NCBI RefSeq assembly: GCF_022812285.1
Contig: NZ_CP093300.1
Location: 186,001-250,000, forward strand
Direction: 5' to 3'
From: Alkalihalobacillus sp. LMS39
GTDB lineage: Bacteria > Bacillota > Bacilli > Bacillales > Bacillaceae_F
Length of the DNA stretch: 64,000 nt
Each line of letters starts with the position of its first letter. Within the stretch, counting starts at the first letter, position 1. This document shows positions 1-64,000 of this stretch, in pieces. The position numbers and the translations under genes were made by a program. The notes below the pieces were generated by a model. It was not told where the DNA came from. It was given only the letters and a program-made list of their open reading frames with translations, and searched no databases.

Positions 1-1
1 G

Positions 2-406
2 GAAATGACATCTCGTTTAGCGGAAGTCGTTGAGTTTTTAGGAATTGAACAAATAATGAAGAAGAGAACCTTTGAAATTTCAGGGGGACAGAAGCAACGT
101 GTAGCCATTGCGCGAGCAGTTATTCATCAGCCTAGTCTATTATTAGCAGATGAGCCGACTGGGAATTTGGACTCTAAATCAGCCAATAATGTGATGACAC
201 TATTTCAATCCATTCACAAAACGTTTCAAACCTCTTTATTAATGGTCACACACGACCCGTATGTTGCCAGTTTTGCTGAGCGAGTGATTTTTATGCAAGA
301 CGGGATGCTCTACAACGAAATACAGAAGGGTGACCACAAACAGCAATTCTATCAAGAAATTGTAGATACACTGACATTTCTGGGCGGTGGATATCATGAG
401 CTTTAA
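2..406 (+). CDS. ABC transporter ATP-binding protein, Bce type (3' part only)
   Basis: This is the C-terminal half of an ATPase whose start and Walker A motif lie before the window. Visible are the signature ISGGQKQR, Walker B with D-loop (LLLADEPTGNLDS) and the H-loop MVTHDP. It would energise the permease that follows, with which it overlaps by 11 nt, so the two are translationally coupled. The pairing of a small MacB-like ATPase with a FtsX-type permease carrying one large extracellular domain is typical of BceAB transporters, which protect against bacitracin-like peptides and signal to a histidine kinase. No two-component genes follow, so they would have to lie upstream of the window. The family call rests mainly on the partner gene. 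Confidence 0.85.
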   Translation, partial: EMTSRLAEVVEFLGIEQIMKKRTFEISGGQKQRVAIARAVIHQPSLLLADEPTGNLDSKSANNVMTLFQSIHKTFQTSLLMVTHDPYVASFAERVIFMQDGMLYNEIQKGDHKQQFYQEIVDTLTFLGGGYHEL

Positions 407-2246
407 TCATATTGTCATTCAAAATATATTAAGGGATAAATGGACGTATATTTCCTATTTTCTGAGCAGTGTCTTTTCTATTTTAGTCTTTTTCTTTTTT
501 TTGATTACGGCATTTCATCCAATGATGGATGCAATCGATGCGAATAGCTCAATTGGAATAGCCATGATTTTATGTAGTATGATTGTTTATGTTTTTTCTT
601 TTATTTTTATTATTTATTCGATGCTGGCTTTTTTAAAGAAAAAAACGAAAAGCCTTGGCGTCTTTATCATTTCTGGAGCATCGACGAAGCAAGTGCGGAA
701 AATGGTATTCCGGGAAAATATGCTGATTGCTTTTGCGGCAATTATAACAGCAATTGTTGTTGGATTAATCGTTTCTCCTCTGTTTTTAATGGTCGTTAAA
801 AATGTCTTAGAGGCAGATAGCTTTGGAATGTATGTACCAGTACAAGCTATTGCAATGACGGTCATTTTATTTACTGTTTTATTTTTCATTGTATCCAAAA
901 TAACGACACGATTTATAAAGAAAGAAGAAGCTGTACAACTGTTAAAAGCAGATGTCACTCAGGAAAAATTAATCCTACCAACTCCATGGAGGCTCCTTTT
1001 ATCCCTTTTAGTGAGTGCAGCTTTATTACTACCTCTCAAAGTTAGCCCAGATGTCGTTGAAAGCTTAGGAATTGTTTATTTGATGATTTTGTTTACCAGT
1101 CTGTTAATTACGATTTATATTATATTAACCCAAGGAATCTGGTTTACGATTCGGAGGTTGCAAAAAAGCTCCTCGTATTACAGAAAAACGAATATGTTAT
1201 TTGTATCTAATTTACAAGCCAAAGGTAATTCACATGCTCATGTCATTTATTTGCTCAGTATCTTACTGCTTGCCGTATTTGTGACGACGAGTGTTTTGTA
1301 CAGTTCGTATTATAATGTCGAAGAAAATACGGAAGCTGTCTATCCGTATAGCTTTCAATATATTTCACTACCAGATAATCCTATAGAAAAAGTACAGCAA
1401 GATATTGAATTTATAGAGTCAACCCTTGAGCAAGCAGTAGGAGAATTCGATGCATATCAATCTGCGTTCAAAACAGACGAAGACCGCAGGATTGGCTTCA
1501 TGTCGAATGCTAATTTCAATGCACTTGGTACACACCAAGCGATAACACTTAACGATAATGAATATTATGTTGTGGCAGGAAATGAGGGAATAATTCCAAA
1601 TACGGATGCCATTTTGGATTATGTGGATGACCCTCTTCGGTACGTAGGATTAGAAGAACGAATGATTCTTATAACAGGCTTTCGGGCAGTATATTATGTT
1701 ATACCAGATGCGATATATGAAGAATTCAATTATCCTGAATATCATGTGTTTGCCTATGAATTGGAGGACTGGACAGAGAAACGGGATGTAGCAGAAAAAA
1801 TAGAATCACAAATCATGACAGAATCAGGTGAGCGTTATGTCGCATCGAAAATTTCGTTATATCATGACGAGTTATTTGTAAAGAGGATCTTGTTCTTTAT
1901 TGGTTTTATGCTTAGTCTGATTTTTTTAAGTGCAGCCATGAGTATTCTTTATTTTTACTTGCAGACCTCTTTAGCGGGAGAAAAAGAAAAATATTTAGGA
2001 ATTCGCAAACTCGGACTATCTATGAAAGAAATTGGTGTTATTGTAACAAGAGAATTATCAATACTGATTTTTGCCCCTTTTACAATTGCTGCGATTTTAT
2101 TATTTATCGTGTTATTCAGTATTCGTGATGCACTTTCACCAGCTTTTTTCCAGATGACTACCGTTGGTGTAGGAATTATTTTGCTGTTGTTTACTCTGAG
2201 TTTCTTTATTATACGTAAGGCATATTTTAAAAAATTGGTAGAGTAA
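396..2246 (+). CDS. Bce-type ABC transporter permease (BceB-like)
   Basis: A 616-residue membrane protein that would form the channel and peptide-sensing part of the transporter encoded upstream. It has a first helix near residues 15-38, several further helices up to about residue 300, then a hydrophilic stretch of about 200 residues (roughly 305-495), then three closing helices. This is the BceB arrangement, where the large loop between helices 7 and 8 contacts the antibiotic target. The ATG at 396 is chosen over the GTG at 387 because GGGCGGTGG sits 5 nt upstream of it. Length is close to the usual 620-650. No downstream partner: the next gene is 450 nt away on the other strand. Substrate cannot be deduced. 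Confidence 0.85.
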   Translation: MSFNHIVIQNILRDKWTYISYFLSSVFSILVFFFFLITAFHPMMDAIDANSSIGIAMILCSMIVYVFSFIFIIYSMLAFLKKKTKSLGVFIISGASTKQVRKMVFRENMLIAFAAIITAIVVGLIVSPLFLMVVKNVLEADSFGMYVPVQAIAMTVILFTVLFFIVSKITTRFIKKEEAVQLLKADVTQEKLILPTPWRLLLSLLVSAALLLPLKVSPDVVESLGIVYLMILFTSLLITIYIILTQGIWFTIRRLQKSSSYYRKTNMLFVSNLQAKGNSHAHVIYLLSILLLAVFVTTSVLYSSYYNVEENTEAVYPYSFQYISLPDNPIEKVQQDIEFIESTLEQAVGEFDAYQSAFKTDEDRRIGFMSNANFNALGTHQAITLNDNEYYVVAGNEGIIPNTDAILDYVDDPLRYVGLEERMILITGFRAVYYVIPDAIYEEFNYPEYHVFAYELEDWTEKRDVAEKIESQIMTESGERYVASKISLYHDELFVKRILFFIGFMLSLIFLSAAMSILYFYLQTSLAGEKEKYLGIRKLGLSMKEIGVIVTRELSILIFAPFTIAAILLFIVLFSIRDALSPAFFQMTTVGVGIILLLFTLSFFIIRKAYFKKLVE

Positions 2247-2693
2247 GTGATGGTACACGTTAATCTAGATTTTTATATTATCATTACAATGGATGAGCTA
2301 TTTCGGCATGAGAAAAAATTTATCCGAATTTTCAGGTATTACTAATCATCCTATCTAAATGACCAGACTATTTATTATAGCGATATCTAGTTCTATTAAA
2401 ACAAGAATATTTGATGGAATCAGATAGAAACAAATTTTATCATAGAACGAAATTGCTACTTCAGGATGCCATACCTAGCAAATGATTAAACTTTTTTATA
2501 AAAATTATATAAAACTTCACAATGAAATAACCCGTTTTAATCAAACTTTTTTAAAACGGGTTCTTATTAACTTACACAAAATGTTAGAAGGTTTTTTTGA
2601 ATAAACCTAATTTTAGGCCTACAGGTTTTTGTCTCCCTGTACTAACCTTCTTCTCAATGTAAAAAAGTTAATCCTTTTCTCCATTTTATGGAA
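2247..2693. other. Gene-free gap with one hairpin
   Basis: No ORF with a plausible ribosome site was seen in these 447 nt. The only clear structure is the inverted repeat listed at 2529-2562. Both flanking genes end in the gap (convergent), so it is a shared 3' region. Confidence 0.6.
2529..2562. terminator. Bidirectional terminator-like hairpin
   Basis: AACCCGTTTTAA and TTAAAACGGGTT form a 12-bp stem around a 10-nt loop between two convergent genes. The U-tract is weak on both sides (TTCTTATT on plus), so termination is plausible rather than certain. Confidence 0.5.
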
Positions 2694-3086
2694 TCAAACC
2701 TCAGCGCACCATAGTTCAATTTCAACTTTCAACTCAGGTAATCCTAATGCAGTAATATAGGCAACTGTCATAGATGGGTATGCAGTTTCAAATAATTCAT
2801 CCCATAGAGAATCGAAATAATCCCAATCTATTTCTTCTGTTGCCCATATATTAACCTTTATAATGTTCTCTTCAGTCATTCCTTCTGATTCAAGAACTTT
2901 TTTTATGTTTGTAAAGGTATTTTTAATTTGGTCGTTTAAATTTGAAGGAACATTGCCAGACATATCTGTTCCGATTTGACCTGATGTTACTAGTAAACTT
3001 GCACCTTTTGGAACTCTAGTAATGTGACTGTAGTTGCCGACTGGTTTTGGCATATTCTTGGGACTTGTTCTAGTGATATTCTCCAT
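2694..3086 (-). CDS. RidA (YjgF/UK114) family protein
   Basis: A 130-residue protein with the Rid family pattern: TSGQIGTD near residue 35, a helix with IKNTFTNIKKVLESEGM, and the C-terminal LPELKVEIELW strand. Rid proteins are small trimeric enzymes; RidA proper hydrolyses reactive enamine/imine intermediates of PLP enzymes. The residue matching the catalytic Arg of RidA (in PARS just before the last strands) appears to be Met here (YPSMTV), so this is more likely one of the Rid subfamilies without proven imine deaminase activity. It stands alone, with a weak ribosome site and no operon partner. The family call is secure; the activity is not. Confidence 0.85.
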   Translation of the reverse strand: MENITRTSPKNMPKPVGNYSHITRVPKGASLLVTSGQIGTDMSGNVPSNLNDQIKNTFTNIKKVLESEGMTEENIIKVNIWATEEIDWDYFDSLWDELFETAYPSMTVAYITALGLPELKVEIELWCAEV

Positions 3087-3437
3087 AATATTACATCTTT
3101 TACTATAAAATTTTCTGCTTATTTTCTTAAATAGACAGACTTCACCAATTCATGTATATCTAGAAAAATACAGCAGTCGAGTATCCATAGCCCCTAGGTA
3201 AGAACATAAGTATTTTCTTTTTCATGAGCTGAACACTCCTTTCTTTATAGTGTGGCACCTACTAATATATAAATAAAATATAATTAACTCTAATTATAAA
3301 ATTGATGATATCATATTAGTATAATAACTGTAAATAAATGGGTGGTTGATTGTACTTTTATACTTCATTTACGAAATAATAGGTTAGTGTAAGGTGAGTT
3401 TTAGGAACTATTAAATGATGATGGTAAGGAGAATAAA
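3087..3437. other. Gap between RidA-like gene and padR remnant
   Basis: An AT-rich gap between divergent genes. It contains only a 21-codon decayed ORF on minus (3160-3225). TATAAT at 3320-3325 is a possible -10 for the padR remnant, but no -35 stands at the right distance. Confidence 0.4.
3160..3225 (-). pseudogene. Truncated N-terminal gene remnant
   Basis: A 21-codon ORF beginning MKKKILMFLPRGYGYS and then stopping at TAG. It has a far better ribosome site than such a short frame needs (AAAGGAG, 9 nt before the ATG). It looks like the surviving start of a deleted gene. The family cannot be identified. Confidence 0.3.
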
Positions 3438-3968
3438 ATGTATTTAAAAGTGGAGTTATCAAAATTCAAGGTTAAGCAAGGGAAATCTAAAGTTGGATGT
3501 TTGATTCGAGTGTGAAATATTACTGGACGGCCACACACAGCCAAATATATCGCACATTGGATGAAATGAAAAAAGAGGGTCTTATTGAAGAAGAATTAAT
3601 TGTACAACACGGTGTTCCAAACAAAAAAGTTTATTCTATAACAAACAAAGGTCAAGATGAACTGTATACCTGGATGGAAAACACCAGCCGATTTGCCACC
3701 GGTTCGCCATGCTTTACTTGTTCAGCTTTCATGGGCTGACCGGTTGAAGACGGAGCAAATTATTGAACTACTGGAAGGTTATCGGCGAAAGATTGAGGAA
3801 AGAGTGGCTGTCTATGGAGACCAAAACCAAGCTCAATTTCTATCATTGAGCCGGACCCCTCGTGAAAAAGTGTCGTGGGAGTCTATTTTAGAAAATGGAA
3901 TTACATCATATCAAGCAGAATTAGATTGGGTAAGGCGCACTATCAATAAATTGGAGAAATTTGAGTAA
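3438..3968 (+). pseudogene. PadR family transcriptional regulator, broken
   Basis: The parts of a PadR-type winged-helix repressor are present but in different frames. Frame A (from 3497) reads FDSSVKYYW, then SQIYRTLDEMKKEGLIEEE and KKVYSITNKG, the recognition helix and wing. Around 3680-3690 the frame shifts and frame B carries the C-terminal helical domain (RLKTEQIIELLEGYRRKIEERV) to the TAA at 3968. The usual first ~25 residues (MSLKYAILGLLS-type helix) are missing. In their place an ATG at 3438 with an AAGGAG site opens an unrelated 25-codon frame that stops just after the start of frame A. At least two lesions, an N-terminal replacement and one internal frameshift, make this a decayed gene. 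Confidence 0.8.
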
Positions 3969-4416
3969 TTCAAAATTATAGCTTGTAAAAAAAGACTTTG
4001 AGTATCAATTAAACTACAGTAAAAAAATAAGATAGTTATCAATGTTATGATAATCCTATATGCATTCTTTATCTACCAGACTATACTTTTTTATTTTATA
4101 AAGATGTAGCGGGTATGTAGTTTTTGTAAAATATATATCTTTACAATTTGTATACATAAGTTTAATTGAATTATAAAATTAACCATCTATTTTAACTGTA
4201 TAATTTAGAAAGAACGGAACAACAAATGTTATCGTGTATTTTTATTTCGGTAGCTAAAAAATAGAGTTTATATAACGAGCGTGGTTAAGTACTATGTAGA
4301 GTTTTTCCCCTAGTAATGTTAATGGTTATGTAAAGTATCATTCGTTTATATGCAAGTATCTTAAGAGGAAACGCCATCTAGCTATTGGTGTTTTCTCTTT
4401 CGCTTAGGAGAAGATA
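3969..4416. other. Gene-free AT-rich gap
   Basis: No ORF or repeat was recognised here. The only structure is an imperfect hairpin at 4365-4397 (GAGGAAACGCC with GGTGTTTTCTC, closed partly by G-U pairs) just before the TraX-like gene. It could be a terminator for upstream transcription or a leader hairpin. Confidence 0.4.
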
Positions 4417-5211
4417 ATGAACAATACGAATATAAAAATTATTGCCCTAATTATGATGTTAATTGATCACATTGGATATTATATTCCAGATACACCTGTG
4501 TGGTTTCATTGGATTGGGAGAGTCGCTGCTCCTCTCTTTATTTATTGTGTAGTAATTGGGTATCACCATACAACGAATAAATCCAAGTATCTCGTCCGTT
4601 TAGGGGCGGCGGCGGTTGCCATGGGTTTATTGACGTTATTTATCAATCGCCGTCTTACCTATTTAGCTAGTATAGGGGAATTGGATGGGACATTGGACTA
4701 TATTACTCATAACTTTTTTGCTTCCTTATTTTTAATAGCATTCATTATCATGTTATTGGAAAAAAAGAAAGTGAAATATATTCTTTTGTTTATCATCTGG
4801 CAAGTTATTTCAACTGTAATGGTACTTTATTTAGAAAGTAATGTTGTCGTATCTGTACCGTTGGAATTATTCATTTTTCCTCTCATTGGTAATGTACTTT
4901 TGGTAGAAGGAAGTTTGTTCATCGTATTATTAGGAGTAGCTTTTTACTATACATATAATGATAAAGTAAAAGTCACAATCGGATACAGCGTATTCTGCCT
5001 TCTTCTTGCATTATTGATACGAAGATGGGGGTGGATGAGAGAATGGTCATTTTTGCTTCCGTTTGCGGATTATCAGTGGATGATGATTTTCGCCTTGCTT
5101 TTCATCTTGTTATACAACGGAAAAAGAGGATTCGGTTTAAAATATTTTTTCTACCTATTCTATCCTATTCATATTGTAGCTCTTTATTTTATCGGTCGCT
5201 TCCTAGATTAG
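4417..5211 (+). CDS. TraX family membrane protein
   Basis: A 264-residue integral membrane protein with the TraX opening: IKIIALIMMLIDHIGYYI at residues 6-23, followed by WIGRVAAPLFIYCVVIGY. About eight hydrophobic helices follow and it ends in FYLFYPIHIVALYFIGR. In F-type plasmids TraX N-acetylates pilin; chromosomal homologues in Firmicutes are common and their acceptor is unknown. The motif LIDHIG with a downstream YPxH is the recognisable family core. AGGAGAAG stands 5 nt before the ATG. It is monocistronic and its 3' end is 30 nt from a convergent gene. The fold is secure; an acyltransferase role is family inference. Confidence 0.8.
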   Translation: MNNTNIKIIALIMMLIDHIGYYIPDTPVWFHWIGRVAAPLFIYCVVIGYHHTTNKSKYLVRLGAAAVAMGLLTLFINRRLTYLASIGELDGTLDYITHNFFASLFLIAFIIMLLEKKKVKYILLFIIWQVISTVMVLYLESNVVVSVPLELFIFPLIGNVLLVEGSLFIVLLGVAFYYTYNDKVKVTIGYSVFCLLLALLIRRWGWMREWSFLLPFADYQWMMIFALLFILLYNGKRGFGLKYFFYLFYPIHIVALYFIGRFLD

Positions 5212-5241
5212 TGTAATGGGCAGAGGCAGCTACTCGAAATT

Positions 5242-5703
5242 TCATCTTTCTTCAATTTTCAACAACACATGGCTATTCGGCATACATGTAGCTGTAACAA
5301 TATCGCCTGTCTGCAGTTTCCGAACGGTATGTGTTAGAAAAAAACGCTCACACTGTTGGTCTTCGATTGTAAGGCGATATAAGCCTTTTGACCCTCTTTC
5401 CACTTTTTGCACCTCACCTGTGACAGTGAATTCTTCTTTGTTCAACAAATGGGGAAGATCGTGTAGGAAAGGGAGACATATATAAACTCCAACAGTAAGA
5501 GCGATTATTACGCTTCCAAGGAAAACTAACGTAGCTCTCATGTTTTCTTTAAAGTTTGTTGTTCTTCGCTTTTTTCTCCACTTGACTTGTCTTTTTTTAT
5601 TTCTCTTACTTCTGAGTTCTTGTACGATATGCCAACTTAAAAATATTGGCATAAAGATGAGAATCACAATAGCAAAAAAGACACCTATTAAATAATCAAT
5701 CAA
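5242..5703 (-). CDS. Membrane protein of unknown function with a C-terminal soluble domain
   Basis: I do not recognise a family. The 153-residue product has a hydrophobic N-terminus (IDYLIGVFFAIVILIFMPIF), a strongly basic stretch (KRNKKRQVKWRKKRR, about 35-48), a second helix near 58-78, and a beta-rich tail of 75 residues (EEFTVTGEVQKVERGSKGLYRLTI...). The tail resembles a small OB-like barrel, which would lie outside the cell if both helices span the membrane. The TTG at 5703 is preferred over the GTG at 5712 because AAGAGGTGA sits 5-6 nt before the TTG and would overlap the GTG. Monocistronic. Confidence 0.6.
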   Translation of the reverse strand: MIDYLIGVFFAIVILIFMPIFLSWHIVQELRSKRNKKRQVKWRKKRRTTNFKENMRATLVFLGSVIIALTVGVYICLPFLHDLPHLLNKEEFTVTGEVQKVERGSKGLYRLTIEDQQCERFFLTHTVRKLQTGDIVTATCMPNSHVLLKIEER

Positions 5704-5958
5704 TGGGCTCACCTCTTTTATGATTTCTAAGCTTACTATCTTTTACTAGAATACTCAAACAGTGGTAATAACTATATTGAATCAACAGAACGCCACTTTT
5801 TATAAATATTTATATAAAAAGAGTCAAAAGTAGCGCTCCATTAGTTGTGTAACCGTGATACGAATGAGTTTGAATAGGAAAATGTAAATATTGTAACATC
5901 TGGTGTGATTAGATAAAATGTCTAGATGGTTAAAAAGAGAAAAAGCGGGGTGGGAAAA

Positions 5959-6993
5959 ATGGATCAAAATAAAAAATGGGGCTTTATCGCGCTGATACTA
6001 CTAGTTTTTATTTTACTGGCAGCGTGCCAATCAGCAGATGAAGTAGACACAGCTGATAAAAATGACGAAGAAGCTGTAGAACAACAGAATATGCCAAGTG
6101 AAGAAAGTGAACAAGAACAAGAACTTGTTGACAGTACAATAGAAGAACCTGAAACAAGTGGCACTACAGAAAATCTAGGTGATTATGAAGTAGAATGGGA
6201 AATCAAAGTAGACGAGTTAGAGGATAAGTATCTCATTCATGGAGAATCAAATTTACTGCCAGAAACAAAAGTAAGAGTGTATCTACAATCGCCTGATCAT
6301 ATTATTCAAGGGTATTCCGAGGATTTCATGGTTGAAGAAGATGGATCGTTCTCAGGTGAGTTAGAGCACATTCAACAATATGATACTGAAATGAATATAG
6401 GATTTGATGTGCGGCCAAGTCTACAAAAGGAAGAGATCTTACAACATTATGGACGTCAGTTTGAAAAGATGACTGGGCCATTCATGGCAGTCAGAGATAA
6501 TTTTGGAAGGGAGTTAGTGTATTATGTAACGTCAACATTAACCCATTATCCAGAAGAAAATCAATTAGCTGAACTCGTGTCAGAAAGACCAGAGTGGGAT
6601 TTTCCAAGTGATCAAGGTGATTTAGAAGTAAGATTTGACAATGTTGAAGTTGAAAAAGGGGAAAGTCGACTTTTCCTCTCAGGAGAATCGAATTTATTGG
6701 ATGGTAGTATCCTTGTTGTTGATGTGAGCCTTCCAGGATATAGAACGGTTGGGTATTCGGCTAAGAAGAAAGTGAATCCAGATGGAAGCTTTAATCTTAG
6801 TGTAAGTTATCCGACTGATATAGATGATGATGCTGAAATGAACGTAATCATTCAGTTTACGCCTTTTCGAGACAATAATCTTCCTTATATTGTAGAACAT
6901 TATGGTGTTAAAGGAGAGAATCTTAAAGGAGAATTTGTTGAGGACCATAGTTTTGACAACAAGCATATAAAATTTAAGGTCAATGTCCAATAG
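5959..6993 (+). CDS. Acidic lipoprotein, first of a tandem paralogous pair
   Basis: A secreted lipoprotein of 344 residues with a signal peptide ending in the lipobox LLAAC, then an acidic linker of about 45 residues rich in Glu, Asp and Gln. Two related modules follow. Module 1 begins GDYEVEWEIKVDELEDKYL and contains HGESNLLPETKVRVYLQSP and EEDGSFSGEL. Module 2 begins GDLEVRFDNVEVEKGESRL and contains SGESNLLDGSILVVDV and NPDGSFNLSV. The repeated GESNLL...V(Y/D)V...GY...DGSF pattern suggests two beta-sandwich domains. The ATG at 5959 has GGGGTGG 5 nt upstream; the ATG at 5926 has none. The gene downstream is a paralogue. The function is unknown; an envelope role is inferred from the lipobox. 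Confidence 0.75.
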   Translation: MDQNKKWGFIALILLVFILLAACQSADEVDTADKNDEEAVEQQNMPSEESEQEQELVDSTIEEPETSGTTENLGDYEVEWEIKVDELEDKYLIHGESNLLPETKVRVYLQSPDHIIQGYSEDFMVEEDGSFSGELEHIQQYDTEMNIGFDVRPSLQKEEILQHYGRQFEKMTGPFMAVRDNFGRELVYYVTSTLTHYPEENQLAELVSERPEWDFPSDQGDLEVRFDNVEVEKGESRLFLSGESNLLDGSILVVDVSLPGYRTVGYSAKKKVNPDGSFNLSVSYPTDIDDDAEMNVIIQFTPFRDNNLPYIVEHYGVKGENLKGEFVEDHSFDNKHIKFKVNVQ

Positions 6994-7034
6994 AATTGCA
7001 ACAATGTAAGGAATTTAACAAAGTGGAGGACAGT

Positions 7035-8051
7035 ATGTTTCAAAAGAATAAATTGTGTTATATGGCAATATTGTTTATCTTTTTTTTACTAGCGGCTTGT
7101 AAATCAGCAGATGAAGTTAACACAACCGAAAAAGATGAAGAACAAACGGAAGAACATAGTAATGTAGAAAATGAACGTGAAGCAGTTGAGGTTAATATAG
7201 AAGAACCTGAAACGAGTGTGGCAAGGGATGACCAAGGTGACTTCGACATTAATTGGGAGATTACAGTAGAAGAGTTAGAAGACAAATATATTATCCATGG
7301 AGAATCGAATTTATTGCCTGAAACGAGAGTAAGGATATATCTTAAATCACCCGATTATACGATTGTGGGCTATTATAAAAATTTGACTGTTGAAGAAGAT
7401 GGAACATTCTCGGGTGAGTTAAATCACCTTCAAAAATATGATACAGAAATTAATTTAGGCTTTGATGTAAGACCGCAAATGCAACAAGAAGAAATTTTAT
7501 ATCATTATGGAGAACGATTTGAACATGCGACAGGACCATTTGTCGCTGTAAGAGATAGTGATGGTGACGAGGTAGAGTATTATGTAACGACAACGTTGAC
7601 ACATTACCCTAAAAAAGGTGAATACACAGAGCTTGTGTCCGAAGTGCCGGAATGGGATTTTCCTAGTGACCAAGGTGACCTAGAGGTGAGAATTGAGATA
7701 GACGAAATTGAAAAAGATGAAAGTCGTTTTTATATTACAGGAAAAACAAATTTGTTAGATGGTAGCGTCCTTGCTGTTGATGTCAATCTTCCAGAGTATA
7801 TATATTCCTTTGGGTATAACGCGCATAAGTATGTAAACCCCGATGGAAGTTTTTCAATTAGTGTTAAATATCCCCAAGATAAAGAAGAGGATAAAATGGA
7901 TTTAGTGTTTAAGTTTACGCCGTCTCAATATGGGCAGAGTGATTATATTCAAAATCATTACGGGCCTAAAGGAGAGAACTTACAAGGAGACATAGCAGAA
8001 GAACAAAGTGGTGGCATGAAGAATATTGAGTTACGAGTGAATGTTCAATAA
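7035..8051 (+). CDS. Acidic lipoprotein, second of a tandem paralogous pair
   Basis: A 338-residue lipoprotein that matches the preceding gene end to end: lipobox LLAAC, acidic linker, and two modules with HGESNLLPETRVRIYLKSP / EEDGTFSGEL and GKTNLLDGSVLAVDV / NPDGSFSISV. It arose by tandem duplication followed by clear divergence, most of it in the linker and in surface positions. The intergenic distance is 41 nt, so the two are probably one transcript. The ATG at 7035 has GTGGAGGA about 5 nt upstream, while an in-frame TTG at 6996 lacks a site. A 178-nt palindromic repeat follows directly. Function unknown. Confidence 0.75.
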   Translation: MFQKNKLCYMAILFIFFLLAACKSADEVNTTEKDEEQTEEHSNVENEREAVEVNIEEPETSVARDDQGDFDINWEITVEELEDKYIIHGESNLLPETRVRIYLKSPDYTIVGYYKNLTVEEDGTFSGELNHLQKYDTEINLGFDVRPQMQQEEILYHYGERFEHATGPFVAVRDSDGDEVEYYVTTTLTHYPKKGEYTELVSEVPEWDFPSDQGDLEVRIEIDEIEKDESRFYITGKTNLLDGSVLAVDVNLPEYIYSFGYNAHKYVNPDGSFSISVKYPQDKEEDKMDLVFKFTPSQYGQSDYIQNHYGPKGENLQGDIAEEQSGGMKNIELRVNVQ

Positions 8052-8073
8052 GCTGTAAGTTGTAGACTTGTCG

Positions 8074-8258
8074 TTACGGACATCTGTTCCGCTATTTTGA
8101 TAATAAATAACCTTTTTCAAATGCTTACGGACACTGGTTCCGTTAAATGAGAAAAACGGATAGTTTTTATAGCTATATTGTGCCATTAGCGGAACGAATG
8201 TCCGTAAGAACTGAAAAAGACGGTTTTTTCATGAAATAGCGGAATATATGACCGTTAC
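8074..8258. repeat. Four-unit palindromic intergenic element, copy 1
   Basis: Two direct copies of a unit of the type TTACGGACATNTGTTCCGYTAT (near 8074 and 8125, 51 nt apart) are followed by two inverted copies of the type TAGCGGAACGNATGTCCGTA (ending 8204 and 8254, 50 nt apart). First to last conserved base is 178 nt. Full copies lie at 15140 and 24655 and half a copy at 43228. The dyad symmetry would allow one large fold in RNA or DNA. Confidence 0.85.
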
Positions 8259-8304
8259 GAAAGAAAGTGTAAAGTATGAGCTGGGCATTTGTCCTAGACT
8301 TTTT

Positions 8305-8412
8305 AAAAGATAAGAAAAATTTTGGTGTAGCAGTGAAGTTTTGAAAGCTTATTCTCGAAGAGCGAAGGCTGCGCACTTCGCTTGAAAGAAAAGACGCTCC
8401 GCGTTTTTCTTA
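8305..8412 (+). repeat. Terminator-associated element, copy 1 (short form)
   Basis: A ~105-nt dispersed repeat bounded by TAAGAAAAA and TTTTTCTTA. Inside it holds GGTGTAGCAGTGAAG, the hairpin-forming GCGAAG...CTTCGC, and ACGCTCCGCGT. Other copies lie at 20196, 21002, 33151, 41274 and 57949, with fragments at 15362, 44511 and 58133. All are on the plus strand. Here it follows a weak hairpin with a T-run (CTGGG/CCTAG, 8281-8297). Confidence 0.8.
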
Positions 8413-8490
8413 CTTTTTCCACATGCAAATTTTTCATTCAGGCAATAATTTCAATTATAAATAAAATGAAAAATACAAATGCTATGTAGT

Positions 8491-8508
8491 GATATTCAAT
8501 TGAATATC
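8491..8508. promoter_or_regulatory. Perfect 18-bp palindrome upstream of YpzG-like gene
   Basis: GATATTCAATTGAATATC reads identically on both strands and lies 32 nt before the small ORF at 8540. It may be an operator. No regulator can be named. Confidence 0.4.
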
Positions 8509-8539
8509 GCTTATATCCTTTCCGTTAGAGGTGATTCGA

Positions 8540-8692
8540 ATGAGTTATAAAGATCAGTTAGATCAGCATTCTCAGCTTTTTCACCACAACTGGACAAGAC
8601 CTAAACGATCGAAGTCTCAAGTGAATGGTCATACTGAAATGTCACAAAAGACCATTATTTTGCGAAGCAATGCAAAAGCACATCGTTGGTAA
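8540..8692 (+). CDS. ypzG: YpzG-like small protein
   Basis: A 50-codon gene encoding a very hydrophilic product with the strongly patterned core NWTRPKRSKSQVNGHTE and the ending RSNAKAHRW. From memory this matches the YpzG family of Bacillus, about 50 residues and of unknown function. The basic, Trp/His-rich composition would suit nucleic-acid or spore association, but that is speculation. A good ribosome site (GAGGTGAT) stands 5 nt before the ATG, a perfect palindrome lies upstream and a strong terminator follows 14 nt after the stop, so this is a complete single-gene unit. Confidence 0.65.
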   Translation: MSYKDQLDQHSQLFHHNWTRPKRSKSQVNGHTEMSQKTIILRSNAKAHRW

Positions 8693-8705
8693 GGATATGT
8701 AAAAA

Positions 8706-8745
8706 AATAAAATGGAATCCATTTTCGGATTCCATTTTATTTATC
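8706..8745. terminator. Bidirectional terminator between ypzG-like and J-like genes
   Basis: AAAATGGAATCC and GGATTCCATTTT form a 12-bp stem with a 6-nt loop, with T/A-rich tracts on both sides. It serves the plus-strand small gene and the convergent minus-strand gene. Confidence 0.85.
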
Positions 8746-9585
8746 GTTTTCCGTATCCACGAATTGTTGTAATAACAATAAGGCATTTTCCTCATTTGGT
8801 GTATCCATGATAACCGTAGCTATCAATTGGTCGGGTTTCCGTTCAAGATGAGAGAACATCGGATGATCTGACACATCCAGCCCATACGTTAATTCAGTTG
8901 GATTTTCTTCTGTTTCTGTTTTTATAAACCGATCTTCAACCCCTTCAAATTTTTCTTCAGGAAGAGGAAGTAATGAACCAGATCGAGAAAAGCGAACAAA
9001 GCTTTCTTCATCAAAAAAATAGACATCCGCTTTTTGCGTTGCAATTAACACCATACTTTTTTGTTGTTGAGCGACATCAAAATTATCACTTGCTTGTGAT
9101 GGGGTATAGATGATATCAGCTGTGACTCGCTCCCACTCTGGAATCATGTCAAGAATGTCTCCCTCAATAAGCGAAGGGTCTTCAAGCATATAATCGCCTA
9201 CAAAAAGGATATCCACTTCAGCGGGTGGCAAGCTTTCTAAATATGCTTTTTCTTGTTGGGCAGAAATAAACGTCGTTGCAAGGGAATACAAAATGACAAT
9301 AGAAACCACTGAAATGACAACATGAAATTTATAGTAATGAAAAAAATGGTCAAGCTTTTCGCGGAACGGACTTTTTGGAGTTTTCGTTCCATATTTTTTA
9401 TCAAGTAAGTCCTCTTTAATCAATCGATATGCTTCATTTATATCATCCATTGGTATCGGAGTTTGATTAGGGTTATTTAACTGTGCTTTATGTTGCCGGA
9501 TCCAGACCATATATTGCTGTTCGATTTCTTCTTCAGTTGCGTTTTCAGGAATATCTAATACATGATAGGCTTTTTTTAGGTCCAT
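8737..9585 (-). CDS. J-domain-like membrane-anchored protein
   Basis: A 282-residue protein. Residues 1-65 resemble a J domain (LKKAYHVLDIPENATEEEIEQQYMVWIRQHKAQL and a later INEAYRLIKED helix), but the HPD tripeptide that stimulates DnaK is absent; the loop reads RQHKAQ. One transmembrane helix lies near 90-112 (FHVVISVVSIVILYSLATTF), followed by about 170 residues that would be outside the cell (DILFVGDYMLED...). Without HPD it is unlikely to be a normal DnaK cochaperone; the domain may serve as a protein-binding module. AAAGGAGG precedes the ATG by 9 nt. Single gene. The domain call is moderate, the role unknown. Confidence 0.6.
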   Translation of the reverse strand: MDLKKAYHVLDIPENATEEEIEQQYMVWIRQHKAQLNNPNQTPIPMDDINEAYRLIKEDLLDKKYGTKTPKSPFREKLDHFFHYYKFHVVISVVSIVILYSLATTFISAQQEKAYLESLPPAEVDILFVGDYMLEDPSLIEGDILDMIPEWERVTADIIYTPSQASDNFDVAQQQKSMVLIATQKADVYFFDEESFVRFSRSGSLLPLPEEKFEGVEDRFIKTETEENPTELTYGLDVSDHPMFSHLERKPDQLIATVIMDTPNEENALLLLQQFVDTENDK

Positions 9586-9678
9586 TTAGTATAGCCTCCT
9601 TTGTCCTACTCTATTAATCTTAATCGAAAAGTAGAGACATGGAAAGTGAAGATTATTAACAATTGATTGACACAACCA

Positions 9679-10161
9679 CTATAATTGTTTCTTTAACGTA
9701 ATGTGAAAGGTGATAACTTGGACAAGCGGGACTAAGAGAATAACGATAATCGGAAAATAAGGCATTGTCTCTTTGATAAAAGGATAAACAAATATGAATA
9801 TCGTAAGTGCTATCGGAAACGAAATCCACATTGAGATGTATGCATTCCGGCAAGCATTTCCGGTAATCATTTGTTCGCGTTCGTCATCATCGACTAATTC
9901 AGTTGGCATAAATAAAAATTGGAGCCACGACTTCTTTTTGCGTTTGCGATTGTAATAATAAGACAGAGGAATAAGGAAAGCCCCCAGTAATAGTATAAAA
10001 AAAATCGGAGTAGCCGAAATAGTCACTTCCCACGGTGGCTCGACATCTTCAATAACAATACGAGCAAATTCTATATTTGCGGAATAAAAAGAAATCATCG
10101 CCCATCCAAATAGGATGATGGTTAAAAAAGAAACCCAAAAATTTCCTAACACTTTTTTCAT
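9679..10161 (-). CDS. Membrane protein partnered with an XRE regulator
   Basis: A 160-residue protein with four likely transmembrane helices (about 10-30, 50-68, 108-128 and 133-153) and a cytosolic patch around PTELVDDDEREQMITGNACRNAYISM. That DERE...AxRNAYI pattern is seen in membrane proteins that sit next to small Cro/CI regulators in Bacillaceae. The start codon overlaps the regulator's stop by 4 nt (ATGA), so the two are coupled. What it transports or senses is unknown; its expression is set by the promoter/operator at 10391-10448. Confidence 0.6.
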   Translation of the reverse strand: MKKVLGNFWVSFLTIILFGWAMISFYSANIEFARIVIEDVEPPWEVTISATPIFFILLLGAFLIPLSYYYNRKRKKKSWLQFLFMPTELVDDDEREQMITGNACRNAYISMWISFPIALTIFIFVYPFIKETMPYFPIIVILLVPLVQVITFHITLKKQL

Positions 10162-10373
10162 AATTGATCCTCCTCTAATGAAAATACCTTTTCCATTGGT
10201 AATTCAAAAACGCTACAAATACAAAGAGCTAAATAAGCAGAAGGGATATATTCTCCTTTTTCGACGGCAGCAATTGTTTGGCGAGTGACCCCAACTTTGT
10301 TCGCTAAATCGCCTTGTGTAAAATTATGACGAGCCCGTAATTCTTTGACTCTGTTGTATAATTTCTTTTCCAA
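10158..10373 (-). CDS. Small XRE (Cro/CI) family transcriptional regulator
   Basis: A 71-residue helix-turn-helix protein and little else: LYNRVKELRARHNFTQGDLANKVGVTRQTIAAVEKGEYIPS, with recognition helix VTRQTIAAVEKG at about 28-39. This is the stand-alone regulator type (YozG-like) that pairs with a membrane protein. It very probably binds the long inverted repeat just upstream, which overlaps its own promoter, giving negative autoregulation of the two-gene operon. Confidence 0.9.
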   Translation of the reverse strand: MEKKLYNRVKELRARHNFTQGDLANKVGVTRQTIAAVEKGEYIPSAYLALCICSVFELPMEKVFSLEEDQL

Positions 10374-10390
10374 AACAGTAACCCCTTTCT

Positions 10391-10448
10391 GTTATTTACA
10401 CTTAACTTTATGTTAAGTATACATTACATTAAGTTAAGTGTAAATAAC
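10391..10448 (-). promoter_or_regulatory. Promoter inside an 18-bp inverted repeat (XRE operator)
   Basis: GTTATTTACACTTAACTT at 10391-10408 is exactly complementary to 10431-10448, with 22 nt between. On minus, -35 TTTACA (10444-10439) and -10 TATACT (10421-10416) stand 17 nt apart. The -35 is therefore inside one arm and the start point falls in or near the other. Extra TTAAG half-sites occupy the centre. This is a clear autoregulatory operator. Confidence 0.8.
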
Positions 10449-10480
10449 AAAAACCACCTAATTGTAAAAATTAGGTGGTT
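10447..10480 (-). terminator. Terminator of the nitroreductase gene
   Basis: AACCACCTAATT and AATTAGGTGGTT make a perfect 12-bp stem with a 5-nt loop that overlaps the stop codon. On minus it is followed by TTTTTGTT. Confidence 0.85.
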
Positions 10481-11042
10481 AGAACCACATCACTCTCTCT
10501 TTATAAGGTAAAAAGACTCTTTGCTCAACGGATTCGTCTGCCCTTCCAAACGGCATTTGAGCTAGTAACGTCCAATTTGAATCCATTGTTATTTGTTTTG
10601 GTTCGGTCGTGAAATGTTGTATGGATGCTGCTATGTGTTGAGTTGTAAGAGCAAGCCATACAGCATATTGAAGCATTGCATTTCCTTCCAGGGCACAACG
10701 CTCAAACCATTCTTTATATTTAGGGTATTCAGTTTCCATGTTTTTTATCGTTTTATTATCTTCATAAAAAAGAACCGTCCCATTTCCGTTTTGAAAACCA
10801 GATATTTTTGTTCGATCTACATGTTCATTTTCTTTCACACACTCCCAATAGTTGCGATGAAAATCTTCTGTTAAAACAACGATACGTGAACTTTGCATAT
10901 GAAAAGCAGAAGGGGAATGAAGTGCGAGCTGAACTGCTTCATTAATTTGCTCTTTTGTAATAGAAGGATCATGTTTTAATTTTCGAATAGACCGACGTTC
11001 TATGATAGTTGTGGCAAAGGATTGGTGAAATAGTGGGTTCAT
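10479..11042 (-). CDS. Nitroreductase family protein
   Basis: A 187-residue FMN-dependent oxidoreductase of the fold used for nitroaromatic or quinone reduction. The pattern is ERRSIRKLKHDPSITKEQINEAVQLALHSPSAFHMQSSRIVVL at the N-terminus (FMN-binding RRSxR and SPSAFNxQ-type motifs), a middle helix with GNAMLQYAVWLALTTQHIAASIQHF, and a closing WTLLAQMPFGRADE. This matches the HY1/YdgI-like subgroup, somewhat short because the loop before NWTLLAQMPFG is reduced. NAD(P)H-dependent reduction is inferred. Single gene with its own terminator. Confidence 0.85.
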   Translation of the reverse strand: MNPLFHQSFATTIIERRSIRKLKHDPSITKEQINEAVQLALHSPSAFHMQSSRIVVLTEDFHRNYWECVKENEHVDRTKISGFQNGNGTVLFYEDNKTIKNMETEYPKYKEWFERCALEGNAMLQYAVWLALTTQHIAASIQHFTTEPKQITMDSNWTLLAQMPFGRADESVEQRVFLPYKERVMWF

Positions 11043-11146
11043 CTACAGAGCTCCTTTCAATATCGATACTATCATTACTAAGGAAATCGTATCGGAAAGT
11101 AAAGGGGGTTCACTGGATCGACTCATTCAAATGAAAAACGTCTAAT

Positions 11147-11175
11147 TTGACGAAAATGTGAACACGTTTTATATT
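11147..11175 (+). promoter_or_regulatory. Promoter with spacer palindrome before marR-MFS operon
   Basis: TTGACG (11147-11152), a 17-nt spacer and TATATT (11170-11175). The spacer and -10 contain AAAATGTGAACACGTTTT, an imperfect inverted repeat placed where a MarR dimer would block polymerase. Confidence 0.6.
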
Positions 11176-11221
11176 TTAAAGAGTAAATAGTTTAGTGATT
11201 AAAATAATAGGAGGGGAATTT

Positions 11222-11656
11222 TTGAATATATATGAACAACTGATTGTGTCTTTGAAACAAATTCATGAAGAAACGGTTGAAGTGCTGCGGCCAAACGAAA
11301 ATGAAGGCATATCGCATGGGCAGATGTTTTTATTGTTCGCAATTTATAACCATGGACAAATTAAAACGACTGATATTTCCAATCATTTTGGGATTACACC
11401 AGGAGCGGCAACATCAATAGCTGATAAATTAGAAAGTCTAGGGTTAATCGAAAGGCAACGAAACACACAAGATAGAAGAGTCGTTATGATTACGTTGTCG
11501 GAAAAAGGGAGAGAGTATGTTGTTCACACAAAGAAACGGAATGTAGAAAAACTAGAGCAAATTTTATCTTCTGTTCCTGAAGAGAAATTAAAAGCGACGA
11601 TCCAAGCAATTGATGAAATTTCAACGATTTTTAAAGCGGTTAATGCCAATAAATAG
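11222..11656 (+). CDS. MarR family transcriptional regulator
   Basis: A 144-residue winged-helix repressor. The DNA-binding part reads TTDISNHFGITPGAATSIADKLESLGLIERQRNTQDRRVVMITLSEKG with the DRR wing typical of MarR; the flanking helices form the dimer. It starts at TTG 11222, which has AGGAGGGG 5 nt upstream, rather than at the GTG at 11195, which has no site. It is followed 15 nt later by a drug exporter of the DHA2 type, so it probably represses its own operon until a ligand binds. Confidence 0.9.
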   Translation: MNIYEQLIVSLKQIHEETVEVLRPNENEGISHGQMFLLFAIYNHGQIKTTDISNHFGITPGAATSIADKLESLGLIERQRNTQDRRVVMITLSEKGREYVVHTKKRNVEKLEQILSSVPEEKLKATIQAIDEISTIFKAVNANK

Positions 11657-11671
11657 TGGAGGTTTTACGAT

Positions 11672-13240
11672 TTGGAACACCTTGATATGAAACAGAAAAT
11701 AACAATTATGATTGCTGTCATGTCTGTCATGTTATTTGCGGCGTTAAATATGACCATTGTTGGAACGTCTCTCCCTAAAATTATTGCAGATATTGGGGGA
11801 ATGGAATATTTCAACTGGGTGTTTATGATTTATATGCTGACCTCAAGTATTACAGCGATTTTAGTAGGAAAACTTTCTGATTTATACGGAAGAAAATTAT
11901 TTATTTTGGTCGGTATCATTATTTTTATCCTAGGTTCCTTGCTTTGTGGTTTTTCAACCTCCATTTCTCAACTGATAACATTTCGCGGACTACAAGGATT
12001 TGGTGGGGGAATGATTATGTCTACGGCTATGACAACCGTTGGTGATTTATTTTCCCCGCGTGAACGAGGACGTTGGCAAGGGTTAATGACGGGAGTCTTT
12101 GGTGTTTCAAGCTTATTTGGACCAACACTTGGTGGAGTGATTGTCGATAATATGAATTGGTCATGGGTGTTTTGGATTTTCCTACCTGTTGGAATGATTG
12201 CTTTTTTCATGATTTTGAAGCTATACCCTCAATCTGAAAGAAAACAGAAAGAAAAAATTGATTTTGTGGGTTCGATTGTATTATCGGGGTTTATCTTAAC
12301 TGTGTTACTAGGGTTTAGCTGGGCAGGGACTCAATTTGACTGGATATCGTTTGAAATTATAGGACTGTTTAGTGTAGCTATTGTTTTGTTATGTCTTTTT
12401 ATTTTTATTGAAGGAAAAGTAAAAAGTCCTGTCGTACCACTGCATCTCTTTGGAAACCGCATTGTTTCGATTTCAAATATTGTTTCTTTCTTATCAGGAG
12501 CAGGGATGTTTGGCATCATTATGTACGCTCCTTTCTATGTCCAAGGAGTACTTGGAAGAAGTGCAACGACTTCAGGTTTGGTGGAAATGGTCATGACGAT
12601 CGCTTTAGTGATCTGTAGTGCTCTAGCAGGTCAACTCATTACAAAAACGGGGAAGTACAAAAACTTAGCACTGTTGGGCTTTCTCATTATGGCAGTTGGA
12701 TTCTTTTTAAATGCCACATTGAAACCGGATAGCTCTCTTCTTTTGATGGTTATTTATTTAGTCATCACGGGGATTGGATTGGGGTTAACGATGCCGATTT
12801 TTACATTAACGGTTCAAAATGCAGTTGCACATAAATATTTAGGTGTTGCTACAGCAACATCACAACTTAGTCGGCAGATGGGAGGAACAATCGGGGTTGC
12901 GGTATTAGGAACGGTGATGAGCTCAAGGTTAGCAAAGCAAATGGAAAATGTTCCTGTTGCAGGATTGCCAGCGGGTGCAGCAGAAATTAGTGCTGAGGTG
13001 TTAATGGATCAAGAAATGGTCGAACAGATAAAAATGACAATACCAGAGCAAGCGTATGCTGGGTTTGAGCACTATTTGCTTATGTTAAGAGAAGCCTTAA
13101 GCTACGGTTTAACAGGGGTTTTTATTGTTTGTGGAATTGTTATTGTGGCAGCGTTTGGGATGACATTACCGTTAAAAGAAATTCCTCTGCGTCAAACAAA
13201 CGAAGAGCATGTAACGGAAGAAAATATAAGGCAAGAGTAA
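11672..13240 (+). CDS. MFS multidrug exporter, DHA2 (14-helix) type
   Basis: A 522-residue major facilitator with about 14 helices. Motif A is seen as GKLSDLYGRK near residue 67 and motif C as GPTLGGVIVDNMNWSWVFWI near 150, as in EmrB/QacA drug-proton antiporters. It would export cationic or lipophilic drugs from the membrane. The TTG at 11672 has GGAGG 8 nt upstream and is the best start; the ATG at 11687 has none. Cotranscribed with the MarR gene. Substrate cannot be read from the sequence. Confidence 0.9.
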   Translation: MEHLDMKQKITIMIAVMSVMLFAALNMTIVGTSLPKIIADIGGMEYFNWVFMIYMLTSSITAILVGKLSDLYGRKLFILVGIIIFILGSLLCGFSTSISQLITFRGLQGFGGGMIMSTAMTTVGDLFSPRERGRWQGLMTGVFGVSSLFGPTLGGVIVDNMNWSWVFWIFLPVGMIAFFMILKLYPQSERKQKEKIDFVGSIVLSGFILTVLLGFSWAGTQFDWISFEIIGLFSVAIVLLCLFIFIEGKVKSPVVPLHLFGNRIVSISNIVSFLSGAGMFGIIMYAPFYVQGVLGRSATTSGLVEMVMTIALVICSALAGQLITKTGKYKNLALLGFLIMAVGFFLNATLKPDSSLLLMVIYLVITGIGLGLTMPIFTLTVQNAVAHKYLGVATATSQLSRQMGGTIGVAVLGTVMSSRLAKQMENVPVAGLPAGAAEISAEVLMDQEMVEQIKMTIPEQAYAGFEHYLLMLREALSYGLTGVFIVCGIVIVAAFGMTLPLKEIPLRQTNEEHVTEENIRQE

Positions 13241-13243
13241 GAG

Positions 13244-13288
13244 AAAGCAGACTCAAGAGGCATGTGGCCTTTGAGTCTGCTTTTATCT
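13244..13288 (+). terminator. Terminator of the marR-MFS operon
   Basis: AAAGCAGACTCAAAGG-type 16-bp stem (left 13245-13260, right 13267-13283) followed by TTTTATC. It overlaps the end of the convergent TPR gene and can serve both. Confidence 0.85.
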
Positions 13289-14676
13289 TAAGCACGTTTT
13301 CTAACTTCGACATAAAGCTGTTGGTACATCGTTGCTTCGTCCGTTTGACCTATTTCCCGGTAAATTTTAGCAAGCGACTGTATGGGTCTTGGATCATATT
13401 CATGTAGCTCCATATCAAATGTATAACATTCAATCGCCTTTTCCATTAGGGCAAATTCATGATATAAATCTCCAAGCTCCCGTTGTGCATCAGGGTTATC
13501 TTGAAGTTCAACCATAGTCTCCAACTTTTTAATAATCGATAACGTCGGGTATTTGTCTTTAAGCGGCTGTAATAACTGTAGGACGTCTGTAAGGGAGTGA
13601 TCCACCAATAAATAACGAACATATCGTTGTAACCAACGTTCAGCTTTTTCTGAGTTAGAATAAAGTAATGGTAAATTGACTGTTTTCGTTTGTAATAAAG
13701 GATTTTTTTCAACGGGAATTTTCTCAAGTAATGTATCGAGTGATTGATTATAAGTTGGAAGTGAAAGCTGTTTAGAAATGACAAGTTGCAGTGCTTCAAT
13801 ATAACACTGTTCTTGTAATAGCCGTTCATAAAGTTCAGAGTGAAATGAATGACATTGATGTGAATGGTCGCTAATATTTTTTAAAATATGTGTAAGCTCT
13901 TCTTTTTTGAAATAGGGGGATAGTAATGAAAGTAAAGTTTGGTAATCGATAATTGATTTTTTACAAGCTTCGATTACTAATGATAAATAGGATATGATTC
14001 GTTTATGTGAAAGATAATATTCTTCAAGCTTTTTTGCATGGGATGGATTTTCTCTTGTAATAAAATAATAGTGCTCCAAATAAAGCGGGTCTTTTTCAAA
14101 CAGTGAGTAAGTTGGCTTTTCATATAAATCCGTATATTTTCCAAACTGCAAAGAGTTACTAAACTCTTTAACCCATTTATGTTTTGGTGCGAACTTTTTT
14201 AAAATCTGGATAATCCGATAACATCCAAAGGTTTGTCCGTTTCTCCGACATTGAAAGTATAATTGTTGAATTTCTTCAAATAACAATTTCTTCGGGACAA
14301 ACGATTCTAAATACGTGTAAATTAGCGCTGTTTCATATGTGTCGTATGATCGTTGTATAGAAGTTAGGAAAGATGAAATATGGCTTTTTTGCATAATTGG
14401 AAATGTCTTGTTTGAACTCAAAAGAAGAGTGAGAAGTGGATGTGGGGCAGGAAATGTTATCCCGTTTTTTAAAGCATGCTCCATATGTGAATACCTTCTT
14501 ATACGGGTAGCATTCACTGCTGTTATCATTTTTTCTTTGTAAAACAAAATATAGTAAAGCTGATTTTGGGAGCAGTGCGCTTCGACAATTTGGCTTTGAG
14601 CATAGATGACAAGTTGAGTAACGGAAGCTTCTACAGGCTTCTTTCCAACGAGTAACGTAATCGTAGGTTTGTTCAA
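13288..14676 (-). CDS. TPR-repeat protein of unknown function
   Basis: A 462-residue, almost entirely helical cytosolic protein. The last ~100 residues carry recognisable tetratricopeptide units (AQRELGDLYHEFALMEKAIECYTFDMEL and RPIQSLAKIYREIGQTDEATMYQQLYVE). The middle is a looser helical repeat rich in Tyr, Phe, His and Lys. The N-terminal ~60 residues are beta-like. TTG at 14676 is chosen because GGGAGG lies 8 nt upstream; the ATG at 14709 has no site. No signal peptide or membrane helix is seen. TPRs mediate protein contacts. Single gene; partner unknown. Confidence 0.6.
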   Translation of the reverse strand: MNKPTITLLVGKKPVEASVTQLVIYAQSQIVEAHCSQNQLYYILFYKEKMITAVNATRIRRYSHMEHALKNGITFPAPHPLLTLLLSSNKTFPIMQKSHISSFLTSIQRSYDTYETALIYTYLESFVPKKLLFEEIQQLYFQCRRNGQTFGCYRIIQILKKFAPKHKWVKEFSNSLQFGKYTDLYEKPTYSLFEKDPLYLEHYYFITRENPSHAKKLEEYYLSHKRIISYLSLVIEACKKSIIDYQTLLSLLSPYFKKEELTHILKNISDHSHQCHSFHSELYERLLQEQCYIEALQLVISKQLSLPTYNQSLDTLLEKIPVEKNPLLQTKTVNLPLLYSNSEKAERWLQRYVRYLLVDHSLTDVLQLLQPLKDKYPTLSIIKKLETMVELQDNPDAQRELGDLYHEFALMEKAIECYTFDMELHEYDPRPIQSLAKIYREIGQTDEATMYQQLYVEVRKRA

Positions 14677-14904
14677 AAAACATTCCTCCCTGTTCGTTTT
14701 GTTTATCATACCACAAATTCCAGCTTCTTACACCTTTTGGAAAAAGGTTAAAATAAGTATGTAACAATGTCAAAACAAATGTGCAATTATGAAACAGTAT
14801 AAAAGAGTATCTGAATGTAAGGAATCCTCTTTTCTCCCAGCTTGTACCAATGATAGAGTAGGAGAGGTAAAGCAATCATCTACCAATTCCAGGAGGCGGT
14901 AAGA

Positions 14905-15036
14905 ATGAATAAGAAATTTTTATTAACAATTGCTTCAAGTTTACTTGCAATTAGCATGTTAGCTGCATGCGGTGGAGAAGGAACAGATGAGCCAATCGAT
15001 AGTGAGCCAATTGAGGATGTAGAAACAGGAGAATAA
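14905..15036 (+). CDS. Very small lipoprotein (43 aa)
   Basis: A complete tiny gene: basic start MNKKF, hydrophobic core, lipobox LAAC at residues 19-22, then only about 21 acidic residues (GGEGTDEPIDSEPIEDVETGE). Mature size is near 22 residues. It has AGGAGGCGG 5 nt before the ATG and a strong terminator 40 nt after the stop, so it is a real transcript unit. The function is unknown; the 178-nt palindromic element follows, as it does after two other lipoprotein genes in this window. Confidence 0.75.
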   Translation: MNKKFLLTIASSLLAISMLAACGGEGTDEPIDSEPIEDVETGE

Positions 15037-15075
15037 GAATATACTTAAGTGAGAATTGCCATTTGCAAATTTTCA

Positions 15076-15107
15076 GGGCTGCCGAGATATATCGGCAGCT
15101 TTTTTCT
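15076..15107 (+). terminator. Terminator after the small lipoprotein
   Basis: GCTGCCGA and TCGGCAGC pair across a 6-nt loop (15078-15099), followed by TTTTTTCTT. Confidence 0.9.
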
Positions 15108-15139
15108 TGGGTTTTTAGGTGTTGCGGGGTAACGTAACG

Positions 15140-15325
15140 TTACGGACATAGGTTCCGCTATTCTTAGAAAAAATAACGTTTCTGAAAAGCGAACGGACAT
15201 CTGTTCCGTTATATTAGAAAAACAGGGAGTTTTTTACGTTCGTTTTGACCAAATAGCGGAACGTATGTCCGTTAAAAATGAAAAAGGCTCATTTTTGTTA
15301 AAATAGCGGAATATATGTCCGAACG
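15140..15325. repeat. Four-unit palindromic intergenic element, copy 2
   Basis: Direct units with CGGACA at 15143 and 15194 (51 nt apart), then inverted units with TGTCCG ending at 15271 and 15321 (50 nt apart). Overall spacing is 179 nt, as in copies 1 and 3. The central part again has a GAAAAACAGGGAG/TTTTTTACG stretch. Confidence 0.85.
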
Positions 15326-15361
15326 AGAACTCGCTGTAAGATGAATGGGCTTGGTCGCATG

Positions 15362-15405
15362 GTAAGAACTAACATTGAAGCTTTGAAAGCTAATTCTAAA
15401 AGATT
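15362..15405 (+). repeat. Terminator-associated element, fragment
   Basis: Only the internal segment is recognisable (AACATTGAAGCTTTGAAAGC, then TAATTCTAAAAGA). The CTTCGCTT part and the 3' inverted end are missing. This copy does not follow a clear terminator. Confidence 0.5.
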
Positions 15406-15432
15406 AAGAGTTTGTAAAGATGATAATATATT

Positions 15433-15461
15433 ATTGCGTATATAAGTATATGCTTATATAC
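15433..15461 (+). promoter_or_regulatory. ars promoter and ArsR operator
   Basis: TTGCGT (15433-15438), 17 nt, TATACT (15456-15461). The perfect inverted repeat GTATATAAG / CTTATATAC (15437-15445, 15452-15460) fills the spacer and overlaps the -10, the usual place for an ArsR dimer to block transcription. Confidence 0.8.
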
Positions 15462-15490
15462 TGTTATAAGAATTAGAAAGGAGAATCAGT

Positions 15491-15826
15491 ATGACGGTTC
15501 AAATGGAGACAGCAACGAAGGTCTTAAAGCTTCTAGGCGATAAAACACGGCTGACAATGATGTCGCTTTTAATGGAAGATGAATGCTGTGTGTGTGAATT
15601 TGTTTCTCTTTTTGATATGAGTCAACCTTCTGTAAGCCAACACCTTAGAAAACTTAGAGATATAGGGTTAGTGCTTGAGGAGCGACGTGGTCAATGGATT
15701 TTTTATCGGGCAAATGCAAATCATGAAGCATATGAGCTGATGGTTTCATTACTGAAACATCTCCCAAGTCAAAAAGAAAAATTACATGACCTCGAACAGA
15801 AGGGGTTGCGGGTTTGTTGTGAATAA
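15491..15826 (+). CDS. arsR: Arsenical-responsive repressor ArsR
   Basis: A 111-residue winged-helix metalloregulator. The metal site ECCVCEF at about 31-37 contains the CVC of the DNA-contacting helix 3, followed by the recognition helix MSQPSVSQHLRKLRDIGLV and a wing RRGQWIFYRAN. A second CC near the C-terminus (RVCCE) could add ligands. Arsenite or antimonite binding releases it from the operator listed upstream. AAAGGAG stands 8 nt before the ATG. First gene of the six-gene ars operon. Confidence 0.95.
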   Translation: MTVQMETATKVLKLLGDKTRLTMMSLLMEDECCVCEFVSLFDMSQPSVSQHLRKLRDIGLVLEERRGQWIFYRANANHEAYELMVSLLKHLPSQKEKLHDLEQKGLRVCCE

Positions 15827-15852
15827 TTAGGTAGAAGAGGAGAGGAGTTACT

Positions 15853-17163
15853 ATGACTTCTGTAGTTTTAGCGTCGGCCATCTTCCTGCTTACATTAGTG
15901 CTCGTGATTTGGCAGCCGAAAGGTTTATCAATAGGTTGGTCTGCCACGATTGGAGCAGTGCTTGCTTTACTTGTTGGTGTTGTCGATTTTGGAGACGTTC
16001 TAACCGTAACGGGGATTGTATGGAATGCAACGTTAACCTTTGTGGCGATCATTATTATTTCACTAATCTTAGATGAAATTGGATTTTTTGAATGGTCTGC
16101 CTTACATATGGCACGGTTTGCAAATGGAAATGGAATAAAGATGTTTGTTTATGTTTCTTTATTAGGAGCGGTTGTAGCTGCATTATTTGCAAACGACGGG
16201 GCAGCCCTCATTTTAACACCGATTGTACTAGCGATGGTCCGGGCTTTGCGATTTAAAGATGCGATGATTCTTCCGTTTATTATGGCAAGTGGTTTTATTG
16301 CGGATACGACGTCATTGCCTTTGATTGTTAGTAATTTAGTAAACATCGTGTCGGCCGACTTTTTTGGAATTGGATTTGTGGAGTATGCGACAAGAATGAT
16401 TGTTCCGAACTTCTTTGCACTAGGTGCAAGTATTCTTGTATTGTATGTTTACTTTAGAAAAGACATTCCAAAGCAATATGATATGGAGCAATTAAAAAAA
16501 CCAGAAGAAGCGATTAAAGATAAACAGTTATTTTCATTATCATGGTGGATTTTAGCTGTATTATTAATTGGGTATTTTGTAAGTGAATTTATTGAAATTC
16601 CAGTATCGTTTGTCGCTATGCCAGTGGCATTTGTGTTTTATTTTATTTTTAGAATGATTAGTGCGAAAAATGAACAATTAAGCTCTGCTGGAATTATAAA
16701 AGGAGCGCCTTGGGCGATTGTTGTCTTTTCAATTGGAATGTATGTCGTTGTCTATAGCTTACGAAATGTAGGATTAACCGATATGTTAGCGATTGTGATT
16801 GAACAGGCGGCAGATCAAGGATTATTTGTTGGAACGATTTCGATGGGGTTCATTGCTGCGATATTGTCTTCGGTTATGAACAACATGCCAACAGTAATGA
16901 TTAATGCCCTTGCGATTGCAGATACTTCCACAACCGGTGCAATGAGAGAAGCATTAATTTATGCCAATATTATTGGTTCTGATTTAGGGCCAAAAATAAC
17001 GCCAATTGGTTCGTTAGCCACATTGTTATGGCTTCATGTGTTAGCGAAAAAAGGTGTAAAAATCACGTGGGGTTATTATTTTAAAGTTGGAATTATATTA
17101 ACGATACCAACATTGTTTATCACATTAGTTGGTTTGTATTTATGGCTATTACTCATACTTTAA
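15853..17163 (+). CDS. arsB: Arsenite efflux permease ArsB
   Basis: A 436-residue membrane protein of the ArsB/NhaD class with about 12 helices; E. coli ArsB has 429. Typical motifs include [17 protein letters not shown] near residue 112 and [16 protein letters not shown] in the second half. It exports arsenite or antimonite, either proton-coupled or, together with ArsA, ATP-driven. An ArsA gene is present downstream, so the pump form is likely here. RBS AGAGGAG precedes the ATG. 26 nt after arsR. Confidence 0.95.
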
Positions 17164-17181
17164 ATGAAAAGGGGAATTATG

Positions 17182-17601
17182 ATGTCAAAACCAATTATTT
17201 ATTTTTTATGTACAGGGAATTCATGCAGAAGCCAAATGGCAGAAGGATGGGGGAAATACTTTTTAAGCGAGAAGTATGATGTCTATTCGGCAGGGATTGA
17301 AGCACATGGTGTCAATCCGAATGCAGTAAAAGCGATGGCAGAAGCGGGAGTAGATATTTCAGCTCAAACATCTGATACGATAAACCCTGAAATTTTACAA
17401 AAAGCAGACCTTGTTGTTACTTTATGTGGTCATGCTAACGATGTATGTCCTGCAACACCACCGAATAAAGACAGAGTTCATTGGGGATTTGATGACCCGG
17501 CAAAAGCAGAAGGAACAGATGAAGAAAAATGGGCATTTTTCCAGCGAGTACGAGATGAAATTCGCGATAGAATAAAAGAGTTTGCTGAAACAGGAAAATA
17601 A
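17182..17601 (+). CDS. arsC: Arsenate reductase ArsC, thioredoxin-coupled
   Basis: A 139-residue cytosolic enzyme related to low-molecular-weight phosphatases. It turns arsenate into arsenite using the catalytic Cys10 of the P-loop CTGNSCRS and the Cys82/Cys89 pair ([11 protein letters not shown]), which passes the disulfide to thioredoxin. This layout is that of the B. subtilis and S. aureus enzymes. The second of two adjacent ATGs (17182) has GGGG 7 nt upstream; 17179 is the alternative. 18 nt after arsB. Confidence 0.95.
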
Positions 17602-17608
17602 AAAGTAG

Positions 17609-17632
17609 GGGATGTTTCCTTTGAAACATCCC
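17609..17632 (+). promoter_or_regulatory. Intercistronic hairpin between arsC and arsD
   Basis: GGGATGTTTC and GAAACATCCC form a 10-bp stem with a 4-nt loop, but no U-run follows. It is therefore more likely an mRNA-processing or 3'-protecting hairpin than a full terminator; it could lower expression of arsD-arsA relative to arsRBC. Confidence 0.55.
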
Positions 17633-17671
17633 TTATGTATAGAACACAGCTACAAAAAAGGAGGAATACGA

Positions 17672-18028
17672 ATGAAAATAGAAATCTTTGATCCGGCGAT
17701 GTGTTGTGATACGGGTGTGTGCGGACCGAACGTAGACCCAGAGTTAACAAGAGTAGCCACAGCGATTTATCTGCTTCAACAGCAGGGCATTTCCATTGTT
17801 CGATATAACTTAACTTCTGAACCACAAGCGTATGTGGATCAGAAAGAGGTCACTCAATTATTGGAGGAAAAAGGAACGGAAAGTCTTCCTATTGTGATTG
17901 TGAATGATAAAGTCGAAAAAATAGGCGAATATCCAACAAATGAAGAACTTGCTATGTGGACAGGGCTGGATATAAGTTTTTTTACAAAAAAAGAAAAAAG
18001 CTTAGGAAAAGAAATTAAACTGTTATAA
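17672..18028 (+). CDS. arsD: Arsenite metallochaperone ArsD
   Basis: A 118-residue protein that carries arsenite to the ArsA ATPase. The essential cysteines Cys11, Cys12 and Cys17 (MKIEIFDPAMCCDTGVCGP) correspond to Cys12/13/18 of the E. coli protein. The extra vicinal pairs at the E. coli C-terminus are absent, and a basic tail replaces them. AAAGGAGG stands 7-8 nt before the ATG. Immediately precedes arsA, its partner. Confidence 0.95.
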   Translation: MKIEIFDPAMCCDTGVCGPNVDPELTRVATAIYLLQQQGISIVRYNLTSEPQAYVDQKEVTQLLEEKGTESLPIVIVNDKVEKIGEYPTNEELAMWTGLDISFFTKKEKSLGKEIKLL

Positions 18029-18041
18029 AAGGATGGATATT

Positions 18042-19802
18042 ATGAGGCAGCGATTTCTTCCAGCAGAGATGGAAATGACCCGTTATTTGTTTTTTACGGG
18101 GAAAGGTGGCGTTGGAAAAACATCAACAGCCTGTGCCACCGCACTACAGTTAGCTGAGGTAGGGAAAAAAGTGTTAATTGTAAGCACGGACCCGGCCTCC
18201 AATTTACAAGATGTGTTCCGTATAAACATTGACCGTCAAACTACAGCTATCCCTAATGTAGACGGCTTATTTGCGATAAACATTAATCCAGAACAAGTCG
18301 CAGCGCAGTACCGAGAAAGTGTAATTGGACCATATCGAGATAAGCTTCCAGCACCAGTTATTATGCAAATGGAAGAGCAATTATCAGGAGCATGTACGGT
18401 TGAGATTGCAGCATTTAATGAATTTGCTGACGTCCTAACGAATGAAGAAATTGCAAACCAATACGACCATATTATATTTGATACAGCGCCAACTGGCCAC
18501 ACACTAAGGTTATTACAGTTACCAACAGCATGGTCACAGTTTTTAGAAGAATCCACACATGGAGCTTCATGTCTAGGTCCGCTTTCTGGCTTAGCAGAGA
18601 AAAAACATCTGTACAATGAAGCTGTGAATGCGTTAGCTGATAAAGAAAAAACAACCTTGTTATTAGTAACGAGACCGGATAAATCGGCGATTCAAGAAGC
18701 GAACCGGGCATCAGATGAACTTTTTGACATTGGCTTACAAAATCAATGGGTCATTATCAATGGCAAGATGCAGCGATATGAAAAATTTGATGAGATCGCA
18801 AAGGCGTTTTACAACCGCCAGGAACAGGCACTTGAAACATTGACAGGTCGTTTACTAAAACTTCCGACATTTGAGATTCCATTTGTGTCTTATGAAATAA
18901 CAGGGACAGAGGCATTACGAGTATTTTTTAAAGAAAATAAAATGCAGGAAACGAAATCAGAATTACAAAAAACAACGCTTCCTCCATTATCGGAATTGCT
19001 AGACACGTTAGCGAAAAAGCAAAGTGGTGTCGTTATGACGATGGGAAAGGGCGGGGTTGGGAAAACTACAATTGCATCAGCGATAGCGATTGGATTAGCT
19101 GAGCAAGGCCATCAAGTACACTTAACGACAACCGATCCGGCTGCTCACTTATCTCACGTGTTTGGGGACGAAATCACGAAAAAAAATCTTCAAATTAGTG
19201 TGATTAATCCTGAAGTTGAGGTAGAAGAATATAAAGAAGATATTTTGTCAAAGGCAAAAGAGGCACTTGATGAAGATGGCTTAGCTTATTTAAAGGAAGA
19301 TTTACACTCACCATGTACTGAAGAAATTGCTGTGTTTCAAGCGTTTGCCAAAGTAGTCGACCAAGGTGAAAATCAGTTTGTTGTTATTGATACAGCACCA
19401 ACGGGTCATACATTACTATTATTAGATGCTGCTCAGTCTTACCAAAAGGAAGTAACAAGAACAACTGGTGAAGTACCTAAGGAAGTTGAACGCTTATTAC
19501 CACGACTACGTGATAAGCGAGAAACAGATGTTGTCATTGTCACATTACCAGAGGCAACACCGTATTACGAAGCAAAGCGGCTAGCTGATGATTTAAAACG
19601 AGCAGAAATTAATCCCACATGGACAGTGATTAATCAAAGCTTTGCATTGACAACGACGACAGACCCTATTTTAAAACAACGAGCAACAGCAGAATGGAAA
19701 TGGATTGAGAAAATACAAACGTTAACAAGTCAAACCGTTATCACACCTTGGCAAATTCATGATACGATTGGATATAGTCATGTGAAAGAATTACTAACAT
19801 AG
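18042..19802 (+). CDS. arsA: Arsenite-stimulated ATPase ArsA
   Basis: A 586-residue protein of two homologous halves that binds ArsB and drives arsenite export. Each half has a deviant Walker A (FTGKGGVGKTS near 19, MGKGGVGKTT near 330) and a DTAPTGHT signature. The three metalloid-binding cysteines of the family are visible: SGACTVEIA and GASCLGPL in half 1 and SPCTEEIA in half 2. The ATG at 18042 has AAAGGATGG at normal spacing; the ATG at 18033 does not. The stop overlaps the ribosome site of the next gene. Confidence 0.95.
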   Translation: MRQRFLPAEMEMTRYLFFTGKGGVGKTSTACATALQLAEVGKKVLIVSTDPASNLQDVFRINIDRQTTAIPNVDGLFAININPEQVAAQYRESVIGPYRDKLPAPVIMQMEEQLSGACTVEIAAFNEFADVLTNEEIANQYDHIIFDTAPTGHTLRLLQLPTAWSQFLEESTHGASCLGPLSGLAEKKHLYNEAVNALADKEKTTLLLVTRPDKSAIQEANRASDELFDIGLQNQWVIINGKMQRYEKFDEIAKAFYNRQEQALETLTGRLLKLPTFEIPFVSYEITGTEALRVFFKENKMQETKSELQKTTLPPLSELLDTLAKKQSGVVMTMGKGGVGKTTIASAIAIGLAEQGHQVHLTTTDPAAHLSHVFGDEITKKNLQISVINPEVEVEEYKEDILSKAKEALDEDGLAYLKEDLHSPCTEEIAVFQAFAKVVDQGENQFVVIDTAPTGHTLLLLDAAQSYQKEVTRTTGEVPKEVERLLPRLRDKRETDVVIVTLPEATPYYEAKRLADDLKRAEINPTWTVINQSFALTTTTDPILKQRATAEWKWIEKIQTLTSQTVITPWQIHDTIGYSHVKELLT

Positions 19803-19813
19803 GAGGAACATAT

Positions 19814-20095
19814 ATGGAAATTACATCACGGGCAAAAGAAACATTGCTAGAAATTATGGAAGAAAAACAAGCAAGCGGAGTTCGCTTTTATTTTGCAGGC
19901 ATGGGCTGAGGTAGCCCTAAGATTGGACTGGCTCTGGATGAGCCAGAAGAGGATGATATTGTAGAAGAAATTTCAGGGATTACGGTTGCCATTGATAAGA
20001 TGATTGAGCACGAGGCAAGAACAATAACATTAGATGTACAAGAACATAACGGTCAACGAGGGTTTGTACTATTAGGGACAAATGATTGTTGTTAA
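19814..20095 (+). CDS. HesB/IscA-like protein with in-frame TGA, probable selenoprotein
   Basis: A 93-residue protein read through TGA at 19907-19909 (codon 32). The flanking residues are YFAGMG-U-GSPKIGLALDEP; in HesB-like proteins a Cys stands at that position, and selenoprotein forms of this family are known. The frame is open on both sides and ends GTNDCC before a TAATAA double stop. A hairpin with a UGGAU loop follows the TGA (see 19928-19946). AGGAGG lies 7 nt before the ATG and overlaps the arsA stop, so it belongs to the ars operon. HesB/IscA relatives bind iron or Fe-S clusters; a link to arsenic or redox defence is inferred from position. The alternative is a nonsense mutation; no other lesion is seen. 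No Sec machinery lies in the window. Confidence 0.8.
19928..19946 (+). promoter_or_regulatory. Candidate bacterial SECIS element
   Basis: CTGGCTC and GAGCCAG form a 7-bp stem with loop TGGAT, 25 nt from the TGA to the loop. Known bacterial SECIS elements need a short stem within about 16-37 nt of UGA and a G in the first two loop positions; both hold. The stem uses CTG, CTG and GAG codons where this AT-rich genome mostly uses TTA and GAA. Confidence 0.7.
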
Positions 20096-20163
20096 TAAAT
20101 GAAAGAGTGTGGTTGAGTAAGAGGCGTGGGAAAACATACCCCAATAACTACATTTCATCACGG

Positions 20164-20194
20164 GAACTATCGAAACTTGATAGTTCTTTTTTTT
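20164..20194 (+). terminator. Terminator of the ars operon
   Basis: GAACTATC and GATAGTTC form an 8-bp stem with a 7-nt loop, followed by eight T. It lies 69 nt after the stop of the TGA-containing gene, so that gene is inside the transcript. Confidence 0.9.
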
Positions 20195-20195
20195 G

Positions 20196-20366
20196 AAAGA
20201 TAAGAAAAAAATTGGTGTAGCAGTGAAGCTTTGAAAGCTAATTCTAGAAAAGCGAAGGCTGCGCACCTGCGCGTTTCACCCAAGAAGAGCACTTGGGGTT
20301 CACTTTAAAAAGCGGGCAGGGCTCCGGATTTAGCTTGAAAGAAAAGACGCTCTCACGTTTTTCTTA
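20196..20366 (+). repeat. Terminator-associated element, copy 2 (long form)
   Basis: Starts directly behind the ars terminator with AAAGATAAGAAAAAAATTGG and ends GTTTTTCTTA. Relative to the short form it carries about 70 extra nt with the hairpin CCCAAG...CTTGGG, as does the copy at 57949. Confidence 0.8.
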
Positions 20367-20436
20367 AGCTTTTTATATTTATTATGAAACGAACACGTCA
20401 AACTTCGTTAAATGCAAATTAACCGTTGTTATTAAT

Positions 20437-20770
20437 ACAGTGGTGAGGGACAAAATAAGGACAAAACGAGGAGAAAATGAAGCGAAAGTGTCCTTCATAA
20501 AGGCGATGAAGGACAAAACGAGGAGAAAACGAAGCGAAAGTGTCTTTCATAAAGGCGATGAAGGACAAAGTGAGGAGAAAACGAAGCGAAAGTGTCCTTC
20601 ATAAAGGCGATGAAGGACAAAACGAGGAGAAAATGAAGCGAAAGTGTCTTTCATAAAGGAGATGAAGGACAAAGTGAGGAGAAAACGAAGCGAAAGTGTC
20701 CTTCATAAAGGTGATGAAGGACAAAACGAGGAGAAAACGAAGCAAAAGTGTCCTTCATACAAATGAGATG
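20437..20770. repeat. 52-bp tandem repeat array with one hairpin per unit
   Basis: Hairpin units begin at 20489, 20541, 20593, 20645, 20697 and 20749, exactly 52 nt apart. Each is TGTCCTTCAT, a 7-nt loop and ATGAAGGACA, then a 25-nt linker of the type AAACGAGGAGAAAACGAAGC. Single changes (TGTCTTTCAT) are the only variation. There is no coding frame across it and no variable spacers, so it is not CRISPR. Confidence 0.9.
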
Positions 20771-20787
20771 GGTCCCCTGGAAAGAAG

Positions 20788-20846
20788 TGTCTAATAGGAG
20801 GTTCTATTAGACAAAACGAGTGCAAAACCGGAGAGAAGTGTCCAAA
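20788..20846. repeat. Divergent unit of the 52-bp array with compensated arms
   Basis: TGTCTAATAG (20788-20797), GAGGTT and CTATTAGACA (20804-20813) form a perfect 10-bp hairpin although the arm sequence differs from the main array. The linker AAACGAGTGCAAAACCGGAG is recognisably the same and a further TGTCC starts at 20839. Confidence 0.8.
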
Positions 20847-20965
20847 AGCTTCTATCAGCTATGTTTGTTTAGTGTAAACTTGTGGAAGAGATATGTTTTC
20901 TGAGTATTATAAAGGCGTACATGGAGTAGAGTACAGGCTTTCAGATTTGCAGGAAACAAAAAAGG

Positions 20966-20999
20966 ACTGAGTGAGGTGGGTTTCCTCACTCAGTTTTTC
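20966..20999 (+). terminator. Orphan terminator behind the repeat array
   Basis: ACTGAGTGAGG and CCTCACTCAGT pair over 11 bp, followed by TTTTTCTT. No gene lies in the 770 nt before it after the ars terminator, so either it ends a non-coding transcript through the array or it is left from a lost gene. Confidence 0.85.
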
Positions 21000-21001
21000 T
21001 T

Positions 21002-21119
21002 AAAAGAGGGAGTATAAAAATCTTGGTGTAGCAGTGATGCTTTGAAAGCTTAACCTAGAAGAGCGAAGGATTAAGCACTTCGCTTGAAACGAAAAGACAC
21101 TCCCGCGTTTTTCTTAATT
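21002..21119 (+). repeat. Terminator-associated element, copy 3 (short form)
   Basis: Begins a few nt behind the orphan terminator, with GGTGTAGCAGTGATGC, a GAAG...CACTTCGCTTG segment and the end GCGTTTTTCTTAA. Same orientation as the other copies. Confidence 0.8.
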
Positions 21120-21260
21120 AACGGGTCTGCTTATACAAAAACTGATAAAAACTCAAAAGTTTCTACAAAATTCATGTAAATGTTATTGTATTTTCAGTAA
21201 TGAACTGGTAAGTTTTACATAGGATAATGATGGTACTCCTTCAAATAAATTTAAAAAAAC

Positions 21261-21287
21261 TGAAACGAGAAAGTAACATAATCCGTA
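21261..21287 (+). promoter_or_regulatory. Sigma-W-type ECF promoter
   Basis: TGAAAC (21261-21266), 17 nt, CGTA (21284-21287). This matches the sigma-W consensus of Bacillus and lies 46 nt before pspA. In B. subtilis the floT operon is controlled by sigma-W, which supports the reading. Confidence 0.75.
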
Positions 21288-21332
21288 TTACATAATAAGC
21301 AAAAAAAATATGAATGGGTAGAGGTGGTTGTA

Positions 21333-22019
21333 ATGTTCCAATTTTTTCGAAGAATGAAAACGTTAGTAAGCTCTGAAGTCAATAATATGATTGATAAAGC
21401 AGAAGACCCGGTAAAAATGGTCGATGAATATTTACGTGAAATGGAAAGTGAAATTGCAGAAATGGAAAGCACAACAGCGAAAATAATTGCAGAAGAAAAA
21501 TTACTAGCTCGAAAAAAAGAAGATACAGCTAAGTTAGCGGACACTCGAGAAGAACAAGCATTAAAAGCGTTAGAAGAAAGCAATGAGGATTTAGCTAGAA
21601 GAATTTTACTAGAAAAAAAGAGAGCAGAAACAGAGCATGCTGAAATCTCACAGTTACATGAAAACTCATTGCAGCAAGTTGAGGATTTAAAAACAAAGCT
21701 AAACGAAATGAAACATGAATACAGTGAAATGAAGCATAAGCGTGTCACATTGGTTGCACGTGCTGAAGCTGCGAAGGCAAAAGCACAAGCAAATCGTTTA
21801 ATGTCTTCAGTGGAGTCTGGAAGTGCAAAACGAGGTTTTAACCGAATGGAAGAAAAAATAATGAGACAAGAAGCAGAAGCCGATGCAAGTGAAGAGCTTC
21901 GCGAAACGAACCAAAGCTTGGACAACGAAATTAAAGAACTTGATAAAAGGACAGAGGTTGATGCTGAATTAGCCCGTTTACGAGAGAAACTTACACAAAA
22001 GGATGAGACGAAAGGTTAG
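21333..22019 (+). CDS. pspA: Phage-shock protein A family (PspA/LiaH)
   Basis: A 228-residue protein that is nearly all coiled coil, with the family N-terminus MFQFFRRMKTLVSSEVNNMIDKAEDPVKMVDEYLREME. PspA/LiaH proteins form large ESCRT-III-like rings on the membrane and protect it under envelope stress. ATG at 21333 has GAGGTGG 5 nt upstream; an in-frame GTG at 21324 is less likely. It heads an operon with an NfeD protein and a flotillin, so all three are probably recruited to damaged or rigid membrane under sigma-W control. Confidence 0.9.
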   Translation: MFQFFRRMKTLVSSEVNNMIDKAEDPVKMVDEYLREMESEIAEMESTTAKIIAEEKLLARKKEDTAKLADTREEQALKALEESNEDLARRILLEKKRAETEHAEISQLHENSLQQVEDLKTKLNEMKHEYSEMKHKRVTLVARAEAAKAKAQANRLMSSVESGSAKRGFNRMEEKIMRQEAEADASEELRETNQSLDNEIKELDKRTEVDAELARLREKLTQKDETKG

Positions 22020-22024
22020 ATAAT

Positions 22025-22558
22025 ATGGAGATACTTGGATATTCCTTACAGTTTATATATTTAGTAGGACTTATTATAGGTGGAGTCCTAACACTTCTTT
22101 ATATTTTACTTGGAGATATAATCGAAGGAATATTCGAGTTTATCCCAGATGGTATTTTTAACCCAAGTCTAGTTCTATCGTTTATTTCAGTTTTAAGTGC
22201 AACAGGTTATTTACTTGAGCGCTTCACGGCAATGAATAGCTTTCTTATTTTATTTATTTCAGGAGGTGGGGCGCTTTTATTTGTTACGTTACTTAATATT
22301 TTCATTTTTATCCCATTATCCAATGCGGAAGAATCGCTTGCCTACTCTGATGAAGACTTAAAAGGAAGAATTGGTAAAGTCATTTTAACGATTCCGAAAG
22401 ATGGAGTTGGAGAAGTGTTAATTGAAAGCAAGACTCAACGCATTTCTAAATCAGCTAGAAGTTTTGACAATATAGACATTCCTTTTGAAACAGATGTACT
22501 CGTTATTGATGTAAAAGAAGGCGTCTTATATGTAACTGTTCATGAACAAATTGTGTAA
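22025..22558 (+). CDS. NfeD-like membrane protein (YuaF type)
   Basis: A 177-residue protein with three or four membrane helices in the first ~105 residues and a C-terminal OB-fold domain (LKGRIGKVILTIPKDGVGEVLIESKTQRISKSARSFDNIDIPFETDVLVIDVKEGVLYV), the NfeDII layout. In B. subtilis YuaF is encoded with FloT and affects membrane fluidity and flotillin assembly. Here it lies 5 nt after pspA and 20 nt before the flotillin gene, so a shared role is likely. Confidence 0.9.
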   Translation: MEILGYSLQFIYLVGLIIGGVLTLLYILLGDIIEGIFEFIPDGIFNPSLVLSFISVLSATGYLLERFTAMNSFLILFISGGGALLFVTLLNIFIFIPLSNAEESLAYSDEDLKGRIGKVILTIPKDGVGEVLIESKTQRISKSARSFDNIDIPFETDVLVIDVKEGVLYVTVHEQIV

Positions 22559-22578
22559 ATGAATCGAGGAGGAAGAGT

Positions 22579-24114
22579 ATGGAAGTCATTATGATTGTTG
22601 TTGGTGTTGTCGTCGTCATTTTAATTGCATTAATAGGTGTATTTGTATCGAAGTATCGTACTGCAGGACCTGACGAAGCACTTATCGTAACAGGAAGTTA
22701 TTTAGGAAAGAAAAATGTTAATGTGGACGAAGCAGGGAACCGCATCAAAATCGTTCGTGGGGGCGGTACTTTTATTTTACCTGTGTTCCAACAAGCAAAA
22801 CCATTAAGCTTGTTATCTAGTAAACTAGATGTTCAAACTCCTGAAGTGTATACAGAACAAGGGGTACCTGTAATGGCGGATGGAACAGCGATTATTAAAA
22901 TTGGTAGTTCTATCGGTGAAATTGCAACCGCTGCTGAGCAATTTTTAGGAAAAACAAAAGCAGATAGAGAGCAAGAGGCAAAAGAAGTACTAGAAGGACA
23001 TTTACGTTCCATTTTAGGTTCGATGACGGTCGAAGAAATTTACCGAAACCGAGAGAAATTTTCACAAGAAGTACAAAAGGTAGCATCATATGATTTGGCA
23101 AAAATGGGGTTAGTCATTGTCTCGTTTACAATCAAAGATGTACGCGATTCAAACGGTTATCTTGATTCTTTAGGGAAACCGAGAATTGCGCAAGTCAAAC
23201 GTGATGCTGATATTGCGACAGCTGAGGCAGTGAAAGAAACAAGAATTAAGCAAGCCGAAGCTGAAAAAGAAGCGAAAAAGTCAGAGTTAGAACGAGCAAC
23301 AGAAATTGCAGAGGCAGAAAAAAGCAATCAGTTAAAAATTGCAGAATATCGTCAAGAACAAGACCGTGCAAGAGCTCGTGCTGACCAATCTTATCATTTA
23401 GAAGAAGCTCGTTCAAAACAAGAAGTAACAGAACAACAAATGCAAATTCAAATTATCGAACGTCAAAAGCAAATTGAGTTAGAAGAAAAAGAGATTCTAC
23501 GTCGTGAAAAGCAATATGATTCGGAAGTGAAGAAAAAAGCAGATGCCGACCGTTATGCGGTTGAGCAAAGTGCAGAAGCTGAAAAACGCAAGCAGCTGGC
23601 AGAGGCAGATGCAAACAAATATCGAATCGAAGCAATGGCCAAAGCCGAAGCAGAAAAAATCCGTATTGACGGGTTAGCGAGAGCTGAAGCAGAGAAAGCG
23701 CAAGGGGAATCTGAAGCTGAAGTTATTCGTTTAAAAGGTTTGGCAGAAGCCGAAGCAAAAGAGAAAATTGCAGAAGCATACGAGCAATATGGAGAAGCTG
23801 CAATGCTCGATATGATTTTACAAATGTTACCTTCTTACGCAAAAGAAATTGCAAGCCCATTAGCGAATATTGATAAGATTACAGTTGTTGACACAGGTGG
23901 AAATGGCAGCAACAGTGGGGCAAATAAAGTAACAGGGTATGCAACTGATTTAATGAGCACGTTACAAGAGTCATTAAAAGCATCATCTGGTATTGATGTA
24001 AAAGGCTTAATTGAGAACTTATCTGGAAAAGGCAATGTGAGACATAGCATTGAGGAATTAACAGAAGAAATTAAAAGTCAAAAGAAAGTAGAACAACCGG
24101 ACACAGAAGAATAA
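22579..24114 (+). CDS. floT: Flotillin-like scaffold protein FloT
   Basis: A 511-residue membrane-associated scaffold of the SPFH family. It has a hydrophobic hairpin at about 4-24 (IMIVVGVVVVILIALIGVFV), the SPFH/PHB domain to about 190, then a long coiled coil of EA-rich repeats (AEAEKEAKK, AEADANKYRIEAMAKAEAEK) to about 420 and a flexible tail. Flotillins organise membrane microdomains that recruit signalling and secretion proteins. GAGGAGGAAG lies before the ATG. Size and order match yuaG (floT) of B. subtilis. Third gene of the sigma-W-type operon. Confidence 0.95.
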   Translation: MEVIMIVVGVVVVILIALIGVFVSKYRTAGPDEALIVTGSYLGKKNVNVDEAGNRIKIVRGGGTFILPVFQQAKPLSLLSSKLDVQTPEVYTEQGVPVMADGTAIIKIGSSIGEIATAAEQFLGKTKADREQEAKEVLEGHLRSILGSMTVEEIYRNREKFSQEVQKVASYDLAKMGLVIVSFTIKDVRDSNGYLDSLGKPRIAQVKRDADIATAEAVKETRIKQAEAEKEAKKSELERATEIAEAEKSNQLKIAEYRQEQDRARARADQSYHLEEARSKQEVTEQQMQIQIIERQKQIELEEKEILRREKQYDSEVKKKADADRYAVEQSAEAEKRKQLAEADANKYRIEAMAKAEAEKIRIDGLARAEAEKAQGESEAEVIRLKGLAEAEAKEKIAEAYEQYGEAAMLDMILQMLPSYAKEIASPLANIDKITVVDTGGNGSNSGANKVTGYATDLMSTLQESLKASSGIDVKGLIENLSGKGNVRHSIEELTEEIKSQKKVEQPDTEE

Positions 24115-24116
24115 TA

Positions 24117-24156
24117 AGAAGAGTGGAGGGGATTAGTCCTTTCCACTTCTTTTTTT
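24117..24156 (+). terminator. Terminator of the pspA-nfeD-floT operon
   Basis: GAAGAGTGGAGGG pairs (with a G-U and one bulge) with CCTTTCCACTTC, followed by seven T. Confidence 0.8.
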
Positions 24157-24227
24157 GTTAAAGACTAAAATAAACTGAAACTATTGCTTCCTTATGGCGT
24201 CTTAGTATTCAAAAGGAGGTAATGAAA

Positions 24228-24566
24228 ATGAAAAAGGGTATCGTTATTGCACTTTCTCTTGTTTTTACATTCATTGTTGTTGGGTGTCAATCTGAGGTTG
24301 AGGAACAAGGTCAAATCGAACAAGAAGAGACAGATTTAGCGGCAGGAGGAATTGAGTTAACTCAACAAATCCAAGGTGTGTTTAAACAAAAGCTTGACGG
24401 CGACCAAGTTATCATTGAACACAATGGCACCGAGGAAACATATTCAACAAAGGATGGAGTCGTTGGAGACCTTGACACTGTCCAAGACGGAGAAGCGGTT
24501 TATTTTTCATATGGAACGAAAGAAGATGGAACACTTGTGTTAGAAACATTACGATTAGGTGAATAA
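24228..24566 (+). CDS. Small lipoprotein of unknown function
   Basis: A 112-residue lipoprotein: KKGIVIALSLVFTFIVVGCQS with lipobox VVGC, an acidic linker, and a 70-residue beta-rich domain (TQQIQGVFKQKLDGDQVIIEHNGTEETYSTKDGVVGDL...VYFSYGTKEDGTLVLETLRLGE). The domain looks like a small OB or SH3-like barrel; no family is recognised. The second ATG (24228) has GGAGG 8 nt upstream and is preferred over the ATG at 24222, which is too close. Single gene behind the floT operon. Confidence 0.7.
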   Translation: MKKGIVIALSLVFTFIVVGCQSEVEEQGQIEQEETDLAAGGIELTQQIQGVFKQKLDGDQVIIEHNGTEETYSTKDGVVGDLDTVQDGEAVYFSYGTKEDGTLVLETLRLGE

Positions 24567-24604
24567 CCAAGGTAGTGATAGAATTTTTGCTGTTGTTGGT
24601 TGGT

Positions 24605-24637
24605 GAGCCTCTCCAAGCTTATAATTTTGAGAGGCTC
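24605..24637 (+). terminator. Hairpin after the lipoprotein gene
   Basis: GAGCCTCTC and GAGAGGCTC form a 9-bp stem with a 15-nt loop. The U-tract is poor, so termination is only probable. Confidence 0.5.
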
Positions 24638-24654
24638 AAGACCATATCGTGAGG

Positions 24655-24841
24655 CTTACGGACATGTGTTCCGTTATTTTAATGAAAAGTCATGTATTAC
24701 AAATGTTAACGGACATACGTTCCGTTATAGTAGTAAAACAGCGAGTTTTTATCGCTCTTTTAGCTAGTTAGCGGAACGTATGTCCGTAAGAAATATAAAA
24801 AGAGATGTTTTGCATGAAATAGCGGAATAGAGGTCCGTTAA
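24655..24841. repeat. Four-unit palindromic intergenic element, copy 3
   Basis: Direct units with CGGACA at 24659 and 24710 (51 nt apart), inverted units ending TGTCCG at 24786 and GGTCCG at 24837. Overall spacing 179 nt. The centre contains CAGCGAGTTTTTATCGCT, itself a small hairpin. Confidence 0.85.
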
Positions 24842-24919
24842 GATTGAGCACAAGAAAAAAATGCGTTTTTAAGGACATTTTATCCACCGATCATCTTCCA
24901 AACTGCTGAACTCCTTTTC

Positions 24920-26494
24920 TTAAACCGAATGTCCGACTGCAAAATAACCTGGAATAGAAACAGGGAGTGTACCGGATGCTACTACTTCCCCGGCAAGCAC
25001 TTTGCTTAGCCCTATTTTTGCACCGGTTTCGATTTCATACGTACAAATATATGTACTAATCGATGGGAAACATAAATAGTCATACGGGTTTCTCATCGCA
25101 CACACCACCGTTTTTTGTTCATTGCCTTTCACTAGAGATTGTAAGAATTCTTTTTGTGTCTGGTTAGCACTAGCATTATAGGTGACGAGAACAATTTGAA
25201 CAGCGTCTCTACACTTTTTCCTGAGTGCATCTGCGTTCATCGTTGAATATTGGATTTCTTCTATATCCGTTAAGGAAGATAAATATGGCTGCAATGTCAT
25301 TTGGTTATCGTAAATTTCATCTGCAACAGATGTCGCCTTAATTTCAGGTAAGAGGACAAGCGTTTTGTCGTTTCTCTTAAGAGGAAGTAAGTGATTCTCG
25401 TCTTTGACAACGGTAATGCTTTTTTCACTTAATTCCATTGATAGCGCTTGATTTCCAGCCTGTTGAAGTTGTTCTTCTGAGTAAGATTTCGGCTCGTTGA
25501 ACAGACGCTTTTGTTTTAATGCGAGAATTCTTTCGACCGATTCATCAATACGTTGTTCTGTAATCCGACCAGAGCGAACAGCCTCTACTAAAGCATGTTT
25601 CGCTCGTTTTTGGAATTCATACGTATGGCTAAATAACACTAAATCAATGCCTGCTTCTACAGCACGAATGGTCGATTCTTCTACACCATATGTATCAAGA
25701 ACAGCTTTCATTTCCATGCAATCGGTGACAATAACCCCTGTATATTTCAAATCCTCTCGTAACACGGTCGTGACCATTTTTTTCGATAATGTAGAAGGGA
25801 TATCTTCTACCGCCGGAAAGCAGACATGTGACACCATAATCGCGTCAACACCAGTTGCAACAGCCTCTTTAAATGGGACGAGCTCAAGCTCTTTAAGTTG
25901 TTCATAGCTTTTTTGTACAATCGGGAGACCAAGATGTGAATCAACGGCAGTGTCGCCATGACCAGGAAAATGCTTTGGAACGGCAGAGACGTTTGCTGCT
26001 TGATATCCTTCTACAGCTTTTGTTCCAAGCAGCGCTACGTGGTCAGGATCCTCTCCGTAGGAACGGACACCAATAACGGGGTTGTCAGGGTTATTGTTCA
26101 CATCAATACAAGGAGCAAAATTCATATTTATGCCGATTTGTTTTAATTGGTTTCCTACAACTTCACATAATTGCTTCACACCATCTGGATCATTGGCTGC
26201 TCCTAACGCCATATTACCTGGACTCATTGTTACGCCTTTTGTGAGCCTTGTGACCATTCCGCCTTCTTGGTCAATCGTTAAAAATAACGGAATATCACTT
26301 TTTTCTTGTAGAGCTTTTGACAGGTGAAATACTTGTTCAGGGTTATTTGTGTTTCGTTTAAAATAACAAACACCACCGATTTTATCTGTTTCGATTAAGT
26401 CCATGATTTGTTCATTGGGCGTTAACCCGTCAAAACCAAACATAAACATTTGCCCAATTTTCTCGTCCAATGACATCGTTTTTCGCAAATTCAT
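24920..26494 (-). CDS. nagZ: Beta-N-acetylhexosaminidase, glycoside hydrolase family 3 (NagZ type)
   Basis: A 524-residue cytosolic glycosidase (no signal peptide) that would release GlcNAc from muropeptides during cell-wall recycling. The TIM barrel fills the first ~340 residues: IDQEGGMVTRL near 77, the diagnostic KHFPGHGDTAVDSH loop (His acid/base of NagZ enzymes) near 174, and VTDCMEMKAV near 253 with the nucleophile Asp. A C-terminal alpha/beta domain follows. The secreted B. subtilis enzyme has a signal peptide; this one does not. It is 15 nt downstream of an acetyltransferase gene, probably one operon. Confidence 0.9.
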   Translation of the reverse strand: MNLRKTMSLDEKIGQMFMFGFDGLTPNEQIMDLIETDKIGGVCYFKRNTNNPEQVFHLSKALQEKSDIPLFLTIDQEGGMVTRLTKGVTMSPGNMALGAANDPDGVKQLCEVVGNQLKQIGINMNFAPCIDVNNNPDNPVIGVRSYGEDPDHVALLGTKAVEGYQAANVSAVPKHFPGHGDTAVDSHLGLPIVQKSYEQLKELELVPFKEAVATGVDAIMVSHVCFPAVEDIPSTLSKKMVTTVLREDLKYTGVIVTDCMEMKAVLDTYGVEESTIRAVEAGIDLVLFSHTYEFQKRAKHALVEAVRSGRITEQRIDESVERILALKQKRLFNEPKSYSEEQLQQAGNQALSMELSEKSITVVKDENHLLPLKRNDKTLVLLPEIKATSVADEIYDNQMTLQPYLSSLTDIEEIQYSTMNADALRKKCRDAVQIVLVTYNASANQTQKEFLQSLVKGNEQKTVVCAMRNPYDYLCFPSISTYICTYEIETGAKIGLSKVLAGEVVASGTLPVSIPGYFAVGHSV

Positions 26495-26509
26495 CGCAAT
26501 CCCCTACCT

Positions 26510-27433
26510 TTATTCATTTATTTTTTTATATGGAATATAGCTTTTCCACACGTCATAGCCAAACTTTTGATAGAAATCAACAAGATGGGTCCAGTCAATA
26601 AGCATCGTTGTTATTCCACTTTTTTGAAGAGCTACAATCGCAGCATTTACAATGACTTCTCCTAACCCTTGTTTTCGATAAGCAGGATCAATCCCTAAAG
26701 GTCCAATGCCTCCAACATGAGGAGTATGGAACAAAGGAGCCCAATTTAAATTCGAACCAATGAGAGGAGAATCTAGTTGATTGTGCCGGACAAAGCCGAT
26801 GATGTTCCCTTTATCTTTCAGTAATGAAAATTCTTTTCCTGTTCCTCCTGCTTGAAAATAGTCAACTGCTTCATCATGCCAGCGGGAGCCGAAATGCTGT
26901 TGTAAAAAAGATAAAAAAGGCTCCTTGTCTTCCAGGCTGGCGAACTGAATTGTGTAAGGACTTTGAATGGAAAGCGATGGCTCTGTCGGGGAATATTCGT
27001 TCTTCATATCAAAAACAGGCTCATCTTTTGTATAGCCTCTTTTTTCAAACCATTCATGAACATCGTTCCACTCAAGCGGGATTCCTGGGAAATAATTATA
27101 CATATCTGTTCCAACAAAAATCGGGAATTGAGAAAAGTCATTTTCTGCTTTTTTAAGCAAAGCTGTTCCAATTCCTTTGTTTCGAAACGCTTTTTTTACA
27201 AAAAGAAGATGGATGTAGCAGTTGTTGTTTTGTACTTTGACTAATATAAATCCGACCATTTCGCCATGTTCATTAAAGGCGAAAGAGGAGCTTTGTTTAC
27301 ACAAAGCAGGAAAAGGACTATTTTGAATAAATAACCGGTCAGATATTGGGTAGGTTTTGGAATACTGTTCATTCCAGAGCGACTGACAAACTTTTAAGTT
27401 TTCTTCATCAATTGCCGTATATGTAATATGCAT
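26510..27433 (-). CDS. Double-GNAT acetyltransferase
   Basis: A 307-residue protein with two GNAT folds. The first acetyl-CoA loop is FVKKAFRNKGIGTALLKKAE (about 78-97), the second LGIDPAYRKQGLGEVIVNAA (about 240-259). Two-domain GNATs often modify amines on sugars or antibiotics. The next gene is the NagZ-type glycosidase with only 15 nt between, so an aminosugar substrate such as recovered GlcN is attractive but unproven. The ATG start is 16 nt into a run with no strong site; a later start is possible. Confidence 0.8.
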   Translation of the reverse strand: MHITYTAIDEENLKVCQSLWNEQYSKTYPISDRLFIQNSPFPALCKQSSSFAFNEHGEMVGFILVKVQNNNCYIHLLFVKKAFRNKGIGTALLKKAENDFSQFPIFVGTDMYNYFPGIPLEWNDVHEWFEKRGYTKDEPVFDMKNEYSPTEPSLSIQSPYTIQFASLEDKEPFLSFLQQHFGSRWHDEAVDYFQAGGTGKEFSLLKDKGNIIGFVRHNQLDSPLIGSNLNWAPLFHTPHVGGIGPLGIDPAYRKQGLGEVIVNAAIVALQKSGITTMLIDWTHLVDFYQKFGYDVWKSYIPYKKINE

Positions 27434-27580
27434 ATGTCACCTCAAAATAATATAGTGGTAAAGTTGTCTAGATAGGTTATCTTTATTTAGATTGTATCAT
27501 GACTTGTATAGGTTGTGTTAAGTTTTTGTTTTTCATGAAAAAAACAAGTATAGTAGGAAGCAAGAAAAGGAGGAGTAGAT

Positions 27581-28498
27581 ATGAATAGCTACTTAGTTGT
27601 ATTACATAAAGATGAAGATACAGTATCCTTTATTGATGTTAAAACAAAAGATACCGTGAAAACGATTGAAACGGATTATAATCCTCATGAAGTTGTAATT
27701 ACCCCTGATGGGAAGAAAACGTATATTGCATGCTCACTAGGAAATAAATTAAATGTCATTGATAACGAAACATTTGAAATAACGCATGTAATTGAGCATC
27801 CTGATTTTGATTTCCCGCATGGCTTAGGTATAACGTCAGACGGAAAAAAATTATATGTGGCATCTACGTATAGTGAGAAAGTGTTTGTCATTAACGTAGA
27901 AACAGAGGAAGTAGAAAAAGTCATCCCGACAAATCAAACATTTTCACATATGATTGCGTTTTCTCAAGATGAAAAGGTCGCATATATTCCGAATATCGGA
28001 AGTAATAATATTACGGTTCTGAACACGGAAACTGATGAAATCATCACCCATTTCCCGGTTGGCAAAGGACCTGAAGGAATTGCGGTTCATCCAAATGGAA
28101 AACATTTGTATGTCGCGAACCAAGATGATAATAATTTACTCGTTATCGACCGAGAAACATTAAAAGTAGATTATAAACGAAGAATAGGAGCCGTCCCTGT
28201 TCGTCTCGTGTTTTCGCCTAACGGTAAATATGCACTCATACCGAATCGTGAGTCTGGAGATTTATCTATCATTGAAACAGAGCACGAGTTGAAAGGTGAA
28301 AAAAGACCGTGGGAAATTAAACGTATTCGTGTAGGGGTCTGGCCTGGTGGAACAGTTTTTAACCGTGAAGGCACGTATGCGTATGTTGCCAATAATAAAA
28401 CAAATGATATTTCAATTATTAATATGGATACGTTAAAAGTAGAAGGAACGATTGATGTGGGAATCCATCCAGATGGGATTGCTTTTTTAACAAAATAA
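27581..28498 (+). CDS. YVTN-family beta-propeller protein
   Basis: A 305-residue protein built from about seven blades of the 40-residue YVTN type (TPDGKKTYIACSLGNKLNVID, HPNGKHLYVANQDDNNLLVID, NREGTYAYVANNKTNDISII). Most relatives are secreted or periplasmic, but no signal peptide is visible here, so a cytosolic propeller is expected. AAAGGAGGAG lies 7 nt before the ATG. Propellers of this class bind small ligands or act as lactonase-like enzymes; the role here is unknown. Single gene ending in a strong terminator. Confidence 0.85.
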   Translation: MNSYLVVLHKDEDTVSFIDVKTKDTVKTIETDYNPHEVVITPDGKKTYIACSLGNKLNVIDNETFEITHVIEHPDFDFPHGLGITSDGKKLYVASTYSEKVFVINVETEEVEKVIPTNQTFSHMIAFSQDEKVAYIPNIGSNNITVLNTETDEIITHFPVGKGPEGIAVHPNGKHLYVANQDDNNLLVIDRETLKVDYKRRIGAVPVRLVFSPNGKYALIPNRESGDLSIIETEHELKGEKRPWEIKRIRVGVWPGGTVFNREGTYAYVANNKTNDISIINMDTLKVEGTIDVGIHPDGIAFLTK

Positions 28499-28500
28499 GA

Positions 28501-28536
28501 AAAAATACGATAACAGGCTTCTGTTATCGTATTTTT
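28501..28536. terminator. Perfect bidirectional terminator
   Basis: AAAAATACGATAACAG and its exact complement form a 16-bp stem with a 4-nt loop, so both strands end in a T-run. It overlaps the stop codon of the convergent MBL-fold gene. Confidence 0.95.
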
Positions 28537-29348
28537 ATGGAATGCTCATCAATAATAGAAGTAATTAAATGAAGAGGTGACATTTCACCTTGAGAAAACC
28601 ACGATACTAATTTTTGTTGAGGTAAAAGAAGTTTCGCTATCATTTCTGCGGAGTAGCCTTTCGCTCGAAGCGATAATGTGCTTGCCGTTAACCGTTCTAA
28701 ATATTCCTTTTTCGCAATAAAACTTTCTTTTCCGTTTTCAACAATACCAGCATGTCCACAAAAAATGGTTGAAAAATCATGTTTAAGTATGGTTTTTATT
28801 GACCGAAGCAAAATCGGGACAGATTCATTTGCCATACCATATAATAATCGTTTTGATAAAAACAAATCACCTGAAAACAGCCATTTTTCCTGTGGTTCCA
28901 ACAACGCAATATGACCATCACAATGACCCGGTGTAGGAATAACAGTAAAGTGGTAATGGTCTGTTTTTATTTCTGTTTCTAATACAAGACCGTTTGTGTG
29001 TTGTACCTTTCCCCATATGAGCCGGCGATAAAAAGGAGTCACAACATCTTGTTCGAGTTGCTTTTTGGTAAGCGGACTCATGTAAACGGGTATATTGTAT
29101 TTGTCGGCAAGCCATTGCGCATTACCAATATGGTCTTCATGTGAATGGGTAAGAACAATGGCGGTAATTTTTTTGTTTTTTACAAACGCTTCCACTGCTT
29201 TTCTAGCTGCTGGCGGCCCTGTATCAATTAAAAGACCATCCACATAATACACACAATATGTAAACGTTCGGCCCAATTTTTTAATAAGTCCTCTAAGGCA
29301 AGAAACTGGGCCGAATTGTTGAATTTTTGATACGGAAGACATCGTCAT
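28524..29348 (-). CDS. MBL-fold metallo-hydrolase
   Basis: A 274-residue metallo-beta-lactamase-fold protein. Zinc-binding motif HSHEDHIGN (HxHxDH) stands near residue 73, then a third His in PTPGHCDGH near 141, a bridging Asp in LFSGDLF and a final His in FCGHAG near 205. Members cleave thioesters, lactones or phosphodiesters; a glyoxalase II-like hydrolase is one possibility. AAAGGAG stands upstream of the ATG. Single gene, convergent with the propeller gene. Confidence 0.85.
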   Translation of the reverse strand: MTMSSVSKIQQFGPVSCLRGLIKKLGRTFTYCVYYVDGLLIDTGPPAARKAVEAFVKNKKITAIVLTHSHEDHIGNAQWLADKYNIPVYMSPLTKKQLEQDVVTPFYRRLIWGKVQHTNGLVLETEIKTDHYHFTVIPTPGHCDGHIALLEPQEKWLFSGDLFLSKRLLYGMANESVPILLRSIKTILKHDFSTIFCGHAGIVENGKESFIAKKEYLERLTASTLSLRAKGYSAEMIAKLLLPQQKLVSWFSQGEMSPLHLITSIIDEHSIKIR

Positions 29349-29411
29349 TATCTCCTTTGTCCTGTTAAACTAGATGTATTTTACCATATTGTAAGCTAGA
29401 AAGGGAATTTG

Positions 29412-29696
29412 TTAATTGGTCCGACTGTCTTCAATAATTTGAAATAAATCACCAATGGATAGTCCGCGAACTTCATCAAGTAAGCTATCAAGATTGTTAT
29501 TTGGAGAAAGGGTACCACGTAGTAGAATTTGTATCGTTTGGTCTTTATCAAATAAAATGGATTGAACGTGTAAAGCATTTGTTAAAATTGCGGCGACGAC
29601 GGCTAATTGTTGTGGGGTTAACTTGATTTGTTCTTCTTTTGCAAACCTTTGAAAATCTTTAAAATGATTTTTTTTATTTGAATTTTGATGGGACAA
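29412..29696 (-). CDS. Small cytosolic protein of unknown function
   Basis: A 94-residue protein with a Lys-rich start and two amphipathic helices (LTPQQLAVVAAILTNALHV and LDSLLDEVRGLSIGDLFQIIEDS). No family is recognised. TTG at 29696 is chosen because AGGATGGTGA lies 5 nt upstream; the ATG at 29717 has no site. It begins 24 nt after a 40-aa membrane-protein gene, so the two form a short operon. Confidence 0.55.
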   Translation of the reverse strand: MSHQNSNKKNHFKDFQRFAKEEQIKLTPQQLAVVAAILTNALHVQSILFDKDQTIQILLRGTLSPNNNLDSLLDEVRGLSIGDLFQIIEDSRTN

Positions 29697-29720
29697 TGGA
29701 TTCACCATCCTAAGCAAGTT

Positions 29721-29843
29721 TTAAAAGAATAGAAACCATCTTGGTCTTGTCGTTGGTGGTTCTCTTAAGGTAGCTCCACTCATAAAGGAAATCGCAAGAA
29801 AAATACTAACAACGAGTAGAACCGTTCGTGATATTGGATTCAT
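29721..29843 (-). CDS. Single-helix small membrane protein (40 aa)
   Basis: A 40-residue protein starting MNPISRTVLLVVSIFLAISF, one hydrophobic helix, then a Pro/Arg tail ending WFLFF. The ATG at 29843 has GGAGG 6 nt upstream; the longer frame from 29942 has no site and overlaps the neighbour's terminator. First gene of a two-gene unit with the 94-aa protein. Confidence 0.65.
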   Translation of the reverse strand: MNPISRTVLLVVSIFLAISFMSGATLREPPTTRPRWFLFF

Positions 29844-29932
29844 GTCCAGCCTCCGTTCCGAGCGTAAATCTCTTCTCATTACTGTATGCTTAAATTGAGT
29901 GTTAAGTGATTGGTTAGATGACTTGAAATCAG

Positions 29933-29955
29933 AAAAAGGCAACCTAAAAAGGCTG
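29933..29955 (-). terminator. Terminator overlapping the alpha/beta hydrolase stop
   Basis: On minus, GCAGCC and GGTTGC pair (one G-U) around a 6-nt loop that contains the TAG stop, followed by CTTTTTC. Confidence 0.65.
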
Positions 29956-30768
29956 CTTTAATAGTTGTACTTCATTTTTTTGTAAAACTTGCTCTAACCA
30001 GTGTGAACTTTTTTCAAAAAGCTGATGTTCAAATGAATAACTTGAAAAAGTATGATCAGCTTTTTCGATATAAGCAACATCTGTTACAGTCTGTCTGTTT
30101 TTTAAGCTGTCATAATATAATTGAGCATTTCCTTTTGGTACATCCTCATCCATTTCTGCATGTACAATAAGGGCCGGTTGTTTATATGATGCTACAGATA
30201 AAAGTGGTTCGTGTCGCTTTAAGTCTTGAAAAAATTGCTCACTAATATAAAATCCCTGATAATCATAAACGCCTTCTTTTGCAGCTTTTTTTACGGCAAG
30301 TAAGCCAGTGATTCTTGTTATATCTTGATAAGGGTTTGCAACTGGAGACCATAATAATAAGTGTTTAACTCGATTGTCTATAGATGCAGTAAGAGAGGCA
30401 ACAGCGCCCCCTAAACTATGACCTATGACAGTGATAAGCTCTTTGTTCACTTCAGGTGTTTTTTCAATAAAATCAAGTGCGCTTTGAAGTTCGTGTATTT
30501 GATTCGTTAACGTAACATCACTATAATCGCCTTCACTTTCACCACAACCACGAAAATCAAATCGAAACACTATAAAACCTTTTTCTGTAAAATATCTAGC
30601 TGCTTTTACAAACAAGCGATGTTCTCCTACTTTGCTTCCGACAAAACCGTGAACAAGAACAATGGCAGGGTATTGCTTATTTTGTTCAAGACTTGGATAA
30701 TGAATCGCACCAGATAGTAGGGAACTGTTTGAATAAAAAGAAACCAATTTCATCGTCATAGTAGACAC
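29944..30768 (-). CDS. Alpha/beta hydrolase (serine esterase/peptidase-like)
   Basis: A 274-residue cytosolic hydrolase. The elements are VLVHGFVGSKVGEH (oxyanion loop) near 38, RFDFRGCGESEG near 69, nucleophile elbow IGHSLGGAV near 113, the acid in HAEMDEDVP near 210 and the His in EKADHTF near 243. This matches the serine-aminopeptidase/feruloyl-esterase-like group. Substrate unknown. Single gene. Confidence 0.85.
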   Translation of the reverse strand: MSTMTMKLVSFYSNSSLLSGAIHYPSLEQNKQYPAIVLVHGFVGSKVGEHRLFVKAARYFTEKGFIVFRFDFRGCGESEGDYSDVTLTNQIHELQSALDFIEKTPEVNKELITVIGHSLGGAVASLTASIDNRVKHLLLWSPVANPYQDITRITGLLAVKKAAKEGVYDYQGFYISEQFFQDLKRHEPLLSVASYKQPALIVHAEMDEDVPKGNAQLYYDSLKNRQTVTDVAYIEKADHTFSSYSFEHQLFEKSSHWLEQVLQKNEVQLLKQPF

Positions 30769-30927
30769 CTGCCTATACTATTTTTATTATTCCTATTTGT
30801 TTACTTGGTTTTAATTATATTCAGAAATAAATAAACTGTCAACAGAAAATAAAACAGGGACTTGACGGTCAATTACCGTTGCGTCTACGATGAAAAGAGT
30901 GAATATATAAATGGGGGCGTAAACCGG

Positions 30928-32097
30928 ATGGAATTTAAGATGAACCGTATGATGGAGCAGTTGCCAGAACAATATTTTGCAAAGCTTGTTGGAAAAGTAA
31001 ATCAGCTTAAACAACAAGGGGCAGACTTAATTAATTTAGGTCAAGGCAATCCTGATCAGCCAACTCCGGAACATATTGTAAAGAGTTTACAAGAGGGGGC
31101 AAACAATCCTAATTTTCATAAGTACTCCCCTTTTCGAGGTTACGGTTTTTTAAAAGAAGCTGTTGCTTCCTATTATAAGCGGGAGTTTAATGTCGATATT
31201 GATCCAGAGCAAGAAGTGTGCATTTTATTCGGCGGCAAAGGCGGCTTAATTGAAATAAGTCAATGTTTGCTTAACCCGGGAGATGTTGCGTTAGTGCCAG
31301 ACCCAGGCTATCCAGATTACTGGTCTGGAGTTGCGTTAGCAGGCGGAAAGATGGAAATGATGCCATTAAAAGCAGAACATGATTTTCTACCTGACTATGA
31401 AGCAATTCCACAAAATATAGTAAAACAAGCTAAATTACTATTTTTAAATTACCCGAACAACCCAACAGGGGCAACGGCACCTTTGGCGTTTTATGACGAT
31501 ACGGTTTCGTTTGCTGAAAAAAACAAACTTTGCGTAGTATCAGATTTTGCTTATGGTGCTATTGGATTTGATAAAAAAAAGCCAGTTAGTTTTCTGCAAG
31601 CAGAAGGAGCAAAAGACGTCGGAATTGAAATTTATACATTATCAAAAACATTTAATATGGCAGGCTGGCGTGTTGGGTTTGCGGTTGGAAATCAGTCTGT
31701 CATTGAGATGCTCAATGTCCTACAAGATCACCTTTACGTTAGTTTATTCGGTGCGATCCAACAAGCAGCGGCTACGGCTTTATTAGAATCCCAGGATTGC
31801 GTGGACCAGCTCGTCACTTTATATGAAAAACGTAAAAACCACCTCATCTCCGGTTTGCAATCGATTGGCTGGGATGTAAAGGCGCCACAAGGATCTTTCT
31901 TTTCATGGCTACCTTGCCCCAATGGCATGACATCAGACGAGTTTGCGGATTTATTATTACAAAAAGCCCATATTGCGGTTGCACCAGGGCGTGGATTTGG
32001 TCAATGGGGAGAAGGGTATGTTCGAGTCGCATTACTTGAGGACCTCGAACGGTTAGAAGAAGTGGTGGCAAGAATTGATAAATTAAAGCTTTTCTAA
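30928..32097 (+). CDS. mtnE: Methionine-salvage aminotransferase MtnE
   Basis: A 389-residue class I PLP aminotransferase. It matches MtnE (YkrV) of Bacillus, which converts 4-methylthio-2-oxobutyrate to methionine, the last step of salvage. The PLP lysine is in YTLSKTFNMAGWRVGF near 238; the N-terminus MNRMMEQLPEQYFAKLVGKVNQL and the NLGQGNPDQPTP loop are typical. ATG at 30928 is chosen by homology; the frame is open back to 30862 but without a ribosome site. It is followed 16 nt later by mtnU. I see no SAM riboswitch upstream. Confidence 0.9.
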   Translation: MEFKMNRMMEQLPEQYFAKLVGKVNQLKQQGADLINLGQGNPDQPTPEHIVKSLQEGANNPNFHKYSPFRGYGFLKEAVASYYKREFNVDIDPEQEVCILFGGKGGLIEISQCLLNPGDVALVPDPGYPDYWSGVALAGGKMEMMPLKAEHDFLPDYEAIPQNIVKQAKLLFLNYPNNPTGATAPLAFYDDTVSFAEKNKLCVVSDFAYGAIGFDKKKPVSFLQAEGAKDVGIEIYTLSKTFNMAGWRVGFAVGNQSVIEMLNVLQDHLYVSLFGAIQQAAATALLESQDCVDQLVTLYEKRKNHLISGLQSIGWDVKAPQGSFFSWLPCPNGMTSDEFADLLLQKAHIAVAPGRGFGQWGEGYVRVALLEDLERLEEVVARIDKLKLF

Positions 32098-32113
32098 CGA
32101 GGAGGTAGGCTTT

Positions 32114-32902
32114 ATGAAATTAGCACTTTACCAAATGGATATTGTTCCAGGTAATCCAGCGGCGAACCGCAATAAGGTGAAGAACTGGGTTGAAGAAGTG
32201 ATGGCAGCTGAAAATCTGGATATGCTTGTGTTGCCAGAAATGTGGACGACAGCTTATACATTGCCGAACTTGCACACTATGGCAGAATCAGAAAAAAATG
32301 AAACAGCCCAATGGTTAGCATCATTAGCAAAAGCCTATAACGTCAATATTATTGGTGGCTCGATAGCGACGATGGAAGATGAGAAAATATATAACAGAGC
32401 GCTCGTGTTTAACCGCGTGGGAGATTGTATCCATCAATACGATAAAATGCATTTAGTCCCCATGCTTGACGAACATCTTTATTTAGCAGGAGGAAAAGAA
32501 AAAGCAGCAATTTTTACGGTAGATGGAATTAAAATGGGTGTCATTATTTGTTATGATTTGAGATTCCCTGAACTGTCCAGGCAATTAGCGTTAGCTGGAG
32601 CTGAAATTATCGTCATTGTAGCGGAATGGCCAGAAGCAAGAAAGGACCATTGGCGAATTCTTCAAAGAGCAAGGGCGATTGAAAACCAATGTTTTATCGT
32701 TTCTGCTAATCGCGTTGGAACGTATAACGATGTTCAATTTTGTGGGCGTTCAACGGTCGTCTCTCCGTGGGGAGAAGAAATAGCAGAAGGGTCTATGGAA
32801 AAGGAAGAAACGATTATCGTAACGATCGATTCTACTCAAGTACCCGCAGTACGGAATCAAGTACCCGTGTTCCAGAGCCGGCGCCCGAATTTATATGGAT
32901 AA
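32114..32902 (+). CDS. mtnU: Omega-amidase MtnU (nitrilase family)
   Basis: A 262-residue carbon-nitrogen hydrolase that removes ammonia from the oxo-acid amide formed when glutamine is the amino donor for MtnE. The triad is visible: Glu in VLPEMWTT near 42, Lys in YDKMHLVP near 112 and Cys in VIICYDLRFPE near 148. Matches YkrU of Bacillus and sits directly behind mtnE, with GAGGAGG 7 nt before the ATG. Confidence 0.9.
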   Translation: MKLALYQMDIVPGNPAANRNKVKNWVEEVMAAENLDMLVLPEMWTTAYTLPNLHTMAESEKNETAQWLASLAKAYNVNIIGGSIATMEDEKIYNRALVFNRVGDCIHQYDKMHLVPMLDEHLYLAGGKEKAAIFTVDGIKMGVIICYDLRFPELSRQLALAGAEIIVIVAEWPEARKDHWRILQRARAIENQCFIVSANRVGTYNDVQFCGRSTVVSPWGEEIAEGSMEKEETIIVTIDSTQVPAVRNQVPVFQSRRPNLYG

Positions 32903-32924
32903 AGAGTAGTGCCTGTGAACGTTC

Positions 32925-33108
32925 TTCTTTTATGGAAGGCGATGAAGGACAGAACAAGAGGAAAAGTGAGAGGAAGTGTCCTTCATAAAGGCAATGAAGG
33001 ACAAAACGAGAGGAAAAGTGAGAGGAAGTGTTCTTCATAAAGGAGATGAAGGACAAAACGAAGAGAAAACCGAAAAGAACTCCCTTTTATTAAAGCGCAA
33101 AAGGACAA
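32925..33108. repeat. Second array of the 52-bp hairpin repeat
   Basis: Hairpins start at 32977, 33029 and 33081, again exactly 52 nt apart. The first is TGTCCTTCAT/ATGAAGGACA; the third has altered but still paired arms (CCTTTT / AAAAGG). Linkers are AAACGAGAGGAAAAGTGAGA. The array ends by merging into the terminator at 33101. Confidence 0.85.
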
Positions 33109-33146
33109 ACCCGTTCAATATGTGAAACGGGTTTGTCCTTTCTTTA
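33100..33146 (+). terminator. Terminator of mtnE-mtnU
   Basis: AAGGACAAACCCGTT and AACGGGTTTGTCCTT form a 15-bp stem, then TCTTT. The outer arm is shared with the last hairpin unit of the repeat array. Confidence 0.85.
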
Positions 33147-33150
33147 ACAT

Positions 33151-33244
33151 ATAAGAAAGCAAACGTTTTGGTATAGCACTGAAGCTTTGAAATCTTATTC
33201 TAGAAGAGCGAAGACTCCTCACAAGCTCCCGCGTTTTTCTTTAT
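33151..33244 (+). repeat. Terminator-associated element, copy 4
   Basis: Begins right after the mtnEU terminator (ATAAGAAAGCAAACGTTTTGG), lacks part of the CACTTCGCTTG segment and ends GCGTTTTTCTTT. Confidence 0.75.
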
Positions 33245-33281
33245 CAAAGGCTTTTCCTCTTCTAACATCCTCCAATTCATC

Positions 33282-34313
33282 TTACGTAAACAATGCTTGC
33301 AATGCTTCTCCGTAATTTCCTGTGACTACCCCTTTTTCAGTAATAATCCCGGTTATAAGGTGTGAGGGTGTCACATCAAAAGCAGGATTAAACACTGGAA
33401 TATCAGTAGGGGCAATGACTTCATTTTGAATCTGACGAATTTCGTCAGGGTGACGCTCCTCAATTTCAATGTCATCTCCTGTTCTAGTTGCTAAATCAAT
33501 AGTGGATAATGGGGCAGCGATATAAAACGGAATGCCTAATGCTTGAGCGATAATGGCAATGCCATATGTCCCAATTTTATTAGCAGTATCGCCGTTCGCA
33601 GCCACTCGGTCAGCCCCAACGATGACAGCATTAATCGACTTTGTCTTCATCGTATGAGCTACCATATTATCTGTTATAAGTGTCACATCAACCCCTAGAT
33701 TTTGAAGCTCCCATGCGGTTAGGCGAGCTCCTTGCAGTACAGGGCGAGTCTCGGTCGCGTATGCGCGTAACGATAAGCCACGTTCTTTTCCGAGATAAAA
33801 AGGAGAAAGGGCTGTCCCGTATTTCGCTGTAGCGATTCCACCTGCATTGCAATGAGTTAAGACTGTATCTCCATCTTTAAGGAAGGTCCATGCATGTTCT
33901 CCGATTTGTCGACAAACTTCTTCGTCTTCTCGGTCAATCCGAATGGCTTCCTCAACAAGTTGAGCTTGTGCTTGCTCGATAGAATCCGTGTTTTTTATTG
34001 ATGAAACAAGGCGCTCTAACGCCCAAAAAAGATTAACGGCAGTAGGACGAGCAGAGCATAAATAGTCTTTTTGCACGTTGAGTTTTTGTTTAAACTCTTC
34101 CACGCTATCAAACGTCGCTTGAGATGCCCATAAGGCTAACCCGTAACTAGCTGTAATCCCAATAGCAGGGGCGCCACGCACTTTTAATTCAAAAATACTA
34201 TCCCATACAGCTTCAATTGTGCGAAGAGTAATAAATTCCGTTTTCTTTGGGAGTAACCGTTGATCGAGTAAAATAATTGAATCTGTTTGCCATTCCACTG
34301 CACGAATTGTCAT
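33282..34313 (-). CDS. mtnA: Methylthioribose-1-phosphate isomerase MtnA
   Basis: A 343-residue enzyme related to eIF2B subunits that converts methylthioribose-1-phosphate to the ribulose form. The catalytic Cys is in [12 protein letters not shown] near 160 and the Asp in [19 protein letters not shown] near 240. [13 protein letters not shown] near 49 is a family signature. It overlaps mtnK by 4 nt (ATGA) and shares its SAM riboswitch. Confidence 0.95.
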
Positions 34314-35521
34314 GCTTCTTTCACAACCTTTATGACGTTTTTCATCGAATCTATTTCATGACGAGTTAAAATAAGTTGTTTTCCAAGTCGTAACGCTTGT
34401 TTCTTGACTTGCTCTTTGATTTGCTCTTCTGGGATGCTTTCAATATCTTCAACATGGGCAAGTCCAATGACTCTCCTAATAATTTTACAACCGGCAAAGC
34501 CGATAGCATCCGCAAAAACTTGAGCTAGGAAAGCTTGTCGGAATTCTTTTTCTTGGAATAATGGGTCTGTACCATGTGTTTCCCATAACGAATGAAACTC
34601 ACTTTCAAATGTGCCCCATACATCTTCCAATAAGGTTAATAAATAGTGTCGGTATGAAGTTAATGGCTCTTGATGAGAGGCATGCCCAATTTGTGATACA
34701 TAATTTAAGCAAATATTAGCAATAAAAGCACCAAGGTCAAAGCCAATTGGACCAACAAAAGCAAACTCAGGGTCAATTACTTTTGTTTCTTCTGTACTAG
34801 AAAAAATACTTCCTGTATGCAAATCCCCATGAATTAAAGCTTCACTATGAGTTAGAAAGGTATGCTTTAATAAAGCCACTTCTTTTAATAAATCACGGTC
34901 ACTCCAGATGACATCCGCAATAAACGGACGGAGCGACTCTGGGAAGTCATTTGTATCATGGTCAAAGTATGGATCTGTAAAAACGAGGTCTTCTGTAATT
35001 TTACATAACTCAGGGTTTGCAAATGTCGCTTGGAGTTGTTTCTTTTCTTGCTGGTCCATGCCGAAATCCGAAGTGAAAAATAAAGTGTGAGCTAAATACA
35101 ACCCGATATCCTTTGCGACATTTGGATAGTGATTTCCTTGGATTAACCCTTTTCTCATAATAACAAGATGAGATAAGTCATCCATAACGGTTACTGCTTG
35201 TTCATCATTTGAATAATGAACTTTAGGGACAAATTGCGGTAATAAAGAATATGCCTTTTCAAGGGCTTCACTTTCAATTCGGGCTCGATCTAATGTGAGC
35301 GGCCAGCTTGTACCTACCACTTTCGCGTATGGTAGTGCTTGTTTAATAATATAAGAATGATTTGATTCTTGATGAGAGACTCGAAAAACTAGATTTAAGT
35401 TACCATCCCCAATTTCTTGGCAAAAGACAGAATCAGTTTCGGCAAAAAGTCCAATCGACTGAAGAAGTGATACAGCAGTCTCCTCTGTAAGTGGTTGATA
35501 TTCTTTATATTCACGTTTCAT
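34310..35521 (-). CDS. mtnK: Methylthioribose kinase MtnK
   Basis: A 403-residue sugar kinase of the APH-like fold. It phosphorylates methylthioribose from spent S-adenosylmethionine. Motifs: [13 protein letters not shown] (P-loop-like) near 40, [12 protein letters not shown] (Lys), the catalytic [10 protein letters not shown] near 233 and [10 protein letters not shown] (DxE metal site) near 250. ATG at 35521 has GGGGAGG 6 nt upstream; the frame back to 35593 runs through the leader terminator and is not the start. Controlled by the SAM-I riboswitch just upstream. Confidence 0.95.
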
Positions 35522-35542
35522 TGACATCCTCCCCATCCCATA

Positions 35543-35701
35543 AGAAAAACCCTCTTGTCGATACGACAAAGAGGGTTGAATAATAGACTTCATCCCTCTT
35601 ATCTTTCAGAGCCGTTTGCTCTGTTGGAAGTAGCACCATAGCGTTATAGCCGGTTGCCGGGCGTCATCGGTCCAAATCCCTCAGCCTTCTCTTGATAAGA
35701 G
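35543..35701 (-). promoter_or_regulatory. SAM-I (S-box) riboswitch with terminator, upstream of mtnK
   Basis: On minus the aptamer runs from about 35701 (TCTTATCAAGAG) to 35597 (AGATAAGA closing P1), with the conserved GAGGGA, GGCAACCGG and TGGTGC-type segments in order. The terminator follows: AACCCTCTTTGTC and GACAAGAGGGTT (35543-35579) with TTTTTCTT. High SAM should close the terminator and shut mtnKA off. Confidence 0.95.
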
Positions 35702-35718
35702 TTTTACATATGATTGAA

Positions 35719-35747
35719 ATCATAACTGGCGAAAGTGAAATTGTCAA
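35719..35747 (-). promoter_or_regulatory. Sigma-A promoter of mtnKA
   Basis: On minus: TTGACA (35747-35742), 17 nt, TATGAT (35724-35719). The start point would fall about 15 nt before the riboswitch P1 stem. Confidence 0.8.
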
Positions 35748-35828
35748 TTAGATTCAGAAAAATTTGTTAATTTTTTTGTTAAAAGGAAGAAATGTATGGG
35801 AGAAGTTGAAACGGTGAGGATAATAGTA

Positions 35829-35857
35829 TTGACATTACAGAAAAAACAATAGATAAT
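35829..35857 (+). promoter_or_regulatory. Sigma-A promoter of mtnWXBD
   Basis: TTGACA (35829-35834), 17 nt, GATAAT (35852-35857). The leader to the mtnW start is only about 45 nt, too short for a riboswitch. Confidence 0.75.
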
Positions 35858-35907
35858 CATCACAAAATCTAAGAGCGTGATAAAGCAAAGCGAAGGGTGG
35901 ATAAATC

Positions 35908-37104
35908 GTGGGACAAGTTATCGCTACATATCGAGTAGCTGACTCGAAAAACTTAGAAAAAAAAGCTCAATCCATTGCCATTGGTCTAACGGTTGGTTCT
36001 TGGACAGACTTACCGCTCGTGTTGAAAGAGCAAATGAAAAAGCATAAAGGAACGGTTGTTTCCACAACTGAAACAGCTTCAGGGCACGGCGAAATTAAAA
36101 TTTCATACCCTAGTGCAAATTATACAAATGATTTGCCGGCCATTTTGACAACAACATTTGGAAAGCTTTCGCTTGATGGAAAAATCAAACTTATCGATTT
36201 AGAGTTGTCAGACGATTTAAAATCAACATACCCTGGTCCGCAGTTTGGAATCGATGGCATTCGATCAATGCTCGACAGTCATGAAAGACCGTTATTAATG
36301 AGCATTTTTAAAGGGGTCATTGGTCGCGATTTATCTTATTTGCAAGAACAAATGAAAGAGCAGGGATTAGGCGGTGTTGACGTCGTTAAAGATGATGAGA
36401 TTTTATTTGAAAATGAGTTAACACCTTTAACAGACAGAGTAAAGGTTTGTAAAGAAGCATTAAGACAAAGCTATGAGCAAACAGGAAAAAGGACCTTATA
36501 CGCAGTGAATATTACCGGAAGAACGTATTCCATTGTTGACCAAGCAAAGCGTGCAGTGGAGGCAGGAGCAGATGCCTTATTATTTAATGTGTTTTCCTAT
36601 GGTCTTGATGTACTCCAAGCTTTGGCAGAAGAAAAAGAAATTCACGTTCCGATTATGGCGCATCCGGCTATGTCAGGGGCTTTTATTTCTTCTCCTGAGT
36701 ATGGATTTTCGCCAGCATTACTTTTAGGAAAATTGTTGCGTGTCGTAGGGGCTGACTTTGTTCTTTTTCCATCACCATATGGGTCGGTTGCGATGGAGAA
36801 AGAAGCTACTCTTGGCATTGCAAAAAATTTAACGAGAGCGGATGGGCATTTTAAAACGGCATTTCCTGTACCGTCAGCAGGTATTCATCCGGGGTTAGTT
36901 CCTCAACTATTCGCTGATTTTGGTGTAGATAGTATTATTAATGCCGGTGGAGGAATTCATGGCCATCCAGACGGAACAGCAGCAGGGGCGAAAGCGTTTG
37001 TGGCGGCTATTGAAGGAACGTTAAGAAATGAATCACTAGAAGATACTGCTAAAGGAAGTGAAGAACTTGCCAAAGCACTCAACATATGGGGAGTTGGAAA
37101 ATAA
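35908..37104 (+). CDS. mtnW: Diketomethylthiopentyl-phosphate enolase MtnW (RuBisCO-like)
   Basis: A 398-residue RuBisCO-like protein that enolises 2,3-diketo-5-methylthiopentyl-1-phosphate. The metal/carbamate motif [15 protein letters not shown] stands near 158, matching the KDDE of RuBis[12 protein letters not shown] is the phosphate loop near 350. Start is GTG with GAAGGGTGG about 6 nt upstream. Slightly shorter than the ~414 of B. subtilis. First gene of mtnWXBD, which is divergent from mtnKA. Confidence 0.95.
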
Positions 37105-37750
37105 AGAAATCGTAATTTTTTGTGATTTCGATGGGACAATTACAAACAATGATAACATTATTGAAATTATGAAAAAGTTTGCTCCACCCGAGTGGTTATT
37201 AATCGTTGAAGAAATTTTAGCGAAAAAGAAGTCACTTCAAGATGGAGTAGGAGAGATGTTTGCTTTATTACCAACATCTCAGAAAGACGATATTATTAAT
37301 TTTACGCTCGAACAAGCGGAAATTCGCAATGGGTTTGAAGACTTTGTCCAATTTACGAGTGACAAGGGAATTGAGTTGAATGTCGTAAGTGGAGGAATTG
37401 ACTTTTTCGTGGAACCTTTGTTAGAAAAGTATCCGTTGCCTATTTATTGTAATGAGGCAAATTTCTCTAGTGATACGATAAAAATTGAATGGCCACATCC
37501 ATGTGATGAGTATTGTCAAAATGAATGTGGATGTTGTAAGCCATCGATTATTCGAAAATTGAGCAAAGGTAAATTCCGCATCGTTATTGGGGATTCCATT
37601 AGTGATTTGCAAGCTGCAAAGCAAGCGGATTTAGTTATTGCAAGAGACTACTTACTTGCAGAATGCAAACAATTACAATTACCTTATCAACCATTTGAAA
37701 GCTTCTATGATGTCATTGATATCTTAAAGCAAATCGAGGTGACGTCGTGA
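37058..37750 (+). CDS. mtnX: HAD phosphatase MtnX
   Basis: A HAD-family phosphatase of up to 230 residues that removes phosphate from the MtnW product. Catalytic motif I is [12 protein letters not shown] near 23, motif [11 protein letters not shown], motif [22 protein letters not shown] Cys cluster ([14 protein letters not shown]) matches the Bacillus enzyme. It overlaps the end of mtnW by up to 47 nt; the exact start is uncertain (GTG 37058, TTG 37067 or TTG 37094, none with a fully convincing site). Length relative to B. subtilis MtnX favours a start close to DFDGT. Confidence 0.9.
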
Positions 37751-38358
37751 AACAACAATGGAAAGAAATTGCTGACATAAAAAGAGAACTAGGACAACGA
37801 CAATGGTTTCCCGGTACAAGTGGCAACTTGTCGATTAAAGTGAGTGATGACCCTTTAACTTGTCTTGTGTCTGTTAGTGGGAAAGATAAATATAAAGAAA
37901 CGAACGAAGACTTTGTCCTAGTTGATGAGGAAGGACAATCAATTGATTCAACGTTAAAGCCTTCAGCTGAAACAGTCATTCACTTAGAAGTGTATAAAAA
38001 AACTACGGCTCAGTGTAGTTTGCATGTTCACACTGTTGAAAACAATGTTATCTCTGAGTTATATGCTTCAAAAGGGGCGGTGACTTTTAACAATCAAGAA
38101 TTAATTAAAGCCTTTGGGATTTGGGATGAAGATGGAGAAATTGTGATTCCTATCGTTGAAAACATTCACGATTTACCAAAGCTAGCAAACGAAATAAAAG
38201 AAGTTATTACACCTGAAACAAAAGCTGTTTTAATACGTAATCATGGGATAACCGCATGGGGAGATAGTGCATTTGAGGCAAAGCGTCATTTAGAAGCCTG
38301 TGAATTTTTATTTTCGTATCATCTGACATTAATGCAAGCAAAAGCAAATTTTAAATAG
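37747..38358 (+). CDS. mtnB: Methylthioribulose-1-phosphate dehydratase MtnB
   Basis: A 203-residue zinc enzyme of the class II aldolase fold. Zinc ligands are in CSLHVHTVENN near 95 and IRNHGITAWG near 165, and the phosphate-binding GTSGNLSIKV lies near 26. It acts before MtnW in the pathway. GTG start overlaps the mtnX stop (GTGA), with GAGGTGA just upstream. Confidence 0.95.
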   Translation: MKQQWKEIADIKRELGQRQWFPGTSGNLSIKVSDDPLTCLVSVSGKDKYKETNEDFVLVDEEGQSIDSTLKPSAETVIHLEVYKKTTAQCSLHVHTVENNVISELYASKGAVTFNNQELIKAFGIWDEDGEIVIPIVENIHDLPKLANEIKEVITPETKAVLIRNHGITAWGDSAFEAKRHLEACEFLFSYHLTLMQAKANFK

Positions 38359-38369
38359 GGGGAGAGAAG

Positions 38370-38909
38370 ATGGCTGTAATTAAAGTTAGAAATAGTGGAG
38401 AAGTCATTGAAGGTGTTGAAAAAGTAGGTGCTTTCTTAGAATCACAAGGTGTGTTATATGAGCATTGGGATATGGGGAAATTACCTACTCCATTAAAAGA
38501 AAAATTTACGTTATCCGATGAGGAAAAACAAGAGATTTTAACGGCGTTTGATCCGGAAATTCGTTCGCTTGCGGAAAGAAGAAATTATGGCAATTGGGAT
38601 ATCGTTGCTCTTTCTGATGCGACACCAAACTTAGAAGACCTATTAAAGAAATTTGAACAGGTGCATACTCATACGGATGATGAAGTCCGGGCGATTACAG
38701 CTGGACATGGTATTTTTATTGTAAAAGGAAATGATAACTTAGGATATTTTGATATTGAATTGGAAGCGGGTGACGTTATTTCAGTACCCGAACATACTCC
38801 CCATTTCTTTACGCTGATGGATGATCGACAGGTCGTGGCTGTTCGGTTATTCATTGATACGGATGGATGGGTAGCACATCCATATGAAGAAAAAGAACAT
38901 CAAGTGTAA
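38370..38909 (+). CDS. mtnD: Acireductone dioxygenase MtnD
   Basis: A 179-residue cupin that oxidises acireductone. With iron the product is the methionine precursor 4-methylthio-2-oxobutyrate, which MtnE aminates. Metal ligands lie in VHTHTDDEVR near 99-104 and EHTPHFFTL near 140. GGGGGAG lies upstream of the ATG. Last gene of mtnWXBD. Confidence 0.95.
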   Translation: MAVIKVRNSGEVIEGVEKVGAFLESQGVLYEHWDMGKLPTPLKEKFTLSDEEKQEILTAFDPEIRSLAERRNYGNWDIVALSDATPNLEDLLKKFEQVHTHTDDEVRAITAGHGIFIVKGNDNLGYFDIELEAGDVISVPEHTPHFFTLMDDRQVVAVRLFIDTDGWVAHPYEEKEHQV

Positions 38910-38925
38910 AAGAAGAGGGACCGAG

Positions 38926-39237
38926 ATGAAACATAAAGTTTGTGTCATTCTGGTTATTGCACTCATTTTTTCGGTTGTACTGCCAACTCAAGGACAAGCT
39001 TTTCAACAACAAGATGATATTATTATTACCACTGAGCATGTTGCAGAAATAGTTTCAAGTTTATTGCAATTCGATGAAAGCGCAAAAGTTCTGATCTTTT
39101 TTGCTGCAACAGTATTCTTAACTCAACTCTCATCGTTTCAACGATTTCTTGATTCTTTTATTCCACTCTTGCTTAAACAAAAAAGGTTAATGCCAATTAA
39201 ACGGCAAAGCACCGCGTTCGCTCCTTTCTTTTCTTAG
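38926..39237 (+). CDS. Secreted or membrane-anchored small protein, unknown
   Basis: A 103-residue product with an N-terminal signal peptide-like segment (KVCVILVIALIFSVVLPTQGQA), a polar stretch, a second hydrophobic helix (VLIFFAATVFLTQL near 51-64) and a basic tail. No family recognised. It begins 16 nt after mtnD with GAGGG upstream and is followed by another tiny membrane-protein gene, but a link to methionine salvage is not supported by anything but position. Confidence 0.55.
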   Translation: MKHKVCVILVIALIFSVVLPTQGQAFQQQDDIIITTEHVAEIVSSLLQFDESAKVLIFFAATVFLTQLSSFQRFLDSFIPLLLKQKRLMPIKRQSTAFAPFFS

Positions 39238-39264
39238 CAAAGATTAGGAAAGGAGAGACGAAGG

Positions 39265-39396
39265 ATGGAAAAGGAAAAAAAAGAACAGGAAATCATCGTA
39301 AAAGAAGCCATAAATGGTGTTGTTGTAGGTATACTGATGATGACAGTTGTCTTTTTACTTGCTCATTTCGTTTTTGATATGCCGTTTTTCCCATAA
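39265..39396 (+). CDS. Single-helix small membrane protein (43 aa)
   Basis: A 43-codon gene: charged start MEKEKKEQEIIVKEA, one helix NGVVVGILMMTVVFLLAHFVF, end DMPFFP. AAAGGAGA lies 9 nt before the ATG, and a strong terminator follows 9 nt after the stop. Probably cotranscribed with the 103-aa protein. Unknown function. Confidence 0.6.
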   Translation: MEKEKKEQEIIVKEAINGVVVGILMMTVVFLLAHFVFDMPFFP

Positions 39397-39404
39397 TACA
39401 AATA

Positions 39405-39447
39405 GAGGTTGGGACATCGTTAAATGACGTATGGCCCAACCTTTTTA
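39405..39447 (+). terminator. Terminator after the 43-aa gene
   Basis: AGGTTGGG (39406-39413) pairs with CCCAACCT (39435-39442), followed by TTTT. Confidence 0.8.
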
Positions 39448-39627
39448 CGACAGTTGTTTTAACTGAATGAGAAGTCATGAAATACTAGTCTTTTTACATA
39501 GTTTTTTTTTCAACATTATGGTATATTAATAGTAAATTCCCCACAAAAAACCCCTCAGTTCATCAAATTTAGCCACAACAAACAAAAATCCATTGGTAGA
39601 GAGATAGACAAGGAAAGGAGAATACGC

Positions 39628-39804
39628 TTGGAAAAGCTCAAGTATTTAAATGATCGTGAGCTAGAACAGGTAAAACAATTGCAAGAAAAAATGAATGAGG
39701 CTGATACTTATAATGAATCGAAAAAGTATATTACAGAGATTACCCTCATTATTGAAAAAGCAAGAATCCGTTATATGGAAAATAGGAAAAAAGAAATTCA
39801 ATAA
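39628..39804 (+). CDS. Small charged helical protein (58 aa)
   Basis: A TTG-started 58-codon gene with AAAGGAGA 7 nt upstream. The product (MEKLKYLNDRELEQVKQLQE, then a helix ITEITLIIEKARIRYMENRKKEIQ) is predicted to be two charged amphipathic helices. It resembles small Bacillus regulators in size and composition, but no motif fixes a family. Single gene; an inverted repeat (TAGGGAAAAC/GTTTTCCCTA, 39829-39865) separates it from the convergent DedA gene. Confidence 0.55.
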   Translation: MEKLKYLNDRELEQVKQLQEKMNEADTYNESKKYITEITLIIEKARIRYMENRKKEIQ

Positions 39805-39872
39805 CCGTTTTTATTGCCACATATCCATTAGGGAAAACAGGCATATACGATTACCGTTTTCCCTAGAGGATA

Positions 39873-40466
39873 CTAGGCTTTTGGTTTCTTCCATTTTATA
39901 TACCACCAAAACCCTACTATAAATAAACATAACAAAACAATCCCATACAAGCTGTACTTTACAATATATCCTTCAATAACATACCACCTATATCCTAATT
40001 CATGACCTAAAATGAGAAAGGCGTTTACCCATAAAAGGGCACCAGAGTATGCATACAATGCAAATCGCTTAAAATTATATCTTGAAATCCCTGCAACATA
40101 GCCTGTGACATGACGTATACCTGGAATGAAAAAACCAATAAACAACAGGACTGGGCCGTATTTTTGAAATTTTTCTTGAACAAAAGAAATTCTTTTATAT
40201 GTGATTTTAATTTTGGGGCCATATTTAAGCAAAAATGGCAACCCAAGTCGTGCCCCTAAATAATAACTTAATGAAATTCCGCCAATAGCTCCAATGGAAG
40301 CTGATAAAAAAGAGAGCATAAACGTTAATTTTCCCTTATAAATATAAAACCCGATAAATGTTAATAACACTTCATCAGGGATAGGTAAACCTACAATACC
40401 ACCTAATAAAATTAGAATAATAGCAAGATAGCCATAATTCGATAGAAAATACTCAAACAGTTCCAT
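39873..40466 (-). CDS. DedA family membrane protein
   Basis: A 197-residue integral membrane protein of the DedA/VTT superfamily. The family pattern is seen as GIVGLPIPDEVLLTFIGF near 23 and FIGFFIPGIRHVTGYVAGISRYNFKRF near 105. Bacterial DedA proteins take part in lipid-carrier recycling and membrane homeostasis, some as undecaprenyl-phosphate flippases. ATG at 40466 has GGGG 6 nt upstream; the in-frame ATG at 40478 has no site. Single gene. Confidence 0.9.
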   Translation of the reverse strand: MELFEYFLSNYGYLAIILILLGGIVGLPIPDEVLLTFIGFYIYKGKLTFMLSFLSASIGAIGGISLSYYLGARLGLPFLLKYGPKIKITYKRISFVQEKFQKYGPVLLFIGFFIPGIRHVTGYVAGISRYNFKRFALYAYSGALLWVNAFLILGHELGYRWYVIEGYIVKYSLYGIVLLCLFIVGFWWYIKWKKPKA

Positions 40467-40648
40467 ATGATACCCCATTTACTATGAAAACCAAATCAAT
40501 TTCATACGACATTTCTTCTTATCCATTTTAAACATTTAGTGAACAAATAACCATGATTATTCAAAGAACTTTCGATAAATTTTTATATCCATTGACAATC
40601 TTCATCCCTATCGTTACTTTTGATACAAAGGGAAAAGGGGGGATTTGT

Positions 40649-41068
40649 ATGTTTACTAAAATTTTGCTTGCTGCTGATGGTTCTGAACATTCTATAATAG
40701 CAGCTGAGAAAGCGATTTCGATTGCCAAAGGGAATGAACAGGCTAAAATAACAGTGCTATATGTTGTCGATGGGCACACATCAAAAGCAGATGTTCTTAG
40801 AAACTGGGATGCCTTAGGGATAAAAGAAAACAGAAAGGCAAAGCTTAAAAAAATAGAAGTTCAAGCGAACAAGGAAAACGTGCCATTCGAAGTGAAAATT
40901 ATTCGAGGTGAACCAGGACCTTCGATAGTTAAATATGCAAATGAAAATCATTTTGACCTTGTCGTCATCGGGAGTCGCGGTTTAAATGCCCTTCAAGAAA
41001 TGGTACTAGGCAGTGTTAGTCATAAAGTAGCGAAAAGAGTATCATGTCCAGTTTTGATTGTTAAATAA
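40649..41068 (+). CDS. Universal stress protein (UspA family)
   Basis: A 139-residue cytosolic protein with the UspA fold: N-terminal FTKILLAADGSEHSIIAAEKA and the ATP-binding loop GSRGLNALQEMVLGSVSHKV (G-x2-G-x9-GS) near 113. It would bind ATP and act in stress survival. ATG at 40649 has AAGGGGGG 7 nt upstream; the frame upstream to 40553 is not needed. A 32-codon membrane-peptide gene follows 27 nt later. Confidence 0.9.
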   Translation: MFTKILLAADGSEHSIIAAEKAISIAKGNEQAKITVLYVVDGHTSKADVLRNWDALGIKENRKAKLKKIEVQANKENVPFEVKIIRGEPGPSIVKYANENHFDLVVIGSRGLNALQEMVLGSVSHKVAKRVSCPVLIVK

Positions 41069-41095
41069 TGGGCAGTGAAAGAAAGGTGGTTCCAT

Positions 41096-41194
41096 GTGAA
41101 ATTCTCGAATAAAACTTTATTTATTATTATTTTAGGAATTGGTTTACTTTACGGATTATTGTATTGGATAATCGGGAGTCGTCTCATTTCTTAA
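41096..41194 (+). CDS. Membrane peptide (32 aa) behind uspA
   Basis: A GTG-started ORF of 32 codons with AAAGGTGG 6 nt upstream, a much better site than chance would give. The product is one hydrophobic helix (LFIIILGIGLLYGLLYWII) with short polar ends. It starts 27 nt after the UspA gene and a terminator follows, so it is probably the second gene of that unit. Function unknown. Confidence 0.55.
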   Translation: MKFSNKTLFIIILGIGLLYGLLYWIIGSRLIS

Positions 41195-41243
41195 TAATCA
41201 TATCTAAGTACAGAAGGAATATTAGAGGAGAAAGTGGAATTAG

Positions 41244-41272
41244 CTCATCAACGTGATTGATGAGTTTTTTTT
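41244..41272 (+). terminator. Terminator of the uspA unit
   Basis: CTCATCA and TGATGAG pair over 7 bp, followed by eight T. Confidence 0.85.
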
Positions 41273-41273
41273 A

Positions 41274-41390
41274 CATAAAAGAAAGCATATAAAAATTTTG
41301 GTATAGCAGTGAAGCTTTGACAGCTTATTCTAAAAGAGCGAAGGATCCGCACTTCGCTTGAAAAGAAAAGACGTTCCGCGTTTTTCTTAT
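41274..41390 (+). repeat. Terminator-associated element, copy 5 (short form)
   Basis: Starts 1-2 nt after the T-run of the uspA terminator, contains GGTATAGCAGTGAAGC and CACTTCGCTTG, and ends GCGTTTTTCTTAT. It runs right up to the sigX promoter. Confidence 0.85.
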
Positions 41391-41391
41391 T

Positions 41392-41418
41392 TGTAACTAT
41401 TTTTGATAATTAGCGTCT
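41392..41418 (+). promoter_or_regulatory. ECF (sigma-X-type) promoter of sigX
   Basis: TGTAAC (41392-41397), 16 nt, CGTCT (41414-41418). This matches the sigma-X class (TGTAAC and CGAC/CGTC), so sigX probably drives its own transcription as in B. subtilis. Confidence 0.65.
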
Positions 41419-41443
41419 ATCATTATTGAGGAGGTGTAATCGG

Positions 41444-41977
41444 TTGGAGAGTCAGTTTGATTATTTATATGAAACCTATCACCAGTCATTATTTCAATTT
41501 ATATTTTATATGGTTCGAAACCGGGAAACGGCGGAAGAACTTGTTCAAGAGGTATATATTAAAGTATTGCAGTCGTATGAGAAATTTGAAGGGAAAAGTT
41601 CCGAAAAAACATGGCTATATTCGATAGCTCGACATGTTTCCATTGATTGGATCCGAATGCAAAATCGCCAAAAGCGAAAATGGTTAGGGTTACTTTCCCC
41701 GATTGAAAATGAAGTGGTAAAAGATTCTGCGCCTCTTCCAGAAGAAATTGTAACCCAACGAGAAGAAATACGACAAATGTATCAAGGGTTACAGCAGTGT
41801 ACAATCGATCAACAACAAGTTATTGTTCTTCGTTATATTCAATCTTTATCAATAACAGAAACAGCGACCATATTAGGATGGACAGAAAGTAAAGTGAAAA
41901 CAACACAGCATCGTGCTGTCAAAGCATTAAAAGGCTTTGTAGAACACCCTAATTTAGCAAAGGTGAAGGAGGGGTAA
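41444..41977 (+). CDS. sigX: ECF sigma factor SigX
   Basis: A 177-residue ECF sigma factor. Region 2 reads LFQFIFYMVRNRETAEELVQEVYIKVLQSYEKFEG, with STEKTWLYSIARHVSIDWIR following; region 4 reads IVLRYIQSLSITETATILGWTESKVKTTQHRAVKAL. TTG at 41444 has GAGGAGGTG 7 nt upstream. The next gene is its anti-sigma factor. SigX controls cell-surface modification and resistance to cationic peptides in Bacillus. Confidence 0.9.
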   Translation: MESQFDYLYETYHQSLFQFIFYMVRNRETAEELVQEVYIKVLQSYEKFEGKSSEKTWLYSIARHVSIDWIRMQNRQKRKWLGLLSPIENEVVKDSAPLPEEIVTQREEIRQMYQGLQQCTIDQQQVIVLRYIQSLSITETATILGWTESKVKTTQHRAVKALKGFVEHPNLAKVKEG

Positions 41978-41978
41978 G

Positions 41979-43163
41979 ATGAACGAGCATAATGTAAAAG
42001 AGATGGAAGGACCGTTTGAACAACAATTACGACAAATGCCATTAATTGAAGATAAACGTTCTAAAGACGTCGTTTTCCAACAACTTCAGCAGCGAATGAA
42101 CAACACCCCGACTGTAAAAAGAAAAAACGTCAAATGGGTAATCCCTAGTATTGCGAGTGTCGCCGCTTTGTTTCTACTCGTCATTCTAGTGCCGCAGTTT
42201 TTAAATGGCGGAGAAGGTGAAGCAGACTTTGTCACGATGGAGCAAATAAAAGAAGATTATGACCAAGGAAATATGCAAAATGAAATTTATTCTGCAGGGA
42301 TGGCTGAAAGTGCAGTAGAGCTTGAGCAATCTAGCGGAGTGGAGTATCTTGAGGTCATACGTCAAGAAGAACTTGCAGCAGATGAGCGAGTGTACGGGAT
42401 TGCCCTAACAGTAGTAACAGAGCTGGGAACGTATAGTATCCCTGTTAGCATTGTTGGAAGTGCAGATAATCGACTAGAACAAGTAAGAGATTTAATTGAC
42501 CAGTTTGAACCAAAGGCAGTTGGTCTAGATGAAAGTAAATTAAAAGGCATGACCATTGAGGAAGTAAATAAAAACACAGTACGCTTAATGATTCCTGATG
42601 ACATGTTATTAGGTGGTTCATCGGGACAAGAAGAAGCGATTATTCAAGCAGCAGAGCATACGTTTTCGGATTTAGGTTATGGAACATTGATTGTGGAGAC
42701 CGTTTCAGGAGAAGACTTAGGAAATTATACGAGTGGATCGAAACTATCCTTGCTGGATAAAAAATATGGGTATCAAGTGTTTACGACTGAACAAGATTAT
42801 ATGGTTTTAGTGCCGATGTTCTTTGAAGAGTTTGACGTGGGATCGTTTGAACAAGCGCTTCAAAAAATGGACGTTAGTTGGGAAGAAGACATGAAAAGCG
42901 TATTTCAAGTAGCCGAAGTGGAAGTCCCGGAAGTACAAGTAACTGAAAAGGGGCCGGCTATTGTTACATTTCAAGAAGGAACAGTCCTTTCTGATGTAAA
43001 TGAACATATAGCGTTAGTGGATGCGATTTTATTAACGGCACGTTACTACGGTATTACTGAAGTTCAATTTGAAAATGCTGGTATAGATTTTGTTGGAGAT
43101 TACGACATGACGTCACCAATCTCCACAGAAATTTACAGTAATGGTTTTATTGAAGGAAATTAG
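41979..43163 (+). CDS. rsiX: Anti-sigma-X factor RsiX
   Basis: A 394-residue single-pass membrane protein. It has a cytosolic N-terminus of about 48 residues that would bind SigX, one helix near 50-69 (IPSIASVAALFLLVILVPQFL), and a large extracellular part of about 320 residues. Length and placement one base after sigX match B. subtilis RsiX (about 370). Gly/Glu-rich GGEGEADFV follows the helix. It should hold SigX inactive until an envelope signal; coupled to sigX through GGAGGGG. Confidence 0.85.
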   Translation: MNEHNVKEMEGPFEQQLRQMPLIEDKRSKDVVFQQLQQRMNNTPTVKRKNVKWVIPSIASVAALFLLVILVPQFLNGGEGEADFVTMEQIKEDYDQGNMQNEIYSAGMAESAVELEQSSGVEYLEVIRQEELAADERVYGIALTVVTELGTYSIPVSIVGSADNRLEQVRDLIDQFEPKAVGLDESKLKGMTIEEVNKNTVRLMIPDDMLLGGSSGQEEAIIQAAEHTFSDLGYGTLIVETVSGEDLGNYTSGSKLSLLDKKYGYQVFTTEQDYMVLVPMFFEEFDVGSFEQALQKMDVSWEEDMKSVFQVAEVEVPEVQVTEKGPAIVTFQEGTVLSDVNEHIALVDAILLTARYYGITEVQFENAGIDFVGDYDMTSPISTEIYSNGFIEGN

Positions 43164-43167
43164 AATG

Positions 43168-43204
43168 AAAAGGCCGTATGAATTAGATTTCATACGGCCT
43201 TTTT
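43168..43204 (+). terminator. Terminator of sigX-rsiX
   Basis: AAAGGCCGTATGAA and TTCATACGGCCTTT form a 14-bp stem around a 6-nt loop, then TTTT. Confidence 0.95.
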
Positions 43205-43227
43205 GGGGGGTTGACTCCAGCCTCACG

Positions 43228-43303
43228 TTTCGGACATCTGTTCCGTTATACTCGCCAAATCCACTGTTTTCCCACTCCGTTCGGACATTCGTTCCGCTAT
43301 TTC
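43228..43303. repeat. Four-unit palindromic element, copy 4 (truncated)
   Basis: Only the two direct units remain, with CGGACA at 43231 and 43282, the same 51-nt spacing as in full copies. The inverted half is replaced by an IS remnant. A lone degenerate inverted unit (GTGAACAGATGTCCG) stands at 43766-43780. Confidence 0.75.
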
Positions 43304-43328
43304 TTGTTTTTTAAGGAGGCTCGCCACC

Positions 43329-43586
43329 TCAAGAGAAAAATAGCAGCTGTACAGCTATTTGAAATAATCTTTCTACCATCGTTGATGGTAATGTATTCAC
43401 ACGTCTAGATACTTGAGAACCATTAATACTTGATAGTCCAAATAATTCTTGCGAATCTTTTCTAGCTCTAATTTCCTCTTCTATTTGAGTATACGCTTCC
43501 CAATTTTGTAATTGAGAAGCGACACAAATTCTTAGTAAATTAGCTGTCGTTAATTTTTTTATTCGTCTAGTGTTTTCTTCAAATTT
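43329..43586 (-). pseudogene. IS4-family transposase remnant
   Basis: An 85-codon open stretch between two stops on minus encodes KLTTANLLRICVASQLQNWE, then YTQIEEEIRARKDSQELFGL and SSINGSQVSRRVNTLPSTMV. The pattern (LTT..L......QL..W.....IE..LR.....LE..G..SIS.SQ.SR.L..LP) is the N-terminal region of IS4-family (IS231/IS4Bsu1-like) transposases. Start, catalytic DDE core and ends are gone. It is immobile. Confidence 0.75.
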
Positions 43587-43628
43587 TCACTTTTTTATTT
43601 GAATTGTAAATCATAGAAATATAGTGAT

Positions 43629-43690
43629 TCCACCGAGTGAAATGGAGCGAAAGCCACTCGACTCCTGCGGGAAAGAGAGTGGCTGTAGCG
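43629..43690. repeat. Fragment of a widespread Bacillaceae intergenic repeat
   Basis: ACCGAGTGAAATGGAGCGAA, then AGCCACTC and CTCCTGCGGGAAAGAGAGTGGCT (read in two parts). AGCCACTC (43652-43659) pairs with GAGTGGCT (43677-43684). From memory this CTCCTGCGGGAA element is common between genes of alkaliphilic Bacillus species. Confidence 0.6.
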
Positions 43691-43810
43691 CAATGGAACG
43701 GATATGTTATTTTTGCTAACTAAAAGCTCGGTAAAACCTAACCTGTAGATATATTTGCAACGCCAGTGAACAGATGTCCGTTAGAATTGTGACCATTCAA
43801 CATACAAGCA

Positions 43811-44401
43811 TTATGCATGTGTATGACGTGTCGAGTGAACAGAGCCTGTTATTAACATGGTTGAAAAGGCGGTTGCAGTCACGGCAATCGTCGATAACAG
43901 TAATTCTGTCGGTGAGATCACATAAAGGCCAGCAACAACGACGAGAATATCAACAATAAAAATAACGATTCCGACGTTCACTTTTGTAGCCTCAGCAATC
44001 ATTTGAGCGAGTAAATCTAATCCACCTGTACTAATATCATAGCGAAACATATACCCTACACCGACTCCAAGAAGCAAACCGCCGACAATAGCACTAGTTA
44101 GCGGGCCAATGGTATATTGATCAAGGGGGAAAAGCGAACAAAGGTCGATAAATAAAGCAGAAACGACTAACCCGGGAATACTTTTATAAAAAAAGAGGCG
44201 ATACGATCTCCACGCCATAATGTAAATAGGAACACTAATGACAACTATTGTTACTCCAACTTCCACATTCCATAAATAGTGAAAAATTAATCCTAATCCG
44301 ATAATACCTCCATCTAAAATATGATAAGGAATAAAGAAAAGATTAATGCTAATACCGATAATCAGACTTCCAAGTAAGACTGCTTGAACTTCTTTCCACA
44401 T
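43811..44401 (-). CDS. YitT family membrane protein, short
   Basis: A 196-residue protein with about five helices and the YitT_membrane pattern (FFIPYHILDGGIIGLGLIFHYLW near 22, then SALFIDLCSLF, GVGVGYMFRYDISTGGLDLLAQM). Full-size YitT proteins have a further cytosolic domain of about 80 residues; here the frame ends soon after the last helix (TGSVHSTRHTHA) and next to repeat and IS debris, so the gene may be truncated, although short members exist. ATG at 44401 has GGGGATC about 8 nt upstream. Function of the family is unclear. Confidence 0.75.
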   Translation of the reverse strand: MWKEVQAVLLGSLIIGISINLFFIPYHILDGGIIGLGLIFHYLWNVEVGVTIVVISVPIYIMAWRSYRLFFYKSIPGLVVSALFIDLCSLFPLDQYTIGPLTSAIVGGLLLGVGVGYMFRYDISTGGLDLLAQMIAEATKVNVGIVIFIVDILVVVAGLYVISPTELLLSTIAVTATAFSTMLITGSVHSTRHTHA

Positions 44402-44469
44402 GACGATGATCCCCATTCCTTCCAAAGGCTTGTATCATCATATGCAATAAAAAGAGAGGAAAGAACAAA

Positions 44470-44500
44470 GAAAAACGACCAAGCTTCTTGCTTGGTCGTC
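44470..44500 (-). terminator. Terminator of mgtE
   Basis: ACGACCAAGC (44475-44484) and GCTTGGTCGT (44490-44499) pair; on minus the stem is followed by TTTTTCTTTG. A weaker T-run on plus makes it bidirectional. Confidence 0.8.
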
Positions 44501-44510
44501 TCCCTTTTTC

Positions 44511-44573
44511 ACATATAAGAGAAAGCATAAAAATTTTCGAATAGCAGTGAAGTTTTGAAAGCTTATTCTTTAT
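44511..44573 (+). repeat. Terminator-associated element, truncated copy
   Basis: ACATATAAGAGAAAGCATAA, TAGCAGTGAAG and AAAGCTTATTCTTTA are recognisable. The copy ends abruptly at the mgtE stop codon, whose last codons it may supply. Confidence 0.65.
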
Positions 44574-45931
44574 AAGGCATTTAGAAAGGCTGTAGCAATT
44601 CCAAAATAAATCATTAAAGAAAAAATGTCATTTAGTGTCGTAATAAGTGGTCCAGAAGCAACAGCAGGGTCAACACCTAACCGATAAAGGAGTAGTGGGA
44701 TAACGGTTCCAGCTAATGTACCGATAATGAGAGTTAGTAATAAAGACAACCCAACGACAAATCCAAGGATCATGTTTTGACCTTGCCAAAAATAAGCAAT
44801 AATCGAAATTAATAAACCACATGTGATTCCAATAATAATACCAACACGCAATTCACGGAAAATGAGCCGAATCGTTGTTTTACGGTCAACATCGGTAGTC
44901 ACAATTCCGCGAACGACAACAGCTAGTGATTGCGTTCCAGTGTTCCCTGTCATTCCAGCAATCATTGGCATAAAGAAAATAAGCGCCACCACTTGTTCTA
45001 GTGTTGCTTCGAATCGACTAATAATTCCACCAGAAACAAGCCCAATAAATAATAAAAGAATAAGCCATGGCAATCGCCTCGTCGAAGCAACGGTTGCTTT
45101 CGTATTAAAGTCAATGTCTTTCCCCGTTGCAGAAATCTTATGAATGTCTTCATTTGCTTCTTCAATTAACACATCCATCGCATCATCGACTGTAATAATT
45201 CCAAGGAGTGTATTCTCATTATCGATAACAGGAACAGAGATAAAGTCATAACGTTCGATAATTTGAGCTACTTCTTCTTGGTCTGCATCAACAGGAACAG
45301 AGACTACGCGGCTAAACATAAGGTCGCTAATTTTATCTTCAAGATTGGCAATAAGTAAATCACGGTAAGAAATAACGCCGACTAGTTTTTTATTGTCGTT
45401 AATGACATAAAGATAATAGATATTTTCAGAAAAGCTAGCGTAATGCTTGAGCTTGTCCACTGCTTCTCTTACGGTGTGATATTCTTTAATCCAAATGAAC
45501 TGGTTTGTCATTAATCCACCTGCAGTATCAGGAGGATAGCTCATTAAATCACGAACGGTTTGAGATTCTTCTTGTTTCATTCCTTCAAGGAACTCTTGGA
45601 TTCGATCGACAGATAATTCACTTAGTAAATCGGCAAGATCATCGTTATCCATTAAGTTCATAATATTTGAGGAACGTTCAATTCCTAATTTATGTAAAAT
45701 CTCAATTTGCATGTCACTTTCTAATTCTTGAATTAAATCAGCAATTTGTTGAGGAGTTAAAAACAGCAAAAACTTATGATGGTGTTTTTCAGGTAGTCCT
45801 CGGTATAACTGTGCAAAATCATATGGATGAAGCTCGTCTAAAATTTCTTGTATCGCTGCTTTTTTTGATTCTTTTAAATATTTGATTACTAATACGAGCA
45901 TTTGATTTTCTGTCATATTTTTTACCATCAT
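44570..45931 (-). CDS. mgtE: Magnesium channel/transporter MgtE
   Basis: A 453-residue magnesium channel. The N-terminal helical domain (LDELHPYDFAQLYRGLPEKHHHKFLLFL) and two CBS domains (MTNQFIWIKEYHTVREAVDKL..., FSRVVSVPVDADQEEVAQIIERYDFISVPVIDNE) fill the first ~260 residues; five helices form the pore, with MIAGMTGNTGTQSLAVVVRGI as selectivity region. Cytosolic Mg2+ closes the channel through the N and CBS domains. GAGGTGAA lies before two adjacent ATGs (45931, 45928). The 147-nt leader is too short for an M-box riboswitch and none is seen. Confidence 0.95.
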   Translation of the reverse strand: MMVKNMTENQMLVLVIKYLKESKKAAIQEILDELHPYDFAQLYRGLPEKHHHKFLLFLTPQQIADLIQELESDMQIEILHKLGIERSSNIMNLMDNDDLADLLSELSVDRIQEFLEGMKQEESQTVRDLMSYPPDTAGGLMTNQFIWIKEYHTVREAVDKLKHYASFSENIYYLYVINDNKKLVGVISYRDLLIANLEDKISDLMFSRVVSVPVDADQEEVAQIIERYDFISVPVIDNENTLLGIITVDDAMDVLIEEANEDIHKISATGKDIDFNTKATVASTRRLPWLILLLFIGLVSGGIISRFEATLEQVVALIFFMPMIAGMTGNTGTQSLAVVVRGIVTTDVDRKTTIRLIFRELRVGIIIGITCGLLISIIAYFWQGQNMILGFVVGLSLLLTLIIGTLAGTVIPLLLYRLGVDPAVASGPLITTLNDIFSLMIYFGIATAFLNAL

Positions 45932-46032
45932 TTCACCTCAAAACTCAGTTATCATCTTAGTGTTCCACATTTACTGTACTAAATCCACATCGATTAGTAA
46001 ATGTAAAAATTAATCATGAATTAAAATGCCAA

Positions 46033-46062
46033 TGTATAGCATTTCTTTTCCATAACATACTA
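46033..46062 (+). promoter_or_regulatory. Sigma-G-type promoter of the ger operon
   Basis: TGTATA (46033-46038), 17 nt, CATACTA (46056-46062). This fits the forespore sigma-G consensus, as expected for a germinant receptor. Confidence 0.7.
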
Positions 46063-46096
46063 AAAAAAGAGTATTGCAATGTTAGGTGGGATAGCT

Positions 46097-47647
46097 ATGC
46101 TTCGTCAAAAGAAACAGAAGAGTAAAGGAACAGATAAAAAGCAATTTGAAACACCTGATTATCAAGATTTTCTCCATGATAAAATCGGAATTTCTGAACT
46201 TGATGAAGTCCCCGTATGTGAAGAAGAAGTATCCCAAAAATTAAATATCATTTTTGAACATAGTTCAGATTTTGAACATAGAACGGTCATACTCCCATCG
46301 AAGCAAACATTAACCGTTTATTATTTTGATGGCATTATCCACCATGAGCGGTTACAAGAAGGCGTTATCCAGCCGTTTGTCCTTCGAGTGGAAAAACAAA
46401 TTGAAGACGAGGTAAAGGAATTAGGAGAAGTGATTTATAACGTGAAATATACGACTCCAGCAAACTGGAGGGAGCTACTTGATAACTGTTTAAAAGGCGA
46501 TGTCATTTGTCATTTAAGCGGGGTGAAACCTATTACTGTTGCACTTCCTAATTTTGAGACTAGAAGTTTATCAGAGCCATCAACAGAACAGCAAGTATAC
46601 GGACCGAAAGTAGGATTTGTCGAGGACGCTGTCCGAAATTTATCGATGCTTCGAAAGTATTTTAAAGACCCACGATTAAAGGCGAGAAATTATAAGTTAG
46701 GAAGTTTATCACAAACAAATGCACTAGTTGTTTATTTAGACGAATATGTTGACAATGATTTGCTTTATGATGTCTTAGAAAGAATAAGCAATGTCAAAAC
46801 AGATAATGTTTCAACAACAGCAATCTTAGCACAGCATATTACGGAGTTTCCGAAATCATTGTTTCCACAAGTAAAAAAGACAGAGCGACCGGACCAAGCC
46901 GCATTCGCTTTAACTCAAGGGAAAATCGTTATTTTATTAGATAATTCTACTTTTGGAATTGTTTTACCGAGTACGCTAGCGTCTTTTTATGAGACAGGGG
47001 ACGATAATGATGAAGGGTCTGTTTGGAGTGTTACATTTATTAGGCTCATACGAATGTTGAGTATGTTTGTAGCGACGCTTTTACCTGCTTTATATGTCGC
47101 CTTAGTCGCCTTTCATCCAGAACTCATCCCCACAACGCTTGCATTAACGATTGCTGAATCACGCAATAATATCCCATTTCCAGCAGCAATTGAAGCATTT
47201 TTAATGATGTTTGCGTTAGATACATTAGTCGAGTCAAGTATAAGATTACCGAGTTTCATCGGTCAAACAATCGGAATTGTTGGCGGGCTTGTTATTGGAC
47301 AAGCAGCTGTAGAAGCAGGAATAGTGAGTAGTGTTATGGTCATTGTGATCGCATTTACAGCGATTTCAGCCTTTACAGCTCCTTCATGGGAGCTTGCATC
47401 ATCATGGCGTATTGTTCGATATATTTTATTGTTATTTGCTTCCATTTTAGGTTTGTTTGGAGTCGTATTAGGCGTTTGTTTACTCACGATTCATGTTTGT
47501 GCACTGACCTCATTTAAAAAGCCGTATATGTCACCACTTAGCCCATTAAATCCAAAGGAACTTCTCAATATATTTGGTAGAACATCTTTACGAGAAAAGG
47601 ACGTTGGGGGGACAAATCAATATGAAAACCGTAAAGAAAACTCTTAA
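46097..47647 (+). CDS. Spore germinant receptor A subunit (GerAA/GerKA family)
   Basis: A 516-residue protein: a hydrophilic N-terminal half of about 300 residues and then four or five membrane helices (from SVTFIRLIRMLSMFVATLLPALYVAL). Signatures include ESSIRLPSFIGQTIGIVGGLVIGQAAVEAGIVS near 385 and a C-terminal cytosolic tail. It would sit in the spore inner membrane with the B and C subunits and respond to nutrients. ATG at 46097 has AGGTGGG 6 nt upstream. Substrate specificity cannot be told. Confidence 0.9.
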   Translation: MLRQKKQKSKGTDKKQFETPDYQDFLHDKIGISELDEVPVCEEEVSQKLNIIFEHSSDFEHRTVILPSKQTLTVYYFDGIIHHERLQEGVIQPFVLRVEKQIEDEVKELGEVIYNVKYTTPANWRELLDNCLKGDVICHLSGVKPITVALPNFETRSLSEPSTEQQVYGPKVGFVEDAVRNLSMLRKYFKDPRLKARNYKLGSLSQTNALVVYLDEYVDNDLLYDVLERISNVKTDNVSTTAILAQHITEFPKSLFPQVKKTERPDQAAFALTQGKIVILLDNSTFGIVLPSTLASFYETGDDNDEGSVWSVTFIRLIRMLSMFVATLLPALYVALVAFHPELIPTTLALTIAESRNNIPFPAAIEAFLMMFALDTLVESSIRLPSFIGQTIGIVGGLVIGQAAVEAGIVSSVMVIVIAFTAISAFTAPSWELASSWRIVRYILLLFASILGLFGVVLGVCLLTIHVCALTSFKKPYMSPLSPLNPKELLNIFGRTSLREKDVGGTNQYENRKENS

Positions 47648-48713
47648 ATCATTTGATTTGTTTTCTTTTACAATTGCTTCAACAATTAGCATTGGAATTG
47701 CTTTTCTCCCCTATGTGGCGGGAGAAGAAATACGAAGTGCGTGGTTGAAGTTAATCGTAACGGCGATTCCATACTTTGGTTTTCTCTTTTTAATTCACTT
47801 GTTTATCAAAACATATCAAGATGGGGATTTTTTTGGAGAGTTGCAGCAAGCAGTATGGAAACCGGTGTATTATATCATCGTCATTTATCTGTTTTGTAGT
47901 ATCATCTATGCAGGAAGTGTAGCCCTTACCGGGATGTCCATCGTAGTCGGTTCATTTTTATTGCCGAATATCGATAGATGGATTTATATTTTTTTATTTT
48001 TAGTTGTCGTTGCAGTTGGCGTTTATTATGGATTAGCAGCGATTAGTCGATTTGTCGTTATGACAGTAACAATAGAGGTGGTTATATTAGTTGTCATTAT
48101 TATGTTAGGATTTAATGAAAACTTTCGGTGGATCTATATACCACCTGTAACTGCAGTAGACATGACTGTATTAATAAAAAGTTCAATCTCTGATATGGCG
48201 CGTTACGGAGGGTTGGTCACGTTACTTGGCATCATCGGTTTTGTTCATAAACCAGAAAACGTGTTTAAAGCGACAAGTGGAGGATTAGTGTTTGTTGTTG
48301 TCACGTATGTTGCTTTGGCCCTCGTCGTATTAGGCACATTTGGATATGAAGAAAGCTTGCATTTAACCTCGCCATTTATTGCACTTGTTCAATCTTTTGG
48401 AACAGATACAGGTGTGTTTGAACGGTTAGATTTGTTATTTTTAAGTTTTTGGATCATCGTGTTTTACAAAATTGTCATTGTTCATGTATGGTTTCTTCTT
48501 TATATGACGAAAAAAAGTATTCCAAATGTAAATGGAAAACTCACCATACTTGGTATATGTAGTTTGTTATTTATCATTACAATTTCTTCTCCACCGATAA
48601 TAGATGAGTATTGGAGAATACACCATATGAATACAATCGTATACTCCTTCATTCTTCCTTCGCTTTGTTTACTTTATTTAATTGTAAAAAAGAAAAGGAA
48701 TGAGTCAACATGA
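47622..48713 (+). CDS. Spore germinant receptor B subunit (GerAB family)
   Basis: A 363-residue membrane protein of ten helices in the amino-acid permease superfamily, the ligand-binding subunit of Ger receptors. SFTIASTISIGIAFLPYVAGEEIRSAWL at the start and HVWFLLYMTKK late in the protein are typical. The ATG at 47622 has GGGGGGA 7 nt upstream and lies inside the last codons of the A subunit gene, so translation is coupled. Confidence 0.9.
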   Translation: MKTVKKTLKSFDLFSFTIASTISIGIAFLPYVAGEEIRSAWLKLIVTAIPYFGFLFLIHLFIKTYQDGDFFGELQQAVWKPVYYIIVIYLFCSIIYAGSVALTGMSIVVGSFLLPNIDRWIYIFLFLVVVAVGVYYGLAAISRFVVMTVTIEVVILVVIIMLGFNENFRWIYIPPVTAVDMTVLIKSSISDMARYGGLVTLLGIIGFVHKPENVFKATSGGLVFVVVTYVALALVVLGTFGYEESLHLTSPFIALVQSFGTDTGVFERLDLLFLSFWIIVFYKIVIVHVWFLLYMTKKSIPNVNGKLTILGICSLLFIITISSPPIIDEYWRIHHMNTIVYSFILPSLCLLYLIVKKKRNEST

Positions 48714-49852
48714 AAAAAAACGTAATCATTTTGCTCATCATATGTGTAACGATGGGAGCATGTGTACCTGATTCGAGAGAGCTTGACCAACGCTCTATGA
48801 TTATCGGCTTAGGGATTGATAGAGGAGAAGAAAAATTATATAAAATAACGATTCAATTGCCTATTTTAACAGATGCTACTTCAGGACCTTCAGGTTTAGG
48901 AGGACGACAATATGAATCCTTCACAGTAGAAAGTGATACGATTTGGGACGCTTTTGTTCAGTTAGAGACCTATACCCCTTCTGTTTTGTTTTTCGGTCAT
49001 TTAAAGGCCGTTGTTCTTTCAGAAGAAGTAGCAAGAGAAGGATTAAAAGAAGTCGTAGATTTACTTGATCGTGAATCAACAGTGGCAAACCAAGTGTACT
49101 TAGTTGTTGTGGAAGGTGATGCTTCTGAATTTACCCAACAAGAGTCTCCGTTAGTTACACTGCCAGCGTTATATTTAGATCGCTTTTTTGAAGCTGAACA
49201 AAAAGTAGCAAGAACAAATGGAATTCGATTATTTAAATTTCTTCGAGATACAAATATGATCTCAGGCGCATCTTCAATTCCATTAGCTCATTTACAAGGA
49301 GAACAAATTGTTGTGGAAGGAGTGGGCGTGTTTGAAGATTATCGCTTAAAAACAAAAATTCGCGAAAAAGAAGTGGGATTAAGTACGTTATTAAAAGATG
49401 ATTTAGTGACAGACTTGAATTGTACTATTGTAATTGAACATGAAGATGTAAAAGTAACAACATCGCTAGCAAGGTCAAAATTAAAGCAAACGATTCACTT
49501 TGAAGAGACGAAACCCGTTTCCTTTCATATTGATATAAAAGGGACTGGTGAAATCGTCAGTCTTGCTGATGTAACTGTAAAAGATACAGATTCATTTATT
49601 AAAGAAGTGGAAAAAGAAACAGAACAATATTTTGAAGATAAAATTCATGCTTTAATTAAAAGAATGCAAGAGGAAAATATTGAACCTTGGTTAATGGGTC
49701 ATCGTATTTGGGCGATGAATCCAGAGTACTTTGAGCAATTAAATTGGTTAGAAACAGGCTGGAAAGAAGCTAAATTTCAGATTAATGTCGAATTTGAAAT
49801 CGACGATACGGGGCAAAGAGGGTATTACCACAAAGAGAAAATAGGGCGATAG
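48710..49852 (+). CDS. Spore germinant receptor C subunit (Ger(x)C lipoprotein)
   Basis: A 380-residue lipoprotein with lipobox MGAC at about 16-19 and the Ger(x)C opening DSRELDQRSMIIGLGIDRG. The rest is a three-domain extracellular body, ending in a Glu/Lys-rich helix region. It overlaps the B subunit gene by 4 nt (ATGA). Completes the A-B-C receptor. Confidence 0.9.
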   Translation: MKKNVIILLIICVTMGACVPDSRELDQRSMIIGLGIDRGEEKLYKITIQLPILTDATSGPSGLGGRQYESFTVESDTIWDAFVQLETYTPSVLFFGHLKAVVLSEEVAREGLKEVVDLLDRESTVANQVYLVVVEGDASEFTQQESPLVTLPALYLDRFFEAEQKVARTNGIRLFKFLRDTNMISGASSIPLAHLQGEQIVVEGVGVFEDYRLKTKIREKEVGLSTLLKDDLVTDLNCTIVIEHEDVKVTTSLARSKLKQTIHFEETKPVSFHIDIKGTGEIVSLADVTVKDTDSFIKEVEKETEQYFEDKIHALIKRMQEENIEPWLMGHRIWAMNPEYFEQLNWLETGWKEAKFQINVEFEIDDTGQRGYYHKEKIGR

Positions 49853-49877
49853 CGATGACTTGTTAAATTATCTTTAA

Positions 49878-49933
49878 TTGACGCTTTAAAAATTAGTATG
49901 GTACAATTTACTTTGAAAATAATTCTCAATAAG
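49878..49933 (+). promoter_or_regulatory. Promoter and Fur box of the iron ABC ATPase gene
   Basis: TTGACG (49878-49883), 18 nt, TACAAT (49902-49907), then GAAAATAATTCTCAATAAG (49915-49933), about 13 of 19 matches to the Fur consensus, at the start point. Confidence 0.65.
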
Positions 49934-49963
49934 CTTTTTAAATCTGCTTCTGGGAGGAGAACG

Positions 49964-51019
49964 ATGAGTTTTATTACAATCAAAAATGTCTCGAAGTATT
50001 TCCCGAAAATTTTAAAGCCTGCTGTTGACCAACTCTCTTTGTCAATTGAAAAAGGTGAAATCATAACTTTATTAGGACCAAGTGGTTGTGGAAAAACAAC
50101 GACACTGAGGATGATAGCTGGATTTGAACAGCCAAGTGATGGATTGATTTCAATAGATGGAAACACTGTTTTTTTAGACGGAAGATCAGTTCCTCCAGAA
50201 AAGCGTGGAATTGGAATGGTGTTTCAAGACTATGCGTTATTTCCGCATTTAACAATTGAAAAAAATGTAATGTTTGGACTTGTAAAATGGACGACAAAAG
50301 AAAAAAAAGCTAGAGCGAAAGAAGTATTAGAACTGGTTGGGTTAGAAGAATACGGTTCCAGATATCCGAATGAACTATCAGGAGGACAACAACAACGGGT
50401 GGCTTTAGCTAGAGCGCTAGCGCCAAGACCTCATGTAATATTAATGGATGAACCATTTAGTAATTTAGATGCGGGCTTACGAGAAAAAATGAGGTTCGAT
50501 GTAACCGCTATTTTGCGTAAAGCAGAAACAACCGCTATTATTGTCACTCATGACCAAAAAGATGCTTTTGCTGTTTCTGATCGTGTCGTTGTCATGAAAG
50601 AGGGGATAGTCCAACAAATTGCTACACCAAAGGAAATGTACCGTTGCCCGAGGAATTGTTTTGTTGCTCAGTTTGTCGGAAAAACAAATTTGTTAACGGG
50701 AACACTGTGTCCAGATTTAAAACATGTTGATACAGAAATTGGTCGGATTTGTTTACCGAACCAGCTAAGCGAAGATATTGGAAATGTAAAAGTTTCAATA
50801 CGTCCAGAAGGGTGTCGAATGTCTGAAGAAGGTAGATATACCGGGCAAGTTCAAAGGGTTACATATAGTGGTGAATATCAAGAAGTATTTGTACAACTAC
50901 AGTCTGAAGATGCTACTATAAACCCGATAATTATTTATGCAAATGTCGAACAAGACATCGAAGTAGGTTCGGTGATTTCTTTTAATATTACACCTGAGTT
51001 AGTTGCCCTTGTTGATTGA
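49964..51019 (+). CDS. Ferric-iron ABC transporter ATP-binding protein (FbpC-like)
   Basis: A 351-residue ATPase of the AfuC/FbpC class. Walker A GPSGCGKTT near 39, signature LSGGQQQRVALARA near 136, Walker B VILMDEPFSNLDA near 157 and a C-terminal TOBE-like domain with IRPEGCRM. The neighbours, a binding lipoprotein and a fused permease, and the Fur box upstream fix the role as ferric-iron uptake. GGGAGGAG lies before ATG 49964. Transcribed separately from the next gene, which has its own Fur-controlled promoter. Confidence 0.9.
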   Translation: MSFITIKNVSKYFPKILKPAVDQLSLSIEKGEIITLLGPSGCGKTTTLRMIAGFEQPSDGLISIDGNTVFLDGRSVPPEKRGIGMVFQDYALFPHLTIEKNVMFGLVKWTTKEKKARAKEVLELVGLEEYGSRYPNELSGGQQQRVALARALAPRPHVILMDEPFSNLDAGLREKMRFDVTAILRKAETTAIIVTHDQKDAFAVSDRVVVMKEGIVQQIATPKEMYRCPRNCFVAQFVGKTNLLTGTLCPDLKHVDTEIGRICLPNQLSEDIGNVKVSIRPEGCRMSEEGRYTGQVQRVTYSGEYQEVFVQLQSEDATINPIIIYANVEQDIEVGSVISFNITPELVALVD

Positions 51020-51021
51020 TG

Positions 51022-51053
51022 TAGCAAGCTATTTCTAAGAAAATAGCTTGCTA
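51022..51053 (+). terminator. Hairpin between the ATPase and binding-protein genes
   Basis: TAGCAAGCTATTT and AAATAGCTTGCTA form a perfect 13-bp stem with a 6-nt loop. There is little T after it, so it may be a partial terminator or an mRNA-stabilising end. Confidence 0.6.
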
Positions 51054-51080
51054 TAACAATGTTTTAGTAATAAAAATATA

Positions 51081-51144
51081 TTGACGTTTCCTCTTTATTA
51101 GCCTATACTACATCATGTACCAAGTGATAATGAATTTCATTATC
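51081..51144 (+). promoter_or_regulatory. Promoter and Fur box of the iron-binding protein gene
   Basis: TTGACG (51081-51086), 17 nt, TATACT (51104-51109), followed by GATAATGAATTTCATTATC (51126-51144), a near-perfect 19-bp Fur box. Confidence 0.85.
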
Positions 51145-51165
51145 GATAAAAAGGGGGAAATAAAA

Positions 51166-52281
51166 ATGAACAAATTCAAATTTTTATTGTTTGTTGTAGC
51201 GATTTTATCTTTAGGTTTCATCACAGCTTGCGGACAAACAGAAGATGTTGAGGAAGAGCAACAACCAGAAGTAACTGAGGAAGCTCCGGCAGAAACGGAA
51301 ACGGAAGAACCTCAAGAAGAAGCAACTGGCGAATTGGAAGGCAGACTTGTTGTTTATTCAAGTCGAAATGAAAACTTTGTTATCCCATTACTTGATAAAT
51401 TTAGTGAGGAAACAGGTGTTCAAGTCGATGTTCGTCATGAAATTGATGCACTGTTATTAAAAGAAGAAGCAAATAATGTACAAGCCGATATTTTCATTTC
51501 GAATGATGTTGGAGCGCTTGAGTTTTTAAGAATGGAAGATTTATTAGAAGGTTCTGAACCTGCTGGAGTAGAAGCAATTGAATCACAATATCGTGCCGAT
51601 GATAATGCATGGATCGCTCTTTCAGCACGTGCACGTGGTTTCATTTATAACAAAGATTTAATTACTGAAGAAGAAATGCCAAAAACAATGGAAGCATTAA
51701 TGGATCCGGCTTGGGAAGGGCAATTTGCTATCACTCGAGGTGGAAATGGTGGTATGATAGGAAATGTATCTGCCTTACGTAATGAGTGGGGCGATGAAAA
51801 AACAGCTGAATGGATTGAAGCAATAAAAGAAAACGCGGATGGTATTTACCAAGGTCATGGTGACATTCGTCGTGCAGTTGGAGAAGGTTTACATGCTTTT
51901 GGTTTAGTAAATAACTATTATTATCACCAACAACTTTTAGAGCCTCAAGACAATAACGTTGGTTTTATTTACCCAGACCAAGGTGACGGTGAGATGGGTG
52001 TTATTGCAAATGCAGCAGGTGTAGGTTTAGTAAAAGGTGCGCCAAATTCTGATAATGCAAAAGCATTTATCGAGTGGTTGTTATTACCGGAAAATCAACT
52101 TGCGTTTGTTGGAGAATCTTTAGAAATTCCAATTAACCCAGAGTTAGACCCGCCGTTTGAAGAAGCACAAAAATTAAGTGAATTAAAAGTACAACAAATG
52201 CCTTTAAAAGAACTTGGACAGTATTTTGAAGATACAAAAAATCTTATTGAAGATTCAGGATTAGATCTTGAGTTGAGATAA
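51166..52281 (+). CDS. Ferric-iron-binding lipoprotein (FbpA-like)
   Basis: A 371-residue extracellular substrate-binding protein. The signal peptide ends in the lipobox TAC (FITACGQ), then an acidic Glu/Thr-rich linker of 45 residues. The periplasmic-binding fold begins at GRLVVYSSRNENFVIPLLDKFSEETGV, the class of FbpA/FutA ferric-binding proteins. The Tyr pair YYYHQQL near 270 may bind the iron. AAGGGGGA lies upstream of ATG 51166; the frame before it covers the Fur box. Delivers iron to the permease that follows. Confidence 0.9.
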   Translation: MNKFKFLLFVVAILSLGFITACGQTEDVEEEQQPEVTEEAPAETETEEPQEEATGELEGRLVVYSSRNENFVIPLLDKFSEETGVQVDVRHEIDALLLKEEANNVQADIFISNDVGALEFLRMEDLLEGSEPAGVEAIESQYRADDNAWIALSARARGFIYNKDLITEEEMPKTMEALMDPAWEGQFAITRGGNGGMIGNVSALRNEWGDEKTAEWIEAIKENADGIYQGHGDIRRAVGEGLHAFGLVNNYYYHQQLLEPQDNNVGFIYPDQGDGEMGVIANAAGVGLVKGAPNSDNAKAFIEWLLLPENQLAFVGESLEIPINPELDPPFEEAQKLSELKVQQMPLKELGQYFEDTKNLIEDSGLDLELR

Positions 52282-52310
52282 CGAGAGAATGCAGCACAGG
52301 AGAGGCGAAT

Positions 52311-53993
52311 ATGAGTGTAAACAAAAATCAAGAAAAACAAAATAACAAAGATTTCGCTAAGGTTGGAAAGGGTTTCTTTCCAACCATTCTCCGTTTCTTT
52401 ACGAAAAGGTATATGGAGGTGTGGAAAGGCAATCCTCCTGGTACAATATTACTTTTATTTGGTTTATTGACGGGGTTATTAATGTCTGTTCCAATTATTT
52501 ACGTTGTTTGGCAATCATTATTTGCCGGAGTGAATAGTTGGAAGAGATTATTAGATGGACGTATTCCACAACTATTATGGGATACAGCTACGTTGACAGT
52601 GGCTGTAACCGTTTGTGCGATAATAATAGGGGTGGCATTAGCATGGCTTGTTGTTCGTACTGATGTTCCAGGAAGGAAAATGTGGCAATGGCTACTTGCC
52701 CTACCTCTGGTTATCCCTCCTTATGTAGGGGCTATGACGTATATTATCATTTTTGGCCCTAGTGGATGGGTTCGTAATTATTGGAGAGACACACCATGGC
52801 TTGTTAACACATTTGGAGAATATCCTCTTAATATTTATTCATTTTGGGGCGTGTTTTTTGTCTTAACCATGTTTACATATCCGTATGTGTTCTTAATTGC
52901 GAGTGCCTCATTAAGAAAAATGAATCGGAATTTTGAGGAAGTTGCCCGTTCTCAAGGAATGACTACTGCTCAAGTTTTTTGGAAGGTAAACCTTCCTTTT
53001 CTACGCCCAGCGATAGGTGCAGGGGCTATTTTAATATCGCTTTATGTACTATCTGATTTTGGTGCGATTGCAATGTTACGATATGTGACGTTTACAGCTG
53101 CTATTTATTTTCAAAGAGCAAGTTTTGATACGGCTTCGGCTTCGGTATTAAGTTTAGTGTTAATATTAATTACAGTTATAATATTATGGATAGAAGCTAA
53201 GACGAGAAAGAAAAATAAATATTATCAAACGACAAATACGTTTAAAGCTCCTGATATTCTTGCTCTTGGAAAATGGAAATCAGTTGCGTTTTCATTTGTG
53301 ATTCTTATCTTTTTATTATCTGTTTTATTACCAATCTTTGTTCTAGTGTATTGGTCCATTATTGGTATTGGTATGGGAGCTTTAAATGAGAGGTTCTTTG
53401 GATTTGCCTGGAACAGTCTAAAAGTATCATTGTTTGCGGCTATACTATGTATGGTGTTATCAATGCCGATTATTTATCTGAAATCAAGGTATCCTTCGTT
53501 TATATCAAGTACAATTGAAAAATTAAGCTACGCTGGTTACGCGTTACCGGGAGTTATTGTTGCTTTAGGAATGGTGTTTATCTTTAATAATCATATTCCG
53601 TTTTTATATAATACCTTTTATATGATAGCTCTTGCGTTTATTGTTCGTTTCTTACCACAAGCAATGCAAGCAGGAGATGCTTCACTTAGTTTAATCTCAC
53701 CTCGGATTGACGAAGCAGCAAGGAGCTTAGGATATCCTCCTTGGAAGGTGATGTTTAAAGTGATTTTACCCTCAATTTTGCCAGGCGTATTAGCGGGAGG
53801 AGCATTAGTCTTTGTTAGTTCAATTAAAGAACTACCAGCAACTTTAATGTTAAGACCTCCTGGTTTTGACACGCTGGCTGTCCGTATTTATGTTGAAGCG
53901 AATGAAGCATTCTATCATTTAGCTGCACCAGCAGCGTTAATTATTGTCCTTGTCTCTATCATTCCTTTAAGATATCTTTTGAAAAAATACTAA
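52311..53993 (+). CDS. Ferric-iron ABC transporter permease, fused double module (FbpB-like)
   Basis: A 560-residue permease with twelve helices in two homologous halves. The two EAA loops are EVARSQGMTTAQVFWKVNLPFLRPA near 205 and EAARSLGYPPWKVMFKVILPSILPG near 470, the sites that contact the ATPase. Fused permeases of this kind are typical of ferric-iron FbpB. 29 nt after the binding-protein gene, so cotranscribed. Confidence 0.9.
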   Translation: MSVNKNQEKQNNKDFAKVGKGFFPTILRFFTKRYMEVWKGNPPGTILLLFGLLTGLLMSVPIIYVVWQSLFAGVNSWKRLLDGRIPQLLWDTATLTVAVTVCAIIIGVALAWLVVRTDVPGRKMWQWLLALPLVIPPYVGAMTYIIIFGPSGWVRNYWRDTPWLVNTFGEYPLNIYSFWGVFFVLTMFTYPYVFLIASASLRKMNRNFEEVARSQGMTTAQVFWKVNLPFLRPAIGAGAILISLYVLSDFGAIAMLRYVTFTAAIYFQRASFDTASASVLSLVLILITVIILWIEAKTRKKNKYYQTTNTFKAPDILALGKWKSVAFSFVILIFLLSVLLPIFVLVYWSIIGIGMGALNERFFGFAWNSLKVSLFAAILCMVLSMPIIYLKSRYPSFISSTIEKLSYAGYALPGVIVALGMVFIFNNHIPFLYNTFYMIALAFIVRFLPQAMQAGDASLSLISPRIDEAARSLGYPPWKVMFKVILPSILPGVLAGGALVFVSSIKELPATLMLRPPGFDTLAVRIYVEANEAFYHLAAPAALIIVLVSIIPLRYLLKKY

Positions 53994-53996
53994 AAA

Positions 53997-54035
53997 AACA
54001 CCTATGAGAGTGATTTCTCAAAGGTGTTTTTTTAC
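53997..54035 (+). terminator. Terminator of the iron transporter operon
   Basis: AAACACCT(A)TGAGA pairs with TCTCA(A)AGGTGTTT, followed by TTTT. Confidence 0.9.
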
Positions 54036-54075
54036 ATGAACTTTGTATCAATTTTGTAAACATATCAAAATAGAT

Positions 54076-54137
54076 TTGACATTGATAATCAATATCAATT
54101 ACAATAGAGGTAATAAATGATAATGATTATCAATATT
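54076..54137 (+). promoter_or_regulatory. Promoter with two Fur boxes (DUF2325 operon)
   Basis: TTGACA (54076-54081), 18 nt, TACAAT (54100-54105). Fur box 1, GATAATCAATATCAATTAC (54084-54102), covers the spacer; Fur box 2, GATAATGATTATCAATATT (54119-54137), lies just after the start point. Strong iron repression is expected. Confidence 0.85.
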
Positions 54138-54155
54138 GAAAAAGGAGTGTATACA

Positions 54156-54482
54156 TTGTCATCACTTTTAATAGTAGGAGCAGATCACTTAGGGAAAATC
54201 CCAAATAAGCTTGAGGGGATTGGGTTTCGTGAAGTGTTACATATAAGCGGTAGAAAAGTACAACAAGTAAAGAAGGAAATCCCAAATCATGTCGATTTAG
54301 TCTTGGTTCTGACAGATTATATTAATCACAACTTATCAACGGTATTAAAAAAACGAGCAAATGAACAAGGCATTCCGATTTGCTACGCAAAACGGTCATG
54401 GTGTTCAATTTATCAGGCAATCGGAAAATGTCAGATGGAACAATGTGGTCAAAAAGATTCATGTCGCTATTTTCAAAACTAA
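54156..54482 (+). CDS. DUF2325 protein with a cysteine-rich tail
   Basis: A 108-residue cytosolic protein of the DUF2325 family: SSLLIVGADHLGKIPNKLEGIGFREVLHISGRK, then VDLVLVLTDYINHNL and a KRSWCSIYQAI ending. A C-terminal tail KCQMEQCGQKDSCRYFQN (Cys-x4-Cys-x5-Cys) is added and could bind iron or an Fe-S cluster. The TTG at 54156 has AAAGGAG 8 nt upstream; the frame before it lies on the second Fur box. First gene of a two-gene Fur-controlled operon. Biochemical function unknown. Confidence 0.7.
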   Translation: MSSLLIVGADHLGKIPNKLEGIGFREVLHISGRKVQQVKKEIPNHVDLVLVLTDYINHNLSTVLKKRANEQGIPICYAKRSWCSIYQAIGKCQMEQCGQKDSCRYFQN

Positions 54483-54500
54483 TATGAGGTGTCAGAAACG

Positions 54501-55049
54501 GTGAAACTAGAATGTCTTACATCAGAACATAGTAATTATATTAAATGCCCGTATGGAACCTATGACATAAAATCAGAGTATTGGTATAAAGATTGGCGAG
54601 GGCCAGCTCAATTAGCGTTAAATGACATCGTCTCATGTTTCTTACAGCTGTCTGCAAGGGAACGAACGATTACGCAATTATTAACGATAATTGAGGAAAA
54701 GTGGACGGCGTGGTGTAGAAATGCATTTGAATCAGTGGCGCAGTATGTCTTAACGTTAGCAAAGATAACCAATTATCTATTAACATATTTAACAAAAGAG
54801 GCAATATTGGACAACAATCATTTTGTTGAGGAAGCAACAATTTATTACCCTAATGCGAAGTGTGTCACCAAATATTTAGTAGATACGAACTCACAAATGG
54901 TACAAGAGTATTGTGATGTTCTTTCGAAAACAATGGGAGGACGAGCACGGTTATCATCGATTGAAGTCATTGATGTGACGTCAGGGAAAACATATCTTTA
55001 TCAATGCGAAGCTTCCTATAAAGAGCTGTATACTGTAGCGAGCATATAA
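54501..55049 (+). CDS. Protein of unknown function in the Fur-controlled operon
   Basis: A 182-residue cytosolic protein. I recognise no family. It has CPYGTYDIKSEYWYKDWRGPAQLALNDIVSC near the start, a helical middle (RTITQLLTIIEEKWTAWCRNAFESVAQYVLTL) and a beta-rich end with seven cysteines spread along it. GTG at 54501 has GAGGTG 9 nt upstream; GTG 54489 is possible. It begins 18 nt after the DUF2325 gene, so it shares the double Fur box. A role in iron handling is inferred only from regulation. Confidence 0.6.
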   Translation: MKLECLTSEHSNYIKCPYGTYDIKSEYWYKDWRGPAQLALNDIVSCFLQLSARERTITQLLTIIEEKWTAWCRNAFESVAQYVLTLAKITNYLLTYLTKEAILDNNHFVEEATIYYPNAKCVTKYLVDTNSQMVQEYCDVLSKTMGGRARLSSIEVIDVTSGKTYLYQCEASYKELYTVASI

Positions 55050-55088
55050 AAAGTCATCATTGCCATTATCGCAATGATGACTTTTAAA
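55049..55088. terminator. Terminator between the Fur operon and rhomboid gene
   Basis: AAAAGTCATCATTGC and its complement GCAATGATGACTTTT pair over 15 bp; T-runs follow on both strands. Confidence 0.9.
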
Positions 55089-55116
55089 TTTTTTTGTAAA
55101 ACAAATGGCTTTTCGT

Positions 55117-55869
55117 TTAAAGGAAACGTACGAGTAATCCAACAAGGACGAGAAACCCAAATATAAGCCATAATACCTTTCCGATTGTCTTTTGATTGAA
55201 ACGTCTACGCTTCCAACGGTTAGGGTTAAATGTTACTTCTCCTTGGTCATGCACGTGACGAGTTGGAGTGTAGTAGTATGGTTTTGCCCCAATTAAAAAC
55301 AATGGTGCTAACGCTGCCCCAGCAATTAATCCGAATAGATGAGCGAAAATATTAATGTTTGGGTTAAGAAACGTCATAATTAGCCCAATAATTAAAATCG
55401 TAATGACAATTTGAGAATTAGCTTGATCAATTAAATCTTTACGATTAATAGTCATGTATAAATACAAGCCGAACAGACCAAATATGGCACCTGATGCACC
55501 TAAATGCGGAGGGTATTCTAGGCCACCAATATAAAATGTTGCAATGTTTGCGATAATCCCAAACAAAACATATCCAACGAAAAATTTAACGGGCCCTAAC
55601 ATTTTCTCAAGTGCTGGTCCAAATAAAACGAGCGAAAAAGAATTGAATAAAACATGCTGGAGAGTGACATGCATAAAAATTGGTGTAACAAGTCGCCATA
55701 ACTCTCCTTCTGCAATAAGCGGGTTAAACCCAATGCCGTAAAACCGAATGAAATTGCCACCAGGGAAAAAGTTCATCCATAAGAATAGGAGAAGATGTAT
55801 GGCGATAAGGGCGGTAACGACTTTATAGTTGTGTCGAAAAGAATAGAAGCTTTCATTACGAATAAACAT
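55117..55869 (-). CDS. Rhomboid family intramembrane serine protease
   Basis: A 250-residue membrane protein with seven helices. The catalytic Ser is in GASGAIFGLFGLY near 128 (GxSG) and the His in FAHLFGLIAGAALAP near 176; the conserved loop FMHVTLQHVLFNSFSLVLFGPALE lies between. It would cleave transmembrane substrates. ATG at 55869 has AAAGGTGG 6 nt upstream; the TTG at 55872 is less likely. Substrate unknown. Divergent from acpS. Confidence 0.9.
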   Translation of the reverse strand: MFIRNESFYSFRHNYKVVTALIAIHLLLFLWMNFFPGGNFIRFYGIGFNPLIAEGELWRLVTPIFMHVTLQHVLFNSFSLVLFGPALEKMLGPVKFFVGYVLFGIIANIATFYIGGLEYPPHLGASGAIFGLFGLYLYMTINRKDLIDQANSQIVITILIIGLIMTFLNPNINIFAHLFGLIAGAALAPLFLIGAKPYYYTPTRHVHDQGEVTFNPNRWKRRRFNQKTIGKVLWLIFGFLVLVGLLVRFL

Positions 55870-55976
55870 CAAAAACCACCTTTTTATTAAAGTCTATATC
55901 GTTTATACTACCATGGATATAAGATTATTGGTAAGTTTATGATACCTTAAAGATTTTATGCTAAGCAGGTGATTCA

Positions 55977-56330
55977 GTGATCCAAGGTGTAGGAATTGAT
56001 ATTATTGAATTAGAACGAATAAAAGAAGCCCAAGCATCAAATGAACGGTTCGTTGAAAAAATTTTAACCCCAGATGAACGAACTAGATATGATATGTTAT
56101 CGGCGAAAAGGAAAGTAGAATATTTGGCCGGAAGATTTGCAGCTAAAGAAGCTTTTGTGAAAGCAGCAGGGACAGGCATATCGAAACGATATGGGTGGCA
56201 AGATATTCAAGTTTTATCTGATGAACGAGGAAAACCTTATATTCCATTGCCAGATATGAAAGTCCATGTTTCGATTTCTCATAGTAAGGAATTTGCTGTA
56301 GCACAAGTGATTATTGAAAGTATAGAATAA
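55977..56330 (+). CDS. acpS: Holo-[acyl-carrier-protein] synthase AcpS
   Basis: A 117-residue phosphopantetheinyl transferase that activates fatty-acid ACP. Motifs: MIQGVGIDIIELERI (Asp8) and RFAAKEAFVKAAGTG (Glu near 59), plus HVSISHSKEFAVAQV. Start is GTG. In Bacillus it stands before ydcC and alr exactly as here. Confidence 0.95.
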   Translation: MIQGVGIDIIELERIKEAQASNERFVEKILTPDERTRYDMLSAKRKVEYLAGRFAAKEAFVKAAGTGISKRYGWQDIQVLSDERGKPYIPLPDMKVHVSISHSKEFAVAQVIIESIE

Positions 56331-56877
56331 TTCTTTTTTTAAAAAATAGTTGAGCTTGTCAAGCTAGTCTGCATATTGTTCTAGTTTGTCTCATATAGTG
56401 TAATGCGGTAGGAGGGATCAAGGTATTTGATCGTATCATCATCGCTTTGAGGTATTTTTTTTCTGAGTTAAACAGTCTGTTATGCAAGATGACAATCACA
56501 AATGGACTTAAAATGTGCGGGTGTTGAGTACGGCGTTAGTAGTCAAATGTGGAGGTCGTTTTTCGGTTTCTTTGTTTTCAGTCATCATTGATTTATCTTC
56601 TATATAAGGGATGAAAAACGATTCCGGCTATCAAAGCTGACCGATCTGTTACACTACGGAATGGGATAGTCAAGCTTGCCGTTCATTTCATACGTGAGCA
56701 ATGGAAGAGGGAAGAAGTGTGACATGAACCATTGTTGCTTTGCGATTAAATGGGTTTAACCATAAGAAGCAAGGAACCTCAATGAGAAATACCTCAATGT
56801 ATGAACCGATATGATCCAAATGCAATGAAGTGATGGTCCCTTCTTTGTCGTTAATTGAGACAAAGGGGTGAACAGAC
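56331..56877. other. 547-nt gap between acpS and ydcC
   Basis: Unusually long for this conserved order. No gene with a ribosome site was found. A minus-strand frame is open from inside ydcC to 56688 and reads partly protein-like (VHPFVSINDKEGTITSLHLD), but has no start signal outside ydcC. It may hold a decayed gene. Confidence 0.4.
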
Positions 56878-57903
56878 GTGAGAAAAAGGTTATGGACAAT
56901 AGCTATCAGTATGGTTCTCACAATTGTATTTTTAGCAGGGTGCGGTGAAAAAACGCAGGAGGATATTCTTGAAGACTTAGATACCATGTTAAGTGAAATG
57001 ACAGGGTACAAAGCCAATGCAACGATGACACTACAAACAGGTACGGAAGCACAAAAATATGATGTGGAGATTTGGCACCAAAGTGATACGTATTATCGTG
57101 TAGCGCTACACAACGAAAACAAAGACCAAAATCAAATTATTTTACGAAATGATGATGGAGTATTTGTACTTACACCGGCATTAAACAAAAGCTTCCGCTT
57201 CCAAAGTGACTGGCCAAAAAACAATAGTCAAGTTTATTTGTATGAGTCGTTAGTGTCTGATATTTTACTTGATGGTGACCGTTCGTTCACTGCGAATGAG
57301 GATCATTATGTCTTCCAAACAACAACGAACTACCAAAACAAAAACTTGCATAGTCAAGAAATCATGCTCAATAAAAAAGATTTAACACCAGCATCTGTGA
57401 AAATTATGAATACAGATTTTGAAGTGTTAGTCGAAGTAGAATTTACATCATTTGAAATGAATGCAAGCTTTGGCGAAGGTGACTTTGAAACAGAGCGAAA
57501 CATGACAGGAGCTTCTTTAGAAGAAATTCCAACAATGGCTGAAGGAGAAGAAACAACTGAACAGCCATTAACCGTTCTATATCCAATGTATGAGCCTGAT
57601 GGAACATCGCTAACAGGTTCTCAAACGGTTCAAACAGAAGAAGGTGAAAAAGTTGTGTTGTCTTATACAGGAGAGCGTAACTTTACAATTGTCCAACAAA
57701 GAAGTAAGTATGTTCCAGCAAGCACGCCGATGAATATTAGTGAAGGTGAGCCTGTAGATTTAGGATTTACGGTTGGGATCCTAACAAATGACTCGATTCT
57801 TTGGTCTTATGAAGGTGTCGACTTCATTCTTGCATCAAGTGAGTTAGAATCAGAAGAAATGATTTCGATCGCTCGTTCCGTATATGGAACACTAGAAAAA
57901 TAA
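56878..57903 (+). CDS. ydcC: Sporulation-associated lipoprotein YdcC (LolA-like)
   Basis: A 341-residue lipoprotein with lipobox FLAGC near 20 and a beta-rich body of the LolA/LppX class (MTGYKANATMTLQTGTEAQKYDVEIWHQSDTYYRVAL). In Bacillus YdcC is made in the mother cell during sporulation. It occupies its usual position between acpS and alr. GTG start with AAGGGGTG upstream. Probably binds lipid at the membrane surface. Confidence 0.85.
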   Translation: MRKRLWTIAISMVLTIVFLAGCGEKTQEDILEDLDTMLSEMTGYKANATMTLQTGTEAQKYDVEIWHQSDTYYRVALHNENKDQNQIILRNDDGVFVLTPALNKSFRFQSDWPKNNSQVYLYESLVSDILLDGDRSFTANEDHYVFQTTTNYQNKNLHSQEIMLNKKDLTPASVKIMNTDFEVLVEVEFTSFEMNASFGEGDFETERNMTGASLEEIPTMAEGEETTEQPLTVLYPMYEPDGTSLTGSQTVQTEEGEKVVLSYTGERNFTIVQQRSKYVPASTPMNISEGEPVDLGFTVGILTNDSILWSYEGVDFILASSELESEEMISIARSVYGTLEK

Positions 57904-57913
57904 GAGGAAGTAA

Positions 57914-57946
57914 GGTAGGCCCGGCTGATACTGGGCCTACTTTTTC
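57914..57946 (+). terminator. Terminator of ydcC
   Basis: GTAGGCCC (57915-57922) and GGGCCTAC (57933-57940) pair; TTTTT follows. Confidence 0.9.
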
Positions 57947-57948
57947 AA

Positions 57949-58128
57949 CATAGTAAGATAGTATAAAAATTTTTGGTATAGCAGTGAAGCTTTGAAAGCT
58001 ATTTCAAGAAGAGCGAAGGCTCCGCACCTGCGCGTTTCACCCCAAGAAGAACACTTGGGGTTCACTGTCAAAAGTGGGCAGGGCTACGCACTTCGCTTGA
58101 AAGAAAAGACGCTCCGCGTTTTTCTCAT
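57949..58128 (+). repeat. Terminator-associated element, copy 6 (long form)
   Basis: Begins directly after the ydcC terminator, carries the extra ~70 nt with CCCCAAG...CTTGGGG as in the copy at 20196, and ends GCGTTTTTCTC. Orientation as in all others. Confidence 0.85.
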
Positions 58129-58132
58129 CTTT

Positions 58133-58183
58133 TCAGAAAAACTTAGGTTTAGCAGTGAAGTTTCGGATGCTTATTCTAGAAAT
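58133..58183 (+). repeat. Terminator-associated element, fragment behind copy 6
   Basis: AGAAAAACTTAGGTTTAGCA, GTGAAGTTTCGGATGC and TTATTCTAGAA repeat the 5' half of the element immediately behind a complete copy. Confidence 0.7.
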
Positions 58184-58187
58184 TTAT

Positions 58188-58216
58188 TTGACATCTCCTT
58201 CTCTACAAATGATAAT
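58188..58216 (+). promoter_or_regulatory. Sigma-A promoter of alr
   Basis: TTGACA (58188-58193), 17 nt, GATAAT (58211-58216), 39 nt before the start codon. Confidence 0.7.
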
Positions 58217-58254
58217 CATGATTAAATCATGAATAAGTAGAGGTGTCCCTCGTA

Positions 58255-59430
58255 GTGGAAAACGTTCCAAAGTATTATCGTGATACATGGGTTGAAGTGA
58301 ATCTAGATTGTATTGAAGAAAATATAAAAAATATAAAGTCTATTTTTAAACAAGATATGAATGTGATGGCGGTTGTGAAAGCTGATGGTTATGGACACGG
58401 AGCAGTAGAAGTAGCGAAGACGGCATTACACGCAGGGGCAGCTTATTTAGCAGTCGCGATTTTAGATGAAGCGATCATGTTACGAAAAGCGGGTATCGAC
58501 GCGCCGATTCTTGTATTAGGATATATAAGACCAGAGGATGTTATTATCGCCGTTCAATATCAGATTACGGTAACTGCAACTAGTCGAGCTTGGGTTGAAA
58601 ACGTTCAATCTGTTTATAAGGGGACAGAGCAAATCTTAGTTCATTTGAAATTCGATACAGGCATGGGCAGAATTGGTATAACAACCGAAGAAGAAGGAAA
58701 TGATGTAATTGAAATCATTAAACGAAGCGATCGTTTTTTAATTGAAGGGGTTTTTACCCATTTTGCAACTGCAGATGAGTTAACATTTGACTATTTTGAA
58801 AAGCAATATGACAGGTTTTTACGAGTATTGGCCATATTTAACAAGCACGAGATTTCAATTCCTTATATTCATTGTGGCAACAGCGCAACAGGACTAAGAT
58901 TTCCGGACAGGGCCTTTAATATGTTTCGTCTCGGAATATCGATGTATGGATTAACTCCATCAATAGAGATTAAAAATCAACTTCCCGTCCTATTAAAAGA
59001 AGCTTTTTCTTTGCATAGTCGATTTACACAAGTGAAACATGTTCCCCCTGGAGAAGGGATTAGTTACGGAGCGACCTATCAAACGAAAGATTGGGAATGG
59101 ATTGGAACGATTCCGATTGGATATGCCGATGGTTGGTATCGATACCATTCTACAAATGGAGGTCATGTCCTCGTAGACGGAAAAAAAGCTCCGTTTGTAG
59201 GAAGGATTTGTATGGACCAATGTATGGTACGGCTCCCTTATGAAGTGAAGGAAGGAACAGAAGTGACATTAATCGGACGGCAACAAGCTGAGTCTATCTC
59301 CATTGATGATATTGCGATGCGTTTTGCGACCATTAATTATGAAGTGCCTTGTATGATCGGTCAACGAGTACCACGTGTTTATATTCGAAATAATCAAATT
59401 GTTTCGATAAAAAATAAAGTACTTTTATAA
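58255..59430 (+). CDS. alr: Alanine racemase
   Basis: A 391-residue PLP enzyme that makes D-alanine for peptidoglycan. The PLP lysine is in AVVKADGYGHGAVEV near 38 and the second catalytic residue in GEGISYGATY near 260; GRICMDQCMV is typical. The GTG at 58255 has TAGAGGTG upstream with normal spacing; GTG 58243 overlaps that site. Conserved neighbour of ydcC and ndoAI/ndoA. Confidence 0.95.
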   Translation: MENVPKYYRDTWVEVNLDCIEENIKNIKSIFKQDMNVMAVVKADGYGHGAVEVAKTALHAGAAYLAVAILDEAIMLRKAGIDAPILVLGYIRPEDVIIAVQYQITVTATSRAWVENVQSVYKGTEQILVHLKFDTGMGRIGITTEEEGNDVIEIIKRSDRFLIEGVFTHFATADELTFDYFEKQYDRFLRVLAIFNKHEISIPYIHCGNSATGLRFPDRAFNMFRLGISMYGLTPSIEIKNQLPVLLKEAFSLHSRFTQVKHVPPGEGISYGATYQTKDWEWIGTIPIGYADGWYRYHSTNGGHVLVDGKKAPFVGRICMDQCMVRLPYEVKEGTEVTLIGRQQAESISIDDIAMRFATINYEVPCMIGQRVPRVYIRNNQIVSIKNKVLL

Positions 59431-59543
59431 AACATGAAACAGTTGTAAAAGGAGTAAGAACGTTTTGCAATTCTTTCCCTATAGTGCTATTATTGTTATT
59501 GGAAGAAAAAAAGGTCGTTAGTCGTATGTTGGGGGGGTTTTTT

Positions 59544-59822
59544 GTGTCTGAAAACAGCACAAAACGGATCATGGTTAATTTACCACAGCACATTTTAAAT
59601 GAGGTGGATGGTGTTATTAAGCAAGAGAACGTAAACCGCAGTGAATTTATTTACCAAGCTACGAAAATGTATCTTCGTGAACGGAAAAAACGTAAGATAC
59701 GCGAAACGATGCAGCAGGGATATATGGAAATGGCTAAAATTAATTTAAACATCGCATCGGAAGCCTTTCTTGCTGAGGAGGAAGCAGAGCATACCCTAGA
59801 TCGCTTAGTTAGTGGGGTGTAG
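59544..59822 (+). CDS. ndoAI: EndoA antitoxin NdoAI (MazE-like)
   Basis: A 92-residue ribbon-helix-helix antitoxin: TKRIMVNLPQHILNEVDGVIKQENVNRSEFIYQATKMYLRERKKR, then an acidic C-terminal arm (EAFLAEEEAEHTLDRLVSGV) that blocks the toxin. GTG start with a run of G 6 nt upstream. It binds and neutralises the RNase encoded 3 nt later. Confidence 0.95.
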   Translation: MSENSTKRIMVNLPQHILNEVDGVIKQENVNRSEFIYQATKMYLRERKKRKIRETMQQGYMEMAKINLNIASEAFLAEEEAEHTLDRLVSGV

Positions 59823-59825
59823 CTT

Positions 59826-60176
59826 TTGATTGTAAAACGAGGCGATGTCTATTTTGCTGACCTTTCACCTGTTGTAGGCTCTGAACAAGGTGGAGTCAGG
59901 CCCGTTCTTATTATTCAAAATGATATTGGAAATCGATTTAGTCCAACTGTCATCGTAGCTGCTATTACAGCACAAATTCAAAAAGCAAAATTACCGACAC
60001 ATGTTGAAATTAATGCGAAACGTTATGGTTTTGACCGAGACTCTGTGATTTTATTGGAACAAATCCGGACCATTGACAAACAACGTTTAACAGATAAGAT
60101 TACCCATCTTGACGATGATATGATGAGTCGTGTAAATGATGCACTACAAATATCATTAGGCTTAATTGATTTTTAA
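59826..60176 (+). CDS. ndoA: mRNA endoribonuclease toxin NdoA (MazF)
   Basis: A 116-residue MazF-type RNase that cuts mRNA at a short U-A-C-containing site in B. subtilis. The pattern [33 protein letters not shown] is near-identical to the Bacillus family. TTG start with GGGGTG upstream, 3 nt after the antitoxin gene. Conserved position just before the sigB operon. Confidence 0.95.
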
Positions 60177-60322
60177 TTTGATAGGTGAAAAAGGTTGCTC
60201 CACTAGTACAAGAGGATGCAACTTTTTTGTTTATAAATCCTTTACTACTTCATATGCAAAAGGCGCAGGTTTTGCAACTTCTTTATAGAAATGAAATAAT
60301 AACAAATGTCGGAGGTGGGATA

Positions 60323-61141
60323 ATGGAACCTTTTATTATTGATCTCATTATTCAAAATAAACAACAATTAATTGAGCGTTGGCTTAAGGAAGTTGAAAAT
60401 GTGAAGGATAATTTATATGTCCAAAGTGTGTCAGAACAAGCCTTCCATACTACGAACCTTGAATTTGGGCATGTAATATTAGATACTTTAGAGCTATCAT
60501 TATCTGAAGCAAATGAAAAGTTAAGTCAATACACAGACCGATTGATTCGGGCTGGATGGCCACTTGCTTATTTTACTCAAGGGCTTCAAGCGTTTCGCCG
60601 TGTTATTTTCGAATTACTATCAGACTATGAAAAAGATGTGAAAAAGCTAATTAGTATTTTTTATAATACAGAAGCATGGATAGACGGCATTATTAATCAA
60701 CTTGTTCACGATTATACGGGGTCATGGGAAAATACATTTAAGTTACAAAAGATGTCGTTGTTAGAATTATCAGCACCGCTCATTCCGGTGTTTGAAAGTA
60801 TAAGTGTCATGCCGCTAGTTGGAACGATTGATACAGCAAGGGCAAAATTAATAATGGAAAACCTATTAGAAGGGGTTATTAAACATCGTTCCCAAGTGGT
60901 GCTAATTGACATTACTGGGGTCCCAGTTGTCGATACGATGGTTGCTCACCATATCATTCAAGCAGCTGAAGCTGTACGATTAGTTGGTGCCAAGTGTATC
61001 CTCGTCGGAATTCGCCCTGAGATTGCGCAAACGATTGTAAATTTAGGTATTGATTTAAGTAATTTCCCTACAAAAAGCTCATTAAGAAAAGGGATCGAAT
61101 CTGCACTTGAGTTTACGAATAAACAAATTATTGATGTATAG
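60323..61141 (+). CDS. rsbR: Stressosome co-antagonist RsbR
   Basis: A 272-residue stressosome protein with an N-terminal globin-like sensor domain (to about 150) and a C-terminal STAS domain. The STAS segment VVLIDITGVPVVDTMVAHHIIQAAEAV contains the Thr phosphorylated by RsbT. With RsbS it forms the large complex that traps RsbT. ATG at 60323 has GGAGGTGGG 4 nt upstream; the open frame back to 60185 is not coding. Confidence 0.95.
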   Translation: MEPFIIDLIIQNKQQLIERWLKEVENVKDNLYVQSVSEQAFHTTNLEFGHVILDTLELSLSEANEKLSQYTDRLIRAGWPLAYFTQGLQAFRRVIFELLSDYEKDVKKLISIFYNTEAWIDGIINQLVHDYTGSWENTFKLQKMSLLELSAPLIPVFESISVMPLVGTIDTARAKLIMENLLEGVIKHRSQVVLIDITGVPVVDTMVAHHIIQAAEAVRLVGAKCILVGIRPEIAQTIVNLGIDLSNFPTKSSLRKGIESALEFTNKQIIDV

Positions 61142-61156
61142 GCAGGGGATGTAATT

Positions 61157-61513
61157 ATGAGAATACCGATTTTAAAACTACATCATTACTTGCTCGTTAG
61201 TGTTCAAATTGAGTTAGATGATCAAACCGCATTACAATTTCAAGAAGATCTATTAAATAAAATCCACAAAGAAGGTTCATTAGGAGTTGTCATTGATTTA
61301 ACTTCTGTTGAAATGATAGATTCGTTTATTGCAAAGGTGTTAGGCGATGTTGTAGATATGTCTAATTTAATGGGGGCTAAAGTAGTGTTGACTGGCATTC
61401 AGCCTGCTGTTGCGATTACTCTTATCGATATGGGCATTACATTAAATAATGTAAAAACAGCACTAGATTTAGAACAAGGGTTGGAGAAGTTGCAACAGGA
61501 ATTGGAGGGATGA
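61157..61513 (+). CDS. rsbS: Stressosome antagonist RsbS
   Basis: A 118-residue single STAS-domain protein, the core of the stressosome. The phosphorylation site is the Ser in [16 protein letters not shown] near 58. Holds RsbT until stress. 15 nt after rsbR. Confidence 0.95.
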
Positions 61514-61517
61514 AAAG

Positions 61518-61928
61518 ATGGCATTCCATTCCAAAGTAGAAGTGAAGAGTGAGTGGGAGATTGTTGCTGCTAGACAAGCGGGGCGAACAATAGCGAAAGA
61601 GATTGGGTTTGGTAGTGTAGATCAAGCAAGGATTACTACAGCAATTTCAGAATTAGCTCGTAACATATACTTATACGCAAATGAAGGAATTATTGTCATT
61701 GAGCTCATTTCTTCAGATTCTCCAATGGCTCAAAAAGGAATCAAAATTACGGCGAAAGATGAAGGGCCTGGGATCGATGATGTTCGTCAAGTCATGGAAG
61801 ATGGGTTTACAACTTCAGGTGGTCTTGGAGCAGGGTTACCAGGAGTGAAAAGATTGATGGATGATTTCACAATCGAATCGTCACGTGGAAATGGGACTGT
61901 GATTACCGCTATTAAGTGGCTCCGCTAA
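61518..61928 (+). CDS. rsbT: Switch kinase RsbT
   Basis: A 136-residue kinase of the GHKL fold. N-box region ISELARNIYLYA near 47 and G-boxes DEGPGIDDV and SGGLGAGLPGVKRLMDDF. Phosphorylates RsbS and RsbR, then leaves to activate RsbU. 4 nt after rsbS. Confidence 0.95.
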   Translation: MAFHSKVEVKSEWEIVAARQAGRTIAKEIGFGSVDQARITTAISELARNIYLYANEGIIVIELISSDSPMAQKGIKITAKDEGPGIDDVRQVMEDGFTTSGGLGAGLPGVKRLMDDFTIESSRGNGTVITAIKWLR

Positions 61929-61939
61929 AAGGAGGTAAG

Positions 61940-62965
61940 ATGGTGATTGAATATAAAGAGATTGATGTGACGCTACCTACCAAATATAAAGAAATTCTCA
62001 AAAGCTATTTGGAGAATAAAAGTGAACAAGGTCTTTATAAAGCCCAACAGTATAGTAAAAAACTATTGGAAAATCAAACATCGCCAGAAGAGTTAATTAG
62101 CTTGCATTTTTCAGTGTTAGAAGAAGTATATCCACATGTAGCAGATGAAATGAGAGACTCATTTGAATTTTTGTTAGAAGTGATGATTGGTTACGGGTTA
62201 GCATATCGTGAACATCAAATTTTGCGGGATCGGCAACGAGAATTGGAATTGCAAATTGATGTTGCTGCTAATATGCAACAAACGCTCTTACCAAAAGAAA
62301 TCCCAGTCGTTGATTCATTAGATATAGGAATCATTAGTGTGCCGGCAAGTAAAATGAGTGGGGACTATTATTATTGTGTAAAAGATGAAAACGAGTGTGT
62401 AGGGGTAGCGATTGCCGATATAATTGGAAAAGGAGTGCCTGCTGCCTTATGTATGTCGATGATTAAATATGCGATGGACAGTTTACCAGAACAACGAATG
62501 CAGCCAGGTGCATTATTAGAAAATCTAAACAGAGTTGTTGAACAAAATGTTGATGAAAGTATGTTTATAACAATGATGTACGGCTCTTATGACCCACGTG
62601 GACATGAGTTTTTCTATTCAGGAGCTGGTCATGAGCCCGGCTTTTTTTACAATTATGAGCAAGATACATTTGAAGAGCTGTACGCAAAAGGTTTAGTATT
62701 AGGGGTATCCCGTAAAACGAAATTTAGGGAATATGAGAAAAAAGTGAATGAAGGCGATTTTATCGTATTATTATCTGACGGTGTTACGGAATGTCGAGTA
62801 GATGACCGCTTTATTGAAAGAGAAGAAGTGACGAGCCTTATTCGTAAATATATGCATCTAAGTGCACAAGAAATTGTTGACAACGTCTACCATGAATTGG
62901 CCCAGCTTCAAGGGTTTTCGTTAAAAGATGATTTTACACTAATGATTTTACGCAGACAGGTTTAA
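61940..62965 (+). CDS. rsbU: Phosphatase RsbU
   Basis: A 341-residue PP2C phosphatase. The N-terminal helical domain (to about 85) binds RsbT; the catalytic part has SGDYYYCVKDENECVGVAIADIIGKGVPAAL near 143 with the metal Asp residues, and LLSDGVTECRVDDRF near 283. It dephosphorylates RsbV. ATG 61940 is preferred, GTG 61943 possible; AAAGGAGG lies directly upstream. Its stop codon is part of the sigma-B promoter for the next genes. Confidence 0.95.
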   Translation: MVIEYKEIDVTLPTKYKEILKSYLENKSEQGLYKAQQYSKKLLENQTSPEELISLHFSVLEEVYPHVADEMRDSFEFLLEVMIGYGLAYREHQILRDRQRELELQIDVAANMQQTLLPKEIPVVDSLDIGIISVPASKMSGDYYYCVKDENECVGVAIADIIGKGVPAALCMSMIKYAMDSLPEQRMQPGALLENLNRVVEQNVDESMFITMMYGSYDPRGHEFFYSGAGHEPGFFYNYEQDTFEELYAKGLVLGVSRKTKFREYEKKVNEGDFIVLLSDGVTECRVDDRFIEREEVTSLIRKYMHLSAQEIVDNVYHELAQLQGFSLKDDFTLMILRRQV

Positions 62966-62985
62966 GTATGGACGAAGCGTGGTAT
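62960..62985 (+). promoter_or_regulatory. Sigma-B promoter of rsbV-rsbW-sigB
   Basis: GTTTAA (62960-62965), 14 nt, TGGTAT (62980-62985), a good match to the sigma-B consensus GTTTAA-N12/14-GGGTAT. It gives the positive autoregulation known from B. subtilis. Confidence 0.75.
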
Positions 62986-63019
62986 GTAAAGAATATGGAA
63001 AACACGAGGAGGAGCAAGA

Positions 63020-63361
63020 ATGAATTTAGAAATCAATCAGGTGAACAAAGGAGCTAATCAAGTTATCGTATACTTATCTGGTGAAGTTGATGCCTACACT
63101 GCACCCAACCTCCGTGAAAAGATATTGCCATTAACTGAACAAGCAGGGGCAGAGGTGATTATCGACCTATCAGGTGTCAATTATATAGACAGTACAGGGT
63201 TAGGAATTTTTATCGGAGCACTAAAATCCTCGCATACACATAATAGTAAAATCAAGCTAAAAGGATTATCAAGTCGAGTAGAACGTCTCTTTAAAATAAC
63301 TGGTCTTGATGAAGTATTAGACTTAGACATCGATGAAAACAGGAGGGAAGAAGCAAAATGA
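63020..63361 (+). CDS. rsbV: Anti-anti-sigma factor RsbV
   Basis: A 113-residue STAS-domain protein. The regulated Ser lies in VNYIDSTGLGIFIGALKSS near 55. Unphosphorylated RsbV binds RsbW and frees sigma-B. GAGGAGCAAG upstream of the ATG. Confidence 0.95.
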   Translation: MNLEINQVNKGANQVIVYLSGEVDAYTAPNLREKILPLTEQAGAEVIIDLSGVNYIDSTGLGIFIGALKSSHTHNSKIKLKGLSSRVERLFKITGLDEVLDLDIDENRREEAK

Positions 63362-63840
63362 TTCAAGAACGTGACCTCATTGAAATGACCGTTCCAGCCA
63401 AACCTGAGTATGTCGGAGTGATTCGACTAACTGTTTCTGGAATTGCAAATCGGGTAGGCTATTCTTATGATGAAATTGAAGATATTAAAATAGCGGTTGC
63501 GGAAGCATGCACTAATGTAGTAGATCATGCGTATACGCAAGAAGGACTAATTTCAGTTTCTTTTCAAATCTATGAAGACCGACTTGAAGTGATTGTAGCA
63601 GATAGGGGAAGAAGTTTTAATGTTGAGCAAATTCGCGAAACGATGGGACCGATAAATGGGGAGCGTTCCGTCTCAGAGTTAAAAGAGGGGGGGCTTGGCC
63701 TCTTTTTAATCAACACATTAATGGATAAAGTGGAAATCAGCGAGGAAAACGGAGTTGTGTTAGTGATGACGAAGTTTCTTCAAAGAGATGGGGTGGAACG
63801 ATATGTCGATGAAACCTCAGCAACAAAACAAGAGCAGTGA
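63358..63840 (+). CDS. rsbW: Anti-sigma-B factor and kinase RsbW
   Basis: A 160-residue GHKL kinase. N-box AVAEACTNVVDHAYTQ near 47 and G2 motif EGGLGLFLINTLMDKV near 110. Binds sigma-B and phosphorylates RsbV. Overlaps rsbV by 4 nt (ATGA) and sigB by 38 nt. Confidence 0.95.
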   Translation: MIQERDLIEMTVPAKPEYVGVIRLTVSGIANRVGYSYDEIEDIKIAVAEACTNVVDHAYTQEGLISVSFQIYEDRLEVIVADRGRSFNVEQIRETMGPINGERSVSELKEGGLGLFLINTLMDKVEISEENGVVLVMTKFLQRDGVERYVDETSATKQEQ

Positions 63841-64000
63841 AGACATCGAAAAGTGGATAAGAGAGTTTCAAAAAAATCAAAATGAAGAAATTCAAACAAA
63901 ATTAGTAACGCATTATGATCCGCTCGTTCAAACTCTTTCAAAAAAGTTCGCTAAAGGTAGGGAACATGAGGAGGACTTATATCAAGTCGGTATGGTCGGT
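63803..64000 (+). CDS. sigB: General stress sigma factor SigB (5' part)
   Basis: The first 66 codons of sigma-B: a hydrophilic start MSMKPQQQNKSSEDIEKW, then TKLVTHYDPLVQTLSKKFAKGREHEEDLYQVGMVG, the start of region 2 with the EDLYQVG of region 2.2. GGGGTGG lies 6 nt before ATG 63803 inside rsbW. The gene runs off the window. Confidence 0.95.
   Translation, partial: MSMKPQQQNKSSEDIEKWIREFQKNQNEEIQTKLVTHYDPLVQTLSKKFAKGREHEEDLYQVGMVG

Follow-up and report, generated by a model that had tools for sequence, protein, structure and literature searches.

What is encoded by a short reading frame that follows arsA in an arsenic-resistance (ars) operon and is crossed by an in-frame TGA codon? The question is raised by a locus of Alkalihalobacillus sp. 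LMS39, which lies in a window of 64,000 nucleotides (the whole stretch of DNA analysed; contig NZ_CP093300.1, positions 186,001 to 250,000). Comparison with homologues argues, with high confidence, for a selenoprotein of the A-type fold encoded in the ars operon. What such a protein would do for the cell is a separate matter, on which two readings are weighed below.

A preliminary description of the window had placed this HesB/IscA-like frame at the close of an ars operon, and profile matches to arsR, arsB, arsC, arsD and arsA upstream bear this out (Table 1). The genes follow the order arsR-B-C-D-A, with the HesB/IscA-like frame last, on the same strand, in one gene run and 11 bases past the arsA stop codon. 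The frame opens at ATG 19814, meets TGA at 19907-19909 between the motifs YFAGMG and GSPKIGL, continues for 61 more codons to GTNDCC and ends at a double TAA (20093-20098). Every checked detail of the earlier account of the sequence (TGA as codon 32, the flanking motifs, the 61 codons, the GTNDCC ending, the TAATAA and a strong ribosome-binding site) agrees with this. The hairpin in the arsC-arsD gap occupies the same place as one reported for ars1 of Bacillus sp. CDB3, where, according to the available part of PMC4562236, it lowers expression of the full operon. Just 3' of the operon is a tandem array (20457-20759; 52-bp unit, 5.8 copies, 92% matches).

Table 1. Features of the ars operon and its last gene, in window coordinates.
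Feature	Position	Strand	Evidence and remarks
arsR, ArsR/SmtB-family repressor	15491..15826	+	PF01022 60.4 bits; NF033788 94.1 bits, above cut-off
arsB, arsenite efflux permease	15853..17163	+	PF02040 690.3 bits; TIGR00935 773.5 bits, above cut-off
arsC, thioredoxin-type arsenate reductase	17182..17601	+	TIGR02691 226.7 bits, above cut-off; alternative in-frame starts 17164, 17179
10-pair hairpin, arsC-arsD gap	17609..17632	.	detected on the - strand
arsD, arsenite metallochaperone	17672..18028	+	NF033727 135.5 bits, above cut-off
arsA, arsenite pump-driving ATPase	18042..19802	+	TIGR04291 844.3 bits, above cut-off; alternative in-frame start 18033
Shine-Dalgarno AGGAGG	19801..19806	+	seven bases 5' of ATG 19814; overlaps arsA stop codon
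HesB/IscA-like selenoprotein gene (predicted)	19814..20095	+	93 residues, Sec32, C-terminal Cys92-Cys93
UGA codon 32, probable Sec	19907..19909	+	column comparison, 141 rows
Bacterial SECIS hairpin (predicted)	19928..19946	+	7-bp stem, UGGAU loop, 25 nt 3' of UGA
Terminator-like hairpin with T run	20162..20188	+	would end the operon; consensus match only

Evidence on how the TGA is read comes from homologues of the frame. A first survey covered 61 genomes, among them that of the window, and 32 gave a protein match. The alignment used here has 141 genes: three come from plasmids and the other 138, with the window gene among them, from sampled genomes (such a copy may be chromosomal or plasmid-borne). 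It leaves out 22 weaker listed matches and the tail of the search, and includes the weak L082-L084 (E over 1e-8). At codon 32, 100 of the 141 rows have TGA, 35 have a Cys codon and six encode Asp or Glu. Cys thus does align with the TGA, a check that the preliminary description had proposed, and the random stops that it had named as a contrary sign were not seen in relatives (TAA, TAG or a second TGA in none of the 141 rows, in the part read and counting stops only). Over the 61 codons that follow the TGA, 10 synonymous changes and one non-synonymous change separate the window gene from the nearest member of its genus, and 21 synonymous and 17 non-synonymous changes separate it from the next. 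The TGA at codon 32 is very probably a real selenocysteine codon, as judged from these comparisons and those that follow.

A tree of the 141 proteins, built with the Sec column left out, requires at least seven changes between Sec and non-Sec forms, and four among the ars-linked rows when these are scored as Sec, Cys or other. No direction of change is claimed, since the tree leaves 61 of its 137 inner branches open and includes several long rows. In a wider sample of the phylum, a match at E 1e-8 was found in 30 of 398 genomes, three of them in the window's order (its own genome included). The other 27 genomes gave 27 loci: 26 contain one TGA, followed by CTCTGGA in 23 of the 26. None of these loci has a match to ArsA, B, C or D within the flanks of at most 1.5 kb, and one has an ArsR-like match. 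A search of 50,697 phage records gave no match at E 1e-3.

The preliminary description had also pointed to a 7-bp hairpin with a UGGAU loop at SECIS distance from the TGA. This hairpin (CTGGCTC-TGGAT-GAGCCAG, 19928-19946) has its loop 25 nt after the UGA. According to the available part of PMC13188914, a bacterial SECIS has a small apical loop with a G at one of the first two positions, mostly lies 16-37 nt after the UGA, and has a stem of 4-16 bp and a loop of 3-9 nt; the 7 bp, the UGGAU and the 25 nt all fall within this rule. In the 22 Sec rows compared, 95.5% of the 154 cells are paired, and none of 500 shuffles, which ignore the relatedness of the rows, reaches the observed covariation score. 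A narrower measure is unexceptional by itself: three pairs changed on both sides, a number reached by 104 of the 500 shuffles. The count of pair types was reached by 50 of 500, and three of the seven pairs never vary.

Supporting the hairpin further, the same protein was recoded with random codons drawn from the codon usage of the window's ars genes. For the window alone, all seven pairs arose in 0.6% of trials. The share of trials with as many pairs as observed was below 2% in 19 of the 22 Sec rows, 5.6-8.8% in the other three and 18% or more in the 12 Cys rows. The seven pairs are kept in 73 of the 100 Sec copies, six pairs in 25 and five in two, whereas among the 35 Cys copies one keeps six, one keeps five and the rest four or fewer; the six Asp/Glu copies have three to five. 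The hairpin claimed earlier therefore fits the bacterial rules and covaries in Sec copies, but is not kept in Cys copies. Since all seven pairs appear in only 0.6% of recodings and TGA fills the column in 100 of 141 genes, the combination of TGA and hairpin is more than chance. An Rfam scan of the site returned chance-level matches only (E 1 or worse). Two distant Sec-type relatives, L082:9477-9755 (+) and L083:9118-9384 (-), have the motif EKSTUG and lack the terminal Cys pair; their stem is changed on both sides (TTAACTC/GAGTTAA) and is still fully paired.

Selenocysteine insertion also depends on the host, and the preliminary description had asked for sel genes and a tRNA-Sec in the genome. 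All were found in a search of the single contig of 4,850,562 bases: a tRNA-Sec with anticodon TCA (60.5 bits, above cut-off), selA (570.8 bits), selB (360.2 bits) and selD (403.6 bits), all inside about 12 kb; the remaining matches fell below the cut-offs. The genome thus carries the Sec-decoding trait expected of a host of HesB-like selenoproteins. Its selD (L051:9515-10567) is itself a selenoprotein gene, with one in-frame TGA in a GUGCK motif. A genome search with a SECIS model, in which 150 of 2189 first-look candidates were scored, recovered the HesB/IscA-like gene (70.7 bits) but did not pick up the selD element; its three other hits were weak, with E between 1.2 and 6.8.

The earlier view that Sec use is rare in Bacillaceae fails for the window's order, where selA, taken as a stand-in for the whole Sec trait, is above cut-off in 181 of 397 sampled genomes. 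By the same measure, the host genome has selA for 98 of the 99 Sec copies in the genome sample, while 30 of 33 Cys copies, and all six Asp/Glu copies, lie in genomes without selA above cut-off. The one exception among Sec copies is L111, in genome G384, where neither selA nor tRNA-Sec exceeds its cut-off; both are present in G168, of the same genus. This case reflects either a recent loss of the trait, with an unreadable copy, or an assembly gap. An ars-linked Cys copy coexists with selA in three genomes: G037 and G014, both of which have Sec copies too, and G128. In G037, the loci L054 and L057 belong to separate ars clusters, one with a Sec copy and the other with a Cys copy; they make a natural pair for asking what selenium buys.

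These observations bear on two other ways of accounting for the codon. One, that a Cys-type gene was disabled by a nonsense mutation or carries a sequencing error at the TGA, would find some comfort in G384, and some copies may indeed be dead. As an account of the family it is rejected as improbable in the extreme: TGA recurs in one column of 100 of 141 rows with no other stop in the part read, change beyond it is biased towards synonymous sites in the closest relative, the hairpin covaries and TGA copies co-occur with selA. The other reading would have the UGA suppressed, or translated as another residue such as Trp or Cys. An open frame under a changed code would by itself fit any residue, but a full Sec machinery in the genome, a hairpin that fits the SECIS rule, a choice between Cys and TGA that tracks selA, and a selD with the same type of codon together make this highly improbable. 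A selenocysteine codon, read as such, is the preferred interpretation in what follows.

The score of the window protein with the HesB-like selenoprotein model TIGR01911 is 46.4 (cut-off 66.35) and with NF038090 58.8 (cut-off 85); all ten scanned relatives, of Sec, Cys and Asp forms, are likewise below both cut-offs, and one of these, L213, passes the broader TIGR00049 (59.8 vs 58.8). PF01521 does not reach its gathering threshold with the window protein (19.5 vs 26.3 bits); within alignment A2 it is detected at E up to 0.1 in 27 of 28 sequences. The predicted model has the A-type fold, and the solved structures closest to it are those of IscA (one of them with a bound [2Fe-2S] cluster) and SufA; the C-terminal CC belongs to a low-confidence end of this model, where the last block has a pLDDT of 53. 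Among named relatives, Alkalihalobacillus bogoriensis ATCC BAA-922 is nearest, with a protein that is 95% identical. IscA is usually a Cys-only protein with three Cys ligands, two of them in a CxC motif near the C-terminus. The window protein, 18% identical to E. coli IscA 1r94 (1s98 is a further structure), instead has Sec at the first ligand position and ends in CC.

A gene was counted as lying beside ars genes when tblastn matched the ArsA, ArsB, ArsC or ArsD of the window on the same strand, with at least 40% identity and within an interval running from 6 kb upstream to 3 kb downstream of it; for L097-L120, with flanks of at most 1.5 kb, linkage may be undercounted. In the flanks examined, ars genes accompany 31 of the 100 Sec copies; the corresponding figures are 27 of 35 for Cys copies and six of six for Asp/Glu copies. 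For the other 69 Sec copies these flanks contain no ars genes, so proteins of this type do not serve arsenic handling exclusively. U-G and a terminal CC are found in every one of the 31 ars-linked Sec copies, with no Cys elsewhere in the sequence. Among the Cys copies, CC occurs at the site in 21 of 27 that are ars-linked vs one of eight that are not. The Asp/Glu copies (L164, L167, L174, L178, L182 and L193) have no Cys and lie beside arsB and arsC; thiol or selenol chemistry is therefore not required in every ars-linked relative. Another frequent neighbour, present in 32 of the 141 loci (every one ars-linked), is a gene of a cluster named by annotation as dual-specificity phosphatase; it lies just upstream, at a median distance of 23 bases.

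How might the protein act? The gene would supply, as the last product of the arsR-B-C-D-A operon, a 93-residue selenoprotein of the A-type (IscA/HesB) fold. The hairpin after codon 32 would recruit SelB and Sec-tRNA(Sec), so that UGA would be translated as selenocysteine, as comparison suggests. Sec32 would then stand at the place of the first ligand Cys of IscA-type proteins, and could form with Cys92-Cys93 a selenolate/dithiolate site for a metal or metalloid. The role to which we tentatively lean, short of holding it probable, is the binding of arsenite under arsenic stress, followed by hand-over to the ArsA-ArsB pump or by buffering; a role in Fe-S carriage or repair ranks little lower. 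The lean towards arsenite is due to the extra neighbouring Cys found where Sec is absent, which suits a soft metalloid site. The preliminary description had linked Sec-dependent chemistry to arsenite handling; its selenoprotein core stands, and the arsenite part draws on operon position and the Cys/Sec pattern.

The competing view of this last step, fully compatible with a selenoprotein, has the protein use selenium to carry or repair Fe-S clusters without itself handling arsenite; the damage done to such clusters by arsenite would explain its expression together with the ars pump. This view is a serious contender, if one that falls somewhat short of arsenite binding. The structural resemblance to IscA and SufA, including the [2Fe-2S] form, and the many Sec copies remote from ars genes favour it; a terminal CC in place of the CxC of IscA does not, and the vicinal CC of most ars-linked Cys copies suits arsenite at least equally well. 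Carried further, the arsenite-binding reading would describe a selenium-dependent arsenite chaperone in many bacteria of the order, in which Sec32 and the terminal Cys pair feed ArsA and a vicinal Cys pair takes over where the Sec trait is missing. This broader proposal is unlikely as it stands; if true, arsenic tolerance would be set by selenium supply.

Both halves of the finding have precedents. HesB-like selenoproteins were listed by 2006 (PMC1794560, whose table, in the part available, gives three selenoproteins in Bacillales). The window protein shares with this family (TIGR01911; as described in the accessible text of PMC1794560 and the review PMC13188914) the A-type fold, a Sec that replaces a conserved Cys, an in-frame UGA with SECIS and the existence of Cys homologues. 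It differs in scoring under the cut-offs and in its motif, UGSP rather than the UxGP of PMC13188914 (several relatives have UGGP), as well as in its place in an ars operon, a setting without mention in the accessible text of either source. HesB-like genes of ars operons have been described separately. For example, ars1 of Bacillus sp. CDB3 ends in orf7 (HesB-like) and orf8 (dual-specificity phosphatase), according to the available part of PMC4562236. By description, orf7 resembles the window gene in kind (HesB-like) and in place, downstream of arsA in the ars operon of a Bacillus. It lies beside a phosphatase gene, as in the 32 loci noted above, although the phosphatase comes after the HesB-like gene there and before it here; unlike CDB3 ars1, the window operon has no phosphatase gene. 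Similarly likened by description is a hesB in the ars operon of Exiguobacterium aurantiacum SW-20 (PMC8779447). Selenocysteine is mentioned for neither gene in the accessible parts of these two papers.

A literature search, with most subscription journals outside it, found no report of a Sec-containing HesB in an ars operon. What appears new is the joining of two known things, HesB-like selenoproteins and the HesB-like genes of ars operons, for which no joint report was found. In this Bacillus-type order a selenocysteine protein would repeatedly accompany a metalloid-resistance operon, also on a plasmid. A plasmid copy would need the Sec machinery of its host, and could work only in some recipients.

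On a plasmid of Cytobacillus firmus, the order is arsA, trxB, phosphatase and Sec copy, and the gene table, which is incomplete, lists no gene on the Sec copy. Four other Cytobacillus plasmids give a protein match with nothing listed at the spot (again in an incomplete gene table), and their stretch from arsA on is 94.5-94.7% identical DNA. With all 11 scored proteins under the HesB-selenoprotein cut-offs and five Cytobacillus plasmids with nothing listed, ars operons may be read one gene short. Two Cys homologues in plasmid ars operons, L090:6001-6285 and L091:6001-6276, are annotated as 'adhesin', a misfit with the IscA-like fold.
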